64,000 nucleotides of DNA, from NCBI RefSeq assembly GCF_000299395.1, contig NC_018656.1:806001-870000 (forward strand). Direction: 5' to 3'. Below, one piece after another: positions 1 to 64,000 of the stretch. This DNA is from Candidatus Nitrosopumilus sediminis. GTDB taxonomy: Archaea > Thermoproteota > Nitrososphaeria > Nitrososphaerales > Nitrosopumilaceae. The notes under the pieces were generated by a model, which worked only from the letters and a program-made list of their open reading frames with translations, searched no databases and had not been told where the DNA came from. The position numbers were made by a program, and so were the translations under genes. How positions within the stretch are numbered: the first letter of the stretch is position 1; the number at the start of each line of letters is the position of its first letter.

Positions 1-840
1 ATGGCAAATGAAGCAGGAGTAAAATTAACTTATGATGATTTTGAGAGGATAAGAAAAAAGACACCTCACATTGCAGATATGAAACCAGGCGGAAGCTATG
101 TCATGAACAGTCTAGACAAAATTGGCGGAATCCCATTTGTTCTAAAAAAGCTAGCTGCTAAAGGATTGCTAAATGGAGATTGTATTACAGTTACAGGTAA
201 AACCATACAACAAAATCTTGATGCCATGACAATTCCAGAACCAGAACAATCAATCATCAGACCAATTGAGAATCCATTGCACTCAGTAGGAACAGCAGTT
301 GTTCTCAAAGGAACTCTTGCACCAGAAGGTGCAGTGATTAAAACAGCAGGTGTTGAAATGACAAAATTTACTGGTAAAGCCAAAGTGTATGACAGGGAAG
401 AATTTGCATTTGATGCAGTTGCTAAAGGAGATGTGGAAGAAGGTGAAGTCGTAGTTATTAGATATGAAGGTCCAAAAGGAGGACCAGGTATGAGAGAAAT
501 GCTTGCAACTACGGCAGCACTTGTAGGTCAAGGGTTGGGCAAAAAAGTAGCAATGGTAACTGATGGAAGATTCTCAGGAGGTACTAGAGGATTCATGGTA
601 GGACATGTTGCACCTGAAGCATATGTTGGAGGCCCAATTGCACTAGTCAAAGATGGAGATGAGATTACCATCGATACTGAAACTACAATAATTGATCTTC
701 ATGTTTCAGAAGAAGAATTAGCAAAAAGAAAACAAGAATGGCGAAAACCTGAACCAAATTACACCTCAGGAGCTCTTGCAAAATATGCAACACTGGTAGG
801 ATCTGCAGCACAAGGTGCAATTACTACTGCAAATCCATAG
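1..840 (+). CDS. ilvD: Dihydroxy-acid dehydratase, C-terminal half (5' end outside window)
   Basis: IlvD dehydrates 2,3-dihydroxy-isovalerate and its methyl homologue in branched-chain amino-acid synthesis, in the cytosol. The 279 visible residues match the C-terminal half of the family. They include the segment around [15 protein letters not shown] and the [13 protein letters not shown] motif, whose serine is the presumed catalytic base, followed by GHVAPEA. Family members are about 550-570 residues, so the Fe-S cysteine half lies upstream of base 1. The reading frame is open from the first base, so the first ATG here is probably an internal methionine. The stop at 838-840 lies inside an antisense membrane-protein frame. 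Confidence 0.95.
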
Positions 841-1038
841 ATGAACAATTCCAATAGAGATTAAGACACCACTAAATAATACAACAATAATAGGTTCTGC
901 ACCCTCCAAAACTGACGTTCCCATTGATGCAGATGAGATAACACCTAAAAATACACCAAACAAAATTGCCAATATTCCAGATATGATTTCTAGAACGGCA
1001 AGAACTGTTACTCCTACTGGCCTTACTTGTGCAGACAT
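766..1038 (-). pseudogene. Truncated small membrane protein running antisense into ilvD
   Basis: Translation from the ATG at 1038 begins MSAQVRPVGVTVLAVLEI and predicts two membrane helices (about residues 8-33 and 45-66). From residue 67 the frame reads antisense through the last 75 bases of ilvD, giving an unusual Cys/Ser-rich tail. The likely reading is a small membrane protein that lost its 3' half and now stops by chance inside ilvD. A TTTTAG hexamer centred 26 nt upstream supports the ATG at 1038 over the ATG at 1083. A genuine short two-helix protein cannot be excluded. Confidence 0.5.
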
Positions 1039-1107
1039 TAAATTAAATTCAAATCTGTTATCTAAAAATGAATTGTTTTTCATAGTTTTATAATTTATCT
1101 TAGAATC

Positions 1108-2070
1108 TCAAACAAAATAAAGTACAAAAAATATTACAACTGCAACAACAGGTGTAACTATCATCATCTTTCTATCTGTTGCCAACTGTTCCTTTAATTC
1201 ATATTCTTTATGTTCAATACCTACAATGGTATTCATATGACGTTGATGCAACAACAAAGCCAAAAGAGCATTGCCAAAAACAGAATATATTGAAATCATA
1301 ATTTTATCTGCAAGTGTAAGATATCCTAATGGCGGAAGCTCACCTAGCAAAAATACTGCGTGGAAAAATATTGATGCAGTCATTCCAGTTCCAACAATTG
1401 TAATTCTATTTTGTAGAGTAGTTGAAGACATGAAAAGTGTTGCAAAGCCAAAACTAGCAAGCACTAGAGGAGGCAATAGTTTCTTTACAAATATTGAAAA
1501 CGGTTCTGTATCAATTGGAAAAGTTGCCTTGTAGTGTGGAAAGTCTGCCCAAGGGTATGAATCAATACGTGTTTCAAATGTTGGCACATCAATTTCCCAA
1601 CCAGGAACAGTAATGGTACTAAAATTTATACCACTGTTTTCTTCGTTTATTTCAAATACAATATCTTCTGCAGTAAGTGGGAAAAATGGTTCAATGTGTA
1701 CAGTTAACACCATGTTCTCAAAGGGATAATCTTTGTAGTCATTGTCTTCAAAAAATATTCCGTGAATTTGTGTTTTGTGAAAATGCTCAGTAGTGCTAGT
1801 ACCATAGGTGTTAATCACATACCCATTTGTAAAATCCCACTCTTTTGGGGGAGGGCATTCAAGGAAATTAATTTCATCAGATGTTAAAGAAAGCCAGAAA
1901 ATTAATTCATAAGAGCCAGTTGACTTTTTAATCTCTCCAATCGTTTCTAGCTTTAACCCCATCTCGTAAGTGAATGGTTTTTCTGGACAGCCATTAGATT
2001 GTGCAAAACTTTCAGAATTAAGATACACCCCTGAGAGAAGAATTAGTACTATTAGCAAGTATCGCATCAT
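1108..2070 (-). CDS. Pentameric ligand-gated ion channel (Cys-loop family) homologue
   Basis: The 320 residues have the prokaryotic pLGIC layout: signal peptide (1-23), beta-rich extracellular domain (about 24-190), then four helices. The signature loop is DYPFENMVLTVHIEPF near 114-129, matching the (D)xPFDxQxLxL region. M1 is near 196-214, M2 near 221-242, followed by the telltale ELPPLGYLTLADKIMI M2-M3 stretch (244-259). M3 is near 255-272 and a short M4 near 303-319. As in bacteria, the disulfide cysteines of the animal Cys-loop are absent. It starts 7 bases after the stop of the giant secreted protein, so the two are probably co-transcribed. Ligand and ion selectivity are unknown. Confidence 0.82.
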   Translation of the reverse strand: MMRYLLIVLILLSGVYLNSESFAQSNGCPEKPFTYEMGLKLETIGEIKKSTGSYELIFWLSLTSDEINFLECPPPKEWDFTNGYVINTYGTSTTEHFHKTQIHGIFFEDNDYKDYPFENMVLTVHIEPFFPLTAEDIVFEINEENSGINFSTITVPGWEIDVPTFETRIDSYPWADFPHYKATFPIDTEPFSIFVKKLLPPLVLASFGFATLFMSSTTLQNRITIVGTGMTASIFFHAVFLLGELPPLGYLTLADKIMISIYSVFGNALLALLLHQRHMNTIVGIEHKEYELKEQLATDRKMMIVTPVVAVVIFFVLYFV

Positions 2071-2077
2071 TTTAGAA

Positions 2078-10009
<7,932 letters not shown>

Positions 10010-10227
10010 TCATATAGTATTCACTAGAATTCTTTATGCCCACATATAATCACAAAATATGAAATTACTTAAAGATGATCTTGTAATAGCAAAATATTAC
10101 ACTTTCAAACGTAAATTATCAATTAATTTCAAAATTCTTGTCTTATTTTAGAAGATCATAATTTCACAAAACTCCCCCCTAGTATCAGACTATCAAAAAG
10201 TTTAAGATTTAACATACTGAAATAAAA

Positions 10228-10325
10228 TGGAACTAAAAGAGACGCTATAAGGTCAATTCCCATCCAATTTGAACCATGAGTTATTATTATTAACATTTCA
10301 CGATAAATGTTAACGAGAGTTTTTG
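10228..10325 (+). ncRNA. Candidate small RNA A of a tandem pair
   Basis: A TTTAAG hexamer at 10201-10206 predicts a start near 10230, where TGGAACTAA begins. The first 36 bases are repeated with about 80% identity at 10347-10381. The unit ends in a perfect hairpin (10290-10313) followed by a short T-run. No open reading frame of useful length is present. Transcription is inferred only from promoter spacing and the repeat. Confidence 0.35.
10290..10325 (+). terminator. Hairpin plus T-run
   Basis: TTAACATTT (10290-10298) pairs perfectly with AAATGTTAA (10305-10313) across a 6-base loop and is followed by CGAGAGTTTTTG. It resembles an intrinsic terminator or a stable 3' end of RNA A. Confidence 0.45.
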
Positions 10326-10346
10326 TACTATTTCAGACAACAATAT

Positions 10347-10450
10347 TGGAACTAATAGGACACTACAGAGCCAATACCCATAAGATATAACTAATTTAGG
10401 GATAATTTTGAAGTCATCTACAAACAGTCTAGAAGAACTACTTTTTAGAC
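10347..10450 (+). ncRNA. Candidate small RNA B of a tandem pair
   Basis: It begins with TGGAACTAATAGGACACTAC, a diverged copy of the start of RNA A, about 119 bases downstream. It may end near the GTCTA/TAGAC inverted repeat at about 10428-10451, which encloses a T-run. The 524-base gap between the giant gene and the next gene holds nothing else recognisable. Boundaries are approximate. Confidence 0.3.
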
Positions 10451-10530
10451 GACTACAATCTACTACAGGTTAATTTCTCAACTTTTTACCCAATGATTAG
10501 ATTTAAGTTCAAAAATATTATTTCAAACTT

Positions 10531-10743
10531 ATGGATATTTACTCGAGTAAATTTGCAATAATTGTAATAATTGCACTAGTGAGCATTCTTGCATTACAAG
10601 TAATGACAAATAGTAATAATTCAGCTCAACTAATTGATTCAGAAACATGTGAGTTATACGTCATGGATTCTCAAATCAATGCAAAAAAATACCTAAATGA
10701 ATTTGATCAAAAATGTCTAGATTTTAAGAATTTAAATCCATAG
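10531..10743 (+). CDS. Small membrane-anchored protein
   Basis: 70 residues, family not recognised. An N-terminal hydrophobic helix (about residues 7-26, FAIIVIIALVSILALQVM) could be a signal anchor. The remainder is a polar domain with two cysteines (in SETCELYV and QKCLDF), compatible with a disulfide outside the cell. TTTAAG at 10502-10507 sits 26 nt before the ATG, supporting a leaderless start. Confidence 0.65.
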   Translation: MDIYSSKFAIIVIIALVSILALQVMTNSNNSAQLIDSETCELYVMDSQINAKKYLNEFDQKCLDFKNLNP

Positions 10744-10776
10744 AAAATTAATTAATGAAACTGTTTTCATTAAATT

Positions 10777-10974
10777 ATGGAAGGTCCCTCTGAGATAAAC
10801 TCTGTTTTTTGGAATGAGGAGAAAAAATCTTGGGACTACAAACTAATCAAAGTAGAAGAATATTTTGGATTCACAGAATGCCAGCAGTGTAGAAAACCAA
10901 TGTCACATAATATAAAAACAGACGGAGAATTCAAAATGGTTTATGTTAAATGTGCTTGTGCAGATAGAAAGTAA
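10777..10974 (+). CDS. Small cysteine-rich (zinc-ribbon-like) protein
   Basis: 65 residues, not assignable to a named family. ECQQCRKPMSHN in the middle and VKCACADRK at the C terminus give a CxxC...CxC arrangement expected to bind zinc. The hexamer ATTAAT at 10748-10753 is 26 nt upstream of the ATG. It faces the convergent helicase gene with 11 bases between stops. Confidence 0.6.
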   Translation: MEGPSEINSVFWNEEKKSWDYKLIKVEEYFGFTECQQCRKPMSHNIKTDGEFKMVYVKCACADRK

Positions 10975-10985
10975 ACTCCCCACAT

Positions 10986-12665
10986 TCAAGCAGTATCGAT
11001 TCCTAAAACATCATAGTATGCTTTTGGAATCATTTGCTGCCCTTTGAAAAAGACATTATTTACTGCAGTATCCAAAACGTATGTTTTTGCCCAATCATCT
11101 TCACTTCTAATTGAACGCCCAAAACCCTGAAGGATCTTAGTAAGGGTTTGAGAGGTATACCATAGAGGGAATTTGTTCATTTTTGCCCTTGTTCTCTTTT
11201 CAGTGTAATTTGGATATGGAACCTTGGCAATTATTTGAAATCTTGACAAATCATCCTTCAAATCAACACCTTCCCATAACGAAGAGGAAAGCAAAACTCC
11301 CGTAGGATCAGTAGCATGTTCAGAAATTACCTCGTCTTGAGTTTTTCCATCTTTGTTTTTACTATGACATAGTCTAATTCTTTGAGTATTCTTGGGAGAC
11401 AAATATCTAAGAATTTTTTGACATCTAGGAATAGATGATGTTAAAATTAATCCACGTTCATCAGAATGCTCATCCATTATTCGATCAATTGTTTTAATCA
11501 CTTCAAGTTCATCCTTTTCAGTTGAACCATAACTTAACCTCCTGATGTTAAGAAGATCAATACTTCTATTTTCAATAGGGAATGGGGATTTTGGAGTGTC
11601 AACAAATGCAACATCGTCTTGTCGCAATCCCATGTTTTCACAAAAACTAGATTTATCAATTGTTGCAGACATGAAAATTTGATACTCAGTTTCAAAAAAA
11701 GAATTTGCAAATTTGGAAACGTCGATTGGCTTTACAGAAATGGTTCTAAAATTACCATTCAAATCTTTCATAGGTTCATTAACAACAAAATTGTCTTTAT
11801 CAGACATGATGTCAATTTTTGCTTGAGCCGACCGGTCATGTCGGCGCTCCAATCCAGTAATCAATTCATAATCTGGATTATTTTGAAACGCTGCACTTTC
11901 TTTAATGTCTTTAATTTTTTTGGCATATGAAAAAGCCATATCATCTGTTAGCTGTATCATTGAATCTAAATCAGTAAAATCATATTTTTCAGAATTCAGA
12001 TTACATTCATCCACTTGTCCACTAAAAATATCAAATCCAACAAACTGAATAATTTGATCCTCTATTTTGTGGGCTTCATCAAAAACGGTTACTTTTCTAT
12101 CAAGATATTCCTCAAAGAGCTTTTTGTTAAATTTCATAATTGTGAAGAATGCATGATAATTCCAAAGAGAATGTTTTGAAACTAGTGCATCATATTTTTG
12201 CATGTAATAGTGGCATGACAGAGAATCTTGAGTATTCTCTTCTACTTGTTTGATTGTAGGCTTGAATTTACAAACTTCAAAAATTTCTTTCCCATTTTTA
12301 TTCACCCTTTCCTGGCATTCACCTTTATCACAGGTCAACCCCCATCTCATCGCCCTTCTATCATTATTGACTTTTTCTGAATCCATCAATTTAAGACATG
12401 GAAAATTTTGCTTTCCTTTTACGGGTTTTAGAAACGGAATATCTTTGATATATTGATCTTGGAGATGTTTTGACGCAGTTACAGTAAAGGAGCTGTCAAA
12501 ATAGCTGGAAACGGTTGCTCCAACTAGAGACTTTCCTACACCTGTTGGAGCACATAAAATAATTTTCTTAAATCCTGATTTTAATTTCTCTTCAATTTGA
12601 GATAAGATCTCTTTTTGAATTTCTCTAGGAGTAAATTGATCTGGGAATTTTTCTAATAAGGACAG
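10986..12665 (-). CDS. XPD/DinG-family Fe-S helicase with a non-ATG start or a 5' frameshift
   Basis: The frame encodes about 559 residues of a superfamily 2 helicase. Walker A is APTGVGKS (near residue 40) and the DEAH box is in VFDEAHKIEDQ. Four spaced cysteine positions (FPC, TCDKGEC, VCKFKP, SCHYY) match the XPD Fe-S domain. Motif VI lies in LQGFGRSIRSEDD. The first in-frame TTG (12389) would delete Walker A, so translation must begin upstream, where only CTG (12665) or a frameshift from the ATG at 12673 is available before the stop at 12680-12678. A TTTTAA hexamer at 12690-12695 lies 27 nt before the CTG. Role: DNA repair or branched-DNA unwinding. Confidence 0.85.
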   Translation of the reverse strand: MSLLEKFPDQFTPREIQKEILSQIEEKLKSGFKKIILCAPTGVGKSLVGATVSSYFDSSFTVTASKHLQDQYIKDIPFLKPVKGKQNFPCLKLMDSEKVNNDRRAMRWGLTCDKGECQERVNKNGKEIFEVCKFKPTIKQVEENTQDSLSCHYYMQKYDALVSKHSLWNYHAFFTIMKFNKKLFEEYLDRKVTVFDEAHKIEDQIIQFVGFDIFSGQVDECNLNSEKYDFTDLDSMIQLTDDMAFSYAKKIKDIKESAAFQNNPDYELITGLERRHDRSAQAKIDIMSDKDNFVVNEPMKDLNGNFRTISVKPIDVSKFANSFFETEYQIFMSATIDKSSFCENMGLRQDDVAFVDTPKSPFPIENRSIDLLNIRRLSYGSTEKDELEVIKTIDRIMDEHSDERGLILTSSIPRCQKILRYLSPKNTQRIRLCHSKNKDGKTQDEVISEHATDPTGVLLSSSLWEGVDLKDDLSRFQIIAKVPYPNYTEKRTRAKMNKFPLWYTSQTLTKILQGFGRSIRSEDDWAKTYVLDTAVNNVFFKGQQMIPKAYYDVLGIDTA

Positions 12666-12785
12666 GATTTCATTTCTTTATACTCTGTATTAAAATCATG
12701 AAGGTTCTTGTGATATCAAAAATTGTCATCTAGTTCAACACATAGATCCTTTTTTCTAGTTTCAAAAAATGTAAGAAAGTTCATT

Positions 12786-12878
12786 TTATAAAATAGTTGA
12801 GAATGTGTATATGGTAATTCCTGCCAACATCAATATACTTACAGTTATTGCTTTTTTGTCATTTTGCGATAGTTTCAA
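12786..12878 (-). CDS. 30-residue single-span membrane peptide
   Basis: A TTG-started frame encodes a short basic/polar head (KLSQNDKKAIT) and one hydrophobic helix (VSILMLAGITIYTF). CTTAAG at 12902-12907 is centred exactly 26.5 nt from the TTG, and the upstream bases match four other microprotein promoters. No homologue is recognised; support comes from promoter geometry and the clear membrane segment. An opposite-strand ATG frame (12811-12900) is the alternative. Confidence 0.45.
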   Translation of the reverse strand: MKLSQNDKKAITVSILMLAGITIYTFSTIL

Positions 12879-12899
12879 TACAATTCAGAATATTCCATG

Positions 12900-12922
12900 A
12901 ACTTAAGCGTATTGATGAGTTT
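12900..12922 (-). promoter_or_regulatory. Extended promoter element, copy 1
   Basis: Read on the minus strand: AAACTCATCAATACG directly followed by CTTAAGTT. Twenty-two of 23 bases match the element at 40958-40980. It drives the 30-residue peptide. The divergent GIY-YIG gene has its own TTTAAT hexamer at 12920-12925, so two promoters sit back to back. Confidence 0.6.
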
Positions 12923-12948
12923 AATATCTAGTATCAACATCTTAAATC

Positions 12949-13266
12949 ATGGAATTATTAGATGATAAAATGAGAGTATGGACAGACAGTGCCCAATATG
13001 TAAAACCAAACCCAGGAGTATATGTTCTGTATAATAGAAAGAAAGATCCAATATACATAGGCTATACAGATAATCTTGAAAAAACATTTGCAAATTATGT
13101 AGATACTGATTTTGACGGAAGCGAATGCATGCAAAAAACTTCATCATATCAAAGAGTGTTTGACGATAATCCAAAAGAAATGCAATTGAGATTGATAGAA
13201 GACTTCAAAAATGAAACTGGCAGCATCCCAGTTTGTAATTCAGAGATCAAGATAGAAACTCGCTAA
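12949..13266 (+). CDS. GIY-YIG domain protein
   Basis: 105 residues forming a single GIY-YIG nuclease fold: GVYVLY at 23-28 and YIGYT at 36-40, with a late PVCN matching the family's P.N end. The usual arginine after the YIG strand (nL.kR pattern) is replaced, here DNLEKTFAN, so catalysis may be weak or lost. TTTAAT at 12920-12925 is 26.5 nt upstream of the ATG. Possible roles are DNA repair or a degenerate nucleic-acid-binding domain. Confidence 0.75.
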   Translation: MELLDDKMRVWTDSAQYVKPNPGVYVLYNRKKDPIYIGYTDNLEKTFANYVDTDFDGSECMQKTSSYQRVFDDNPKEMQLRLIEDFKNETGSIPVCNSEIKIETR

Positions 13267-13329
13267 ATGATTTCACTGCAATGCATTGAAGTCTTACTAG
13301 ATTAATACAAAAAATCACTAGCAAATTTC

Positions 13330-13569
13330 ATGTCAAACGCAATAATTTATGCAGGTATTGCAATCGGAGTAGCCGCCTTAGCAGGAATAATGGTTTATGC
13401 CCATGATAACCAAGAAAACTATCTTCGAGATGATGCAGTACTGGCACCAGCTGCAGAACAAGGAGTCTTTGAATCAGAAACAGGTATGGTCAAATTAAAT
13501 AAAGAACAATGGCATGAAGATCCTTTCGGAGACCTTGCAGCAAAAGTTAAAGCAGAAAATGGGAGATAA
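13330..13569 (+). CDS. Small membrane protein
   Basis: 79 residues. One hydrophobic helix (AIIYAGIAIGVAALAGIMVYA) at the N terminus is followed by an acidic soluble tail ending DPFGDLAAKVKAENGR. No family is recognised. The tail is probably extracytoplasmic or cytoplasmic depending on insertion; no cleavage site is obvious. Confidence 0.65.
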   Translation: MSNAIIYAGIAIGVAALAGIMVYAHDNQENYLRDDAVLAPAAEQGVFESETGMVKLNKEQWHEDPFGDLAAKVKAENGR

Positions 13570-13687
13570 TCTATTCTAGATTATCATCCATATTATTTTC
13601 AATATTAAACTCATCAATCATGGTATTAGGAACAAATTTTGAATTTTTCAAGTAAAGCAATTTATCTTAGATAGACGTAATTTAGGA

Positions 13688-13819
13688 ATGCATCAGTGTT
13701 ACTATTGCGAGCAAATATTTGATTCAAAAGAAAAACTATATGATCATGTTGAAGTTCATTCAGACATTGAACGAAATAAGGAAATCATGAATAGGAAAAA
13801 GCAGGCTCAAAAAAAATAG
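13688..13819 (+). CDS. 43-residue C2H2 zinc-finger protein
   Basis: The frame reads MHQCYYCEQIFDSKEKLYDH and continues with VEVH, a complete CxxC-x12-HxxxH C2H2 finger followed by a basic tail. TTTATC at 13661-13666 is about 25 nt upstream of the ATG. It probably binds nucleic acid or acts as a small regulatory or adaptor protein. Confidence 0.75.
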   Translation: MHQCYYCEQIFDSKEKLYDHVEVHSDIERNKEIMNRKKQAQKK

Positions 13820-13907
13820 TCGCATAATAATAGACTAAAAAAAATAGAGCAAAGGTAAGACTTTTTCAATTTCAGGAGCGGATATAACAATTATTTTATC
13901 ATCCAAC

Positions 13908-14174
13908 ATGGATTGGGTTGAAAAAATACTACAAAAATCATGTGATAGGACCCTTACCAAAGGAGAAGTATTGCATAGTCTTTTTCACATGATTGAAGTA
14001 AATGAAACTACATTAAACCACATTCAAACAAACAATACAGATTTTGGTCCAGAGCTTGAAGAATTAAAACAGACAGAAATTAGAGATTTGGAATTTCATT
14101 TAAAATATTATCGGAGTTTAGTAAATTACATTAATTCGATTCCAGAAAACAAAATAATTGAAAATAGGACCTAA
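13908..14174 (+). CDS. Hypothetical helical protein
   Basis: 88 residues, acidic and helix-rich (MDWVEKILQKSCDRTLTKGE...). No membrane segment or metal motif; family not recognised. TATAAC at 13883-13888 lies about 22-25 nt upstream of the ATG. Its stop codon overlaps the stop of the convergent 46-residue gene. Confidence 0.6.
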   Translation: MDWVEKILQKSCDRTLTKGEVLHSLFHMIEVNETTLNHIQTNNTDFGPELEELKQTEIRDLEFHLKYYRSLVNYINSIPENKIIENRT

Positions 14175-14311
14175 TCATCCCAAGAAACAGTGTAGGATAC
14201 AAATGTCATTGTATTAGATTTTTTTTGTGTTCCCCACTCATTTGGAGTGTGACCCGAGTTTTGCTCAGATAATTCAGTCCATTTGAATTTAGGTAACTTT
14301 GCAGTTTCCAT
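14171..14311 (-). CDS. 46-residue hypothetical protein
   Basis: The frame begins METAKLPKFKWTELSEQNSG and ends TFVSYTVSWDD, rich in Trp, Thr and Ser. A TTATATG hexamer region at 14334-14340 is 26 nt upstream of the ATG. It converges on, and overlaps by 4 bases, the preceding plus-strand gene. Function unknown. Confidence 0.5.
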   Translation of the reverse strand: METAKLPKFKWTELSEQNSGHTPNEWGTQKKSNTMTFVSYTVSWDD

Positions 14312-14366
14312 GAATCAAAATTCATAATACAAACATATAACAAATCAGACTACACTGCAAGACAAA

Positions 14367-14903
14367 TTATTGTTTTAATTTCATGAATAACAAATCATAT
14401 TTTGATTGCTGCTCAACATTCAGGCCATAATTTGTTTCGTCATGGTATTTCAAAGACTTTTCATCATACAGCTGTTGTAACTTTTCAACCTCAGCATTAA
14501 TCATCTTTCCAGAATCCTCCTTTGCAAATTGTTTTCGTTGCTCCTCATTTTGACCTCGAGTGGGAAAATGTTTTGAATAAAATTGTTCTTGTAATTTAAC
14601 GATATTCTCATTTTTGACTAATTCAGCAAGGTCAAAAGTTCCCTGTTCATGTTTTAGTAATGAATCAGTGGCCGCAGTTAATCGCACCCAAGAAAGCAAA
14701 GGATGAAACTCTACAAAAATACGAATATCCTCAATAAAGAAAACAATTTGCTCACCTATTTTTTCAGAATTCACAGTCCAAGTAAATCTGTATTTGATGA
14801 CGCTGTGTGAGTCTTCAAAGACTGCAGGATTAGATTCGGCTTGAAAATCAGACCACCTCAGAGTGAATTCAGGAGCCCATTCCAAAGTGGTATTTTCAGC
14901 CAT
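14367..14903 (-). CDS. DUF922-like protein with altered HEQ motif
   Basis: 178 residues. RWSDFQAESNPAVFEDS near the N terminus and LLKHEQGTFDLAELV (about 82-96) resemble DUF922, a putative zinc-protease-like family. The family's HEQxH has become HEQGT, losing a likely ligand. The C-terminal half is a charged helical region. No signal peptide is visible. The family call comes from motif memory and needs a profile search. Confidence 0.55.
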   Translation of the reverse strand: MAENTTLEWAPEFTLRWSDFQAESNPAVFEDSHSVIKYRFTWTVNSEKIGEQIVFFIEDIRIFVEFHPLLSWVRLTAATDSLLKHEQGTFDLAELVKNENIVKLQEQFYSKHFPTRGQNEEQRKQFAKEDSGKMINAEVEKLQQLYDEKSLKYHDETNYGLNVEQQSKYDLLFMKLKQ

Positions 14904-15098
14904 GATAGACTCTATTTCACTGAGAATAAAATTATTCTTGTATATTTTGAGATAAATTCATTTTTTATGAAATAAAGACTTGGAAAATATTATACACATT
15001 ATTAGAAAATTTTAGGCTCAATTAAACCAAGAATAAAAAATGGATCGCTTTTTCAACCCTTTTTGATCAAAATTCAAGACATGTTTTATTTTAAGAAT

Positions 15099-15104
15099 TT
15101 TTAA
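15099..15104 (+). promoter_or_regulatory. TATA-like box for the structured RNA
   Basis: TTTAAG centred at 15101.5, exactly 26.5 nt before the first base of the long stem at 15128. This is the same spacing seen at leaderless genes in this window. Confidence 0.5.
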
Positions 15105-15127
15105 GAATAGAAATCAATACGAATTTT

Positions 15128-15210
15128 GAAAGCAAGGTGATTGCGGATTTGACATCCAAACGTAACCCCCAAAGGGCCGATGATAAAGGATGTCAAATTT
15201 GCTTGCTTTC
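15128..15210 (+). ncRNA. Structured RNA candidate with its own promoter
   Basis: GAAAGCAA (15128-15135) pairs with TTGCTTTC (15203-15210). GCGGATTTGACATCC (15143-15157) pairs over 15 positions, including two G-U, with GGATGTCAAATTTGC (15188-15202). The loop of about 30 nt contains CCC..GGG. A 7-nt bulge lies on the 5' side. It does not show C/D boxes or a 3' ACA and matches no family I know. The next gene has a separate promoter, so this looks like an independent RNA rather than a leader. Confidence 0.55.
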
Positions 15211-15252
15211 TTAATTCCAAACTATTAATTTCAGCAAAATCAAGGGTTTATC

Positions 15253-15330
15253 ATGATGACAAAGTTTTATGCGTGGATGGGTATTTCAGTAGCAGCGTTA
15301 ATTGTAGGACTATTTCTATTATTTAGTTAA
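15253..15330 (+). CDS. 25-residue membrane peptide
   Basis: The frame MMTKFYAWMGISVAALIVGL continues with FLLFS, one membrane span with almost no soluble part. ATTAAT at 15224-15229 is 26.5 nt upstream of the ATG, giving a leaderless unit separate from the RNA before it. Its stop overlaps the stop of the convergent protease gene. Confidence 0.5.
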   Translation: MMTKFYAWMGISVAALIVGLFLLFS

Positions 15331-16229
15331 GACGTAATTTCAAAATTAGGATTGCAGCCAAGTTGGTTTAGAATTTCGTTAATATTTTCAATTAGATTAT
15401 TTTGTTGATCAATCATAGAATTGATTTTTTTGCCTTGTGAATTTAATTTCGATAGAACATTTTGGGCTTTGTCGAATTCATGAGATTCAAGTGTTTTGCC
15501 TTCATAATATTGGTATTGTTTGTAATATTCATCATATTGGGATTGTTCTCGGGCAATTTCAACATCAAGGAATTCAATTTCAGATTGCAATTCTTGTTTG
15601 TCAATTAACAATTGTTGCTGACCAACAAAAAGTTCTTCAAATCTTTCAGGTACAGTATATCCTTTAGAATTAAATGAGATTTCAGGTGTTTCAGTAGAAT
15701 ACATCAAATGATCTTTTTTGCTTGAATGGCCCAACCCCAATGCATGGCCAATTTCATGCATCAAAATATTTGTAACCATATTCTCATCGTTTTGGACAAA
15801 ATTAGATGCACAGTCTTCTGCTCCAACAGAAATTTCTAAAACACAATGAGTTAAAATTCCAAACAATACGCTATTACATGTTGCAAGTCCTGTATGAGTA
15901 GATGATGCATATTTTTGCCATTTGATTTCAATGTTAGAATTTTCAGATTGTATAAATTCCAAGTTTGGGTTAGATTGCTCCCAAGTATCAATAGCTTTTT
16001 TCAATGCGTCAACAGGGATTTGTTTATTTGGAATATCAGGAACATCAGCAAACGAATAGTAGATTATTTGATGATCTTTGGATGTGACAACGTTAGATAT
16101 TTGCTGAATACTTTCAACAGAGGGGGAAAATCCAATAGACGAAGTATCAAATCCGAATGGAAGTAAATCCTCATACCAGACATATCCAAGAATCATAACA
16201 AATGCAACTAATACAAAAATGCCTTTCAT
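15327..16229 (-). CDS. Matrixin-like zinc metalloprotease with C-terminal coiled coil
   Basis: 300 residues. An N-terminal signal anchor (about 4-18) leads to a metzincin domain with zinc site HEIGHALGLGH at 158-168 and Met-turn LMY at 175-177. Residues about 200-290 form a charged, Gln/Glu-rich coiled coil. Probably a membrane-tethered or secreted peptidase acting outside the cell. A second, shorter matrixin-like gene lies at 37602-38213. Confidence 0.85.
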   Translation of the reverse strand: MKGIFVLVAFVMILGYVWYEDLLPFGFDTSSIGFSPSVESIQQISNVVTSKDHQIIYYSFADVPDIPNKQIPVDALKKAIDTWEQSNPNLEFIQSENSNIEIKWQKYASSTHTGLATCNSVLFGILTHCVLEISVGAEDCASNFVQNDENMVTNILMHEIGHALGLGHSSKKDHLMYSTETPEISFNSKGYTVPERFEELFVGQQQLLIDKQELQSEIEFLDVEIAREQSQYDEYYKQYQYYEGKTLESHEFDKAQNVLSKLNSQGKKINSMIDQQNNLIENINEILNQLGCNPNFEITS

Positions 16230-16365
16230 ATGGATTAGAAGAGGAAATAATACCTAAAACTTTCTATCAAATCAAAAGGATTAGCCTCGATCGAATTTTT
16301 TAGTAAATTGAATCAATTTTATCACACTTTTTTTATTTTAAGAGAATTATAAAATAGGAATTATT

Positions 16366-16434
16366 GCCATGGAGTAGCTGGATATTGGTAATCGCTTAGG
16401 CAGTTCGACATTGATTACCAATTTTATCTGTGGC
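16366..16434 (+). ncRNA. Hairpin-forming RNA candidate
   Basis: ATTGGTAATC (16384-16393) pairs perfectly with GATTACCAAT (16413-16422). GGATA/TATCT and GCCA/TGGC extend the helix outward with a bulge. A TATAAA at 16349-16354 would start transcription near 16378, just before the main stem. The strand contains tRNA-like words (TAGCTGG, GTTCGA) but no anticodon arm. It could also be the 3' structure of a neighbouring unit. Confidence 0.3.
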
Positions 16435-16442
16435 CAAAAATT

Positions 16443-16709
16443 TCATTTGGGATGAGAGTTTTTCAAATAGTCTGATTTTTCTGTGTTAGAAAATAAAAAA
16501 GCGTTATGTTTTAACAATTTCAAAACATTTTGAAACGCGGGGCACTCACAATCAATAGAAAAAAGTTCTTCACATTTAGGACACTGAATTACCTGATGAT
16601 TTCCCCAATCACATTCTATATCATTAATTATCTCAAAATATACATGTTCATTACAAGTACAAAGTAATTCCTCTTGAAATTTTTCTTTTTTATTCACATT
16701 AGAGTTCAT
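16443..16709 (-). CDS. Cysteine-rich zinc-ribbon-like protein
   Basis: 88 residues with ELLCTCNEH, VIQCPKCEELF and IDCECPAF, giving CxC...CPxC...CxC spacing suitable for one or two zinc sites. The C-terminal third is helical and basic. Family not recognised. Confidence 0.6.
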   Translation of the reverse strand: MNSNVNKKEKFQEELLCTCNEHVYFEIINDIECDWGNHQVIQCPKCEELFSIDCECPAFQNVLKLLKHNAFLFSNTEKSDYLKNSHPK

Positions 16710-16762
16710 ATGAAATTAAATATAATTTATTAACAATACAATTACCATCAAACTGTATTGAT

Positions 16763-16969
16763 TTGACTGAATGTCCTACTTGTAAGCTTGCAATGGAATC
16801 TCATTCCACAGATGAATTGATGGAATGCTGTATGAAACAAGTGGGTGATGGGTTATCTGAGGAAGAATCAGGAGTTTGCCCAAATTGCAAACATGATATC
16901 AAAAATCATACCAGTAAGGGATTAGCAGAATGCACACTTGAATTTTTGAAATCAGGAATAAACAACTGA
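16763..16969 (+). CDS. 68-residue protein with duplicated CPxCK...H...EC zinc motif
   Basis: Two tandem 23-residue units, starting CPTCKLAMESH (residue 4) and CPNCKHDIKNH (residue 39), share C-P-x-C-K, a central H and a closing L-x-E-C. Each unit can supply CCHC ligands. A TTG start at 16763 is used; no ATG lies before the first motif in frame. Likely a tiny metal-binding adaptor. Confidence 0.65.
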   Translation: MTECPTCKLAMESHSTDELMECCMKQVGDGLSEEESGVCPNCKHDIKNHTSKGLAECTLEFLKSGINN

Positions 16970-17010
16970 TTCAAGATAAGATTAAACATCGGAGAAAAAC
17001 AGAAATTTTA

Positions 17011-17598
17011 TTGGATCAAACTACTAGAGAATTGATTGCAGAATTTTCACCAATGTGGACCAATAAAGAAATTTGGGAATTTGAACAAATTAATGAAGAT
17101 CTAACATTTGACGCCGTATACACAGAACCTGGAAAATTTGAATCATGGAAGTCGAAATTATCTCATCCAGATTCAAATATTCGAGACATGATAGTAAGGA
17201 CATTTGACAATTTCTTAGATGGAAATGAATTGTGGATTGCAAACAAAAATGAAGGAAAACTAGATAAAAAATATGTAGCATATCTTATGTCAGTCATAGT
17301 AGATGTAATGATTGAAGAAGAAATTTGTCTTAATTTTAGAATCGATAATGATTGTCTAGTTACAAGAATTGATGAAAAAGCAGATGTGATTGATTGCAAA
17401 GAATTTTTTGAGGAATTCTATCATTTAGCAACGGGGTTTAATTTTGATACAGATACTGGAATTCCAGAGGATGAAACAGAAGCGGAAATCTATCTTACTA
17501 GGCTACAAGAAGAGTTTGATGAAAAAATGAAAAATAAACTAGGAGCAAAATATATGCCAGGAAACAATGATCCTGACACATTTAATGCCAAGGATTAA
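17011..17598 (+). CDS. Hypothetical acidic protein
   Basis: 195 residues, strongly acidic, no membrane span or metal motif; family not recognised. TTAAAC at 16982-16987 sits 26.5 nt before the TTG at 17011, supporting this start. It lies just upstream of a winged-helix-like gene (23 bases apart), so the two may be co-transcribed. Confidence 0.65.
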   Translation: MDQTTRELIAEFSPMWTNKEIWEFEQINEDLTFDAVYTEPGKFESWKSKLSHPDSNIRDMIVRTFDNFLDGNELWIANKNEGKLDKKYVAYLMSVIVDVMIEEEICLNFRIDNDCLVTRIDEKADVIDCKEFFEEFYHLATGFNFDTDTGIPEDETEAEIYLTRLQEEFDEKMKNKLGAKYMPGNNDPDTFNAKD

Positions 17599-17620
17599 AA
17601 CAATAAGAGATAGTGAGATA

Positions 17621-17977
17621 ATGTCAGAAAGAAAACCATACAGAAATTTTAAAAAAAGAGAACCTAGTTTGACAACAGAGCAAAAAGTTGAACAATTTAT
17701 TATAAGAAATTCTAAAAATGGTTATTTCACAAAAGTTTCAACTATTTCGTACAAATTTGATGTGTCTGAAGACATGGCATGGAGTATTGTAGGAGAATTA
17801 TTATCAAATGGTTTGTTTGATTCAATTCATGATGAATATACTGGAGAGATGAAACTTTGTGAAACTGGAAAGGCATATTCAATATTAGATTTAGAAAGAA
17901 AAAGGAAGAGAGATAAATTTAGGGAAGGGAAGAAACATTCTAAAAAGAAACAGTCTACACAAAAAGCAAACTCTTAA
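17621..17977 (+). CDS. Winged-helix-like small basic protein
   Basis: 118 residues from MSERKPYRNFKKRE. An open frame extends upstream into the preceding gene, but this ATG gives the compact form. Residues about 20-80 read as a winged helix (EQKVEQFIIRNSKNGYFTK, VSEDMAWSIVGELLSNGLF). The tail is very rich in Lys and Arg. Probably a DNA-binding protein. Confidence 0.6.
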   Translation: MSERKPYRNFKKREPSLTTEQKVEQFIIRNSKNGYFTKVSTISYKFDVSEDMAWSIVGELLSNGLFDSIHDEYTGEMKLCETGKAYSILDLERKRKRDKFREGKKHSKKKQSTQKANS

Positions 17978-18002
17978 TTTTAAAGTAATTAATAATTATT
18001 TC

Positions 18003-18092
18003 ATGGATGATGAGAATTTGCCTGTACAGTGTCATCCAATTTTAAAATCAAAAAAGAAAAAGCAAGCAGTTACAAAAAATGATACAGTGTAA
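18003..18092 (+). CDS. 29-residue hypothetical peptide
   Basis: MDDENLPVQCHPIL followed by a Lys-rich tail. It overlaps by 14 bases the start of the zinc-finger gene at 18079, suggesting translational coupling. No family is known; short and uncertain. Confidence 0.35.
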   Translation: MDDENLPVQCHPILKSKKKKQAVTKNDTV

Positions 18093-18225
18093 ATTATGCG
18101 GCACCCCTTTGGGTAACGAACCAACTACTGAAGAACTAGAAGCCCATTGGAAAAAACATCATAATTGGCATTGGGAATCAAACAAAGAAAAATCTCCAGA
18201 AGAAGCATTATTGAAAAAAAGATAA
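18079..18225 (+). CDS. 48-residue C2H2-type zinc-finger protein
   Basis: MIQCKLCGTPLGNEPTTEEL then EAHWKKHHNWHW: a CxxC followed by closely spaced histidines, as in a C2H2 finger. The Lys/Glu tail is helical. It overlaps the preceding short frame and probably relies on the same transcript. Confidence 0.6.
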   Translation: MIQCKLCGTPLGNEPTTEELEAHWKKHHNWHWESNKEKSPEEALLKKR

Positions 18226-18236
18226 TCAACGTCTTG

Positions 18237-18294
18237 GAATAGTGGTCGTTTATAGCATGCCTAGACCACTAATCGAAGGCGTCATTTACTATTC
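18237..18294. other. Overlapping, mutually exclusive inverted repeats
   Basis: TAGTGGTC (18240-18247) pairs with GACCACTA (18264-18271). GAATAGT (18237-18243) can instead pair with ACTATTC (18288-18294). A CGAAGGC/GCCTCG pair lies in the 3' part. The two long pairings compete for bases 18240-18243. No clear promoter was found, so strand and status are open. Confidence 0.3.
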
Positions 18295-18419
18295 AGCCTC
18301 GAGATATAAAAGAAGAAGTATTCATTATTCAAACATTTGTTTAGAATTAGAGAAAAAATTTGATTGATTTTAATAATTTCTAACGTGAGATTTATCAATT
18401 TCAATCACCATTATTTTTT

Positions 18420-18554
18420 ATGCGTGAAGATTTTGCAGAATATACAAAATGCAGCTCATGCAGGCAAGCTCTAATTTTTTGTGATTGCAACTGTCCATAC
18501 TGTGGAAAAAGAGATGAGTGTGATTGTGAATTGATGCCCATAATTGCACCATGA
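18420..18554 (+). CDS. 44-residue cysteine-rich zinc protein
   Basis: Nine cysteines' worth of CxxC and CxC motifs: TKCSSCRQAL, FCDCNCPYCGKR and DECDCEL. TTTATC at 18391-18396 lies about 26 nt before the ATG. Probably a zinc-cluster microprotein; partner unknown. Confidence 0.6.
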   Translation: MREDFAEYTKCSSCRQALIFCDCNCPYCGKRDECDCELMPIIAP

Positions 18555-18682
18555 ATTATTTTTTAAGTCATGAAAACATTCTTGGATTTTCAAAGCCAGG
18601 CAAGAAATCAAATAATTTTTAAACTAAAAACTGTGAAAAAACTCACTTTAGATTTGTAATAGTTATTTTGTCATTAGGGCAC

Positions 18683-18916
18683 ATGTCAAAAATAGAGGCA
18701 TATGATATCAAAGCACGAAAAAAAGTGTCAATGAAAAACCCACAACCATATCTAATGAAAAATGGATCGTGGGCACTAAAAGGAACTAGCGCGGAGACAG
18801 GAATCAATCTGTTCAAAATTGTTGGAAGGAAAAAACCATCAATTGGTCAGTCAAAATTTGAAGCATTCAAGAATTTGTTTATGAGTAGACAATGTGAATG
18901 TGAAAAACAGTGCTAG
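18683..18916 (+). CDS. DUF5679-like small protein
   Basis: 77 residues from MSKIEAYDIKARKKVSMKNP. The pattern YDxKxRKKVxMKNP....LKNGxWALKGTSxETG resembles DUF5679, a short archaeal family of unknown role. It ends in RQCECEKQC, a Cys cluster not usual for the core domain. TTTGTA at 18653-18658 is about 27 nt upstream of this ATG. Confidence 0.6.
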   Translation: MSKIEAYDIKARKKVSMKNPQPYLMKNGSWALKGTSAETGINLFKIVGRKKPSIGQSKFEAFKNLFMSRQCECEKQC

Positions 18917-19088
18917 AACAGTTTTTTTATTCAGGCTCAAATTTGAAGAGTTCAGCATAGGCATCATTACATAGAAAAATTGGATTATCATGTTTTCCAA
19001 AATCGGACAAAATCCAATTTAACTAAAGATATCTGCGGAGTCTTAGCAATTAGAAAGCATTATTTTGATTACAAATGAATTGTCAAGT

Positions 19089-19556
19089 ATGTCATTGGAT
19101 ATTACATGGAAAAACAACTTTTATGGAATATCTTGGGCCTATGAGAAAGATAGACTAGTGGTATCAACAGTTTTTGAGGACAAAAATGAGGCTCTATCCA
19201 TCGCAAAAGAGATCGAGGATTGGAGTGACAAATTTACTAGACTGACAATAATTGAGAAAGAGAATGATGAGTTTGCAATTTGTGCATATCAAGATCCTCA
19301 AATTTCAAAAAATGATAATAATCTAGGGTTGTTTCGAACTGGAATGAGGCAAAGTGGAGGATATGAGCAAGCAAAACCAATGATTGTAGAAAAGCCACCA
19401 TTATTACAAATTGCATATGCCGCAGATGTCAGAGACATGAACACGTATGAACAGATTTCACGACTAGTTCCAATGCGAAAATGCAGAATCATTTCTGAGA
19501 AAGATTTGAAAAAACAAGAATACTATTACGAGAAAACTGCAAATTCTCAAAATTAA
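19089..19556 (+). CDS. Hypothetical protein
   Basis: 155 residues from MSLDITWKNNFYGISWAYEK. No family recognised; alpha/beta composition without membrane segments. TTATTT at 19060-19065 is 26.5 nt before this ATG, favouring it over an upstream TTG at 19065. Confidence 0.6.
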   Translation: MSLDITWKNNFYGISWAYEKDRLVVSTVFEDKNEALSIAKEIEDWSDKFTRLTIIEKENDEFAICAYQDPQISKNDNNLGLFRTGMRQSGGYEQAKPMIVEKPPLLQIAYAADVRDMNTYEQISRLVPMRKCRIISEKDLKKQEYYYEKTANSQN

Positions 19557-19723
19557 AGAAAAAGGTGAGATTCAAAAATTCTAGGATTGAATCTTCACCA
19601 GGTATGGTCGGGTAACAATAATAATTCAATTTGTATATAATGAATTACTACTCTTTTGTACTGAGAAATTATACTGATAAATCGTTCATCTTTGTTAAAT
19701 AGAAAATTCACATATGGTATAAT

Positions 19724-19795
19724 ATGCAAGATGACAATAATCAACAAAGTTGGGAAGAAGTAATCGGCCTTTCCTGGCTAATATCAGACGAATAA
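19724..19795 (+). CDS. 23-residue acidic peptide
   Basis: The frame MQDDNNQQSWEEVIGLSWL ends with ISDE. TTAAAT at 19695-19700 is exactly 26.5 nt upstream of the ATG, consistent with a leaderless transcript. It is followed at once by a run of three hairpins (19801-19884), the last with a T-run. Coding is plausible but the RNA itself may be the product. Confidence 0.35.
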   Translation: MQDDNNQQSWEEVIGLSWLISDE

Positions 19796-19800
19796 AATGT

Positions 19801-19884
19801 CTGCAAATAGTTGCAGTCCCAATTGTTGGTGTAAACTTAAAAAATCAAGTAGCACTAACCAACCGCTTTAGAACGATCTAAAGC
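19801..19884 (+). ncRNA. Three consecutive hairpins (3' UTR or small RNA)
   Basis: CTGCAA/TTGCAG at 19801-19816 (4-base loop), GTTGG (19825-19829) with CCAAC (19859-19863), and GCTTTAGA/TCTAAAGC at 19865-19884. The order suggests a folded RNA ending in a terminator-like hairpin, downstream of the 23-codon frame. Confidence 0.35.
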
Positions 19885-19895
19885 ATTATTTTTTA
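19865..19895 (+). terminator. Intrinsic-terminator-like hairpin with T-run
   Basis: A perfect 8-bp stem GCTTTAGA/TCTAAAGC with loop ACGA is followed by ATTATTTTTTAA. It separates the short upstream unit from the membrane-protein gene at 19935. Confidence 0.5.
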
Positions 19896-19934
19896 ATTCA
19901 CAATATTGATAAAGAAACTTTTTTGTCTTCAAAT

Positions 19935-20981
19935 ATGAAATTGGGGCCAAAAATTGTAGTATTCATTTTACTTGTTTCACTATTTGGTAGTGTTTTGGAG
20001 ATTTGGGGCGGGAGTTGGGACATTACCAGTCATGCAATAGGTGCACCAGAATCATTTTTCACGCCACCACATGCTGTACTATATTCAGGTGTTGGAATAT
20101 CTCTTGTTGCTGCAATTGCATTATTGTGGATCATTGGAAAAAATAAAGAAATCCGTCATGAATCATTTTCACTGGGTTTGAAATTAATCATTGTTGGAAG
20201 TATGATCCAAATAGTTGCAGGCCCAGGGGATTATTTGTGGCATGAATTATTTGGGACAGATGGACTTTTGAGTCCAACTCACCTGACACTCATTACAGGC
20301 ATTTTGATTCAGTCAGTGGGGATAATTATAGGATTAACAAGGCTGATTCGATATAATTTCAAAGTGATAAAACCTGGATTAACGGTAGGGTTTTCAGCAT
20401 TATGGTTTATTGTTATTGCATTTATCTTCCAATTTACTTTACCAATTTCTAAAGGAGAAACAATGAACTTGAATCCGGACCCTTATGTTGCTGCAATTAT
20501 TCTGTCTGCAACCATGCCATTTTTCTGTACATTGATTTTCTGGGGAGCTGTAAAATCTATGAAAAAATTTGGTTGGTCAAGTGCATCAGTTGCAGGATTA
20601 ATTATTCTTAATATCACAGCAAATGTCATACCAAACGAGTCATTGTGGGGATTTTTGCCATGGTTTGCAGCACCCATGATTGTCACATTATTGGCAGATG
20701 CAGTAATGAATGACAAAATCAGAATTAACAAATTCAGAGAGACTGTTGCAGGAGGACTAGTAGGAGCTGTATTCATAATTAATAGTATGCCACTAGTTGG
20801 AATGGCCTACATTCAATTTTATGTATTCAGCGGGGTGTCAGGGTATACTTTATTATCAGAATTTTCACAAACTTTGGCAATAATTCTAGTCTTGATAGGC
20901 ATTCCAGGTGCAATAATGGGAATGATTGCTGTAAAATTAGCTAGAAAGAAAATTTCTATCCCAGTTGAATCTACGACATAG
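19935..20981 (+). CDS. Polytopic membrane protein with conserved-looking His/Trp motifs
   Basis: 348 residues with about ten hydrophobic helices; family not recognised. Between helices are SWDITSH (H33), FFTPPHAVLYSG (H46), GPGDYLWHELFG (H103) and LLSPTHLTL (H116). These polar motifs flanking membrane spans are typical of metal or cofactor sites, but no known family is implied. An in-frame TTG at 19923 is an alternative start. Located in the cytoplasmic membrane. Confidence 0.75.
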   Translation: MKLGPKIVVFILLVSLFGSVLEIWGGSWDITSHAIGAPESFFTPPHAVLYSGVGISLVAAIALLWIIGKNKEIRHESFSLGLKLIIVGSMIQIVAGPGDYLWHELFGTDGLLSPTHLTLITGILIQSVGIIIGLTRLIRYNFKVIKPGLTVGFSALWFIVIAFIFQFTLPISKGETMNLNPDPYVAAIILSATMPFFCTLIFWGAVKSMKKFGWSSASVAGLIILNITANVIPNESLWGFLPWFAAPMIVTLLADAVMNDKIRINKFRETVAGGLVGAVFIINSMPLVGMAYIQFYVFSGVSGYTLLSEFSQTLAIILVLIGIPGAIMGMIAVKLARKKISIPVESTT

Positions 20982-21019
20982 TTTACAAAGATTAAATTCG
21001 GTTTTACTATTAGATAGGT

Positions 21020-21178
21020 ATGCATTGTGACGATAAAAGAACTTTGTATATTTTAAAAGAAGACATAAAAAAATCTTGGAAACTGCTAGAAGAATCTGGT
21101 TTTAGTAATCAGCAATTGTTGGAGAAGTTCAATAATGCAGTAAGAGATTATTTTGAATGTAAATCTTCAACGATGTAA
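21020..21178 (+). CDS. 52-residue hypothetical protein
   Basis: MHCDDKRTLYILKEDIKKSW leads into a helical, charged chain ending ECKSSTM. TTAAAT at 20992-20997 is about 26 nt upstream of the ATG. It may be co-oriented with, but separate from, the membrane gene before it. No family known. Confidence 0.5.
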   Translation: MHCDDKRTLYILKEDIKKSWKLLEESGFSNQQLLEKFNNAVRDYFECKSSTM

Positions 21179-21234
21179 AAATCATTGTTGAATATCTAGG
21201 CACACTTAAGTATTATTTTGACGTAAATGATTAG

Positions 21235-21627
21235 ATGAATTTCGAGAATCTCTTAAAACGAATAATGGATTCGGATGTAAATATCAGACATAGTGCAATT
21301 ACAGACAATGATGGAAACATTTTAGCAACCAGCCATAGAGAAGGAATTACAAATTATCTGTCTCCAGAAGAGACTGCGGCCTCATTAAAGAGAGCGTCAG
21401 TAGCATGGAAAGGAAGAAAAGAATTAGCTCCAAAAATAGGTCAAGGGCTGTATGCTGTTGCAACATTTGAAAAAATCACAAGAATGACGTTTCCACTAGG
21501 GGATGATAATTTGATTTTTGTCAGTATGGGGTCTGATACAGTAAGAACAGATGTTCATGAAGGAGGTCAGAAACAAATTATTGAGCATGTTTTGAATATA
21601 CTAAGCAAAGATCCTACTAAACAATAA
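21235..21627 (+). CDS. Roadblock/LC7-like small protein
   Basis: 130 residues. SAITDNDGNILATSHREG, ..GLYAVATFEKITRMTFPL.. and ..NLIFVSMGSD.. follow the beta-hairpin pattern of roadblock/longin-like signalling domains. A related protein is encoded at 50895-51260. CTTAAG at 21205-21210 is 27.5 nt upstream. Such proteins often pair with small GTPases, but no GTPase is nearby. Confidence 0.6.
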   Translation: MNFENLLKRIMDSDVNIRHSAITDNDGNILATSHREGITNYLSPEETAASLKRASVAWKGRKELAPKIGQGLYAVATFEKITRMTFPLGDDNLIFVSMGSDTVRTDVHEGGQKQIIEHVLNILSKDPTKQ

Positions 21628-21694
21628 ACCGAACAGATTTTTTAAAGAAGTTTTTAAATTTGAAACAAGATAAGTGAACACATCTAATTTGACA

Positions 21695-21820
21695 ATGATA
21701 GAGCACACCAAAGAATGCAAGTACAGAATGGATAACGATATGCCACATACCAACTGCTCCTGTCAATGCCATAAAATTATCATGGCAGAATCTTCAAAAA
21801 TGGAATCAAGGACTTTTTGA
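21695..21820 (+). CDS. 41-residue Cys/His-rich microprotein
   Basis: MIEHTKECKYRMDNDMPHTN continues CSCQCHKIIM. The HxxxC...H..CxCxCH pattern suggests one zinc site. An in-frame GTG at 21674 is an alternative start. Its 3' end overlaps the convergent gene at 21806. Confidence 0.5.
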   Translation: MIEHTKECKYRMDNDMPHTNCSCQCHKIIMAESSKMESRTF

Positions 21821-22027
21821 TTCAGGCTCAAAGTTATCAATTATCTCAGTAACACTAGCAAGTATCGTTTCTTTGATTTGAATTTTAGTCATTCCAGATT
21901 TGTGCATTAATTTCATTTGATCCATTAAAGAAAAATGTACCCTGCCTTGAAGATAGTCCACAATTCCAAACCCTTTCTTTGGAAATTCTGTTACAAACAT
22001 ATCGTGTTCAGATTCGTCATTACTCAT
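21806..22027 (-). CDS. Hypothetical protein
   Basis: 73 residues, MSNDESEHDMFVTEFPKKGF..., with a predicted C-terminal helix pair. No motif recognised. Convergent with, and overlapping by 15 bases, the Cys/His microprotein gene. Confidence 0.6.
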   Translation of the reverse strand: MSNDESEHDMFVTEFPKKGFGIVDYLQGRVHFSLMDQMKLMHKSGMTKIQIKETILASVTEIIDNFEPESKSP

Positions 22028-22097
22028 GATATTATTTCTAAAAAACCAGATATAAAATTTCCAAAATGTTCTTTAAACCAAACGTAAAGGAAACGTC

Positions 22098-22448
22098 ATG
22101 ACAGAATTTGTACACAAGCCATATGACAAAATATACGTCAGAGATATGATAAAGCTGAATCTTGACGATTTAATCGGGATGATGTCATCATTAGAGGCAG
22201 CAAACGCCTACTGGGTTGATGGAGTATTGTTTGCCAGTTTTGCCATGACAGAATCAGAAGAACTGGCAAAAAAAGAGATGCAGAATGAAATGTTTCTAGA
22301 TAAAATTATTTTTGCAGTTTATGACAAATATACAAAAACTGTAAAATCATCGACTAACCTTGAAATTGGAGTTCTGAATATGCAAAAAAGTAATTTGTAC
22401 AGAGATTTGATTGCATGGTTAAAGACTCAACCAATTTGGAATGAATAA
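22098..22448 (+). CDS. Hypothetical protein
   Basis: 116 residues, mixed alpha/beta (KIYVRDMIKLNLDDLIGMMS, ..AYWVDGVLFASFAMTESEE..). No family recognised. TTTAAA at 22072-22077 lies 24 nt upstream of the ATG. Confidence 0.6.
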   Translation: MTEFVHKPYDKIYVRDMIKLNLDDLIGMMSSLEAANAYWVDGVLFASFAMTESEELAKKEMQNEMFLDKIIFAVYDKYTKTVKSSTNLEIGVLNMQKSNLYRDLIAWLKTQPIWNE

Positions 22449-22458
22449 AAAATTAAGA

Positions 22459-22749
22459 TTAATTCCATGAAGGATAGCCGCCTTCCAAAGTGATTGCATT
22501 GAATCCTTCTTTTACTAGTTCATCAGCTGCAATATTTCCTCTATAACCGGTTCCACAATAGGTACAAATTTTCTTATCCTTGAGGTGTTCAATCTGTTTT
22601 TTCTTTGCATTTCGGATACTCAATCCCAAAGGCATGTGAATAGAGTCCTCAATTTTTCCACCCTCTAGTTCATCAGCTTCTCTGACATCGATTATCACAA
22701 AATCATTTTTTTGAGACATTAACTCTTTTGCAGTAATTTTATCTGCCAT
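22459..22749 (-). CDS. Rhodanese-domain sulfurtransferase
   Basis: 96 residues from MADKITAKEL, a single rhodanese domain. VIIDVREADELEGGKI (CDC25-like loop partner) is followed by HMPLG and the active-site stretch ICTYCGTGYRG, where the cysteine before GTGYRG is the expected persulfide carrier. EGGYPSWN closes the fold. Cytosolic; likely sulfur transfer or phosphatase-like signalling. The upstream ATG at 22758 adds three residues. Confidence 0.85.
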   Translation of the reverse strand: MADKITAKELMSQKNDFVIIDVREADELEGGKIEDSIHMPLGLSIRNAKKKQIEHLKDKKICTYCGTGYRGNIAADELVKEGFNAITLEGGYPSWN

Positions 22750-22786
22750 GAATAACAAAGGATATGCTGTAATTTATTTCTGCACT

Positions 22787-22960
22787 TTAATTCCTAAGCA
22801 ATACACGATCCATACTAACCATCATGCATTGAAAATGAATTTGTTCTTCAGTGAGATACCCACATTTATGACAAAAAAATTGATTTGCTTCGTTACAAAC
22901 ATTGCATTTTTTATTAATCTCTAATTCATGACCACAACGTCTGCATGAGTCTTGTTTCAT
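22787..22960 (-). CDS. 57-residue zinc-ribbon microprotein
   Basis: MKQDSCRRCGHELEINKKC then NVCNEANQFFCHKCGYL: three CxxC pairs in 31 residues. The hexamer GTTTAA/TTTAAA at 22984-22989 is 26 nt upstream. The stretch CATACCGTTTAAATT there is related to the CTTAAG element of neighbouring microprotein genes. Confidence 0.6.
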   Translation of the reverse strand: MKQDSCRRCGHELEINKKCNVCNEANQFFCHKCGYLTEEQIHFQCMMVSMDRVLLRN

Positions 22961-23208
22961 GAAAAATTTTGGATAAAATAGAATTTAAACGGTATGAAAA
23001 TTAGATCATCCTAATTAGCTTCTTCTAACTAATCAATTCTTTTACATTGTTCTAGCTCTTTCACGCCTAAAATAATAAAAATTCCCCTCTATTATGAAAT
23101 TAGTTAATTCTCAAAAAGAGTTTAGAAACTAACCTTGACTATTCAAATAATCTGTGTCAAGAGAAAGAAACTACAAAGGTATACATGAACGATAGGTAAA
23201 TGATAGAT

Positions 23209-23301
23209 ATGACTAAGAAATTACCAAGTGGACATAATATTGGCGGTGGCGCTAAACAGAAAAGACGTAAAGAGCACAAACAAGAATCTAACAAAGACTA
23301 A
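23209..23301 (+). CDS. 30-residue basic peptide
   Basis: MTKKLPSGHNIGGGAKQKRR then KEHKQESNKD. Very basic with a glycine loop, so probably nucleic-acid-binding. TATAC at 23180-23184 supports this ATG rather than the one at 23200. The 248 bases before it (22961-23208) hold no other gene that I can see. Confidence 0.45.
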   Translation: MTKKLPSGHNIGGGAKQKRRKEHKQESNKD

Positions 23302-23350
23302 GTTGTGAGTAAACTTTTTGTGATTAAATTTGTTTGATTAATTTAAAAAA

Positions 23351-23470
23351 TCATTTATGGCAATCACATGTACAGCTGTTTGGAACACATCTATGAATAA
23401 TACAATCTCTACAACCTTTACTCCTACCACTTTTTACCCTTAACCGTTCTTTGTCCATCTGTAGCGCCAT
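23351..23470 (-). CDS. 39-residue Cys/His-rich microprotein
   Basis: MALQMDKERLRVKSGRSKGC then RDCIIHRCVPNSCTCDCHK: six cysteines and two histidines in a basic context. CTTAAG at 23493-23498 is centred 25.5 nt upstream of the ATG and belongs to the shared extended promoter element. Confidence 0.55.
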   Translation of the reverse strand: MALQMDKERLRVKSGRSKGCRDCIIHRCVPNSCTCDCHK

Positions 23471-23490
23471 TTGGTTTTATATGTACAATG

Positions 23491-23510
23491 AACTTAAGCA
23501 TTTGGAGTTT
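23491..23510 (-). promoter_or_regulatory. Extended promoter element, copy 2
   Basis: Minus strand: AAACTCCAAATGCTTAAGTT, upstream of the 39-residue Cys-rich gene. Confidence 0.55.
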
Positions 23511-23614
23511 ACAATTAAGCAAATTATTAAATAAAATGTGAAAAATAAAATTTGTATACAGGTAATAATTTATCAATTCTATATATCTAAAAAGTCAGAA
23601 AAAAGTATGGATTT

Positions 23615-23737
23615 CTAGTCCAAAGGCAATCTTCTATACTTTTCAGATAAACGTTCAGTATTTGATTGAATGAGTTTTTTTCTAAGACTTGAAAATAGGT
23701 TTTTAAAAATTTCTATCTTTTGTTCTTTTGTTATCAT
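23615..23737 (-). CDS. 40-residue helical peptide
   Basis: MITKEQKIEIFKNLFSSLRK then KLIQSNTERLSEKYRRLPLD: amphipathic, basic helix. CTTTATG is centred about 26 nt upstream of the ATG. Divergent from the zinc-ribbon gene at 23822. No family known. Confidence 0.45.
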   Translation of the reverse strand: MITKEQKIEIFKNLFSSLRKKLIQSNTERLSEKYRRLPLD

Positions 23738-23779
23738 ACTTTAGTAAGCAATTCATCATACATAAAGAAACCACGTCTG

Positions 23780-23800
23780 AAACTCCAATACGCTTAAGTT
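23780..23800 (+). promoter_or_regulatory. Extended promoter element, copy 3
   Basis: AAACTCCAATACG followed by CTTAAGTT. The hexamer centre is 26.5 nt upstream of the ATG at 23822. Confidence 0.6.
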
Positions 23801-23821
23801 AACTGGTCCTACAGAAACCAT

Positions 23822-24055
23822 ATGCCATTATTTTGTAAACAATGCAATAGTAGAAGATTACCAGAACATCATGAAGCAGAAAAACAAACAATGTGGCTAT
23901 GTAAAAAATGTGAGAATTTTGTAGATATGGAAGATACTATCATACGTGAACAAACAGATGAAGAAAGGCAAGAGGTCAAAAGAAAGCTCAAAGAATTTGA
24001 AAAAACCATTAACTTTCAAGATGAAAAAATGATAAGAAGAAAAGGCGTAAATTAG
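23822..24055 (+). CDS. Zinc-ribbon protein with charged helical tail
   Basis: 77 residues. FCKQCNSRRLP and WLCKKCENF form a two-CxxC zinc ribbon in residues 5-35, like transcription-factor ribbons. The tail is Glu/Lys-rich and probably helical. Start supported by the promoter at 23780-23800. Confidence 0.65.
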   Translation: MPLFCKQCNSRRLPEHHEAEKQTMWLCKKCENFVDMEDTIIREQTDEERQEVKRKLKEFEKTINFQDEKMIRRKGVN

Positions 24056-24082
24056 TAAAAATTTAGGAAATCAAGGTTATTT

Positions 24083-24271
24083 TTAATGGTTTAAAATTAA
24101 ACTTTCAAGAGACAGCCCATAGTATGTATTATCACTAGATTTCAATGTGTTCATCAATTCCATTTTTAATAATTTAATTTCTTTATTCGTTTTCATGTTA
24201 CTTGTCAAATTACCTCCAAGATAATCATCTCCTTTTAATTTCTCTAAAGCAATAGCTCGCAATCTATTCAT
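24083..24271 (-). CDS. 62-residue hypothetical protein
   Basis: MNRLRAIALEKLKGDDYLGG...; helical, no metal motif, no family recognised. Divergent from the gene at 24337, with about 65 bases shared between promoters. Confidence 0.45.
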   Translation of the reverse strand: MNRLRAIALEKLKGDDYLGGNLTSNMKTNKEIKLLKMELMNTLKSSDNTYYGLSLESLILNH

Positions 24272-24295
24272 TTTTTAATAATATAGCAATCTAAA

Positions 24296-24315
24296 CCGAA
24301 CAATATGCTTAAGTT
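24296..24315 (+). promoter_or_regulatory. Extended promoter element, copy 4
   Basis: CGAACAATATG followed by CTTAAGTT. The hexamer is centred 26.5 nt before the TTG at 24337. The 5' half is less conserved than in the other copies. Confidence 0.5.
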
Positions 24316-24336
24316 CACAGAAAATTCAAAAAATCA

Positions 24337-25017
24337 TTGAGTTTTGATCCTAACTATAAAGCAACACTGATGATTCTAAATGATATTGAGTCGCAGGGGT
24401 TGATTCACTTCAATAAAGAATATCACGATGAAGATTTTTTTAGAAATTTCATACAATTTAGGAAAGCATTTTCACATTCAATGAGCGAGTTAATTAGTAA
24501 ATTAGAAACATTTCAAACTAAACAAGAAGAGATGAATATGTTTACAACATATTCAGAATTGTCATATATCAATTCACAATTAGATGCAATAAAGAAATTT
24601 CTAAAAATTATAATCAATCCAATAAAACTTGAAGATGGTTTTGATAAAGACAGTACATTGGAACACATGGTAAAAAGAATTTGTAAAAAAATGAACTATT
24701 CAGAGAAGATGCAAAATGCCATAAATGGATTATTTCTATTAGATTTTAAAAATGCCATTACACAACAGCAATATAGAATTCACGAATCAGGAGAAATGGT
24801 AATTTACCCCAACGATAAAAAAATGAAAAAATATCTAAACATTAAAGATTTAGCTGATAATTCCAAACAAGCTGCAGAAATTCTTGATGCCATGTTTGAC
24901 TGGTCAAATGGAAAAGTGCGTACAGAATATGAAAAACCAGAAATATTAGATGACATAGTCAGTGACTTTACAAAACAGGTTCAAGAATTAGATAAAAAAC
25001 TCGATAATTTATCCTAA
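24337..25017 (+). CDS. Hypothetical helical protein
   Basis: 226 residues, TTG start fixed by the promoter at 24296-24315. Helix-rich with long charged segments (MSELISKLETFQTKQEEMNM, ..YSEKMQNAINGLFLLDFKNA..) and a C-terminal coiled coil (DIVSDFTKQVQELDKKLDN). Family not recognised. It converges on a RecB-like nuclease with 2 bases between them. Confidence 0.6.
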   Translation: MSFDPNYKATLMILNDIESQGLIHFNKEYHDEDFFRNFIQFRKAFSHSMSELISKLETFQTKQEEMNMFTTYSELSYINSQLDAIKKFLKIIINPIKLEDGFDKDSTLEHMVKRICKKMNYSEKMQNAINGLFLLDFKNAITQQQYRIHESGEMVIYPNDKKMKKYLNIKDLADNSKQAAEILDAMFDWSNGKVRTEYEKPEILDDIVSDFTKQVQELDKKLDNLS

Positions 25018-25019
25018 AA

Positions 25020-25697
25020 TTATTCCAAACTGTTAAGATAATATTTTTCAACGCGTTCTAGCATGGGTTGAATATAGTCATCACAGTTTTTGATAAATTC
25101 TTGTCTAGTATTCTTCTCGCTACTAACTAAAATCACAACTTGGTTGATTTTCTGACCAGTAACCTCTTGAAACATTTGTGCATAACATGTAGTTTGCAAG
25201 TAATATTCGTACATGTATTCATCAACCTGAGGCTTTCTTTTTGTTTTATAGTCAATGATTGAAAGTTCGCCATTATATTCTGCAATCAAATCACTAGTTC
25301 CTGCAACTTGCAATTTATCAGAATACATTCTTTGTTCTATGCTGGTCACATCAGAAATATTCTCCAAAAAAGGTTTCAGATTATTAAAATGAGCAATAGG
25401 CAACAGATCAAATTCATCTAGAGACAAATTATTACTTAGAAAATCCTCAATAATTTTATGTGATTGTGTGCCTATATCTTGAGCTTGTTTTGTAATGTAC
25501 TCGTGTGCAGGTTCATTTTCCTTCCATATTGCTAAACCATTTTTTTTATGCTCTGGAGCAGTAGCAGATAAAATCGTGCTAATTGATGGATATATTTTAT
25601 CAAATTTTGTCTGATACCAATGTCCATCTTCTCTTTCCAAAAGTTCTGGCTCCCTAGCTTTCAACATTTGGGTAAAATTTACCAATAAAAATTTCAT
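25020..25697 (-). CDS. PD-(D/E)XK (RecB/Cas4-like) nuclease
   Basis: 225 residues. Signature order: an early GTQSHKIIEDFL helix, GTSDLIAEYNGELSIIDYKT holding the D..(D/E)xK core, and a following YYLQTTCYAQMF (QxxxY-like) motif. This fits single-domain RecB-like exonucleases. No cysteine cluster like that of Cas4 is seen, and there is no CRISPR array in the window. Likely in DNA repair. Confidence 0.8.
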   Translation of the reverse strand: MKFLLVNFTQMLKAREPELLEREDGHWYQTKFDKIYPSISTILSATAPEHKKNGLAIWKENEPAHEYITKQAQDIGTQSHKIIEDFLSNNLSLDEFDLLPIAHFNNLKPFLENISDVTSIEQRMYSDKLQVAGTSDLIAEYNGELSIIDYKTKRKPQVDEYMYEYYLQTTCYAQMFQEVTGQKINQVVILVSSEKNTRQEFIKNCDDYIQPMLERVEKYYLNSLE

Positions 25698-25739
25698 AGA
25701 TTAGTAGTTATTGAATCATTTGGAAAAATAAAATATGCA

Positions 25740-26156
25740 TCATGTCATCATTTGTTTGAACTTTTCAAATTCAGATCTAGTTTTAACAAATTGATCAGTT
25801 ACAATTCTTCTCAATCTAAAGAGATTATCCATTTTGTCATTGATGATAAAAATAGATTCATCGTAGATTACACAATCTATGAACTCATCAGTAGGATATA
25901 CTGTATACTCAAAAAATTCAGTATCTGTCTGAATTTTAAGCTTAAACCCCATTAACAGCCCCAAGTCCTCGTGTTTGTTCAAAAAACCTATCAAACTAGC
26001 CTTAAGACTAGGGTCATTAGGCAGTGATGTATATCGTGATTCATTATCAATATTCTTGTCAATAATGCAAGCAACGGGCTTGCCCTGAGTGTGTAAAACA
26101 ACAGAATCGTGTGTTAATGTAAACTCTTCAGGATTAGTGATTTTATCTAGCGGCAT
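25740..26156 (-). CDS. Hypothetical protein
   Basis: 138 residues, beta-rich, no metal or membrane motif; family not recognised. It follows its own TATA-like ATTAAT about 25 nt upstream. Positioned just upstream of the RecB-like gene on the same strand (42 bases apart), so it may share its function. Confidence 0.6.
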   Translation of the reverse strand: MPLDKITNPEEFTLTHDSVVLHTQGKPVACIIDKNIDNESRYTSLPNDPSLKASLIGFLNKHEDLGLLMGFKLKIQTDTEFFEYTVYPTDEFIDCVIYDESIFIINDKMDNLFRLRRIVTDQFVKTRSEFEKFKQMMT

Positions 26157-26207
26157 AACACCAAGAGCAGGGTATTTTATTAATAATTTTTTAATAAAAA
26201 TTGAAGA

Positions 26208-26291
26208 CTATTCTTCATCATCAGGCTCATTTGCCTTGTCTCGAACCTTTTTCATAACACAAAATTTACTCAGAGTTTTTTTCCATCCCAT
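26208..26291 (-). CDS. 27-residue basic peptide
   Basis: MGWKKTLSKFCVMKKVRDKA then NEPDDEE. CTTAAG at 26315-26320 is centred exactly 26.5 nt upstream of this ATG; the ATG at 26300 would not fit. Function unknown. Confidence 0.4.
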   Translation of the reverse strand: MGWKKTLSKFCVMKKVRDKANEPDDEE

Positions 26292-26370
26292 AGTTTCCAT
26301 ATACAATACAGAGTCTTAAGTATGTTTGAAAAGATCCCATTGGTAATCATAGAATATCATATGTTCATTA

Positions 26371-29031
26371 ATGGTAAATGAGCTAAAAACTTCATTCATG
26401 AAATTTTGCTACAATTGCGACACAAGGATGGTACAAAGCTATGAAGATGTTGGAGGGCCGTGGGTATGCCCTAAATGCAATCCCGAAAAAATTCAGATCA
26501 AATCCCCAACGTATGGTGTTAATTATTCAGGAAGAACAAAGCAGTGCTCTAAAGGATGCGGTGCTGAAATTTACTGGGATGAGGGATTCAAATCAGACAG
26601 TGGAAAGTTCATCCCAATTGATTCAAGAACAGATGAGCCACATAGATGTGATGGACCAACAAAATCAGGAGAATATTTCCCAGATGAAATAAAAAAATAT
26701 GCCAGAGTAGAGAAAAAAGATCCAGCACCAAAAATTCCGATACCGCAAAGCATTCTTTTTGACATAAACAAGATTCCAAAATCACTAATTGAGAATGACT
26801 ATATCATCAGAGAGATCATTCAAGGGCATAAAGAAGAATCACTTGCGCTTATCCACTATGAAAGATTGATTGCGCCAGAGGCTGATAAAATCCCAATTGA
26901 ATCTCTAAAAGATGTCTTATCAGATAACATCATCAAAGGATTAGAAAAGTATGGATTTTCAGGGCTCTTGCCATTTCAAGAAGAATCCATTCGCGAAATT
27001 CTAAAAGGAAACAATTCAATAATTTCAGCACCCACAGGCTCAGGAAAGACAGAAGCTTTTGCCATACCAATTCTTCAAAAAATTTCAGAAAATCCCACAC
27101 CAGGAGTGTTTACCTTACTGGTGTATCCACTAAATGCGCTAATAGATGATCAAGTATCAAAGATATCTGATTTAATTCAGAAATGCAAACTAGGAAACAA
27201 AGTTGGAATATACTCCATTCATGGAGGTCAAAGTACAGAATACAAAGACATGATAATTTCAGATGCAAATGAAAAAGCTCTAATCATTGCAACAAATTTT
27301 GATTTTATTAATTACCACCTAATTTTACAAGACAAAAAATGGAATGAGTTATTCAAAAATGCAAAAATAATTGTAATAGATGAGGCCCATTCCTATACAA
27401 GTTTTCATGGTTCAAACGTGTACCAAGTTCTTAAGAGGATGAAGCGATACATGGGGAAAGTTCAATTTATCGGATCATCTGCTACGCTAGATAACTCAAA
27501 AGAGTTTTTTTCAAACATGTTTGATTTACCTGAAAGTTCATTCTCATATATCAAAAGTGAATTTAGAAGGAAGCAAAACATGCACATGTTTTTCATAATG
27601 CCTAGAAAATTCAGACAAAGAACTACAATGGAGATGTTATCATCTATTTGTTACAAAAACAAATCGACTCAGCTGGTTTTTAGTAATTCTCACAACGATG
27701 CAGAATTTCTTGCATCAAATGTCGAAAATGCAAATGAGGGAATCAGAATTCAAATTCACAGAGGGGGACTAGATCAAAGAGATAGGAAATTGTACGAGTC
27801 CCAAATGAAAGCAGGTGAACTTGATGTCCTTTCTTGCACACCCACACTGGAATTAGGAATCGATATCGGACATGTTGATGTAGTAATATCTGCATTCAAA
27901 AACGAGTTTGATTCATTTATTCAAAGAATCGGCAGAGCTGGACGGATGGGTCAAAAATCATATGCAATCTGTGTATTTGATCCAGATGATGCGGCATGTC
28001 ATTATTTTGCACGGCATATCGATGAATATCTAAAACAAGATCACATCATACCAATTAACAAGAAAAATCCCATAATTTCTGACAAACATATCGAATCAGC
28101 AGAGATCGAAGAGATATCTGCAACAGAATCAGATAAATCTCAATTTTTTGATTTTGCAAACAGCATAAACTTACGAGGGACATCAGGAGAAATTGGCATC
28201 TATTATAATTCTAGAAAAATCGGGACACGTGGAGTTCCTGTAGGATATTATCAATTACATCAAAAGGCAATCTACCATTTTAACAAGCAAAACTATGAGG
28301 TTAATTCACTGATTAAATCTCAAAATGGAGCAAGAGCATACCTCGTAAGATCAAATGAAAAGGGCAAGAGGACAATGCCAATAGTCAAAACAAGTATTAT
28401 TCAGGCATCAGAAGGGAAAGCAAAGCACAGAGAGGTCATCGTAAAAGACAAAAAAATCTCTTTGAGATATGGAATAATCTCTCTAGACAGAACCATTACA
28501 GGATATATGAAAGGAAACTACAATGAATCAGCAGACAAATTCACAATGTATAATGGAAGTAGTATATCAGGGTGGAGAAACTTCCATTGGAAATCAAAAC
28601 ATTCAGCAGTAAGCATTACCATACCTTCAGAGTTTCTATCAAAATCAATCTCAAACTCTAAAAGTCCAATAGTCAATGATTCCAGAGTACATACAATTGC
28701 CCACGTACTAGTAAATGCAAGCAAGATTTTAACAAAGTCAGAATCAAGTGACATCGATTCATATTATGACAATGGAATAATCTACATATACGATAATTCT
28801 TCTGACGGATTTAACGGATGCAGTAAAATTATTTTTGATGAATTTGAAAAAGTTCTCAATATCGCTTTTTCTTTGATAGAGGATTGTGATTGTCCAACGG
28901 AGAAAACTGAAGAGAAGGATTGGGGTGGATGTCCAAAATGTACATTCACAACAGGTTATTGTCAGACGAAAAATAAAGAATTGACAAAGAAGGGGGCAAA
29001 AGAATTTCTTTTATCTTTTCAAAAACCTTGA
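26371..29031 (+). CDS. DEAD/DEAH helicase with N-terminal zinc ribbons and C-terminal Cys cluster (COG1205/MrfA-like)
   Basis: 886 residues. N-terminal ribbon CYNCDTRM..WVCPKC and a second CSKGCGAEIYW..HRCD (about 10-95). RecA-like domains carry SAPTGSGKTEAF (near 218), VIDEAHSYTSF (near 336), TPTLELGIDIG (near 491) and QRIGRAGRMGQ (near 520). The C-terminal region contains CDCP...GGCPKC (about 838-855), the metal-binding cluster of the MrfA/COG1205 helicases. These 3'-5' helicases act in DNA-damage repair. An in-frame ATG at 26398 may be the true start. Confidence 0.88.
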   Translation: MVNELKTSFMKFCYNCDTRMVQSYEDVGGPWVCPKCNPEKIQIKSPTYGVNYSGRTKQCSKGCGAEIYWDEGFKSDSGKFIPIDSRTDEPHRCDGPTKSGEYFPDEIKKYARVEKKDPAPKIPIPQSILFDINKIPKSLIENDYIIREIIQGHKEESLALIHYERLIAPEADKIPIESLKDVLSDNIIKGLEKYGFSGLLPFQEESIREILKGNNSIISAPTGSGKTEAFAIPILQKISENPTPGVFTLLVYPLNALIDDQVSKISDLIQKCKLGNKVGIYSIHGGQSTEYKDMIISDANEKALIIATNFDFINYHLILQDKKWNELFKNAKIIVIDEAHSYTSFHGSNVYQVLKRMKRYMGKVQFIGSSATLDNSKEFFSNMFDLPESSFSYIKSEFRRKQNMHMFFIMPRKFRQRTTMEMLSSICYKNKSTQLVFSNSHNDAEFLASNVENANEGIRIQIHRGGLDQRDRKLYESQMKAGELDVLSCTPTLELGIDIGHVDVVISAFKNEFDSFIQRIGRAGRMGQKSYAICVFDPDDAACHYFARHIDEYLKQDHIIPINKKNPIISDKHIESAEIEEISATESDKSQFFDFANSINLRGTSGEIGIYYNSRKIGTRGVPVGYYQLHQKAIYHFNKQNYEVNSLIKSQNGARAYLVRSNEKGKRTMPIVKTSIIQASEGKAKHREVIVKDKKISLRYGIISLDRTITGYMKGNYNESADKFTMYNGSSISGWRNFHWKSKHSAVSITIPSEFLSKSISNSKSPIVNDSRVHTIAHVLVNASKILTKSESSDIDSYYDNGIIYIYDNSSDGFNGCSKIIFDEFEKVLNIAFSLIEDCDCPTEKTEEKDWGGCPKCTFTTGYCQTKNKELTKKGAKEFLLSFQKP

Positions 29032-29038
29032 ATAGATT

Positions 29039-29395
29039 TTATTTTAATAATGAATCTCTTACCAGCCTAAGTTCGTTTAATCTACTGATTTGTGTATTAA
29101 TCAAATGATCAAGCGCTTTAGCATAATCAATTGCAGCAAATTTTGAAGGTTTGTCGAAAATTATGTTAACCATTCCTTTTTGTTGTAATGATTTCAACAA
29201 TCGATAAGTTTCAGTTCGGTAAATTTTTAATTCTTTTCCAACTTTATTTGCATGCTGAGGACCATTTTTTATTAAGTGACGATACACTTTGAATTCATTC
29301 TCAGTCGTTCCAAATTTTTTTAAAATTAATTTTATGGAATTTGAAATTGAGTCATATTCACTACCAATAGTTTCCTGTACACCAACTGATGTCAT
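29039..29395 (-). CDS. TrmB-like winged-helix regulator
   Basis: 118 residues with one winged helix: FGTTENEFKVYRHLIKNGPQ, then KELKIYRTETYRLLKSLQQK and GMVNIIFDKPSKFAA as the wing. This matches the TrmB N-terminal DNA-binding domain without a sugar-binding part. Its TATA-like CTTTATG is centred 26 nt upstream. It converges on the helicase gene, 7 bases apart. Confidence 0.75.
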   Translation of the reverse strand: MTSVGVQETIGSEYDSISNSIKLILKKFGTTENEFKVYRHLIKNGPQHANKVGKELKIYRTETYRLLKSLQQKGMVNIIFDKPSKFAAIDYAKALDHLINTQISRLNELRLVRDSLLK

Positions 29396-29457
29396 ACATC
29401 ACATTATCTTAATTTCATCATAAAGATTTGTCTCATTTAGATGTGACACATTGCCAT

Positions 29458-29646
29458 TTATTGTAATGAATAATGAACATCACAGAATAGAACAATGCCA
29501 TTAGGCAGTGTTTTAGCAGTTATAGAATGTCCATCCTGTAGACCTTTCCCACAAACATAGCACTCTACTCTGCTAACCGATGTGGATGTTTTTTCTCTCT
29601 TGAGAATCTGCATATTTTGTCTGATTCTATGATTTACCCCCTGCAT
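29458..29646 (-). CDS. 62-residue zinc-binding protein
   Basis: MQGVNHRIRQNMQILKREK leads to VECYVCGKGLQDGHS and LFCDVHYS: CxxC...CxxH, a complete zinc site. TTTATA at 29670-29675 is exactly 26.5 nt upstream of this ATG, so the longer frame to 29718 is rejected. A duplicated TACCGTA lies in the promoter. Confidence 0.65.
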   Translation of the reverse strand: MQGVNHRIRQNMQILKREKTSTSVSRVECYVCGKGLQDGHSITAKTLPNGIVLFCDVHYSLQ

Positions 29647-29669
29647 GATTATACTACGATCAACTAGAC

Positions 29670-29694
29670 TATAAAGGTACCGTACCATACCGTA
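29670..29694 (-). promoter_or_regulatory. TATA box with adjacent direct-repeat operator candidate
   Basis: TTTATA (29670-29675, minus strand) is flanked upstream by two TACCGTA copies at 29678-29684 and 29688-29694, spaced 10 bp. The repeats sit where the B-recognition element and regulators bind. Confidence 0.45.
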
Positions 29695-29794
29695 ACAGTG
29701 AGATGCCTGAGAAATCAATAATTTAAGACAAAACTAATCAGATCAGAGTCAGCTCATCACTTTAAATAATAAACCACCAGTTTTTTGTTTATGG

Positions 29795-31144
29795 GTGGAC
29801 ACCTTTGGAAAAACGCAAGCAAAAGTAGTACCTCTAGATTTATCTGAAAATCAATTTCAAATTTACAATAAAATATCAAGAAACTATTCACATTCATTTC
29901 TTTTTGAATCCCTAACAGGTCCTGAAGTATTAGCAGAAACATCTGTGATGGGGTTTGATCCTAAAATAATTCTCAAAGGATATTCAGAAAAGGTAGAAAT
30001 TATTGAAAACGGGAAAAGAACAACTATCAAAACTACAGAGCCATTTGGAGAATTAAAAAAATTACTTGGAAAATCAAATGATCAAACCTATCGATATCTA
30101 GGAGGAGCAGTAGGAGTAGTAAATTACGACGCAGTTAGATTAGTAGAAAACATTGCAGATACACATGGGGCCTCTCAACCATTAATGGAATTTGGAATTT
30201 ATGATGACGGAATATTATATGACAAAATACATGAGAAACTATTCTATTTTTATCATGACGAGAACAGATTTGATAAATTAGTGATAGGAGATGATTCCTT
30301 TGGAGAATTTCACTCAAGTGATGTTACAGCAAACATGGATGAAGTAAAATATTCTGAAATTGTAAACAAGGCAAAAAAATACATTCATGATGGAGATATT
30401 TTCCAAGTAGTACTATCTAGAAAATTCGCATTTGACACCGATGGAGACAATTTGACATTATACAAAACACTAAGAAAATTAAATCCATCACCATACATGT
30501 ATCATTTAAAACAAGACTCAAAAACAATTATCGGTGCATCGCCTGAAATGTTAGTAAGGATTACAGGAGACAAAGTAGAAACATTTCCAATTGCAGGCAC
30601 TAGGAAAATAACCGACGATGAAGAAAAAAACAAGGCTTTGTCAGAAGAACTAATTCATGATGAAAAGGAATTAGCAGAGCATACAATGTTAGTGGATTTG
30701 GGTAGAAATGATATTGGCAGAGTTTGCAGATATGGAACTGTTCATCCAGAATCATTAATGGAAATAAAACGATTCAGTCATGTCCAGCACATTGTCAGTC
30801 ATGTAGTGGGTAATTTAGCACCTGAAAACGACATGTTTGATGCGTTTCAAGCAGTATTTCCAGCAGGAACTGTATCAGGAGCCCCAAAGGTGAGAGCCAT
30901 GGAAATAATTGACGAACTGGAAACAGAGGCCAGAGGGCCATATGCGGGGGCAGTAGGTTATTTTTCTTACAACGGATGTTGTGATTTTGCAATTGCCATT
31001 AGAAGCATATTCATTGAAAATGGTAAAGGATTTGTCCAATCAGGTGCAGGTATAGTTTCAGACTCGGTAGCTGAAAACGAATTCAAAGAAACAGAACACA
31101 AGGCAGGAGCTATGCTTCAAGCATTAAAGGAGGCAGCCAGTTGA
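29795..31144 (+). CDS. trpE: Anthranilate synthase component I
   Basis: 449 residues of the chorismate-utilising fold: GASPEMLVRITG, PIAGTRKIT, LVDLGRNDIGRV, HIVSHVVG and the C-terminal GAGIV...EFKETEHKAGAM. Converts chorismate to anthranilate using ammonia delivered by TrpG. GTG start at 29795, 4 bases after an out-of-frame ATG that lies on the predicted transcription start. First gene of trpEGDCBA, overlapping trpG by 4 bases. Confidence 0.96.
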   Translation: MDTFGKTQAKVVPLDLSENQFQIYNKISRNYSHSFLFESLTGPEVLAETSVMGFDPKIILKGYSEKVEIIENGKRTTIKTTEPFGELKKLLGKSNDQTYRYLGGAVGVVNYDAVRLVENIADTHGASQPLMEFGIYDDGILYDKIHEKLFYFYHDENRFDKLVIGDDSFGEFHSSDVTANMDEVKYSEIVNKAKKYIHDGDIFQVVLSRKFAFDTDGDNLTLYKTLRKLNPSPYMYHLKQDSKTIIGASPEMLVRITGDKVETFPIAGTRKITDDEEKNKALSEELIHDEKELAEHTMLVDLGRNDIGRVCRYGTVHPESLMEIKRFSHVQHIVSHVVGNLAPENDMFDAFQAVFPAGTVSGAPKVRAMEIIDELETEARGPYAGAVGYFSYNGCCDFAIAIRSIFIENGKGFVQSGAGIVSDSVAENEFKETEHKAGAMLQALKEAAS

Positions 31145-31737
31145 AATTTTTGATCATAGACAATTATGATTCGTTTGTATACAACATTGCTCAATACCTT
31201 GGAGAACTTGGAGTAGAGTGTGATGTAATTAGAAATGACAAGATTACATTATCTCAGATCAAAGAGAGAAAGTATGATGCAATAATTATCTCCCCAGGTC
31301 CAGGAACACCTGAAGATAAAAAATACTTTGGAGTATGCTCAGATGTAATCAAAGACATGGGATCCCATACCCCAATTCTAGGAGTTTGTCTAGGACATCA
31401 AGGAATTATTGATGCATTTGGAGGCAAAGTAACTAATGCAGGATGTATAAGACATGGAAAGACCAGTCCTGTGAACCATACAAATTCAAAATTATTTACA
31501 GATGTAAAAAACCCATTTAGAGCAACAAGGTACCATAGTTTAGTCGGAGATAAAACAGTAATTCCAGATATTTTAGAAGTAACAGCAACCGCATCAGATG
31601 ATGGGGAAGTTATGGCAATTCAACATAAAGAATACCTGATTCAAGGAGTGCAATTTCATCCAGAATCAATAATGACAGAAGACGGGAAAAAAATTCTGTA
31701 CAATTTCATAAAGCAAGTAAAGGAGAGAAAGAATTGA
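31141..31737 (+). CDS. trpG: Anthranilate synthase component II (glutamine amidotransferase)
   Basis: 198 residues, class I amidotransferase: IDNYDSFVYNIAQYLGELG, SPGPGTP, nucleophile Cys in GVCLGHQ, and the His/Glu in QFHPESI. Supplies ammonia to TrpE. TTG start overlapping the trpE stop by 4 bases, indicating translational coupling. Confidence 0.96.
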   Translation: MKFLIIDNYDSFVYNIAQYLGELGVECDVIRNDKITLSQIKERKYDAIIISPGPGTPEDKKYFGVCSDVIKDMGSHTPILGVCLGHQGIIDAFGGKVTNAGCIRHGKTSPVNHTNSKLFTDVKNPFRATRYHSLVGDKTVIPDILEVTATASDDGEVMAIQHKEYLIQGVQFHPESIMTEDGKKILYNFIKQVKERKN

Positions 31738-32780
31738 TTTCAGAACTAATTACAAAGTTACAAGAAAAAACAGACCTGACATATGACGAAATGACTCAGT
31801 TGATGACAGAGGTTCTTTCAGGAAAAACAGACGACACCCAAAATGCCAATTTTTTATCTAGCCTTGCAGAAAAAGGAGAAACAGACGATGAATTATTAGG
31901 AATGCTTGACAAAATGCAAGAATTTTCACTCAAAATTGAGCCTAAAAATCAAGGGACAGTAATAGACATGTGTGGTACAGGAGGGGACAAATTGCAGACA
32001 TTCAACATCTCAACCACAGCGTCATTTGTAGTAGCAGCATCTGGAGGAATTGTGGCCAAACACGGCAATCGCTCCAGTTCAGGAGTTTCTGGAAGTGCAG
32101 ATATTTTCGAATATTTCGGCTATGACTTGGATTTAGAACCACCAAAAATTGCAGATATTTTAGAAAAGCACAACATCTGTTTCATGTTTGCACAAAAATT
32201 TCATCCTGCAATGAAACATGTGTCAGCAGCTAGAAAACAATTAGGAAAAAGAACGGCATTTAATTTACTTGGCCCACTATCAAATCCTGCAGGAGTAAAA
32301 AATCAGCTAGTAGGAGTATTCTCTATAGAATATTTGGATAGATTACCATTAATTCTCAAAAGAAAAGGAGCAGAGAATGTTATGACAGTTAGGTCAGATG
32401 ATGGAATGGATGAATTTTCAACTAGTACTACAAATCGTGTATGTGTATTGAAAAATGATAAAGTGTTAATGAATGCAATTGATCCTGAAGTGGTAGGCTT
32501 ACACAAATCATCTCTTCGTGATATTCAAATAAAGACAAAAGAAGAAGCTATAAAGTCATTTGTTGGAGTATTAAATAATTCTGCAAATCAAGCAATGATT
32601 GAGACCACAGCTCTTAATGCCGCAGGAGGGTTGATTGTTGCAAATATTTCCAAGAACTTTGAAGAAGCAGTTGAACTAGCATTAAACACAATAAAAAGTG
32701 GGAAAGCATATTCATTGTTAGAGAAGTTTGTTCAAGATACTGGAGATGTTGCAAAACTAAGGGAGATTAACAATGGCTGA
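31734..32780 (+). CDS. trpD: Anthranilate phosphoribosyltransferase
   Basis: 348 residues. CGTGGDKLQTFNIST binds PRPP; KHGNRSSSGVSGSAD and NLLGPLSNPAG are typical. Transfers phosphoribose to anthranilate. TTG start, 4-base overlap with trpG. Confidence 0.96.
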   Translation: MISELITKLQEKTDLTYDEMTQLMTEVLSGKTDDTQNANFLSSLAEKGETDDELLGMLDKMQEFSLKIEPKNQGTVIDMCGTGGDKLQTFNISTTASFVVAASGGIVAKHGNRSSSGVSGSADIFEYFGYDLDLEPPKIADILEKHNICFMFAQKFHPAMKHVSAARKQLGKRTAFNLLGPLSNPAGVKNQLVGVFSIEYLDRLPLILKRKGAENVMTVRSDDGMDEFSTSTTNRVCVLKNDKVLMNAIDPEVVGLHKSSLRDIQIKTKEEAIKSFVGVLNNSANQAMIETTALNAAGGLIVANISKNFEEAVELALNTIKSGKAYSLLEKFVQDTGDVAKLREINNG

Positions 32781-33549
32781 AAACATTCTACGAAAACTGG
32801 TAAGCAATTCCCAGATGGCAATTAATGACGGAGTTTATGAGGTGGATGCAAATTTGGAAAAATCTACCAAAGACTTTATCCAAATTATCAATACAAATCT
32901 ACATGCAACATTGCTTACTGAGATAAAATTTGCATCCCCATCCTTAGGAAAAATTCGAACATTAACTGATCCAGTAAGCATTGCAAATCAAATGATTGCA
33001 GGAGGCTCAAAAGCCCTCTCAGTTTTGACTCAACCACACCTATTTCATGGCTCGCCAGAATATTTCATTAAAGTCAGAGAGGCAGTGGATGTGCCAATGC
33101 TCATGAAAGACATCATGATTGATAAAATCCAAATTGATGCGGCAAAGAAGATTGGTGCAGATTTTATGTTAGTTATTCAATCGCTTTATGATCAAAAGTT
33201 CCTCTCAGATATAGATGAGTTCATAGACTATGGTCACAAACAAGGATTGCAGATTTTGCTTGAAGTACATACAAAACAAGAATTACAAAATGCACTAAAG
33301 ACAGAAGCGGATCTCATTGGAATTAATAACAGGAATTTAGATACTTTAGAAATAGATCTAAAAACTACGGAGACCATTCTTCTAGGAGAAGAAAAAACAA
33401 GACCAATACTATCTGAAAGCGGGATAAATACACCTGAAGACATCCAATATCTAAAAAAGTGCGGAGCAGATGCATTTCTAATAGGATCAAGCATTATGAA
33501 AAGTGACAACATTGAAGAAGAGGTAAAGAAATTGGTGAATGCATATTGA
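32773..33549 (+). CDS. trpC: Indole-3-glycerol-phosphate synthase
   Basis: 258 residues, TIM barrel with [11 protein letters not shown] (catalytic Lys), [18 protein letters not shown] and [10 protein letters not shown]. Only the IGPS domain is present; there is no fused TrpF. ATG start overlapping trpD by 8 bases. Confidence 0.96.
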
Positions 33550-34736
33550 AGTATCCTAAAAACGGAAGATTTGGAGAATTTGGCGGAAAGTATATTCCAG
33601 AAACTTTGGTGCCGGCAATAGAAGAGCTAGAAGAAAATTATCTTAAATTTAAAAATGATAAAAAATTCAAAAAAGAATTAGATTACTATCTTAAGGTGTA
33701 TGCAGGAAGACCAACGCCGCTGTACTATGCAAAGAATTTATCTGAAAAGATTGGCGGCGCTAAAATCTATCTTAAACGAGAAGACCTGCTTCATGGAGGA
33801 GCTCATAAAATTAACAACACGTTGGGTCAAGCACTACTTGCAAAAAAGATGAACAAAAAAAGAATCATTGCAGAAACAGGAGCTGGTCAGCATGGAGTAG
33901 CAACAGCAATGGCATGTGCCGCATTGGGAATGAAAGCAGAAGTATACATGGGATATAGAGATACAGTTAGGCAAAAACAAAACGTATTTCGAATGAACAT
34001 GCTTGGTTGTGATGTACACCCAGTAAAATCAGGCTCTAAAACTCTCAAAGATGCAATCAATGAAGCAATTCGTGATTGGATTACAAATGTAGAGAATACG
34101 TACTATTTACTTGGTTCAGCAGTAGGCCCACATCCATATCCTGTAATGGTGAGAGATTTTCAAAGCGTGATTGGGAATGAAATTAAATCACAGATGAAAA
34201 AAATCAACAACAAGGCACCAGATACTGTAATTGCATGTGTCGGAGGGGGTTCTAATGCAATTGGAACGTTTTATCCGTTGGTAGATACTAATTCAGAGAT
34301 TATCGGCGTAGAAGCTGCAGGCCATGGATTGAAATCAAAAATGCATTCAGCAACATTGTCTGTAGGAACCAAAGGGGTTCTGCATGGAATGATGACGTAC
34401 TTGTTACAAGACAAAGAAGGTCAGATTACAGAGACTCATAGTATTTCTGCAGGGTTAGATTATCCAGGGGTGGGCCCTGAACATTCATACTATAAAGACA
34501 CCAAACGAGTAAAATATCATGCAGCAACGGATGCAGAAGTTATTGACGCATTTCTTACATTAACAAGGACAGAAGGAATTATTCCAGCTTTGGAATCATC
34601 TCATGCAATTGCAGAAGCTATGAAAGTTGCAAGAAAGAGTAAAAAATCTGAATCAATTGTAGTTACTCTTTCAGGAAGAGGAGACAAAGACATCGAAGAA
34701 GTACAAAATTATTTGAATAAACATGTCAAGAATTAA
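33546..34736 (+). CDS. trpB: Tryptophan synthase beta chain
   Basis: 396 residues, TrpB1 type: [31 protein letters not shown] with the PLP lysine in [17 protein letters not shown] and [10 protein letters not shown]. Condenses indole with serine. TTG start overlapping trpC by 4 bases. Confidence 0.97.
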
Positions 34737-35523
34737 AGAAAAGTTTTCAGAGTTACAGGCTAGAAACCAAAAAGCTCTGATATCATACATTATGGCAGGG
34801 TTTCCAAACGAGAAAGCAACCATATCCACCATTAGAGGATTGGTCAAGGGAGGAGTAGATATCATAGAGATTGGATTTCCATTTTCAGATCCTCTAGCTG
34901 ACGGACCAGTCATTCAGAATGCAAGTACAGTATCCCTAGAAAAAGGAACAAAGATTGCAAAGTTTTTCAATCTTGTAAAAAAAATAAGAAAAGAAACAGA
35001 CATCCCCCTTATTCTAATGACATATACCAATATTTTGTACCATAAAGGATACGCAAAATTCATTGTAGAAGCAAAAAGAGCAGGTATCGATGGTTTTATT
35101 CTTCCAGACATGTCAATAGAAGAGTCAAAAGAATACTTGAAGGCAGCAAAGAATAACGCAGATACAATATTCTTAATTTCTCCAAATACAAGCAAAACAA
35201 GAATTCAGAAAATATCTAAGGTAACATCAGGGTTTTTGTATCTGGTTGCAGTATTTGGCACTACAGGAATAAAAACAGGAATTAAAAAATATACAATAGA
35301 TGCAATCAAGCAAGTCAAAAAACAGACCAAGGGAAAAATTCCAGTAGGGGTCGGATTTGGAGTTTCAACACCAGATGACGTAAAAAAATACATCAAAGCA
35401 GGGGCAGATGCCGTAATTGTCGGAAGTGCATATTTGAAATTGATTGAAAAGACCCCACAAAATCAACTAGAGTCAAAAATTGCATCATTTACAAAAAGTC
35501 TCAAAAAACAAACAATCCTTTAG
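34723..35523 (+). CDS. trpA: Tryptophan synthase alpha chain
   Basis: 266 residues, TIM barrel with [18 protein letters not shown] (catalytic Glu and Asp), [12 protein letters not shown] and [11 protein letters not shown]. Cleaves indole-glycerol phosphate to indole. ATG start overlapping trpB by 14 bases; last gene of the operon. Confidence 0.96.
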
Positions 35524-35539
35524 AACAATATCGTCTGAG

Positions 35540-35600
35540 TTGGCGGTCAAGTATGCAAACTTTCATGAAGGGGAACTCGATTTCAGTTAATGGCCGCCAA
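35540..35600. other. 10-bp long-range stem between trpA and pyrG
   Basis: TTGGCGGTCA (35540-35549) pairs with TGGCCGCCAA (35591-35600), nine Watson-Crick pairs plus one G-U, closing about 41 bases that hold smaller AACT/AGTT pairings. Could be a 3' UTR structure of the trp transcript or a small RNA. No convincing promoter was seen on either strand. Confidence 0.35.
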
Positions 35601-35807
35601 ACTAGATGTTCTCGCATAATATTACATAATGAAAAATAAAAAAATAACGTTTGCAATCTCTAAAATTCATTTGAAAATGGAGAAATTAATTTACAAGTGT
35701 AAAGATCGCAAATTTCTCAATAAAATTATGAACTATCTAAAATGATAGCAGGGTTATTTAATTATGATCGACAAAACATACAAAAACCAGATACTCGTTT
35801 CATTAAT

Positions 35808-37409
35808 GTGCAGACGAAGTTCATTTTTGTCACAGGTGGTGTGATGTCTGGCCTTGGAAAAGGTGTAACTACTTCCTCGATTGCTAAATTATTACAATTA
35901 GCAGATCAAAAAGTATCATGTGTCAAAATAGATCCATATCTCAATTATGATGCAGGAACTATGAATCCTGTAGCTCATGGCGAAGTTTTCGTCACCGATG
36001 ACGGAGGGGAATGTGACATGGATATTGGAAACTATGAAAGATTTCTAAATCAAAACATACCTAAAAGCCACAATATTACCACAGCACAAGTTTATTCATC
36101 CGTAATAGAGGCAGAACGAAAAGGGGAGTATCTAGGAGCATGTGTCCAAATCATCCCCCACATTACAGATGAAATCAAAAACAGAATTACAAATATTGCT
36201 GAAGATGAAAAATTAGACTTTTTGATTGTAGAATGTGGTGGAACTGTAGGGGATATTGAATCGCTGCCATTCTTAGAAGCATTAAGACAAATGAGAGTTG
36301 AAGAAGGACCAGAGAATGTGATTTTTGTACATGTCACGTTGGCACCATCTCTAGATGTAGTAGGAGAACAAAAAACAAAACCAACTCAGCATAGTGTTCA
36401 AGAATTAAGAAGAATTGGTATTCAGCCAGACTTTTTGGCAGTAAGATGTACTTTGCCATTAGAAGAAAAAACAAAGAAAAAGATTGCGATGTTTACAAAT
36501 GTCACTCCAAAAGATGTACTATCATGCCATGATGCAAAATCAATTTTTGAAGTTCCACAGATGCTATACGATCAAGGAATAATGGATTCGATATTTACAA
36601 AGTTTGGAAAAGTTGGAATGGTCAATGCATCATCTAATTGGGACAAGTGGAATGAGATTGCTCAAACCATGGTAAATCATGAAAATGATAAAGTCAAGAT
36701 AGCAATGATTGGAAAATATGTTACGTTACCCGATAGTTATGTGAGCGTGAATCATGCACTAAAGCATGCAGGGGCAGCAATTGGCAAATCAGTGGATATC
36801 GATTGGATAGATTCTGAATCAATTACAGATTATAACATTTTATCAAACTATGACGGGATTTTAGTCCCAGGAGGATTTGGCACAAGAGGTTCTGAAGGAA
36901 TTATTCAGACTGCAAATTATGCTCGTGAAAAAAACATACCATACCTAGGAATTTGTTTTGGATTCCAGTTAGCAGCAATTGCATTTGGAAGAAATGTAAT
37001 GAAGTTAGAGGATGCAAATTCTACAGAAATTAAAGCAGATACAAAAAATCCAATTGTAGATTTGCTACCAGAACAAAAAGATGTTTCAGATATGGGAGGA
37101 TCATTGAGATTAGGAGCAAATGATGTAATCATCAAAGACAATACAAATGCCCAAAAAATTTACAGTGCTTTAACAATAAGTAAGCGCCATAGACATAGAT
37201 ATGAAATCAACAAAGACTACATTCCAGAGTTTGAAAAGAAAGGATTGATATTTTCTGCATATAGTGACGGAGGCAAAAGAATGGAGATGTTAGAAATCCC
37301 ATCCCATAAATTCTATCTCGGAGTTCAATTCCACCCAGAATTTAACAGTAGGCCCGGATTTCCAGAAGAGTCATTTTCAGCATTTCTTAAAGCAGCATCT
37401 AAAAAATAA
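35808..37409 (+). CDS. pyrG: CTP synthase
   Basis: 533 residues from the GTG at 35808 ([19 protein letters not shown]), the length and N terminus normal for the family. Synthetase domain: ATP loop [10 protein letters not shown], then [13 protein letters not shown] and [20 protein letters not shown]. The glutaminase domain has PGGFGTRG, Cys in [13 protein letters not shown] and FHPEF. Makes CTP from UTP and glutamine. The in-frame ATG at 35742 would add 22 atypical residues. Confidence 0.95.
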
Positions 37410-37601
37410 TTTCTTGCAAAAATCAGATCAATATCCCATTTCTTAATGCATATCAAAAATTTCAACACATGTTAAAATTATCACAACATTAATTGTAATA
37501 TTTGTAGACCAAAATTCATACTTTTATAAAATCCACGATTAGTTTGTTTGTTATTTGAATGACAGACTGTTGGATAATACAATGTATGAAGATATTATTT
37601 T

Positions 37602-38213
37602 ATGAGAGATATGGTACTGCCAAGTATGGCAGTGGCGATAGCAATATTCGTCCCTACAGAAATTTGGGCAGATAATGATGAAAGATGGGAAAAATTATCC
37701 AAATGGCAAACTGTGAAAGAGAGTATAATTCCAGTTTTAATCATAAGAGATTCAGTAGTTGATCAAAATCATGTGAATATTGTTGAAGATGTAATCAATT
37801 CAAAAAAAGTTAAAAAAAATGGCAGACCATTATATTCAGGGTGGAATGAAGGAATTAAAGAAGCCTCAAAAGCATTTGATGTAAAAATTCCAACATTAGA
37901 AATCAGACATACATTAGACAGATCAGAATCAATTGTAATCTATCTAATGGGCAAAGGAAACAAAGAGAGATTTGACGGATACACCAACCTATATTATAAT
38001 GGAGATAAAGAAATCGAAAAAGCAATTATATCAATTTACAATGCAGATGAATTAAACAAGAAGCAGATTGAATCAATTGTTAGACACGAGTTAGGTCACG
38101 CACTTGGACTCAGCCACACCACTGCAAAAGAGGACTTGATGAGACCAACCATAGATATGAATCACAGTTTAATTTCATTGTTGGATTTAGTAGCGTTGGC
38201 ACATATGTACTGA
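37602..38213 (+). CDS. Secreted matrixin-like zinc metalloprotease
   Basis: 203 residues. Signal peptide about 1-22, then a minimal metzincin domain with HELGHALGLSH at 162-172 and Met-turn LMRP at 179-182. Lacks the coiled-coil tail of the matrixin-like gene at 15327. GATAAT at 37573-37578 is 26.5 nt upstream of the ATG. The 190 bases after pyrG hold nothing else I can see. Confidence 0.82.
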   Translation: MRDMVLPSMAVAIAIFVPTEIWADNDERWEKLSKWQTVKESIIPVLIIRDSVVDQNHVNIVEDVINSKKVKKNGRPLYSGWNEGIKEASKAFDVKIPTLEIRHTLDRSESIVIYLMGKGNKERFDGYTNLYYNGDKEIEKAIISIYNADELNKKQIESIVRHELGHALGLSHTTAKEDLMRPTIDMNHSLISLLDLVALAHMY

Positions 38214-38257
38214 TTTAGAACAGGAATCACTTTTGGGCAAATAGAACAACTAGAAAC

Positions 38258-39256
38258 TTACTCAATCTTTGAAATTTCATATATCTTCTGTCGGGCATCT
38301 CTGATGGAAACTTTCTTTTTTACATATCCTTTTTTGAGCAAATGGCTCAATGCCAATCTGACTGTCCTATCAGGCAATAGAGTTTTGTTTGCCAAGTCTT
38401 TTTGTGTGAGTGCCCCCTCATACTCTAGAGTTTTCAAAAGTAATTTTGAGCTTGGAGGCATACTCAATAATTCTTCTGCCAAATGAACCTTTTTTGCAAG
38501 TGCAGAAATTGCAGTAGAGTTTTTCTTTAAACGGATAATTTTTGCAGGAGGGAAAAACTGTGTGCATTCTACAGTATTGTTTACTTTGTATCTATCCAAT
38601 CCATCCAACACCACCTCACAGTGTAATCTTGCAGAAATATCATCAATTACAATAGAACTATCATTAGATACAATGATGGGCCTTCTTGTCACATCTAATG
38701 AGTTAACTGAGATGATCTCAAAGACAGCAGAGTCCTGAAACAATACAGGACCGCCTGCAGACATTGAATATGCAGAAGAACCTATTGGAGTAGACACAAT
38801 TATTCCATCACTGTTATCGTGCCATACTTCCTCTCCATTTACTCTAAGAGTATGCTCCATCAACATTGCACTTTTTGAAGAAAATACCGCTACGTCATTT
38901 AGCACAGGATAGACATTTTTCCCATCAATCTTTACTCCAAGTCTAGGAACTTCCTCTATTGTGTATTTTTGTTTTTTTAAAACATTAACGTATGTTGAGA
39001 ATTCCCTAAGATCTATTTGGGCTAAAAATCCACTTGCCTCACCCTCACTGATTCCCAATACAGGCAATGTAGAATCAAATGTTCTATGAAAATAATTTCG
39101 GACTCCTTTATCACCACCTAAAACGATAATACAATCAGCAAGTTTATTCTTAGATTTTGTAATAGTAAATGAATCAATTCCAGAATCATCTAAAATTTTT
39201 TTAATATTCTTTGCAGCTGATTCGGCAGTTCCCGAACCATAGATACCTATTTGCAT
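38258..39256 (-). CDS. nadK: NAD kinase fused to a C-terminal winged helix
   Basis: 332 residues from MQIGIYGSG; a TTTTAT box about 27 nt upstream supports this start over the ATG at 39271. Kinase part: LGGDKG (family GGDG), GISEGEASGFL, LNDVAVF and SDGIIVSTPIGSSAYSMSAGGP. Residues about 262-332 form a winged helix (GALTQKDLANKTLLPDRTVR, LALSHLLKKGYV). Phosphorylates NAD to NADP; the fused domain may bind DNA. The fourth Gly of GGDG is Lys. Confidence 0.88.
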   Translation of the reverse strand: MQIGIYGSGTAESAAKNIKKILDDSGIDSFTITKSKNKLADCIIVLGGDKGVRNYFHRTFDSTLPVLGISEGEASGFLAQIDLREFSTYVNVLKKQKYTIEEVPRLGVKIDGKNVYPVLNDVAVFSSKSAMLMEHTLRVNGEEVWHDNSDGIIVSTPIGSSAYSMSAGGPVLFQDSAVFEIISVNSLDVTRRPIIVSNDSSIVIDDISARLHCEVVLDGLDRYKVNNTVECTQFFPPAKIIRLKKNSTAISALAKKVHLAEELLSMPPSSKLLLKTLEYEGALTQKDLANKTLLPDRTVRLALSHLLKKGYVKKKVSIRDARQKIYEISKIE

Positions 39257-39296
39257 AGAAGAAACAGTCAATTTGGTTCAATAAAAGAATAATGTA

Positions 39297-40166
39297 TCAT
39301 ATGTCTCGGAATTTTACCAAATTGTAAAAATAAGAGGCATTATTTTGGATTGCTCCTTTTTTGGGGATTTTTTGTAAACCAACTTTATTGGATTCTAATG
39401 CAGCCTGAGCAGCACCACCTGCAAAACATAGAGCCCACAAAAAGTCTTTTTCTTTAAGCATGGTACAAGTAAATGCAGCACAAAAAATATCACCTATGCC
39501 AGTAGTGTCATAGATTTGCCGATTAGGCAAAGTGATAGAATAAATTTTGTCTTTAACTAATAATGACACGTTAGTTTTATTTGTCAATATCACATGTTCA
39601 ACTCCTTTTTTTTGTAGTGCCAACATCATTTCGTCATGAGTTCCATTAACAATTTGTTGGGATTCTTCAGGGTTGACCTTGATTGCATCAACATCAGATA
39701 AATCAAGATCAGTTTTGTCTAAAAAGATATTATTTTTGGAATCTTTTCGTCTTAGGAATCCTTGAGGATCTACGAAAAGAAAGTTTGAATCATTTTTAAT
39801 TTTTTTAAAAACTTCATCAGAAATTTCATGATATATTGGACTGACAAGATGAGCGTCTGCATCAGATTGGAAATAATCTATTTGCTCACATTCATTTTCT
39901 AGCATCAATGTTCTGTCTGAGCCAGTAATAGATATTGCAAACTTTGTCGTGTTTTTTTCAGATTCAGAATTTTGAAAATGGATGTCATGTTCAGATAGAT
40001 ATTGTTTGGGAAAATCAGGGCCAAATTTTGTAAACAAATCTACATCAAATTTGAATTCTCTTGCAGTAATTCCACAATAACAAGAGGCACCACCTATTTG
40101 CTCGTAATTATTCCCATCAAGTGTTATTGTATCAATTGCACAATGAGAAAAAAGAGCTAATTTCAT
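39297..40166 (-). CDS. PfkB-family sugar/nucleoside kinase
   Basis: 289 residues from MKLALFSHCAIDTI. EQIGGASCYCG near the N terminus and DTTGIGDIFCAAF near the C terminus, where the usual GAGD anion hole reads GIGD; the catalytic Asp is kept. Substrate not predictable. Frame extends to 40226, but the shorter start matches the usual N terminus. 40167-40428 holds no other gene. Confidence 0.85.
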   Translation of the reverse strand: MKLALFSHCAIDTITLDGNNYEQIGGASCYCGITAREFKFDVDLFTKFGPDFPKQYLSEHDIHFQNSESEKNTTKFAISITGSDRTLMLENECEQIDYFQSDADAHLVSPIYHEISDEVFKKIKNDSNFLFVDPQGFLRRKDSKNNIFLDKTDLDLSDVDAIKVNPEESQQIVNGTHDEMMLALQKKGVEHVILTNKTNVSLLVKDKIYSITLPNRQIYDTTGIGDIFCAAFTCTMLKEKDFLWALCFAGGAAQAALESNKVGLQKIPKKGAIQNNASYFYNLVKFRDI

Positions 40167-40428
40167 TTTTCTTAATTTTATTAGTATGGATTTAGTTTTT
40201 TGCATTGATTTTTGATTTGCAATCATGACAAAGAATCTGACCTTTCAGTATCTCCAATTCGACCCCAGATCTAAAGCAAATGTGACACAAACCATGCATA
40301 ATATATCAATGGAAATGATTCGATCTAAGATTAAAACATGAGGGATTTTTATCAAAAACCCAGGCACAGAATGGGGAATATTGATGAAAATTCTACAAGA
40401 ATATAAGTAGGCAAATTTGTTCATGTTC

Positions 40429-40716
40429 ATGCCACTTAAGCGTGCAAGTAGAGGTCGTACCAAGGGAGGAAAAGGTTCCTCAGGAGTCGTACAATGCACA
40501 AACTGCGGACAAACAGTCCCAAAAGATAAAGCAAAAAAAGTAACATCCAGATTAAATCTGGTTGAACATACATTGGCAAAAGAGCTCCGTGCACAAGGCG
40601 CATACATTGCATCACCAACAGTTTTGAAACATTACTGTATATCATGTGCAATTCACTTTAAGATTTTGAAAATCAGATCTGCAGATAGCAGAAGAAAACG
40701 CGGTAAACTACGTTAG
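40429..40716 (+). CDS. rps26e: 30S ribosomal protein eS26
   Basis: 95 residues, MPLKRASRGRTKGGKG, with zinc pair CTNCGQTVPKDKA and second pair HYCISCAIHFK, followed by a basic tail. This is the family order. TATAA at 40402-40406 is 25 nt upstream of this ATG, favouring it over ATGs at 40417 and 40423. Confidence 0.93.
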   Translation: MPLKRASRGRTKGGKGSSGVVQCTNCGQTVPKDKAKKVTSRLNLVEHTLAKELRAQGAYIASPTVLKHYCISCAIHFKILKIRSADSRRKRGKLR

Positions 40717-40759
40717 AATTATTCAGTTCTATATTTTGACACAAGTAAATTTTCCATTC

Positions 40760-40936
40760 TCAAGAACTTTCATAACCAACAGTTCTCATACCTACACAAG
40801 GCTTTTTTCCTTTGCTCCAACATTTACAAGAACAAGAAACAGCTTTTCCACTTTCTAGGTCTTTAACGACGTTATGAAAAACACCTTCTCTGATTTTGGA
40901 TTCAATTGATATTGTTTCAAATCTATTATCTGTCAT
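40760..40936 (-). CDS. 58-residue Cys-rich microprotein
   Basis: MTDNRFETISIESKIREGVF..., then AVSCSCKCWSKGKKPCVGMR. The CxCxC...C cluster resembles a short zinc or iron-sulfur site of the CDGSH-like or zinc type; family uncertain. CTTAAG at 40960-40965 lies exactly 26.5 nt upstream, within a near-identical copy of the 12900 element. Confidence 0.6.
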   Translation of the reverse strand: MTDNRFETISIESKIREGVFHNVVKDLESGKAVSCSCKCWSKGKKPCVGMRTVGYESS

Positions 40937-40957
40937 GAATTAACTACAAAAATTATA

Positions 40958-40980
40958 AACTTAAGGGTATTGATGAGTTT
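40958..40980 (-). promoter_or_regulatory. Extended promoter element, copy 5
   Basis: Minus strand: AAACTCATCAATACC followed by CTTAAGTT; differs from the 12900 copy at one base in 23. Confidence 0.6.
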
Positions 40981-40982
40981 GA

Positions 40983-41576
40983 TCATTCTTTAATGTTTTT
41001 TGCAGTGAAAATCATTCTTTGAATCAAAGTGATTCCGGCAATGATTACCACAATGATTACTGCATAATCCATAAAACCAATGATTCCAATAATTGCAATC
41101 ACCAAAAGTCGTTCAGCTCTTTCACCTATTCCAATACCTTGAAGTTTGATGTTGATGATATCAGATTTTGCCCTTGCATAGCTTACCAGCAAAGACAATG
41201 TAATTGCAAGCAATACGAGATATGGTTCTGCATAACCTCCAACCAAAATTCCTAAAAAGATTGCAACTTCAGCAATTTTATCAAACATTGAATCAAGATA
41301 CTCTCCTTTTTTCGATGTCTTTCCAGTAACTCTCGCTACTTGTCCATCAACCATATCAAAAAATCCCGAAACAAGTAAGAGTATACCACCAATAATTAAT
41401 CCAAATTCAATTCCCATTCCATAAACAATTGCAGAAACTAATGCAAACCCAAGACCTACAAATGTCCAAAAATTAGCAGACAGTCCTGTTGCTGCAAATC
41501 CCTTACCTATTTTTTCAAGAGTCGGTCTCAGGGCATCACGAAGATTGTTTAACACGAGATACACCCAAAATACCAT
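40983..41576 (-). CDS. CDP-alcohol phosphatidyltransferase (archaetidylinositol-phosphate synthase-like)
   Basis: 197 residues, about six membrane helices. The catalytic pattern DMVDGQVARVTG...GEYLDSMFDK matches DxxDGxxAR...GxxxDxxxD. Attaches a polar head group to CDP-archaeol in membrane-lipid synthesis; the exact head group is inferred. An internal start a few residues downstream is possible. Confidence 0.88.
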   Translation of the reverse strand: MVFWVYLVLNNLRDALRPTLEKIGKGFAATGLSANFWTFVGLGFALVSAIVYGMGIEFGLIIGGILLLVSGFFDMVDGQVARVTGKTSKKGEYLDSMFDKIAEVAIFLGILVGGYAEPYLVLLAITLSLLVSYARAKSDIINIKLQGIGIGERAERLLVIAIIGIIGFMDYAVIIVVIIAGITLIQRMIFTAKNIKE

Positions 41577-41687
41577 CTAATAAAGTGAACAGGAGAGAAA
41601 TTAAGGCAAAACGGAACAAAAATTACTCAAATTATAGAAATTATCGTAAAAATTAAGCAAGACATTTGAAGATATAAAAACAGAAAA

Positions 41688-42560
41688 TTATTTTTGAGAT
41701 AGATTAATGGCAATCAAGGTAGAGATAATTTTTGCAGCAAGAGATGCTGTAGAGCCATTATCATGATATGGATTCAACTCCACAATATCGACACCGGTTA
41801 CTTTAGTTTCTTTGAAAGTGTGAATCATATCGAAAAGTTCTCTTGATGTAATGCCTACAGCTTCTGGATTTCCAACACCAGGGGCAAATGCCGGATCTAA
41901 AACATCAAGATCAAAACTAGAATAAAGCGTATCAAATGTTGAAACATAATCTTTTAGAAGACCAGGTCCCTTTCCATCTCTTATTTCCTTATCAGTAATT
42001 GTTTTGATTTTGTTTTCAGTAAGAAACTCTAATTCTTCTTTTACAAAAGCACGTGCACCGACATGCAAAATATTTTCAGAGCCACGTTCCTCAACTATTC
42101 TTCTCAAATAGGATGCATGGCTTAGTTTGATATCAGCAAATTCGTCTCTTAAATCATAATGTGCATCAAATACAACATATCCTGTTTCTTTTGGAAAGCT
42201 TGTGTACGTTCCATATGTAATGGAATGTTCTCCACCTAGAATAAACAATTGTCTTTGTTTTGAAACAAGCTCAGTGGTGATTTTTTTTATCATATCAATC
42301 ATTTCTGATGCAACAACGGTATGGCGAGTATTTCCCAAATCTTCAATATTGACAGTTTCCAAATCAATTCCTAGTTCAGGATGAAAAATCTCAATATTGT
42401 TAAAAGAGTCACGAATAGAGTCAGGACCGAATCTACATCCAGGTTTGTAAGAATGGGTTGCATCAAAAGGAATTCCAAATATCGTGGCAACAGGTTCAGA
42501 ATCATCATCTGATGCAGTTATCAGAGGATTTTTGTTCATGTATAAATCAAGAAAACTCAT
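41688..42560 (-). CDS. speB: Agmatinase / arginase-family ureohydrolase
   Basis: 290 residues with the manganese-binding motifs GGEHSITYG, DAHYDLRDEF and SFDLDVLDPAFAPGVGNPEA. Agmatinase cleaves agmatine to putrescine and urea in polyamine synthesis; urea could feed ammonia oxidation. It begins right after the thrS stop, so likely in one operon. Other ureohydrolase substrates remain possible. Confidence 0.88.
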   Translation of the reverse strand: MSFLDLYMNKNPLITASDDDSEPVATIFGIPFDATHSYKPGCRFGPDSIRDSFNNIEIFHPELGIDLETVNIEDLGNTRHTVVASEMIDMIKKITTELVSKQRQLFILGGEHSITYGTYTSFPKETGYVVFDAHYDLRDEFADIKLSHASYLRRIVEERGSENILHVGARAFVKEELEFLTENKIKTITDKEIRDGKGPGLLKDYVSTFDTLYSSFDLDVLDPAFAPGVGNPEAVGITSRELFDMIHTFKETKVTGVDIVELNPYHDNGSTASLAAKIISTLIAINLSQK

Positions 42561-42562
42561 TT

Positions 42563-44431
42563 TTACACCATCAAATTAGGTCTCTTTGAGAGATGCTTTG
42601 GCAAATTCAAACCGGTGAAAGGTTTTCCTTTGGTTTGCTCATCAATTTCTTTAATAAAATCATCAAACGAAATCTCTCTCACATCTCCTGTTTGCCTATC
42701 ACGAATACTAAGGTTTTGTGAATTTGCTTCTTTATCGCCTATTACCAGGATATATCTAATCCACTCTTTTTCAGCTTCCCGGATTCTTTTTCCAATACTT
42801 TCATTTCTGTCATCAATGTCAACACGTACGTCATGTGTAGAAATTTTATCAGCAAGAGTTTCAGTGAATTCATTAAATTCTTCTTTGAGAGGAATGATTC
42901 TAACTTGTGTAGGGGACAACCAAAGAGGAAATTGTGGTTTACGTCCTTCATAGGAATCTTTTGCAGCTTTTTCCAATAAGGCGTAAATGATTCTCTCAAT
43001 TGCACCACTAGGAGAATTATGTAAAATAATTGGGTTTTGTTTCATATTATTTTCATCAACAAAGTCAATTCCATATCTTTTTCCATTTTCAACATCAATC
43101 TGATCTGTCGATAAAGCAGATGCCTTCCCAAGACCGTCAATAAAGTTAAACTCCCATTTCAACACAAAGTAAAAGAATTTCTCTTTCCACATTTCAACCA
43201 ATACAGGTCGTCCATGTTTTTTTACTAGTTCTTCGATTGCAGATTTATTTTCATTGTAAAAGTCCTCAGTAAATCTAATTGCCATGTCATAATCAGTTTC
43301 ATTGATTCCAAGTTCTCTAAGAACACTTTGAGAAAGATCAAATCGAATTTTGATTTCATCAACTGCTTGCTTCATATCTTTACAAAATGCATGACAGTCA
43401 GGCATGGTAAATGCCCTTAGACGTCTTAATCCAACTAGCTCTCCAGATTGTTCCCTCCTAAAACTATAGCGAGTAAGTTCATAGAGTTTGAAAGGTAATG
43501 TCTTGTAGGATAATTGATATTGATTAGCCATGAGAAATTGTCCAAAACATGCAGCAAATCTCAAAAAAAGTTTTTTCCCTTCTGAATCTATATTGTACTG
43601 TCTGGCGGGAAATCGATTAAAATAACTTACCATACTTGGATGTTCAGAATCATACATGATTGGAGTTTCAACTTCATACCCACCATATTCCTTAACTCTA
43701 TCAGTAACATATCGTTCAATCAATGATTTGATTAGACGCCCATTTGGATAGAATCGCATGTTACCAGAATCAGATGCAGGTTCATAATCAGCTATGCCCA
43801 TTTTTTTCATCAATGCAACATGTGGCGGAGGTTGATCTACTTTGCGAATTTTTGCGGATTCATATTTTGCTAAAATTTCTAATTTTTTATGTTTTGAAAA
43901 ATCAAAATCACCAATGTTAGTCATTGTTCCATCAGGAGAAAGTATTTTCCAGTACGAGCGAATTTTAGATTCACCTTTAAGAGCATCTGAAGTAATCTCA
44001 TCATCAGGTTTTAAACCAGATGAGTCTTTTGTTACAACTTTAGAGCTTTCTGCAAGAGGATGTCCTTTTACTTGAATTTTGTATGATTTTGTCCAACCAA
44101 ATGGAGAGTGAGATACGTCAAGTTCTGATGCACCATCTTCCATCTCTTTTAGCAAACTCATGGCAGTTGATGGTTTTGCAAGATTAGAACTAAGATGAGC
44201 ATATGGATATAACAATAATTTTTTGCATCCAATTTTTTCCATAGATGATTTAATTTGAGATATTGCGTTTTGTGCCACAGAAGAATCATCACCATCTTCG
44301 ATTGCTACAAAAACTACTACAAGCTCCTCTAATCGAGTAGTCTGAGGATCTGCAATATCTTCGGCAGATTTTATCTCCTTTTTTGTAGGAGTATACTCAA
44401 TATGATCACAGTGTAATTGCAATATACGCAT
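42563..44431 (-). CDS. thrS: Threonyl-tRNA synthetase, archaeal type
   Basis: 622 residues from MRILQLHCDHIEYTP (a longer frame begins at 44455). The first ~150 residues are the archaeal D-aminoacyl-deacylase-like editing domain. Class II core: RFAACFGQFLMANQ, YELTRYSFRREQSGELVG, FTMPDCHAFC; C-terminal anticodon-binding domain with VRIIPLKEEF. A TATTTA box is about 26 nt before the start. Confidence 0.95.
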   Translation of the reverse strand: MRILQLHCDHIEYTPTKKEIKSAEDIADPQTTRLEELVVVFVAIEDGDDSSVAQNAISQIKSSMEKIGCKKLLLYPYAHLSSNLAKPSTAMSLLKEMEDGASELDVSHSPFGWTKSYKIQVKGHPLAESSKVVTKDSSGLKPDDEITSDALKGESKIRSYWKILSPDGTMTNIGDFDFSKHKKLEILAKYESAKIRKVDQPPPHVALMKKMGIADYEPASDSGNMRFYPNGRLIKSLIERYVTDRVKEYGGYEVETPIMYDSEHPSMVSYFNRFPARQYNIDSEGKKLFLRFAACFGQFLMANQYQLSYKTLPFKLYELTRYSFRREQSGELVGLRRLRAFTMPDCHAFCKDMKQAVDEIKIRFDLSQSVLRELGINETDYDMAIRFTEDFYNENKSAIEELVKKHGRPVLVEMWKEKFFYFVLKWEFNFIDGLGKASALSTDQIDVENGKRYGIDFVDENNMKQNPIILHNSPSGAIERIIYALLEKAAKDSYEGRKPQFPLWLSPTQVRIIPLKEEFNEFTETLADKISTHDVRVDIDDRNESIGKRIREAEKEWIRYILVIGDKEANSQNLSIRDRQTGDVREISFDDFIKEIDEQTKGKPFTGLNLPKHLSKRPNLMV

Positions 44432-44551
44432 GTAATGAGATGTTAAAATGCTCATAAATATACGATTCCCAAAAAAGGCATTTGCCCCATAACAAGAGCT
44501 TGTGAGGAGATTTTACTAATGAAATTTATTCAGAAATAAAGTAAATTGTTC

Positions 44552-44698
44552 ATGCAAAGCAAAAAGAGTGAAAAAAGACATCTGGAATTACTAAAAGAAA
44601 AGAAAGAACTCGAAGATAACAGGCCCCATGATATCGATGAAATGAGACGCTGGAAGCATTCAATGGGCAAAATTTTGCAAGAATTGGAATTATACTAG
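44552..44698 (+). CDS. 48-residue charged helical protein
   Basis: MQSKKSEKRHLELLKEKKEL..., a highly charged helix containing RRWKHSMGKILQEL. TTTATT at 44525-44530 is about 26 nt upstream. Directly precedes the pentapeptide-repeat gene (5 bases to its TTG), so possibly one unit. Confidence 0.55.
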   Translation: MQSKKSEKRHLELLKEKKELEDNRPHDIDEMRRWKHSMGKILQELELY

Positions 44699-44703
44699 TT
44701 TAC

Positions 44704-45261
44704 TTGAAAAGATCAATTTTAAATCTAAATTCAAATGTACCGCTTTTGGAGAATTATTCTAGGATGAATCCATCAGATGTGTTTAGAAAAAGAAACCTCT
44801 CAAAAGTTAATTTTGATTATGAAGAATTAGTTGGAAGGGATTTATCAGATACCAATATGAGAGGAGTGAATCTCAAAAACAGAGATATTCATAATGCTGA
44901 TTTGAGTTGCTCTGATCTTAGTGAATCGGATTTGAGTGGAGCCATATTGTTTAATGTGAAACTAAGAGGAGCAGACATGCGGGGTGTGAATCTCTCAAAT
45001 GCAAAACTTTGGGATGCAGAACTGTATGGTGCAGATTTAAGAAATGCAAACATAAGTGGTGCAGATTTGTTTTATGCTGATTTGAGAAATGCTGATTTGA
45101 ATAATGCAAATATGCAAGGAGTAAATCTGAGACATGCAAATTTTACAGGGACAATACTGACATCAGTAAACTTTGCAGGAGCCAATTATGATTCACATAC
45201 TTTGGATACAATTTCAAAGGAAGTGAAAATTGTTTTACAAAGCCAAGGAAATCCGTGGTAA
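44704..45261 (+). CDS. Pentapeptide-repeat protein
   Basis: 185 residues (ATG at 44764 gives 165). About twenty A(D/N)LxN/S repeats between residues 45 and 165, such as NADLSCSDLSESDLSGA and GADLRNANISGADLFYADLR, build a right-handed quadrilateral helix. Function of the solenoid is unknown; some relatives mimic DNA. No membrane span. Confidence 0.85.
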   Translation: MKRSILNLNSNVPLLENYSRMNPSDVFRKRNLSKVNFDYEELVGRDLSDTNMRGVNLKNRDIHNADLSCSDLSESDLSGAILFNVKLRGADMRGVNLSNAKLWDAELYGADLRNANISGADLFYADLRNADLNNANMQGVNLRHANFTGTILTSVNFAGANYDSHTLDTISKEVKIVLQSQGNPW

Positions 45262-45287
45262 GAGTTTCAAAATATTAAATTCAAAAA

Positions 45288-45623
45288 TTATTTTAATTTT
45301 TCTTCTAATGCAATTACTGAGCGCAAAATTAAACCAGAAATTCCCAAATTAGATTTAAGAAATTTACTTGCCCTCAAAAGGGATCCTTCTCCACGAAATC
45401 CTTCATCATAAATCATTTCTATAGATCCTTTATCAGTCTCAACAAAAGAGGTAATCAAAGAAAAAACACCCAATTTTTCATCAGTATGTTCGGAATAAAG
45501 TCTTAATTCTACTCTTGAAATTTTGAAATTATTCTGGAAAAAATTTCCAGAAGAAAGTAAAACCTCAACAGCATCTGGAGTTCTATCTACCCGTGTAGGA
45601 TCATGTAAATCTACAATATTCAT
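45288..45623 (-). CDS. Hypothetical protein
   Basis: 111 residues, MNIVDLHDPTRVDRTPDAVE..., alpha/beta, no recognisable motif. A TTATTT box is about 27 nt upstream. Converges on the pentapeptide gene. Confidence 0.6.
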   Translation of the reverse strand: MNIVDLHDPTRVDRTPDAVEVLLSSGNFFQNNFKISRVELRLYSEHTDEKLGVFSLITSFVETDKGSIEMIYDEGFRGEGSLLRASKFLKSNLGISGLILRSVIALEEKLK

Positions 45624-45674
45624 TCTGTATCATTTAGAATTATTCCTAAATAAGTAATAATATCGAGCGAAACA

Positions 45675-45767
45675 TCATTCACCTAAAATCAACCCTACAC
45701 AAAGTCCTATGATAGAGATTACAACTTGTGGCCACAAATTTTTGAAAATATAATTTTTAAACACCAT
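45675..45767 (-). CDS. 30-residue single-span membrane peptide
   Basis: MVFKNYIFKNLWPQVVISII continues GLCVGLILGE: basic/aromatic head and one membrane helix. The promoter is weak, so support is modest. Confidence 0.4.
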   Translation of the reverse strand: MVFKNYIFKNLWPQVVISIIGLCVGLILGE

Positions 45768-45841
45768 TTAGTACATTTTGATTTTTAGATCTATCAAAAA
45801 GGATTCGATAGTGTTATTTACCAAAATATTAGTTTTCAAAC

Positions 45842-46936
45842 ATGGATCCACATGAATTTCACGGGAAAGATATTCCTCACATCAAACTAGATCCGAAAAT
45901 GACCATAGAAGAGTTGGTGGATGTTTTTGCAAGTTCAGGATTTAATGGGAGACAGCTTGGAGATGCAGCAAAACTTTATGCTAAAATGATCAAAGAAGAT
46001 GCAACAATCTGTCTTACAATCTCAGGGGCAATGACACCAGTGGGATTTGGAGGGATAGTCAAGACATTGATTGAAAGAGGATTTGTAGATTGGATAGTTA
46101 CAACTGGAGCTAATGTATATCACGAAGATCATTTTGCATGGGGATTGCCAGTAAAACAAGGTAGTTTTGATGTAGATGACATGAAACTCTATGAAAATGA
46201 AATTGTTAGAATAAGAGATGTGTATATTAAATTTCATGAAACACTAGAAGCGCAAGATGAACTAGTTCAAAAAATGTTTGGAGATGATTTTCCAGACAAG
46301 CCATTCACTACGGCTGAATTTTGTAATTTGATGGGAAAGATTAGTAAAGAAAAGGCCAAACACCCCGAAAAAAGTTTCATTACAACCGCATATGACTATG
46401 ATGTTCCAGTATACATTTCAACAATGAAAGACTCATCACTGGCATTAAATTTGGCAGTTCATAGATTGCGAGGTAAAATATACAACTTGGATTTTGTACG
46501 AGAGATTATCGAGCAGGCCGCAATTCTTCATGATTCAAAAAAATCAGGAATTTTGGAATTAGGTGGAGGAGTACCAAAAAACACAGCTCAGCAGACAGGT
46601 CCACTATTAGATCAAATTCTAAAAAGAGATGACGGGGGGCAAGATTACATTATTCAGATTACAGATGCACGTCCAGATACAGGAGGTCTTTCAGGAGCTA
46701 CACTGCAAGAGGGTAAGAGTTGGGGGAAAGTTCAAGATGCACATAACGGAATGGTAACAGTTTATGCTGATGCCACAATAGCTTTTCCAATTCTTGCATT
46801 ATACGTTCTTAGTAACCAAAAAACAAGAAAACCAAAAAGACTTTACAAAAAACTAGACAAATTATATGAAAAACTAAGTGAAAATTATTTCAAAAATCCA
46901 GATAACAAAATAAATAAATCAAAAAAGAAGAACTAG
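45842..46936 (+). CDS. dys: Deoxyhypusine synthase
   Basis: 364 residues. TGANVYHEDHFAWGLPV, ELGGGVPKN and DARPDTGGLSGATLQEGKSW followed by GKV, with the catalytic lysine in the final GKV. Transfers the butylamine part of spermidine to aIF5A. TTATTT at 45814-45819 is 25 nt upstream of the ATG. Links with the polyamine route begun by the agmatinase gene. Confidence 0.95.
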   Translation: MDPHEFHGKDIPHIKLDPKMTIEELVDVFASSGFNGRQLGDAAKLYAKMIKEDATICLTISGAMTPVGFGGIVKTLIERGFVDWIVTTGANVYHEDHFAWGLPVKQGSFDVDDMKLYENEIVRIRDVYIKFHETLEAQDELVQKMFGDDFPDKPFTTAEFCNLMGKISKEKAKHPEKSFITTAYDYDVPVYISTMKDSSLALNLAVHRLRGKIYNLDFVREIIEQAAILHDSKKSGILELGGGVPKNTAQQTGPLLDQILKRDDGGQDYIIQITDARPDTGGLSGATLQEGKSWGKVQDAHNGMVTVYADATIAFPILALYVLSNQKTRKPKRLYKKLDKLYEKLSENYFKNPDNKINKSKKKN

Positions 46937-47145
46937 AACTTGTTATATCTAGCACGTTCAAGATCTCGATCATCTTTAGATTCTTTCTTGTATTCTTTGT
47001 AGTGTTCTTTACAAAGAACTGTTTTTTTTCCAGTTGAATTTACGCGTAGTCCAGCATTTTCAACTTTACTAGTATTAAGAGAACGTGCACCGTCTTGATC
47101 ACAGCCTTCAAAATTGCATTTTGCACCTTTAGATACTATTCCCAT
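46933..47145 (-). CDS. Small zinc-binding protein
   Basis: 70 residues with KCNFEGCDQDGARS and VLCKEHYKEYKKE: C-x4-C...CxxH, a single zinc finger, then an acidic/basic helix. TTTATA at 47170-47175 is 27 nt upstream. Converges on and overlaps the dys stop by 4 bases. Confidence 0.65.
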   Translation of the reverse strand: MGIVSKGAKCNFEGCDQDGARSLNTSKVENAGLRVNSTGKKTVLCKEHYKEYKKESKDDRDLERARYNKF

Positions 47146-47236
47146 ATAGAATAGTAATCAAGATGTTATTTATACTTGAAAATTATTTTTAGATTTTTTA
47201 ACCCATATAGGTAATGTATCAAAAAATGGTACATCG

Positions 47237-47243
47237 TTTATAA
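47237..47243 (+). promoter_or_regulatory. TATA box of rps25e
   Basis: TTTATAA centred 27 nt before the ATG at 47267, leaving no room for a Shine-Dalgarno sequence: a leaderless ribosomal-protein mRNA. Confidence 0.65.
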
Positions 47244-47266
47244 GAGGAATATTTTTTTCTTAATTT

Positions 47267-47575
47267 ATGGGTGGAGCTAAAAAACCAACTGCTGGAAATA
47301 AAGACAAATCTGCAGGTTCTAAAGATACAAAGAAAAAGAAAGACAAGGGTGAAGGTGGCCCAAAGAAAGCAGAAATTACAGTTAAGGTTAATGAGCAACA
47401 AGCATTAAAAATTATTCAAAACTCCAAAGTTGTCACAGTCCAAGATCTTGCAAGACAAACAGGAGTTAAAATTTCTGCAGCAAATGCATTTCTAAAAGAA
47501 TCTACAAACAAAGGAATTGTAAAAAGGGTTGGTGGATATTCAGGCCATCATCTATATCAAGCAGTATCTTCATAG
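47267..47575 (+). CDS. rps25e: 30S ribosomal protein eS25
   Basis: 102 residues: Lys-rich N terminus then a winged helix (VVTVQDLARQTGVKISAANA, FLKESTNKGIVKRVG) ending GHHLYQA. Start fixed by the TATA box at 47237-47243. The 3' end overlaps the convergent cyclophilin-like gene by 19 bases. Confidence 0.93.
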   Translation: MGGAKKPTAGNKDKSAGSKDTKKKKDKGEGGPKKAEITVKVNEQQALKIIQNSKVVTVQDLARQTGVKISAANAFLKESTNKGIVKRVGGYSGHHLYQAVSS

Positions 47576-47943
47576 ACACACAACACATCACCAGATTTAG
47601 CATCTTTTAATGATTCAACATCGCCATCTAGTTTTCCAATAGGAGTCATCGTTTTAGCAAAGACAGTGTCGTTTAAGAAAAAACAAATACTTCCAGTAGA
47701 TGGCAAAAATGCAACATCGCCTTTTTTGAATTCAGTTCTTGATCTTTCAATTCCAGAGTCAACACTTGTTTCGAAATACAAAATACTTTTCCCCAAAAGA
47801 TGGGCATGCCCTTCCAATGGCAAAGATCTCATAATAGTTCCAACAGTTCGTGGGGATAGATGACGTTTTAGATCACATGTGATTTTTGCTTTTCCACGAA
47901 TTTCCAAAATTAGTTGCTTTCTGGAGACTGATGATGTACTCAA
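47557..47943 (-). CDS. Cyclophilin-like (TM1367/DUF3830-type) protein
   Basis: 128 residues from the TTG at 47943. ILEIRGKAKITCDLKRHLSP, AHLLGKSILYFETS, KKGDVAFLPSTGSICFF and TPIGKLDGDVESLKDAKSGD reproduce the TM1367-type small beta-barrel. Enzymatic prolyl-isomerase activity is not established for this type. The start lies exactly 26.5 nt from the palindromic TATA box shared with rpo6. Confidence 0.72.
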   Translation of the reverse strand: MSTSSVSRKQLILEIRGKAKITCDLKRHLSPRTVGTIMRSLPLEGHAHLLGKSILYFETSVDSGIERSRTEFKKGDVAFLPSTGSICFFLNDTVFAKTMTPIGKLDGDVESLKDAKSGDVLCVYEDTA

Positions 47944-47965
47944 TTCGTACTTTAAAATGATTAGA

Positions 47966-47973
47966 TTATATAA
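47966..47973. promoter_or_regulatory. Palindromic, bidirectional TATA box
   Basis: TTATATAA is a perfect palindrome. Its centre (47969.5) is 26.5 nt from the minus-strand TTG at 47943 and 26.5 nt from the plus-strand TTG at 47996. Confidence 0.6.
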
Positions 47974-47995
47974 CGTTTTAAGAAAATTTTGGTAC

Positions 47996-48490
47996 TTGCC
48001 TGATATTAAAGAACCTGAATTGATTGAAGCTCCACAACCAGAAGAAGATATTGATGTAGAGGTTGAAGAAAATGCAGGACTAAACAAAGCATTAGATACT
48101 TATCGAAAATTAATTGACAGAAAAGATCTTGTCGAGCCATTAACTGAAAAAGAACAGGATGCATTAGAAAAAAGAATTAAAGAAATTGAAGAAAGAGAAG
48201 TTGTTGAAAAAATAGAGGAGCATGAGCCAACAGAAATTCCTTGTGAAAAAAATAAGATCACTATCGGACCACCTAGGTTAACAAAATTTGAAAAAGCAAG
48301 AATTATGGGAGCAAGAGCATTACAATTATCATTGGGGGCACCACCATTTATTCCAATTCCAAAAACGGCACGAATTTCATTAGACATTTCAATGGAAGAG
48401 TTAGAGCAAAGAGTAATTCCAATTACAATTAGAAGAGTATTACCAAATGGTGATTACCAAAATATTCCAATTGATTACTTTGAAAAATGA
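47996..48490 (+). CDS. rpo6: RNA polymerase subunit Rpo6 (K) with long acidic N-terminal extension
   Basis: 164 residues from TTG 47996 (an in-frame ATG at 47957 would add 13). The C-terminal ~80 residues are the Rpb6/RpoK core: RLTKFEKARIMGARALQLSL, ELEQRVIPITIRRVLPNGDY. The N-terminal ~85 residues are Glu-rich and helical (EKEQDALEKRIKEIEEREVV), absent from the shortest archaeal RpoK. The core stabilises RNA polymerase assembly. Confidence 0.85.
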   Translation: MPDIKEPELIEAPQPEEDIDVEVEENAGLNKALDTYRKLIDRKDLVEPLTEKEQDALEKRIKEIEEREVVEKIEEHEPTEIPCEKNKITIGPPRLTKFEKARIMGARALQLSLGAPPFIPIPKTARISLDISMEELEQRVIPITIRRVLPNGDYQNIPIDYFEK

Positions 48491-48547
48491 ATCAATGGTC
48501 GATAAAACTTAAAAGAACATAAAATTTCTAATTAGTGAATAATGCTC

Positions 48548-48853
48548 ATGGAAGAGACAACTGAACTGCATGGTCAAGAGCAGACCGAAAAGTCTGAGAC
48601 TACAATACAAATTGGAAACTATCCGGTAATGGAGGCAGCTCTTGAGGTGTTAACAATTTTAGGTAAAAAAACAAGAGTGATTCTTAAAGCAAAAGGAAAC
48701 TCAATTCCAAATGCAGTTGCAGTTGCAAATATAATTACAGAGAAAATGCTCAACGGAAATTCTAAAGTCGAGAAAATCAAACTAGATACAGTTGCAGCTG
48801 CAGGTATTGGAGATATGACCTCAACTGTAGAAATTATTATAGTAAAAAATTAG
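48548..48853 (+). CDS. albA: Alba-family chromatin/RNA-binding protein
   Basis: 101 residues from the ATG at 48548 (CATAAA at 48519-48524 is 26.5 nt upstream; the ATG at 48542 adds two residues). IQIGNYPVMEAALEVLTIL, RVILKAKGNSIPNAV and STVEIIIVKN form the Alba fold. Coats DNA or RNA. Its stop overlaps the convergent regulator by 4 bases. Confidence 0.88.
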   Translation: MEETTELHGQEQTEKSETTIQIGNYPVMEAALEVLTILGKKTRVILKAKGNSIPNAVAVANIITEKMLNGNSKVEKIKLDTVAAAGIGDMTSTVEIIIVKN

Positions 48854-49266
48854 TAAACGCTTCCGGGGCCTTTAAGAAGCATATTTTCACATTCTTTACA
48901 AACTTGTTCGTCAATATTAGATTCTAGATTATGATGAATTTCACAAATTAACAGACTAGATTTAATGTAATTGCAGAGTCCAATAAATTTAGAAAGGCTA
49001 GATGGGGTATATGCCATATCTGATGAGAGGCTATCACTTAATTCATCAATCATTGTTGCAACTTGTTTTTCAGCTAAAAGTTTTGCAATTAACGAAGGGT
49101 CGCCGCGTGTTCCACGAATGTAATTACTAATTGCAGCTTGTGTAACTCCAAGCATTTTAGAAATTTCATCTTCTCTAATATTATGATCTTCTGCAAGTTT
49201 TTTGGCAAGAATTGCTCGTAGTGCAGGTATCAGAGTTTTAGATTCGATTTCAGCAGGAAGTAGCAT
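48850..49266 (-). CDS. HTH regulator with C-terminal Cys cluster (COG2522-like)
   Basis: 138 residues. HTH near 25-62: NIREDEISKMLGVTQAAISN followed by YIRGTRGDPS. The C-terminal part carries LLICEIHH and QVCKECENM, a possible zinc site. Cytosolic predicted transcription factor; targets unknown. Confidence 0.78.
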   Translation of the reverse strand: MLLPAEIESKTLIPALRAILAKKLAEDHNIREDEISKMLGVTQAAISNYIRGTRGDPSLIAKLLAEKQVATMIDELSDSLSSDMAYTPSSLSKFIGLCNYIKSSLLICEIHHNLESNIDEQVCKECENMLLKGPGSVY

Positions 49267-49373
49267 TAATCCTCAAGAACTTGATAACGAATTTAAAGTT
49301 TGCAATAAGGTCTCTTGAATTTACCCTCTGCCTCATTAGGCATATCTATTTTAATTTCAAAAATATCTAATGC

Positions 49374-50321
49374 GTGTTGGAAGAATTTTCTGAGGAAATT
49401 TACAGTGTTTTAGAAGAAGCATGTCAAGAAACCAAATCGAATGTAATTTCACTGTCAGGGGGAGTAGATAGTTCAATCATAGCATATTTTCTAAAGCAAA
49501 GAAAACCAAAAACTATCACAGTAATTGCAGAGGATTTTGTTTCAACAGATTTGACATATTGCCAAATGATTTCAAAAGAGATGGATTTACCATTAACAAT
49601 TTACAATGTAAAAACAACTATAATTTTAGAAGCAATAGAAGAAACAATCAAAATTTTAAAAAATTTCAACGATATTGAAATTCGCAATAACGTAGTCATG
49701 TATTTGGCAATAAAATGGGCAAAAGAAAACGGAGAAAACTCAATTATCACAGGAGATGGAGCTGATGAATTGTTTGCAGGATACAATTTCCTAAAAAATA
49801 AATCAGATGAAGAGTTGGAAAGAGAAATCAAAAGAATTTGTTCTGTGATGCATTTCCCTACACAAAAAATTGGAGATGCATTGGGAGTTACAGTAGAATC
49901 GCCTTTTCTTAATGAAAAAATGATTAGCCTGGCTGAGAAAATACCAGTTAATCTCAAAGTTAAAAATGAAAATGGAAAAAGGTATGGAAAATGGATTTTG
50001 CGTAAAACATTTGAAAAATACATTCCACAAAAAATTGCATGGAGAGAAAAATCACCAATGCAAGAGGGTTCAGGAACAGTTGGATTAACAAATTTATTTG
50101 ATTCAATAATAGGTGAAGAGCAATTTGTTGAAAAGAAATTAACAGTTGAAAAAACAGACGGAGTTGTAATCAGAAGTAGAGAATCAATGCATTATTATGA
50201 AATTTTCAAGAAACTATTTGGCAATCCAGCAGAACCAAAATCAGATGAAGTTTGCCCATATTGTAAACATCATGTGGGAAAATCAAAATTTTGTAGAATG
50301 TGTGGCGCTTTCCCTATCTAG
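49374..50321 (+). CDS. Asparagine-synthetase-like ATP-pyrophosphatase with C-terminal zinc ribbon
   Basis: 315 residues, GTG start. PP-loop SLSGGVDSSIIAYFL (near 22-36) and ITGDGADELFAGYNFL (near 123-138) are AsnB synthetase-domain motifs, but the N-terminal glutaminase domain is missing. The last ~25 residues hold CPYCKHHVGKSKFCRMCGAF, a zinc ribbon. May amidate or adenylate a substrate using free ammonia; product not predictable. Confidence 0.8.
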   Translation: MLEEFSEEIYSVLEEACQETKSNVISLSGGVDSSIIAYFLKQRKPKTITVIAEDFVSTDLTYCQMISKEMDLPLTIYNVKTTIILEAIEETIKILKNFNDIEIRNNVVMYLAIKWAKENGENSIITGDGADELFAGYNFLKNKSDEELEREIKRICSVMHFPTQKIGDALGVTVESPFLNEKMISLAEKIPVNLKVKNENGKRYGKWILRKTFEKYIPQKIAWREKSPMQEGSGTVGLTNLFDSIIGEEQFVEKKLTVEKTDGVVIRSRESMHYYEIFKKLFGNPAEPKSDEVCPYCKHHVGKSKFCRMCGAFPI

Positions 50322-50461
50322 TTATTTTTGTACTTGCGTGGTTTTTTGATGAAAATTCTTCTACATCCATTACAACAAAAATAGAATTTCTTTCCATCAT
50401 GATCATGAAGTAATGCTAGTTCTTCATCAAGTTCAATTCCACATACAGGATCTACTGGCAC
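50318..50461 (-). CDS. YHS-domain metal-binding microprotein
   Basis: 47 residues from GTG: PVDPVCGIELDEELALLHDH then GKKFYFCCNGCRRIFIKKP, the YHS/TRASH pattern CG...FCCxxC. TATAAA at 50485-50490 is exactly 26.5 nt from the GTG and a stop lies just upstream in frame, so the GTG is the only sensible start. Possibly copper or zinc handling. Overlaps the convergent gene by 4 bases. Confidence 0.75.
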   Translation of the reverse strand: MPVDPVCGIELDEELALLHDHDGKKFYFCCNGCRRIFIKKPRKYKNN

Positions 50462-50630
50462 AAACTTTCCACTTTCAAATTCTATTTATAGATTCATCTA
50501 AAGAGAATTTTACATCAAAAAATCAAAGAATGTTTGGATTTTAATTGAAAATTATAGTCACAACATATGGTGATTAAATTCCGTTCTGAATTTATAGAGT
50601 TTTTGTAGTGATGGGATTAACTGTAAATTT

Positions 50631-50825
50631 TCATACTGTCAATTCCGGCAGAGGGGACTTTATTTTGTGTATAACATCAGATGTGATTTTCAAAATATGT
50701 TCAACATCAGAAGGAAGTAAAATGTCTCTTCCTTGATTAAAGGAATTTTCCACTATGGTACCAATTTCTTGGGTCAATTCAGACATTGCTAAATAATCAT
50801 CGTCAAGTTTTTTATCAAATTGCAT
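50631..50825 (-). CDS. 64-residue hypothetical protein
   Basis: MQFDKKLDDDYLAMSELTQE...; helical, acidic, no motif. AT-rich TATA-like sequence lies about 26 nt upstream. Family not recognised. Confidence 0.5.
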   Translation of the reverse strand: MQFDKKLDDDYLAMSELTQEIGTIVENSFNQGRDILLPSDVEHILKITSDVIHKIKSPLPELTV

Positions 50826-50894
50826 GTAACCAATTTGAGATATAATTATTAATTAAGAAGATCAAAATGTCCCAGAATTGGAAATGAAGTAAAT

Positions 50895-51260
50895 CTATGA
50901 TTGAATTATTTTGAGAATTTTTTTCGGTAATGAACCATAATCAGTGTCAGGTTCTGACACGACATATAAAATATCATCATTAATTATCACGCTTATTGCA
51001 AGTGCACGTTCACGAGAAGCCATTGCAAAATTTACAGGTCCAAGTTGTTTATCAAATTCTTTTCTCATTTTAACACGCAGTGCAAGTTCCATGAAAATCA
51101 TTTCGTCATCTTTTTCACTTTCCAGAGGCTCAACATTTTCTTTCATGCCACCTGCAACTAAACGCCCACGTTCGTTGATAACTCCTACAAATCTAATTTT
51201 AGGATCAATTGTAAATACTGAATTACAAATTTTTGTATAATCATAAATTTTAGCAGACAA
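50895..51260 (-). CDS. Roadblock/longin-like protein, related to 21235-21627
   Basis: 121 residues: IRFVGVINERGRLVAGG, ..FMELALRVKMRKEFDKQLGP.. and ..DDILYVVSEPD.. give the same hairpin-helix-hairpin order as the gene at 21235 and a family common in thaumarchaea. Probably a small signalling or scaffold domain. Confidence 0.6.
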   Translation of the reverse strand: MSAKIYDYTKICNSVFTIDPKIRFVGVINERGRLVAGGMKENVEPLESEKDDEMIFMELALRVKMRKEFDKQLGPVNFAMASRERALAISVIINDDILYVVSEPDTDYGSLPKKILKIIQS

Positions 51261-51323
51261 ATTACTATGTCAACCTAAAATTCACTCATTTATTATCTTT
51301 ATACAAGTTTTTGAGGCTGATAA

Positions 51324-52424
51324 TTATGAAGTGAGTTTCTTTACTAGTGCAAGAAAATCATCTTCAGATAATGGGGGAATTTTCATGATTTCAAGATTTT
51401 CAGATACATGGTCAGGAGATTTCTGACCCACTAAAGGAGCCAAAACACCAGGAGTCGAACGAATGAATTGTAAAGCACGCAATGATGGTTTCAAATCATC
51501 AAATTCAGGCATTACACCAGGTTGCAGTAACCGTCCTTGCATGAAAGGAACACTGGTAAACACACCAATTCCCAATCTAACTGCAGATTCAAAAATTGAT
51601 ACATGCTCAGTTCCAATTAATTGATTTTTTGCAAGTAAAGCCTGATCATAATTCATGTTGTAGGGTAATTGAATAAATTTGAAACCATGATTTTCTCCAC
51701 CCACTTCTTTTGCCATATTGACGGTGTCTTCAAGAGATAGGTATTGAGGATTATCAGATGGGACTCTGAAACATTCCCACGTTGCCATGCCATAAAATTT
51801 GATTTTTCCTTCTTTTCGTTTTTGTTCATATAATTTGAAAACAGATTTTAAATTTTCTAAAAATTTTTCTTTTGAGACATCTTTTATTTGTCCTTCAACA
51901 GCATTGTGGAGATACATTAAATCAATGCATTCAACATTAAGATTTTTCAAGCTCCTATCTAGCTGATCTGAGAGGTATGGAATAGTCATACAATGGTACC
52001 CAGAAGTGACATCACCTTCATGAATTACACCATTTTTAGAATATTCTTCTTTCACATATTCCCAAAAACCCAATTTTACATCAGCGTCATTTGTGAGATA
52101 TCCATTTTTTGAACTAAGGAAAATTTGGTTACGTGTAATTTTACCTTCTTCAATTAACTCAGAAATTGCCTTTCCTATTGAACGCTCTGCCTTTTGGGAA
52201 CGATAATTGATTGCAGTATCTATTACATTGACTCCAGATAAAATAGATTGTTTTACTGCACTTGTAACTAATTCATCAGTTTTGGCATCTGCATCTCCCA
52301 GATAGGTTCCAATACCGACATTTGACAGGTAAAGATGTTCAAAATTCTTAAAATTGTCTTGATTTACACCTGAATCTACGACGAATTTTTCTGTGCCATC
52401 AGAGCTAGTACATCCTAAAATCAT
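51324..52424 (-). CDS. Aldo/keto reductase
   Basis: 366 residues. VIDTAINYRSQKAERSIGKAI (Asp, Tyr), LSSKNGY (Lys) and LMYLHNAVE (His region) supply the catalytic tetrad; a TIM barrel binding NADPH. ATG start with CATAAA exactly 26.5 nt upstream. Substrate unknown; a C-terminal VGQKSPDHVSENLEI helps bind the cofactor. Confidence 0.88.
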   Translation of the reverse strand: MILGCTSSDGTEKFVVDSGVNQDNFKNFEHLYLSNVGIGTYLGDADAKTDELVTSAVKQSILSGVNVIDTAINYRSQKAERSIGKAISELIEEGKITRNQIFLSSKNGYLTNDADVKLGFWEYVKEEYSKNGVIHEGDVTSGYHCMTIPYLSDQLDRSLKNLNVECIDLMYLHNAVEGQIKDVSKEKFLENLKSVFKLYEQKRKEGKIKFYGMATWECFRVPSDNPQYLSLEDTVNMAKEVGGENHGFKFIQLPYNMNYDQALLAKNQLIGTEHVSIFESAVRLGIGVFTSVPFMQGRLLQPGVMPEFDDLKPSLRALQFIRSTPGVLAPLVGQKSPDHVSENLEIMKIPPLSEDDFLALVKKLTS

Positions 52425-52462
52425 ATTATTTGTAATTAGTTACTAAATTTATGTTTAAAGCA

Positions 52463-53347
52463 TTATATGGAAATTAAAAATCCAATGACAAATAATGCCC
52501 CAGTGATTCTACCAAACATCAAAGTTGATGACATGTATGGGACAAGATTATCAATCGAATCGTAATTTTTCCGTAAACCAAAACCAGATTTTACCATCAA
52601 TGGAATTCCAAATAAGCTAATCAGAGTGAGAACAGGAAACAGATTTGTGGCAACACCAATAATTATTGCAGAATAAGATATTAGAGGAAAAATCCAAAAT
52701 AATTTTGCAGCATTTTGTTTGCCAACTGCAATCACCAAAGTCTTTCTACCTTTGGATTTATCAGCATCATGATCAGGAAAAGATGCGATAAAAAGAACTA
52801 AAGAAGATAAAGAGCCTACAACAATTCCTGCAAGAATTGATTCAATAGATATTTGTCCAAACTGAATGAAAAAAGTGCCAATGACAATCATTGAACCCTT
52901 TACAGCAACAAAGAATTCACCCAAACCAGAATCGACAATTTTTGTAGAATAGAAATAGATAGATAGAATTGCAAATGCCAATATGATTGCTATAGTTATT
53001 CCATCGGTAATTACAAAAAACCCTCCAATAACAGTACCCAAAATTAGAAATGCAATTCCTGCACGATAAACAGAAGAAGGTTTGAGTAATCCTTCAGGGA
53101 GCACACCAGTGCCACCACTCATTTTTGTTCTTTTTGTTTTAGTGTCAATACCTCTTCTGAAATCCCAAAAATCATTTAACAAATCCACACTTGCATGAAG
53201 CGCCATTACACCAGCAAATGTCAAAAGAGCATCAAATACATCTAAAGAAGAATTTTGCCACCAATTTAGTGATAGTCCAACTGAAACAGCAATTACGGAT
53301 GCAAGTAGAAATCTTACACGTATTACACGAAACCATACGGATAGCAT
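52463..53347 (-). CDS. UbiA-family prenyltransferase (MenA-like)
   Basis: 294 residues, eight or nine membrane helices. NDFWDFRRGIDTKTKRTKMSG, the first Asp-rich site, and DHDADKSKGRKTL, the second, are those of MenA-type enzymes. Attaches a prenyl tail to a quinone precursor or related acceptor in the membrane; the exact acceptor is inferred. Confidence 0.85.
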   Translation of the reverse strand: MLSVWFRVIRVRFLLASVIAVSVGLSLNWWQNSSLDVFDALLTFAGVMALHASVDLLNDFWDFRRGIDTKTKRTKMSGGTGVLPEGLLKPSSVYRAGIAFLILGTVIGGFFVITDGITIAIILAFAILSIYFYSTKIVDSGLGEFFVAVKGSMIVIGTFFIQFGQISIESILAGIVVGSLSSLVLFIASFPDHDADKSKGRKTLVIAVGKQNAAKLFWIFPLISYSAIIIGVATNLFPVLTLISLFGIPLMVKSGFGLRKNYDSIDNLVPYMSSTLMFGRITGALFVIGFLISI

Positions 53348-53357
53348 ATCGATTCTA

Positions 53358-53636
53358 GTGATTTTTCAGTATAATATTCATGAGTTTAAGAGCAGAATTT
53401 GTATATATCAAAATGAAACAAAAAAGAAATTGATCATAGGGAAAATTTCAGAAAACGATAAAAAAATAGAGATACAGGCAGAGATCCACTGCACAAATTG
53501 TGGCAAAAAGGTACCAGGAGGGCTAAAAACAGGCGAGAAATTTTCAAAAACAAATCAATTCAAAATAGAATTAGAAGAATTTATGGAGAATTATCTTTGT
53601 GGAATTTGTAGAGATAAAAAAAGAGTCAAAAAATAA
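53358..53636 (+). CDS. Small zinc-ribbon protein
   Basis: 92 residues by the GTG at 53358; an in-frame TTG at 53430 (MIIGKISEND) is a compact alternative. IHCTNCGKKVPGG and LCGICRDKK give two CxxC pairs about 40 residues apart. Divergent from the prenyltransferase, 10 bases apart. Confidence 0.6.
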   Translation: MIFQYNIHEFKSRICIYQNETKKKLIIGKISENDKKIEIQAEIHCTNCGKKVPGGLKTGEKFSKTNQFKIELEEFMENYLCGICRDKKRVKK

Positions 53637-53639
53637 GAA

Positions 53640-56342
53640 TCAAAGTTCTTCCTCTTCCCATTCCTCTTCCAAATCTGTTTTAGATTTTTTCAAGAACATA
53701 AAGACCACAATGCCCACTAGTAAGATTCCTCCAATTACAATATAGATAACCCATTCAGGTAATTCCAAATCAATTGAGTCAAATACTTTATCCGGGGCAT
53801 CTACATTAACAGTAAAAGAATCCTTGCCTTCCGCATACCCTTCAGCAGTTGCAATTATTTCAAATGAAATATCAGGTCCCTTTAATGCAGTCAAACTTAC
53901 AATGGCACTACCATCAGAATTAGTCCTCACAACATCAGGAGTGATTAATGCTTCTTCCTCGTTTGCAATTATTTTTATTGATGCGCCAGGTACAGAATCA
54001 GCATTTTCATCATCAACAAACAATCTGAATTCGATTTGTTCATCAACAGGGATTTCATTATCTAAACCACCAGTGAAAATTTTGAGTTGAGTTTGAGACG
54101 AAGCAGAATTGAAAGATAAGGATGTACCATTAACTCCCTTTGCACTTGCAGAAATTATTGCATCTCCAACAAAACCAGTTGTTTTGATTGAAAATGGAGC
54201 ATATGATGAACCTGCAGGGATGACTGCATCGTCAATAATTTGTGCAATCGTATCTTTTGAAGACACAATTTTAGATTTTACATCAAATTTAGGAATAACT
54301 GGATTTCCTTGCAAATCCACTAATTGAATAACACCCACATTTTGCTGATGATCAGCATTCATTTTATCTACAGGCAAAAAGACTTGAAGTTGGGAAGTTG
54401 GATGAGTGGTGAAGATTTTACTACTCTCCAAACTCAAATTAGCATTTTCGCCTATTGGTTCCACAGTAAGCAAAAGTACTGTCTCATCAGTAGGAGTGTC
54501 AAAAGAATCACTTCTTAATTGAGTAAAAGTAAATGTGGTTCCTTTTTCAATTTCAATCAACCCATTAGTAGGCGTAATCAAATATTTCCCAGACTCTTTC
54601 ATCACTTTTGGACGTTCTTTTGCATCAAGTGAAATTAAAAATATATCAAAAAAGCCATCACGATCAAAAATGATGTTATCTTTTCCAGTTGGAGAAAATA
54701 ACAGTATTTCTTTTTGTTCTAATGTGTTAATAACCTCACTAGTAAATGAACCAGTACCTACACCGTTAACAGATGCAGAAATTTTTACAGGACCGGTTTG
54801 TTGGCCAGTTGAGACAGTAGCTGTACCATAAGAGTAAGAACTGGGAATTTTTCCACCATTATCAATTTGGGCTATTTTCTCATTACTGGAAATCACATTA
54901 ATTTTTTGGACAAAACCATCAGAGTATTGATTTTCATTTGATTGTACAGGATATAATTCACCTTCTTCTAGACAATCAATACTGTACAAAATAATATCAT
55001 CAGGATCTAATTCAGTATTATGAGTTATGCCATTAGAATCACTCCCACTAGAATCATCATCGGATTGCTCAAGGCAGTTAGGATGAATTTTGATTTCAGT
55101 TCCATCAGGTCGAAATCCATCGTCATCTTCATCATCTTCAATTAAAGATAATTGATATGTGAAAAATGCTGTTGCATTGCTAGGGATTTTATCTAAACCA
55201 AAAACATTCACAGTTGCATCATAATCTTTTTCATCAAAATTATAATCTGTTGATCTCTGATTTTGATCCAACTCTATAGATTTACCCACGGTACGAAAAG
55301 TATCAGTTGCAGTGCCATACCCTACAGAACTAACTCCAATCAAGATATCATTTTTCAATAGATTTTGCAAGCTGTATTTTTGTTGAAGTAAATATCCAAA
55401 TTGATTTTTTTTAATTATAGGTTTTTCAGATTGTGAAATTTTATCCAGATTTTCCCCAATTGGGTATTGCTCACTTGAGAAAAAATCAAGAGGGATGTCA
55501 TGAGGTGTTTTCGTAGGATTACCATCAGAATCAACCACACTGACAAAAATATCTAAAGTTCTATCAAATTCGGCAGGAATTAATTTTGGGAATATTGATA
55601 ATTTTAACGAAGTTGGGAGTGTAGATGAAATCTGAATACTTTTGGCCACATCAAGGCCTGAATCCGTATGAATTGCACGGATGAAGGTATTTCCAACTTT
55701 CTCATGGGCATATATCGTGCCCCATGTGTAATAATTTCCTTTTTTTATGGTCAATATTTTAGAATCAGTCGTTGCCAGCAGATCATCATACTCCAATACA
55801 ATATCAACATCATTGGGTGCACGAACTATAACACCATCATCTGTTTTAAGAAACATTGTAAATGGCATTTCAGAATTCACATGCATTTTGTTTGTTGGAA
55901 GATTTAGTTCCAAAATTAAGTCATCTGGAAGATATGTTTCATCGGTACCAATCTCAATTTTTTGAAATGTGATTTTTCCATTAAGATTTGCAGTGATTGT
56001 AGTAGAACCAGATTTATCGCTAGTAGTTATAGGAAATGATGCATATTCTTCATTTGCTTTTAGAATGATTTTATTTGGAACAGAGGCAATTGTCGAATCA
56101 TCAGAACTTAAACTAATAGGAACGTCATATGTAGATGTGATTGGAACTCCATGTTTGCTTAAAACAAAAACATATCCTACATCATGTTGCGCAATTCCAC
56201 TTTCTAAATGAGATGGAGAAATAGCTAATTTAATAGAATAGTCAGATAGTGCCTCTAGATTTTGAGCATTAACAGAATGTAAATTAGTTCCAAATAGAAT
56301 AGTTATGGCAAGTAAGAAGAGGATTGGTTTTTTTGTGTTCAT
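53640..56342 (-). CDS. Large surface protein with Ig-like repeats and C-terminal membrane anchor
   Basis: 900 residues from MNTKKPILFLL, with GGAG 8 bases upstream, one of the few Shine-Dalgarno sites in the window. Signal peptide 1-26, about eight Ig/invasin-like beta domains (ISASVNGVGTGSFTSEV and similar), an Asp-rich linker (DDEDDDGFRPDG) near 430, and a C-terminal helix (VIYIVIGGILLVGIVVFMFL, about 866-886) with an acidic tail. Lies next to pilin genes, so probably part of the pilus-associated surface layer. Confidence 0.85.
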   Translation of the reverse strand: MNTKKPILFLLAITILFGTNLHSVNAQNLEALSDYSIKLAISPSHLESGIAQHDVGYVFVLSKHGVPITSTYDVPISLSSDDSTIASVPNKIILKANEEYASFPITTSDKSGSTTITANLNGKITFQKIEIGTDETYLPDDLILELNLPTNKMHVNSEMPFTMFLKTDDGVIVRAPNDVDIVLEYDDLLATTDSKILTIKKGNYYTWGTIYAHEKVGNTFIRAIHTDSGLDVAKSIQISSTLPTSLKLSIFPKLIPAEFDRTLDIFVSVVDSDGNPTKTPHDIPLDFFSSEQYPIGENLDKISQSEKPIIKKNQFGYLLQQKYSLQNLLKNDILIGVSSVGYGTATDTFRTVGKSIELDQNQRSTDYNFDEKDYDATVNVFGLDKIPSNATAFFTYQLSLIEDDEDDDGFRPDGTEIKIHPNCLEQSDDDSSGSDSNGITHNTELDPDDIILYSIDCLEEGELYPVQSNENQYSDGFVQKINVISSNEKIAQIDNGGKIPSSYSYGTATVSTGQQTGPVKISASVNGVGTGSFTSEVINTLEQKEILLFSPTGKDNIIFDRDGFFDIFLISLDAKERPKVMKESGKYLITPTNGLIEIEKGTTFTFTQLRSDSFDTPTDETVLLLTVEPIGENANLSLESSKIFTTHPTSQLQVFLPVDKMNADHQQNVGVIQLVDLQGNPVIPKFDVKSKIVSSKDTIAQIIDDAVIPAGSSYAPFSIKTTGFVGDAIISASAKGVNGTSLSFNSASSQTQLKIFTGGLDNEIPVDEQIEFRLFVDDENADSVPGASIKIIANEEEALITPDVVRTNSDGSAIVSLTALKGPDISFEIIATAEGYAEGKDSFTVNVDAPDKVFDSIDLELPEWVIYIVIGGILLVGIVVFMFLKKSKTDLEEEWEEEEL

Positions 56343-56402
56343 TTTTTCTCCATTTTTCATTTTTTACTCCGTTTTTTTTCATAAAAAGGAAAAAGGGTGG
56401 AG

Positions 56403-56993
56403 TTATCCACTTTGTTGACCAGCGATAACAGTTCCAACAAAGACAGCACCGTTTGCAGTTGTTAATTTCAACTGTGTATCTCTACCATTCTTGATATTTT
56501 CATCAAGTTGTAGAATTATTGATACCTGTTGTCCAGGTTGAATTTCTGCAGATGTTGATGCCAAAATGGAATCAGGTCCTCTTGTAAGTACTTCGTATTG
56601 ACCATCTATAGGAGATCCACTTGAAGTATAGTTGTATACAGTACCTCCAAATCTTACTTCACTTAGAGTGAGTTTGCCTACACTATTACTTTGTAGATAG
56701 ACTATTGCATTTTCACCAGCTGTAAGACTGCCATCTCCATCGTTTGTTGAAACATATGATGTACCATCATGATTCAACAAAGTAGTGCCATCAGATAGAT
56801 CATACCCAGTGAATTTCAGAGATTCGATGTTTGGGGAGCCACTGATTTGAGCAGAACTAAAGAATCCTTGTGAGAACACAAAGACAATACTTCCACCAAC
56901 TACTGCGATTGCTACCAAAAGAAGTGTTGCTATAACTGGAGCAACTGCTCTTCTTGAAGTCAACTTGTTTTGTTTTGACTGTAGTTTTGTCAT
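56403..56993 (-). CDS. Archaellin/pilin-like protein
   Basis: 196 residues from MTKLQSKQNK. A class III signal: basic head, RRAVAPVIATLLLVAIAV, then a hydrophobic stalk, as cut by the prepilin/preflagellin peptidase. The remainder is beta-rich. Fits a major pilin of the type IV pilus-like system. A longer frame (57014) is less likely. Confidence 0.85.
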   Translation of the reverse strand: MTKLQSKQNKLTSRRAVAPVIATLLLVAIAVVGGSIVFVFSQGFFSSAQISGSPNIESLKFTGYDLSDGTTLLNHDGTSYVSTNDGDGSLTAGENAIVYLQSNSVGKLTLSEVRFGGTVYNYTSSGSPIDGQYEVLTRGPDSILASTSAEIQPGQQVSIILQLDENIKNGRDTQLKLTTANGAVFVGTVIAGQQSG

Positions 56994-57119
56994 TTCTGAA
57001 TTTCTTAAAATCAAAAAAGGTGTTAAAGGAATTTGTGTTCAAATTGGACTACAATTGACTAGTTTGTACGTATGTTTTATGAAATGAACAAAAAATCATT
57101 AGAATAAACAAAAAAAGTA

Positions 57120-58955
57120 TTATGGGCAACCGCTAGTAGGGCATACTTGTAAAACAGTTTCAGCTATAGGACCAACTGCAAATTCACCGCTTGCACTATT
57201 GCCAGTGGCAACACCATTTGCAAGAATAGACATGACATACATTTTTGTTTTTGGAACAGAAGGAGCTGTAGCTGTAAATTGTATTGTTTTTGCCTCACTG
57301 TGATCATCAATAGATGAAATTAGAGTGCCAACTATCTGTGTAGAACCATCAGGGTATGTAACTGGAGGAGATAAATTAAAACCATTATTACTGACAACAG
57401 AACCAAAAGACCATTCTTTTGGAATGTTAATAATCAAAGATGTGCCGTTTTTTATACCATAGATGTTATCACTGCTCATATCCGCAAGAGTTGCATTAAA
57501 TTTTACAGTAGTACCTTCTACAATTCCAGTCAACTCACTCATCACATTAGATGATGCAACAGACTCAGGGGTCCTTGCAAGAAAAACATTAGGCAATGCA
57601 ACTTCATTTGTGTGCATGGTAGTACCATAACCTGCTTTTCCATATTGACCAAGAGTAGTAAACACAACAGGCTGTACAAGAATATTTTGTGCATCATCAG
57701 TAGTTCCAGCCATATTTCCACTACCAATACCTACAAGAAATGGGAAAACAGATCTAGGAGCAACTTCAACAGGAGAAACTAAATCTCTCCACATCAACTG
57801 ATTGCTTTCAGGGCAAGACCAATTATCAGGAGTAGGAGGTATGGTGACAGGTCTTTCAGGATTTGCACCAGGAATGTCTTCACAGTTCTTAACAAAGACA
57901 TCATCTTGAGAATTTGCTCTAGGAACAAATGCCATTACTACAACTTTATTTACAAACATTGGCTGGTCAGTAGGATTTGCAACATTTACACCCCAAATTG
58001 GCCTATCAGAAACATCACTATTCTCATCTCCAACAGCATTAGGCATCAGCATGAATATCTGAGGTTTTCCAAACAATTCATTTGAAATGACTACTTCACC
58101 TCCACTTCCGCCTTCTCCAGCTTCACGTAAAAGAATTGTATCAGATGCGACATTACTTGACACATCATCAACATCTTTAAAATCCCCTTGTGCCATAGCT
58201 GAAAAAACTAGGTCATTACCACTAACACCATCAACTTGATAATCCCAAGAAAACATTACGGATTCAGCAGGTTCCAAATTTACAGATGAAGGAGTATGTG
58301 ATGGAGAGGGAGAAATAAGAAAACCAGAGCCAGTTACAGATTGCATAATAGGGTGAACATTCTTAATTTCAGCATTTCCAGTATTAGTGACAATCATTGC
58401 GACAGTAACATTTTTGCCTAAAACTACATCGGGAGGATCTGTGATTAATTCTGCACGCAAATCTCCAATAGAAGCACCCAATCCAACAACTAGTTCATCA
58501 ATATCTATCGTTCCATGAGATGAAATTATTTTGATATCATAGATATCAGGAACCATATGAAGTGTTTGGGAGGAAATAATATCATTAGTAAAACCAGAGG
58601 GAATAAATGCATCATCATAATTTATATCAAATCGAGTTACAGGTTGAGTAGGAAGTGTTTTGTTAACAATCCACATGCTTGAAATTTCAACTGGATTTTG
58701 ACCTTGATTTTTAACATTCATACTTAAAACATTATTTTGATCAACAGACGCAAAAACTGCAAACTGTTCTTGTTGTTTTTTTATTTCAGTATCAGAGACA
58801 ATTCTTTGTGTAGTTACAATATCAGTTTGAGCATCCAAAGCCAAACTCAATACAGAAAAACCTGCAATCATCAAAACTGTAAAAAATAGCGCACCTACGA
58901 CAGAAGATAATCCACGTCTGTTTTGAAGATGAAATAAAGAGGTTTTACGAATCAT
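57120..58955 (-). CDS. Large pilin-like protein
   Basis: 611 residues with class III signal RRGLSSVVGALFFTVL at about 13-28. Beta domains follow, one with a CARDB-like start (LRAELITDPPDVVLGKNVTV) near 170. Ends VCPTSGCP. Overlaps the next gene upstream by 4 bases. Far bigger than ordinary pilins, so a tip or adhesive subunit is plausible. Confidence 0.8.
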   Translation of the reverse strand: MIRKTSLFHLQNRRGLSSVVGALFFTVLMIAGFSVLSLALDAQTDIVTTQRIVSDTEIKKQQEQFAVFASVDQNNVLSMNVKNQGQNPVEISSMWIVNKTLPTQPVTRFDINYDDAFIPSGFTNDIISSQTLHMVPDIYDIKIISSHGTIDIDELVVGLGASIGDLRAELITDPPDVVLGKNVTVAMIVTNTGNAEIKNVHPIMQSVTGSGFLISPSPSHTPSSVNLEPAESVMFSWDYQVDGVSGNDLVFSAMAQGDFKDVDDVSSNVASDTILLREAGEGGSGGEVVISNELFGKPQIFMLMPNAVGDENSDVSDRPIWGVNVANPTDQPMFVNKVVVMAFVPRANSQDDVFVKNCEDIPGANPERPVTIPPTPDNWSCPESNQLMWRDLVSPVEVAPRSVFPFLVGIGSGNMAGTTDDAQNILVQPVVFTTLGQYGKAGYGTTMHTNEVALPNVFLARTPESVASSNVMSELTGIVEGTTVKFNATLADMSSDNIYGIKNGTSLIINIPKEWSFGSVVSNNGFNLSPPVTYPDGSTQIVGTLISSIDDHSEAKTIQFTATAPSVPKTKMYVMSILANGVATGNSASGEFAVGPIAETVLQVCPTSGCP

Positions 58956-59692
58956 CTAGCATCACCGCTATCAATCAAAAATTCAACTAATTGGGGATTG
59001 CCCACATCAAAGGAAACGCGAATTCCCTTATTGAGAAGAATATCAGAATCATCCAAACCCAATTTAACTAGAATGTTTACTGCCTGACCATTTTGAATCT
59101 GAATATTAGAATTTTGAATTACAGGATATGCACCAATAGGCAAGATAGAAAAAGTGCCATCAGCAGGATATTTTCCACCCACTAAATCATTTGTGGAAGC
59201 ATCTAATTGCATCCCCGCAGTAGATGAATCCCAAGTATGAACCACATTGTTAATTCCTATATCTTCAAGAAATATTGGATTAAGGCCATTATTTTGAATT
59301 TGTAATACAATGAATTCAGTCCCACCATTTTCAGGAATCGCATTGGGGGTACCACTACAAGTAACACCACAAAGAACAGGATCGCCAGTATTAACATCAA
59401 TCCCATTAGCAATATCATTATCAACATCGATTAATTTCAAAAGACCAGATGAATCTCGTGTATCATATGCTAAAAGTAACAGGTTCAAAGACGAGGAATC
59501 CAATGTGGATATAGTTCCAAGATTGCCAGATACAAATGCATCATTCATAAAATAAGTAAGGGTGCTGGCTCCAGTCACAGTGACTGCCATTAGCATCATA
59601 GTACTAATTACATCAGCCACACCTCGTCTATTTTTTAAACGAGAATGTTTTTTCTTTTCAGATGTTTGATCAGATTTAATTTTTGATTTCAT
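58952..59692 (-). CDS. Pilin-like protein
   Basis: 246 residues. Class III signal RRGVADVISTMMLMAVTV near 22-39, followed by beta-rich domains. Starts 7 bases after the preceding pilin gene and overlaps the following one by 4 bases, showing a translationally coupled operon. Confidence 0.8.
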   Translation of the reverse strand: MKSKIKSDQTSEKKKHSRLKNRRGVADVISTMMLMAVTVTGASTLTYFMNDAFVSGNLGTISTLDSSSLNLLLLAYDTRDSSGLLKLIDVDNDIANGIDVNTGDPVLCGVTCSGTPNAIPENGGTEFIVLQIQNNGLNPIFLEDIGINNVVHTWDSSTAGMQLDASTNDLVGGKYPADGTFSILPIGAYPVIQNSNIQIQNGQAVNILVKLGLDDSDILLNKGIRVSFDVGNPQLVEFLIDSGDAR

Positions 59693-59699
59693 TTTAGTT

Positions 59700-60227
59700 C
59701 TATGTATTAAATGGACTCGCTACAGTTGTGAAAAAATTACCTTTTACAGTGGTTAGAGATATTTTATATTTCCCATCAACATAGTATGTGTCATCCCATG
59801 TTTGAGTTACAATTCCATTTGTAAGAATAATGGATGAACTATCAAGGATAATTTTTTTACTTGTGTTAATTGGGATAGGTTCAGTAACATCTACCCAATT
59901 AGCAATGATTTCCTGAGTGTCAATTTTTAAAATTGTAATATTTGAAATTGTAGACTCGACTGTTCCAATATTTGTCAAATGAATTTCAATGTCATCATCA
60001 TTGGGAATAAATCTGATATGTTCAAAAATTATATCCTCACGATGAATTTCATTTTTTGATTTTTCGTGGAAGGAGAGATCATATGTGAATGCACTGATAC
60101 TGTTCATGCCATTAAATAAAATTACAGAACCAACCGAACTAACTATACCCAATATCACAATACTGCCCATTACTTGACTTACTGCACGTCGTTTTTTTAC
60201 AGGAAATTTAGATAAGACATTTTTCAT
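59700..60227 (-). CDS. Pilin-like protein
   Basis: 175 residues. KKRRAVSQVMGSIVILGIVS is the class III signal. Minor-pilin size. Overlaps the upstream zinc-ribbon gene by 4 bases. Confidence 0.8.
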   Translation of the reverse strand: MKNVLSKFPVKKRRAVSQVMGSIVILGIVSSVGSVILFNGMNSISAFTYDLSFHEKSKNEIHREDIIFEHIRFIPNDDDIEIHLTNIGTVESTISNITILKIDTQEIIANWVDVTEPIPINTSKKIILDSSSIILTNGIVTQTWDDTYYVDGKYKISLTTVKGNFFTTVASPFNT

Positions 60228-61465
60228 TTGTTACCACCAGTCTTTGATTTTAGATTAGTCACAAGGGATTCAAAGGAATCAATGGAAGATTTCTGAGGAG
60301 AATAGTCATTTTTAGAATACCACTCAGAGACAAAATCTTCAACACGAGAAAGAATTTGAGTAAAATCAGGCTCAGAAATCAAATTAATGCCATAATGTTT
60401 TGCAAAATTTTCCATTCCATCATTAATATCTGAAACAGTAACTAGAAGCGTATTTGTAGGATCGATGTCTAATTTTGGAACTAAAATAGAATTCATGTCA
60501 GATTGACCAATTCCATCAGGTGGATTTTTGATAAAAATTAAGAGAGACTCATCAGATGTTTTACTCTTAGCATATATTGGAATCTCATGTACATTTCCAC
60601 TTTTTCCTTTTATTGATACATTGAGCTTGGCATTAAAATTAAATCCTTGTAACAGTTTTAGTAATTCATCTTTAATTTGATTAGTATCAGAGTTTATTGA
60701 AATCTCGGAATTTTTTAATTTATAACTAAAGGTCGTTACAAATTGTCCAGAATTTGTATCAAAATCATGTTCATGTTTTCTGCAATGCAATTTGATTACA
60801 GCATTATCAAATTTTTCATTACAATCATCACATTGATACCACATAGCAGGAACACGAATTTCTTTCTCAAAATTTTTAATTTGTTTTTTACATGAAGGGC
60901 AACTAGAATTTCCTTGTTCGACAAAATCAAAATTGGTACTTTCTGTAATATAGCCGCATTTTTTATGTTCAAATAAATTTAATTTTTCAACACTCATTGA
61001 ATGACATTTTGGACAATACAAACGCATGCTAGAAGAAAATGTATCTGAATGAATAGGACATACAATTAATTTTTCATAGACTTTTTTCTCCAAAATTCCA
61101 TCAGACACCAAATCATCAAGACATGCGATATTATCCTGAACTTCTCCTATTTTTGATAGTATTGGATAGAAGAGATGACCTTCGTTATAATCCACAAAGG
61201 GTTTGATTGTTCTATCCTCAAGCTTTTGGACCTCTTGAATTAGTTGTACTGCTCTATTGTTTGAGGGTTTTGGGATAGTATCTGGGATAGGTAGAGATTT
61301 TTCTATAGTAGCATTTTCAATAATTAACTCATTTTTAGAATCGTTTGAATTTCCTTTGAAAAGAGAAGACAGATTCTCCAATTTAGTTAATTTACGCTCA
61401 TTTTTTGAGGAAAAATCACCATTGCCAGGCGGAGATTTTTTTCTAAACATCGATACGTACCTCAC
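60224..61465 (-). CDS. Multi-zinc-ribbon protein, resembling TackOD1 output domain
   Basis: 413 residues. Cysteine pairs between about 130 and 255: CPIHSDTF, LYCPKCHS, HKKCGY, SSCPSCKK, QCDDCNEKF and LHCRKHEH, i.e. three linked ribbons as in the thaumarchaeal output domain 1 (TackOD1) type. The C-terminal ~130 residues (KGKSGNVHEIPIYAKSK, SLLIFIKNPPDG) resemble a restriction-endonuclease fold missing its acidic core. First gene of the pilin operon; probable regulator or assembly factor. The TackOD1 identity is from memory of the family. Confidence 0.6.
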   Translation of the reverse strand: MRYVSMFRKKSPPGNGDFSSKNERKLTKLENLSSLFKGNSNDSKNELIIENATIEKSLPIPDTIPKPSNNRAVQLIQEVQKLEDRTIKPFVDYNEGHLFYPILSKIGEVQDNIACLDDLVSDGILEKKVYEKLIVCPIHSDTFSSSMRLYCPKCHSMSVEKLNLFEHKKCGYITESTNFDFVEQGNSSCPSCKKQIKNFEKEIRVPAMWYQCDDCNEKFDNAVIKLHCRKHEHDFDTNSGQFVTTFSYKLKNSEISINSDTNQIKDELLKLLQGFNFNAKLNVSIKGKSGNVHEIPIYAKSKTSDESLLIFIKNPPDGIGQSDMNSILVPKLDIDPTNTLLVTVSDINDGMENFAKHYGINLISEPDFTQILSRVEDFVSEWYSKNDYSPQKSSIDSFESLVTNLKSKTGGNK

Positions 61466-61494
61466 TTGATACTAACGAACTACTTACCATGGTA

Positions 61495-61504
61495 GGTTTC
61501 TTAG
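61495..61504. promoter_or_regulatory. Palindrome between divergent pilus operons
   Basis: TACCATGGTA is a perfect 10-bp palindrome in the 120-base space between the zinc-ribbon/pilin operon and the ATPase operon: a candidate operator for both. Confidence 0.35.
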
Positions 61505-61585
61505 CAAATTCAAGAGTAAAAGGAAAAGGTTGTTCAAATGGACGAACAAGCGTTAAAACACATTACTTGTGCATAAAATCCGGAA

Positions 61586-63199
61586 TTGAGTCTAAAGATT
61601 TTAAAAAATAAATTGTCAATATTGCAAAAATTACAGTCAAATCACAAAATCAATCTGAAAACAAAAAATGAGTCTGTAAAAAATATTCCAGACAAGATTG
61701 AAAATGAAATTAAAATTCCACAATACATGACACTCTCAAAACTAGATTGGGATAGCAACGAGATACATGCAGGGATTATTAAGGATCCAACAGCAAAGGG
61801 AGGGTTACGATATCAGGTGATAGAGCCAGTTCTTTCTGAAAGAGACCAAAAAGCATTTGAAATTATAAAAAAACTCCTCATAACAGAGCTTACAGTTTCA
61901 TTGCAAGATATTAAAACAAAAAAAGATGCAGAACGTAGATTAAAAAAGAAAATCGCATCAATGATAAAAAAATACAGGTTAAACATCCCCCCAAAAAATA
62001 TAGCAAAAATCAATTATTTTGCTATCAGGGATTTTGTATATCTTGGAAAAATCGAACCATTGATGAGAGATCATATGATTGAAGAAATTAGTTGTGATGG
62101 AACAAACATTCCGTTATACATATGGCATCGAGAACACGAGTCAATGCCAACAAACATCATATTTGAAAAAGATGCAGAACTAAATAATTTTTCAAGAAAG
62201 ATGGCATATATTTGTGGAAAACATGTTTCGATGGCAGACCCAATTATTGATGCATCATTACCAAATGGAAGTAGAATCAATTTGACATTAGGTCATGAAA
62301 TTACCAAACGTGGGAGTACATTTACAATTAGAAGATTTAGAGCAGACCCAATTACGATTATTGATTTAATAAAATTTGGAACCATATCAGTGGATATTGC
62401 TGCATACATGTGGTATTTAGCTGAAAAGAAAGCAACGATGTTAATTGCAGGAGGCACTGCAAGTGGCAAAACAACTGCATTGAACGCATTGGCCTCATTT
62501 ATCAGACCAGGGGAAAAAGTAGTAAGCATAGAAGACACACAGGAACTCAATCTACCTCATGAAAATTGGATTCCTGCAGTCTCAAGACAAAATTTTACAG
62601 ATACTCAAATTGGAGAAATTAATCAATTTGATCTTTTAAGAGCAGCATTAAGGCAACGACCAGACATCATCATAGTAGGAGAAACTAGAGGAAGAGAGGC
62701 ATACACGTTGTTTCAGGCAATGGCAACAGGCCACGGGGGATTCTCATCAATTCATGCAGATTCAGTAGATGCAACATTAACCAGACTAACATCATCTCCA
62801 ATGGATGTTCCAAAAGCCTTAATCTCAAATAGTCTTGATTTGATCACACTGCAACTGAAAATCAGAGTGGGTGACAAATCAGCAAGAAGAATCATCCAGG
62901 TTTCAGAAATTGATGGTATCGATGAAGTGACAGGACAAATCAAAACTCATGAAATTTTCAAATGGAATCCTAAAACGGACACTCATGAATATATGGGAGA
63001 CAGTGTTATTTTCAAAAAACTCAAAGATAGAGATGGAGATTCAGAAGAAAAGATCAATTATGAATTGACAAAAAGAAGACTAGCACTAGAATGGATGGTA
63101 AAAAACGACATTCGTGATCATAAAGAAGTAACTGCAAATGTAATGGATTTCTATGCAGACCCTGAAAGATTCTATGAAAGAAAGAGACTCGAGGTATAA
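61586..63199 (+). CDS. Type II/IV secretion ATPase (pilus/archaellum assembly)
   Basis: 537 residues, TTG start. Walker A AGGTASGKTTALNALAS (near 287), Walker B DIIIVGETRGREA (near 360) and HGGFSSIHADS of the GspE/TadA group. N-terminal helical domain about 1-200. A hexameric cytoplasmic motor for filament assembly. No archaellum accessory genes (FlaF, G, H) are seen, so a type IV pilus is the likelier product. Five bases before the next gene. Confidence 0.93.
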   Translation: MSLKILKNKLSILQKLQSNHKINLKTKNESVKNIPDKIENEIKIPQYMTLSKLDWDSNEIHAGIIKDPTAKGGLRYQVIEPVLSERDQKAFEIIKKLLITELTVSLQDIKTKKDAERRLKKKIASMIKKYRLNIPPKNIAKINYFAIRDFVYLGKIEPLMRDHMIEEISCDGTNIPLYIWHREHESMPTNIIFEKDAELNNFSRKMAYICGKHVSMADPIIDASLPNGSRINLTLGHEITKRGSTFTIRRFRADPITIIDLIKFGTISVDIAAYMWYLAEKKATMLIAGGTASGKTTALNALASFIRPGEKVVSIEDTQELNLPHENWIPAVSRQNFTDTQIGEINQFDLLRAALRQRPDIIIVGETRGREAYTLFQAMATGHGGFSSIHADSVDATLTRLTSSPMDVPKALISNSLDLITLQLKIRVGDKSARRIIQVSEIDGIDEVTGQIKTHEIFKWNPKTDTHEYMGDSVIFKKLKDRDGDSEEKINYELTKRRLALEWMVKNDIRDHKEVTANVMDFYADPERFYERKRLEV

Positions 63200-63203
63200 T
63201 ATC

Positions 63204-64000
63204 ATGAATTTAGTTAAAAACAAACAAAGAAAAAGAAAACAAGAAGAATCAGTAGGTCAGATTCATGTTTATAGTTACAAACTGTTAAATGAACATGTAA
63301 AATTTTTACATCCTAAATTACGAACACTGGATAAAACAATCAAACAAGCAATGATGCCAATCCCATTTGAAGTATATGTTTCAAGTATGGTTTTCTTCAG
63401 TATGATTGCAGGAGTATGTGGAGGAATTATGGGATTAATTGCATCACAGTTTATCAATATTCAGCCGGCAAGTGTAGGGATGCTACTTCCAATATTAAGT
63501 GGATTAATGCTGTTTGGAATGACTTTTGGAATATTACAGATGATACCAACTGTCAAAGTAAAAAACAGAGCAGCAAAACTCGTTGAGGAAATCCCTCATT
63601 TTATTGGATATATGTCAACGCTGGCAACCAGTGGCTTGACATTGGAGGGGATTTTCAAAGCCATAGCGAAAGAAGAAACAGATGAAGACATCGTTAAAGA
63701 TGCAAGATTCATCGTAAGAAATATCGATATTCTAGGCATGGATTTGATTAGTGCCATAAAAGATTTGATTCAGAGGACACCTACAGGACCATACTCAGAA
63801 TTACTTGAAGGAGCAATAGTTACAGTTCAATCAGGAGGAGATCTCAAAGAATATTTCAATGCAACTGCAAAAGTTCAGCTTGAAGAAAAGAAGATGTTAA
63901 TGCAAAAAACTACAGAATCATTAGGTAGTGTTGCAGAAATTTATACTATTTTACTAATTGTTTTTCCATTGCTTGCAGTAATCATGTTATCAATCATGGG
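63204..64000 (+). CDS. Type II secretion F / TadC-like membrane platform protein (3' end outside window)
   Basis: The frame from ATG 63204 stays open to base 64000 (265 codons seen). Membrane helices near residues 60-85 and 91-113, the T2SF domain around VEEIPHFIGYMSTLATSGLT, and a third helix at the very end (IYTILLIVFPLLAVIML). It anchors the assembly ATPase. Co-transcribed with the ATPase gene. Confidence 0.9.
   Translation, partial: MNLVKNKQRKRKQEESVGQIHVYSYKLLNEHVKFLHPKLRTLDKTIKQAMMPIPFEVYVSSMVFFSMIAGVCGGIMGLIASQFINIQPASVGMLLPILSGLMLFGMTFGILQMIPTVKVKNRAAKLVEEIPHFIGYMSTLATSGLTLEGIFKAIAKEETDEDIVKDARFIVRNIDILGMDLISAIKDLIQRTPTGPYSELLEGAIVTVQSGGDLKEYFNATAKVQLEEKKMLMQKTTESLGSVAEIYTILLIVFPLLAVIMLSIM

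Follow-up and report, generated by a model that had tools for sequence, protein, structure and literature searches.

The 64,000-nucleotide stretch of Candidatus Nitrosopumilus sediminis DNA analyzed here (positions 806,001 to 870,000 of NC_018656.1; "the window" below) contains a structured RNA whose secondary structure is maintained on the + strand by compensatory base changes among its relatives. With a probability of roughly 0.6, we take it to be an independently transcribed RNA of about 90-100 nt that has its own conserved promoter and acts in trans as a regulator. It represents an RNA family that is new to Rfam and, within the open literature searched, to print. A preliminary description of this DNA, made by inspection of the letters, had proposed an independent structured RNA at 15099-15215; the folded RNA does lie inside that interval, but the first 20-25 bases of the interval are promoter and spacer. 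Table 1 gives the positions of the parts of the locus.

Table 1. Features of the RNA locus (positions within the window)
Feature	Position	Strand	Basis or remark
178-codon gene	14367-14903	-	orientation divergent from the RNA at almost every locus
Promoter-like block, consensus GGATCATTTTTTCAACCCATTTTGATCAAAnnTCAAGACATGTTTTATTTTAAGAATTTTT	15042-15103	+	62 bases; most conserved DNA of the locus
TATA-like box TATTTTAAGA	15087-15096	+	right end of the block; conserved
Predicted unpaired 5' end of the transcript	15118-15127	+	deduced from TATA spacing
Outer stem, 5' strand GAAAGCAAG	15128-15136	+	pairs with 15202-15210; alignment covariation
Asymmetric 5' bulge GTGATTGCGG	15137-15146	+	opposite 15199-15201
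Inner stem, 5' strand ATTTGACATCC	15147-15157	+	double-sided changes in 10 of 11 pairs
Apical mini-hairpin ACCC / loop CCAAA (15169-15173) / GGGC	15165-15177	+	
Inner stem, 3' strand GGATGTCAAAT	15188-15198	+	covariation in alignment
Internal loop, 3' side TTG (UUG in RNA)	15199-15201	+	strongly conserved
Outer stem, 3' strand CTTGCTTTC	15202-15210	+	covariation in alignment
TATA-like box AAACTATTAAT belonging to the 25-codon gene	15219-15229	+	outside the RNA; lost where the gene is lost
25-codon leaderless gene MMTKFYAWMGISVAALIVGLFLLFS	15253-15330	+	own promoter (predicted); conserved

Fold and covariation of the RNA

On the + strand, 15128-15210 forms a hairpin in which two stems stack, with a minimum free energy of -33.6 kcal/mol (z -4.1), a stability that is matched by 1 of 200 shuffles, and the folding z averages -3.1 across 107 members of the family. 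The architecture originally proposed, in which outer and inner stems stack with one bulge, there is a stem of 15 pairs and the loop contains a CCC/GGG pairing, is all present in this sequence; the 15 pairs are those of the inner stem, 11 of them conserved, and the outer stem is formed by the pairing GAAAGCAAG/CUUGCUUUC. No clear U-run terminator follows the stem.

Are these stems maintained as structure in other genomes? RNAalifold predicts 22 pairs on a MAFFT alignment, 18 of them with compensatory changes, and in the named 27-pair structure 95.4% of the alignment cells are paired and double-sided changes occur in 19 pairs (108 cells in all). Not one of these measures was attained by any of 500 shuffles, and controls in which the 3' strand is slid along its partner pair in only 25-47% of cells. 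When the changes are placed on a tree of the neighboring 178-codon protein, about 62 double switches are reconstructed for 17 of the pairs, as compared with 3-11 for the slid controls. Compensatory changes in relatives, on which the preliminary description had staked its proposal, are thus present in strength. The stems are conserved in sequence as well as in structure, and G-U pairs are retained on the + strand. The consensus fold has an energy of -18.5 kcal/mol on the + strand versus -7.8 on the - strand, and when the other genera are aligned on their own the values are -19.4 versus -9.3; an RNA made from the - strand was rejected because of this poor fold across the alignment and its repetition in the other genera.

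The apical loop CCAAA is kept in 102 of 106 loci, and it stays unchanged as the short stem below it switches between CCC/GGG, CUC/GAG and UUC/GAA, or to UCCC/GGGA in other genera. In two genomes of one sister genus (loci L151 and L157) CCAAA has been replaced, and a new GUAUC/GAUAC stem there seems to close the top of the hairpin; the loop is altered in two further copies, so it is not needed everywhere. Since each reading frame is interrupted by stops in at least half of the 107 members and single-base insertions and deletions are common, the RNA region is not coding, and a small protein gene across it was rejected for want of a conserved open frame in these members.

Relatives and known RNA families

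With 136 bases of the locus as query, BLASTN retrieved clear homologues, 69-93% identical, from about 60 genomes of the genus, and a pattern scan of named genomes found 43 contigs labelled Nitrosopumilus, Nitrosomarinus, marine group I, Thaumarchaeota, Nitrososphaerota or archaea; a single bacterial contig from that scan proved to be a chance match that has no stems. The covariance search in related genomes that the preliminary description had suggested, run with a model built from 58 sequences, identified the RNA in 79 of the 95 Nitrosopumilus genomes, nearly always in single copy, and also outside the genus, in g34, g40 and g42, three other genera of the family. Among genus genomes of good quality (completeness of at least 90% and contamination of at most 5%) it was found in 53 of 56. 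A wider covariance model added no genus in the family or the order, so that the total is 4 of the 22 family genera, and the RNA was not found in the other 18. Diverged copies were sought beside the homologue of the 178-codon gene in three of the genera without matches, and the only match there, of 15.6 bits, was taken as chance. Vertical inheritance of one copy of an RNA gene within Nitrosopumilus and its three sister genera best explains this distribution. A viral or mobile element was rejected, as viral contigs contain no match to the RNA, the copy number is one and synteny is conserved.

A few copies show decay: in locus L053 the RNA is followed immediately, at 2143-2235, by an incomplete and decayed duplicate of itself, and there are also decayed copies in L191 and L193, both of one sister genus. 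Of the closed genomes G000, G078, G060, G052, G013, G036, G007, G006, G161 and G172, most carry the locus at a relative position of 0.46-0.53 along the contig. Such a mid-contig locus is possibly opposite the replication origin, although it may be plain synteny; a replication terminus site at this position was considered and gained no support from the skew profile of the window.

The claim that the RNA belongs to no known family holds against Rfam 15, in which neither the window nor 20 diverse relatives gave a match at gathering score. When a 500-base zoom on the locus was searched at E<=10, nothing was better than E 0.78, and the sub-threshold matches (E 0.8-6) were to snoRNA and miRNA models and to one staphylococcal sRNA model. 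There is no tRNA in the whole window. RNase P RNA and SRP RNA, which are also conserved, structured and chromosomally encoded, are longer (about 280 and 310 nt) and both lie elsewhere in the same genome with scores above their family cut-offs, so identity with either was rejected. The open literature that we searched contains no report of the RNA; subscription papers were outside that search and may hold an earlier mention.

Upstream block and predicted start

The most conserved part of the locus is the 62-base block upstream of the RNA, whose mean pairwise identity is 84.5% and which has many invariant positions among 103 loci; the corresponding identities are 76.5% for the RNA, 38% for the spacer before the next ORF and 29% for the DNA further upstream. 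Neither strand of the block at 15042-15103 yields a consensus RNA fold, and the block was for that reason rejected as a part of the RNA. There is no second copy of it in its own genome (two matches to its right half with three mismatches were dismissed, as no similar block surrounds them and one is clearly within coding sequence), and the promoters of the RNase P and SRP RNAs do not resemble it. Judged from its sequence and spacing, the best explanation of the block is a putative promoter of the RNA's own, at a fixed distance from the hairpin: the distance from TTTTA to the stem is 38-40 nt in 88 loci. The left part of the block contains a repeat, TTTTTCAA and TTTTGATC 11 bp apart, that might serve a dimeric regulator. 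A short TAGGCTCA motif at 15009-15021 of the window, about 110 nt before the RNA, is also kept in most genomes.

The start of transcription can be estimated as follows: the leaderless 25-codon gene downstream has its TATA-like box about 27 nt ahead of its start codon, and the same spacing from the conserved TATA-like box at 15087-15096 predicts that the RNA starts near 15118, some 10 nt upstream of the outer stem. The preliminary description had transcription begin precisely at the first base of that stem. A second TTTAAGAATA at 15100-15109 would fit such a start, but it is not conserved among relatives, and a start exactly at the stem is therefore doubtful.

Transcription unit and possible roles

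The neighbors of the RNA bear directly on its independence. The 25-codon gene encodes a short hydrophobic peptide (roughly M-x-x-KFYxxMGISxxALxVGFxLLF) that has no Pfam family and is found at about 70 of 106 loci in three genera. This gene and its own box AAACTATTAAT are both present in 68 of the 106 loci and are both gone from 26, which nevertheless keep the RNA and the upstream block; all nine members of genus g42 keep the RNA without the peptide. At many of these 26 loci a convergent gene comes next, with no + strand ORF of at least 60 codons within 700 nt, and in one sister genus a 306-codon gene comes after the RNA, so the gene that follows it differs between genera. The 178-codon protein on the left has no significant Pfam match, and its stretch HEQGTFDLAE recalls DUF922-type proteins. 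Many genomes have a conserved 67-codon gene, absent from the window, that separates the 178-codon gene from the RNA and is located about 300 nt to the left of the latter in L021-L048 and others. Because the RNA is kept without the 25-codon gene or its box and the left neighbor is divergent, the RNA is very probably its own transcription unit, in agreement with the earlier claim that it is not simply the leader of the 25-codon gene.

The reading that we prefer would work as follows: transcription would begin at about 15118 on the + strand, and the stacked stems would expose the apical CCAAA loop, likely the contact site, and perhaps also the 5' bulge for binding to a partner, be it a protein or another RNA, so that the RNA would act in trans as a regulatory RNA. 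The length of the promoter block suggests that synthesis of the RNA is itself switched, and a dedicated regulator would do so through this block. Might the apical strand simply pair with messages? Its reverse complement (one 11-mer, sought in 14 genomes) has about one non-self match per genome, and these matches are not orthologous; since no conserved targets of this strand were found, simple antisense pairing by that segment is less likely. The main rival, which we rate as rather unlikely, is that the RNA is the structural or scaffold RNA of a ribonucleoprotein, either specific to this clade or one that titrates RNA polymerase or a regulator, and does not regulate messages. A protein-bound structural role fits about equally well with the single copy, the near-universal presence in the clade, the stems kept in both sequence and structure, the conserved loop and the missing antisense target. 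Against it, the failure to find the RNA in 18 of 22 family genera would be odd for a housekeeping RNA, and the RNase P and SRP RNAs of this genome are present elsewhere.

The other explanations have little probability. A cis-acting leader, such as a riboswitch or attenuator, whose transcript would run on from the RNA promoter into a downstream gene, would suit the two thirds or so of loci in which the 25-codon gene follows on the same strand and the sister genus with the 306-codon gene, but the 25-codon gene is preceded by a TATA-like box of its own, the RNA persists at 26 loci that lack that gene, many of them face a convergent gene with the nearest + strand ORF (at least 60 codons) over 700 nt off, and the downstream gene varies between genera; the RNA is thus not confined to the 5' UTR of a conserved downstream gene, and we hold this explanation to be very unlikely. 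The peptide's adjacency in most genomes, together with its small size and hydrophobicity, also brings to mind a type I toxin-antitoxin pair in which the RNA would be the antitoxin or regulator; the RNA is not antisense to the peptide gene, however, and it persists in the 26 loci without the peptide, including all nine of g42, and this explanation shares the lowest probability that we gave to any. Hardly more credible is an atypical C/D or H/ACA box guide RNA. Guide RNAs abound in archaea, are about as long as this RNA and frequently escape Rfam, and a hairpin with an internal loop recalls the H/ACA type, but an ACA within 14 nt past the stem occurs in only 6 of 105 members, a C box at the 5' end in none of 105 and a D box at the 3' end in 1 of 105, which bears out the original statement that hallmarks of both classes are lacking, and the 3' side of the internal loop, the conserved UUG, is with 3 nt too short for the two-sided pocket of such a guide. 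The fact that the best-conserved part of the locus, the upstream block, has no RNA fold could point to a DNA element that is not transcribed, such as a protein-binding site, a cruciform or a replication site; a cruciform would not favor G-U pairs on one strand, so their retention on the + strand counts against such an element, as do the very unequal folds of the two strands and the fixed spacing that suits a promoter, and it is as improbable as the antitoxin.

Comparison with known archaeal RNAs is instructive. Like C/D box RNAs, the present RNA is small, single copy and intergenic, but it has long stems and no C or D boxes; it resembles H/ACA RNAs in size and in having a hairpin with an internal loop, but lacks their ACA box and two-sided pocket. 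Archaea also have intergenic trans-acting sRNAs, of which sRNA162 of Methanosarcina is an example, with their own promoter, a stem-loop and a conserved unpaired loop. The present RNA is like these in being intergenic and non-coding, in its stem-loop with a conserved unpaired loop and in its (predicted) own promoter; it differs in lineage, it has no known sequence or structural relation to them, and its conserved promoter is much longer. Nearest in spirit is Tan1, a 229 nt non-coding RNA of marine group II Euryarchaeota that was detected as a transcript (PMC5069720). Both are structured non-coding RNAs of abundant marine archaea with no known function, but Tan1 belongs to another phylum, is longer and has been seen as a transcript, while the RNA of about 90-100 nt described here is known from genomes alone.

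What would this RNA mean for its hosts? An RNA that is retained in single copy by 53 of 56 good-quality genomes of the genus, and whose putative promoter has changed even less than the RNA, offers a concrete entry point, and the covariance model and alignment could become an Rfam family. Few cells in the ocean are as abundant as the ammonia-oxidizing archaea of this clade, and to our knowledge little has been learned about post-transcriptional gene regulation in them. We offer as a tentative possibility that a regulator bound to the 62-bp block switches the RNA, and that the RNA in turn uses its CCAAA loop to control a core process of the cell; if this is true, the regulator-switched RNA would be the signature of an unknown regulatory or ribonucleoprotein system in ammonia-oxidizing archaea.
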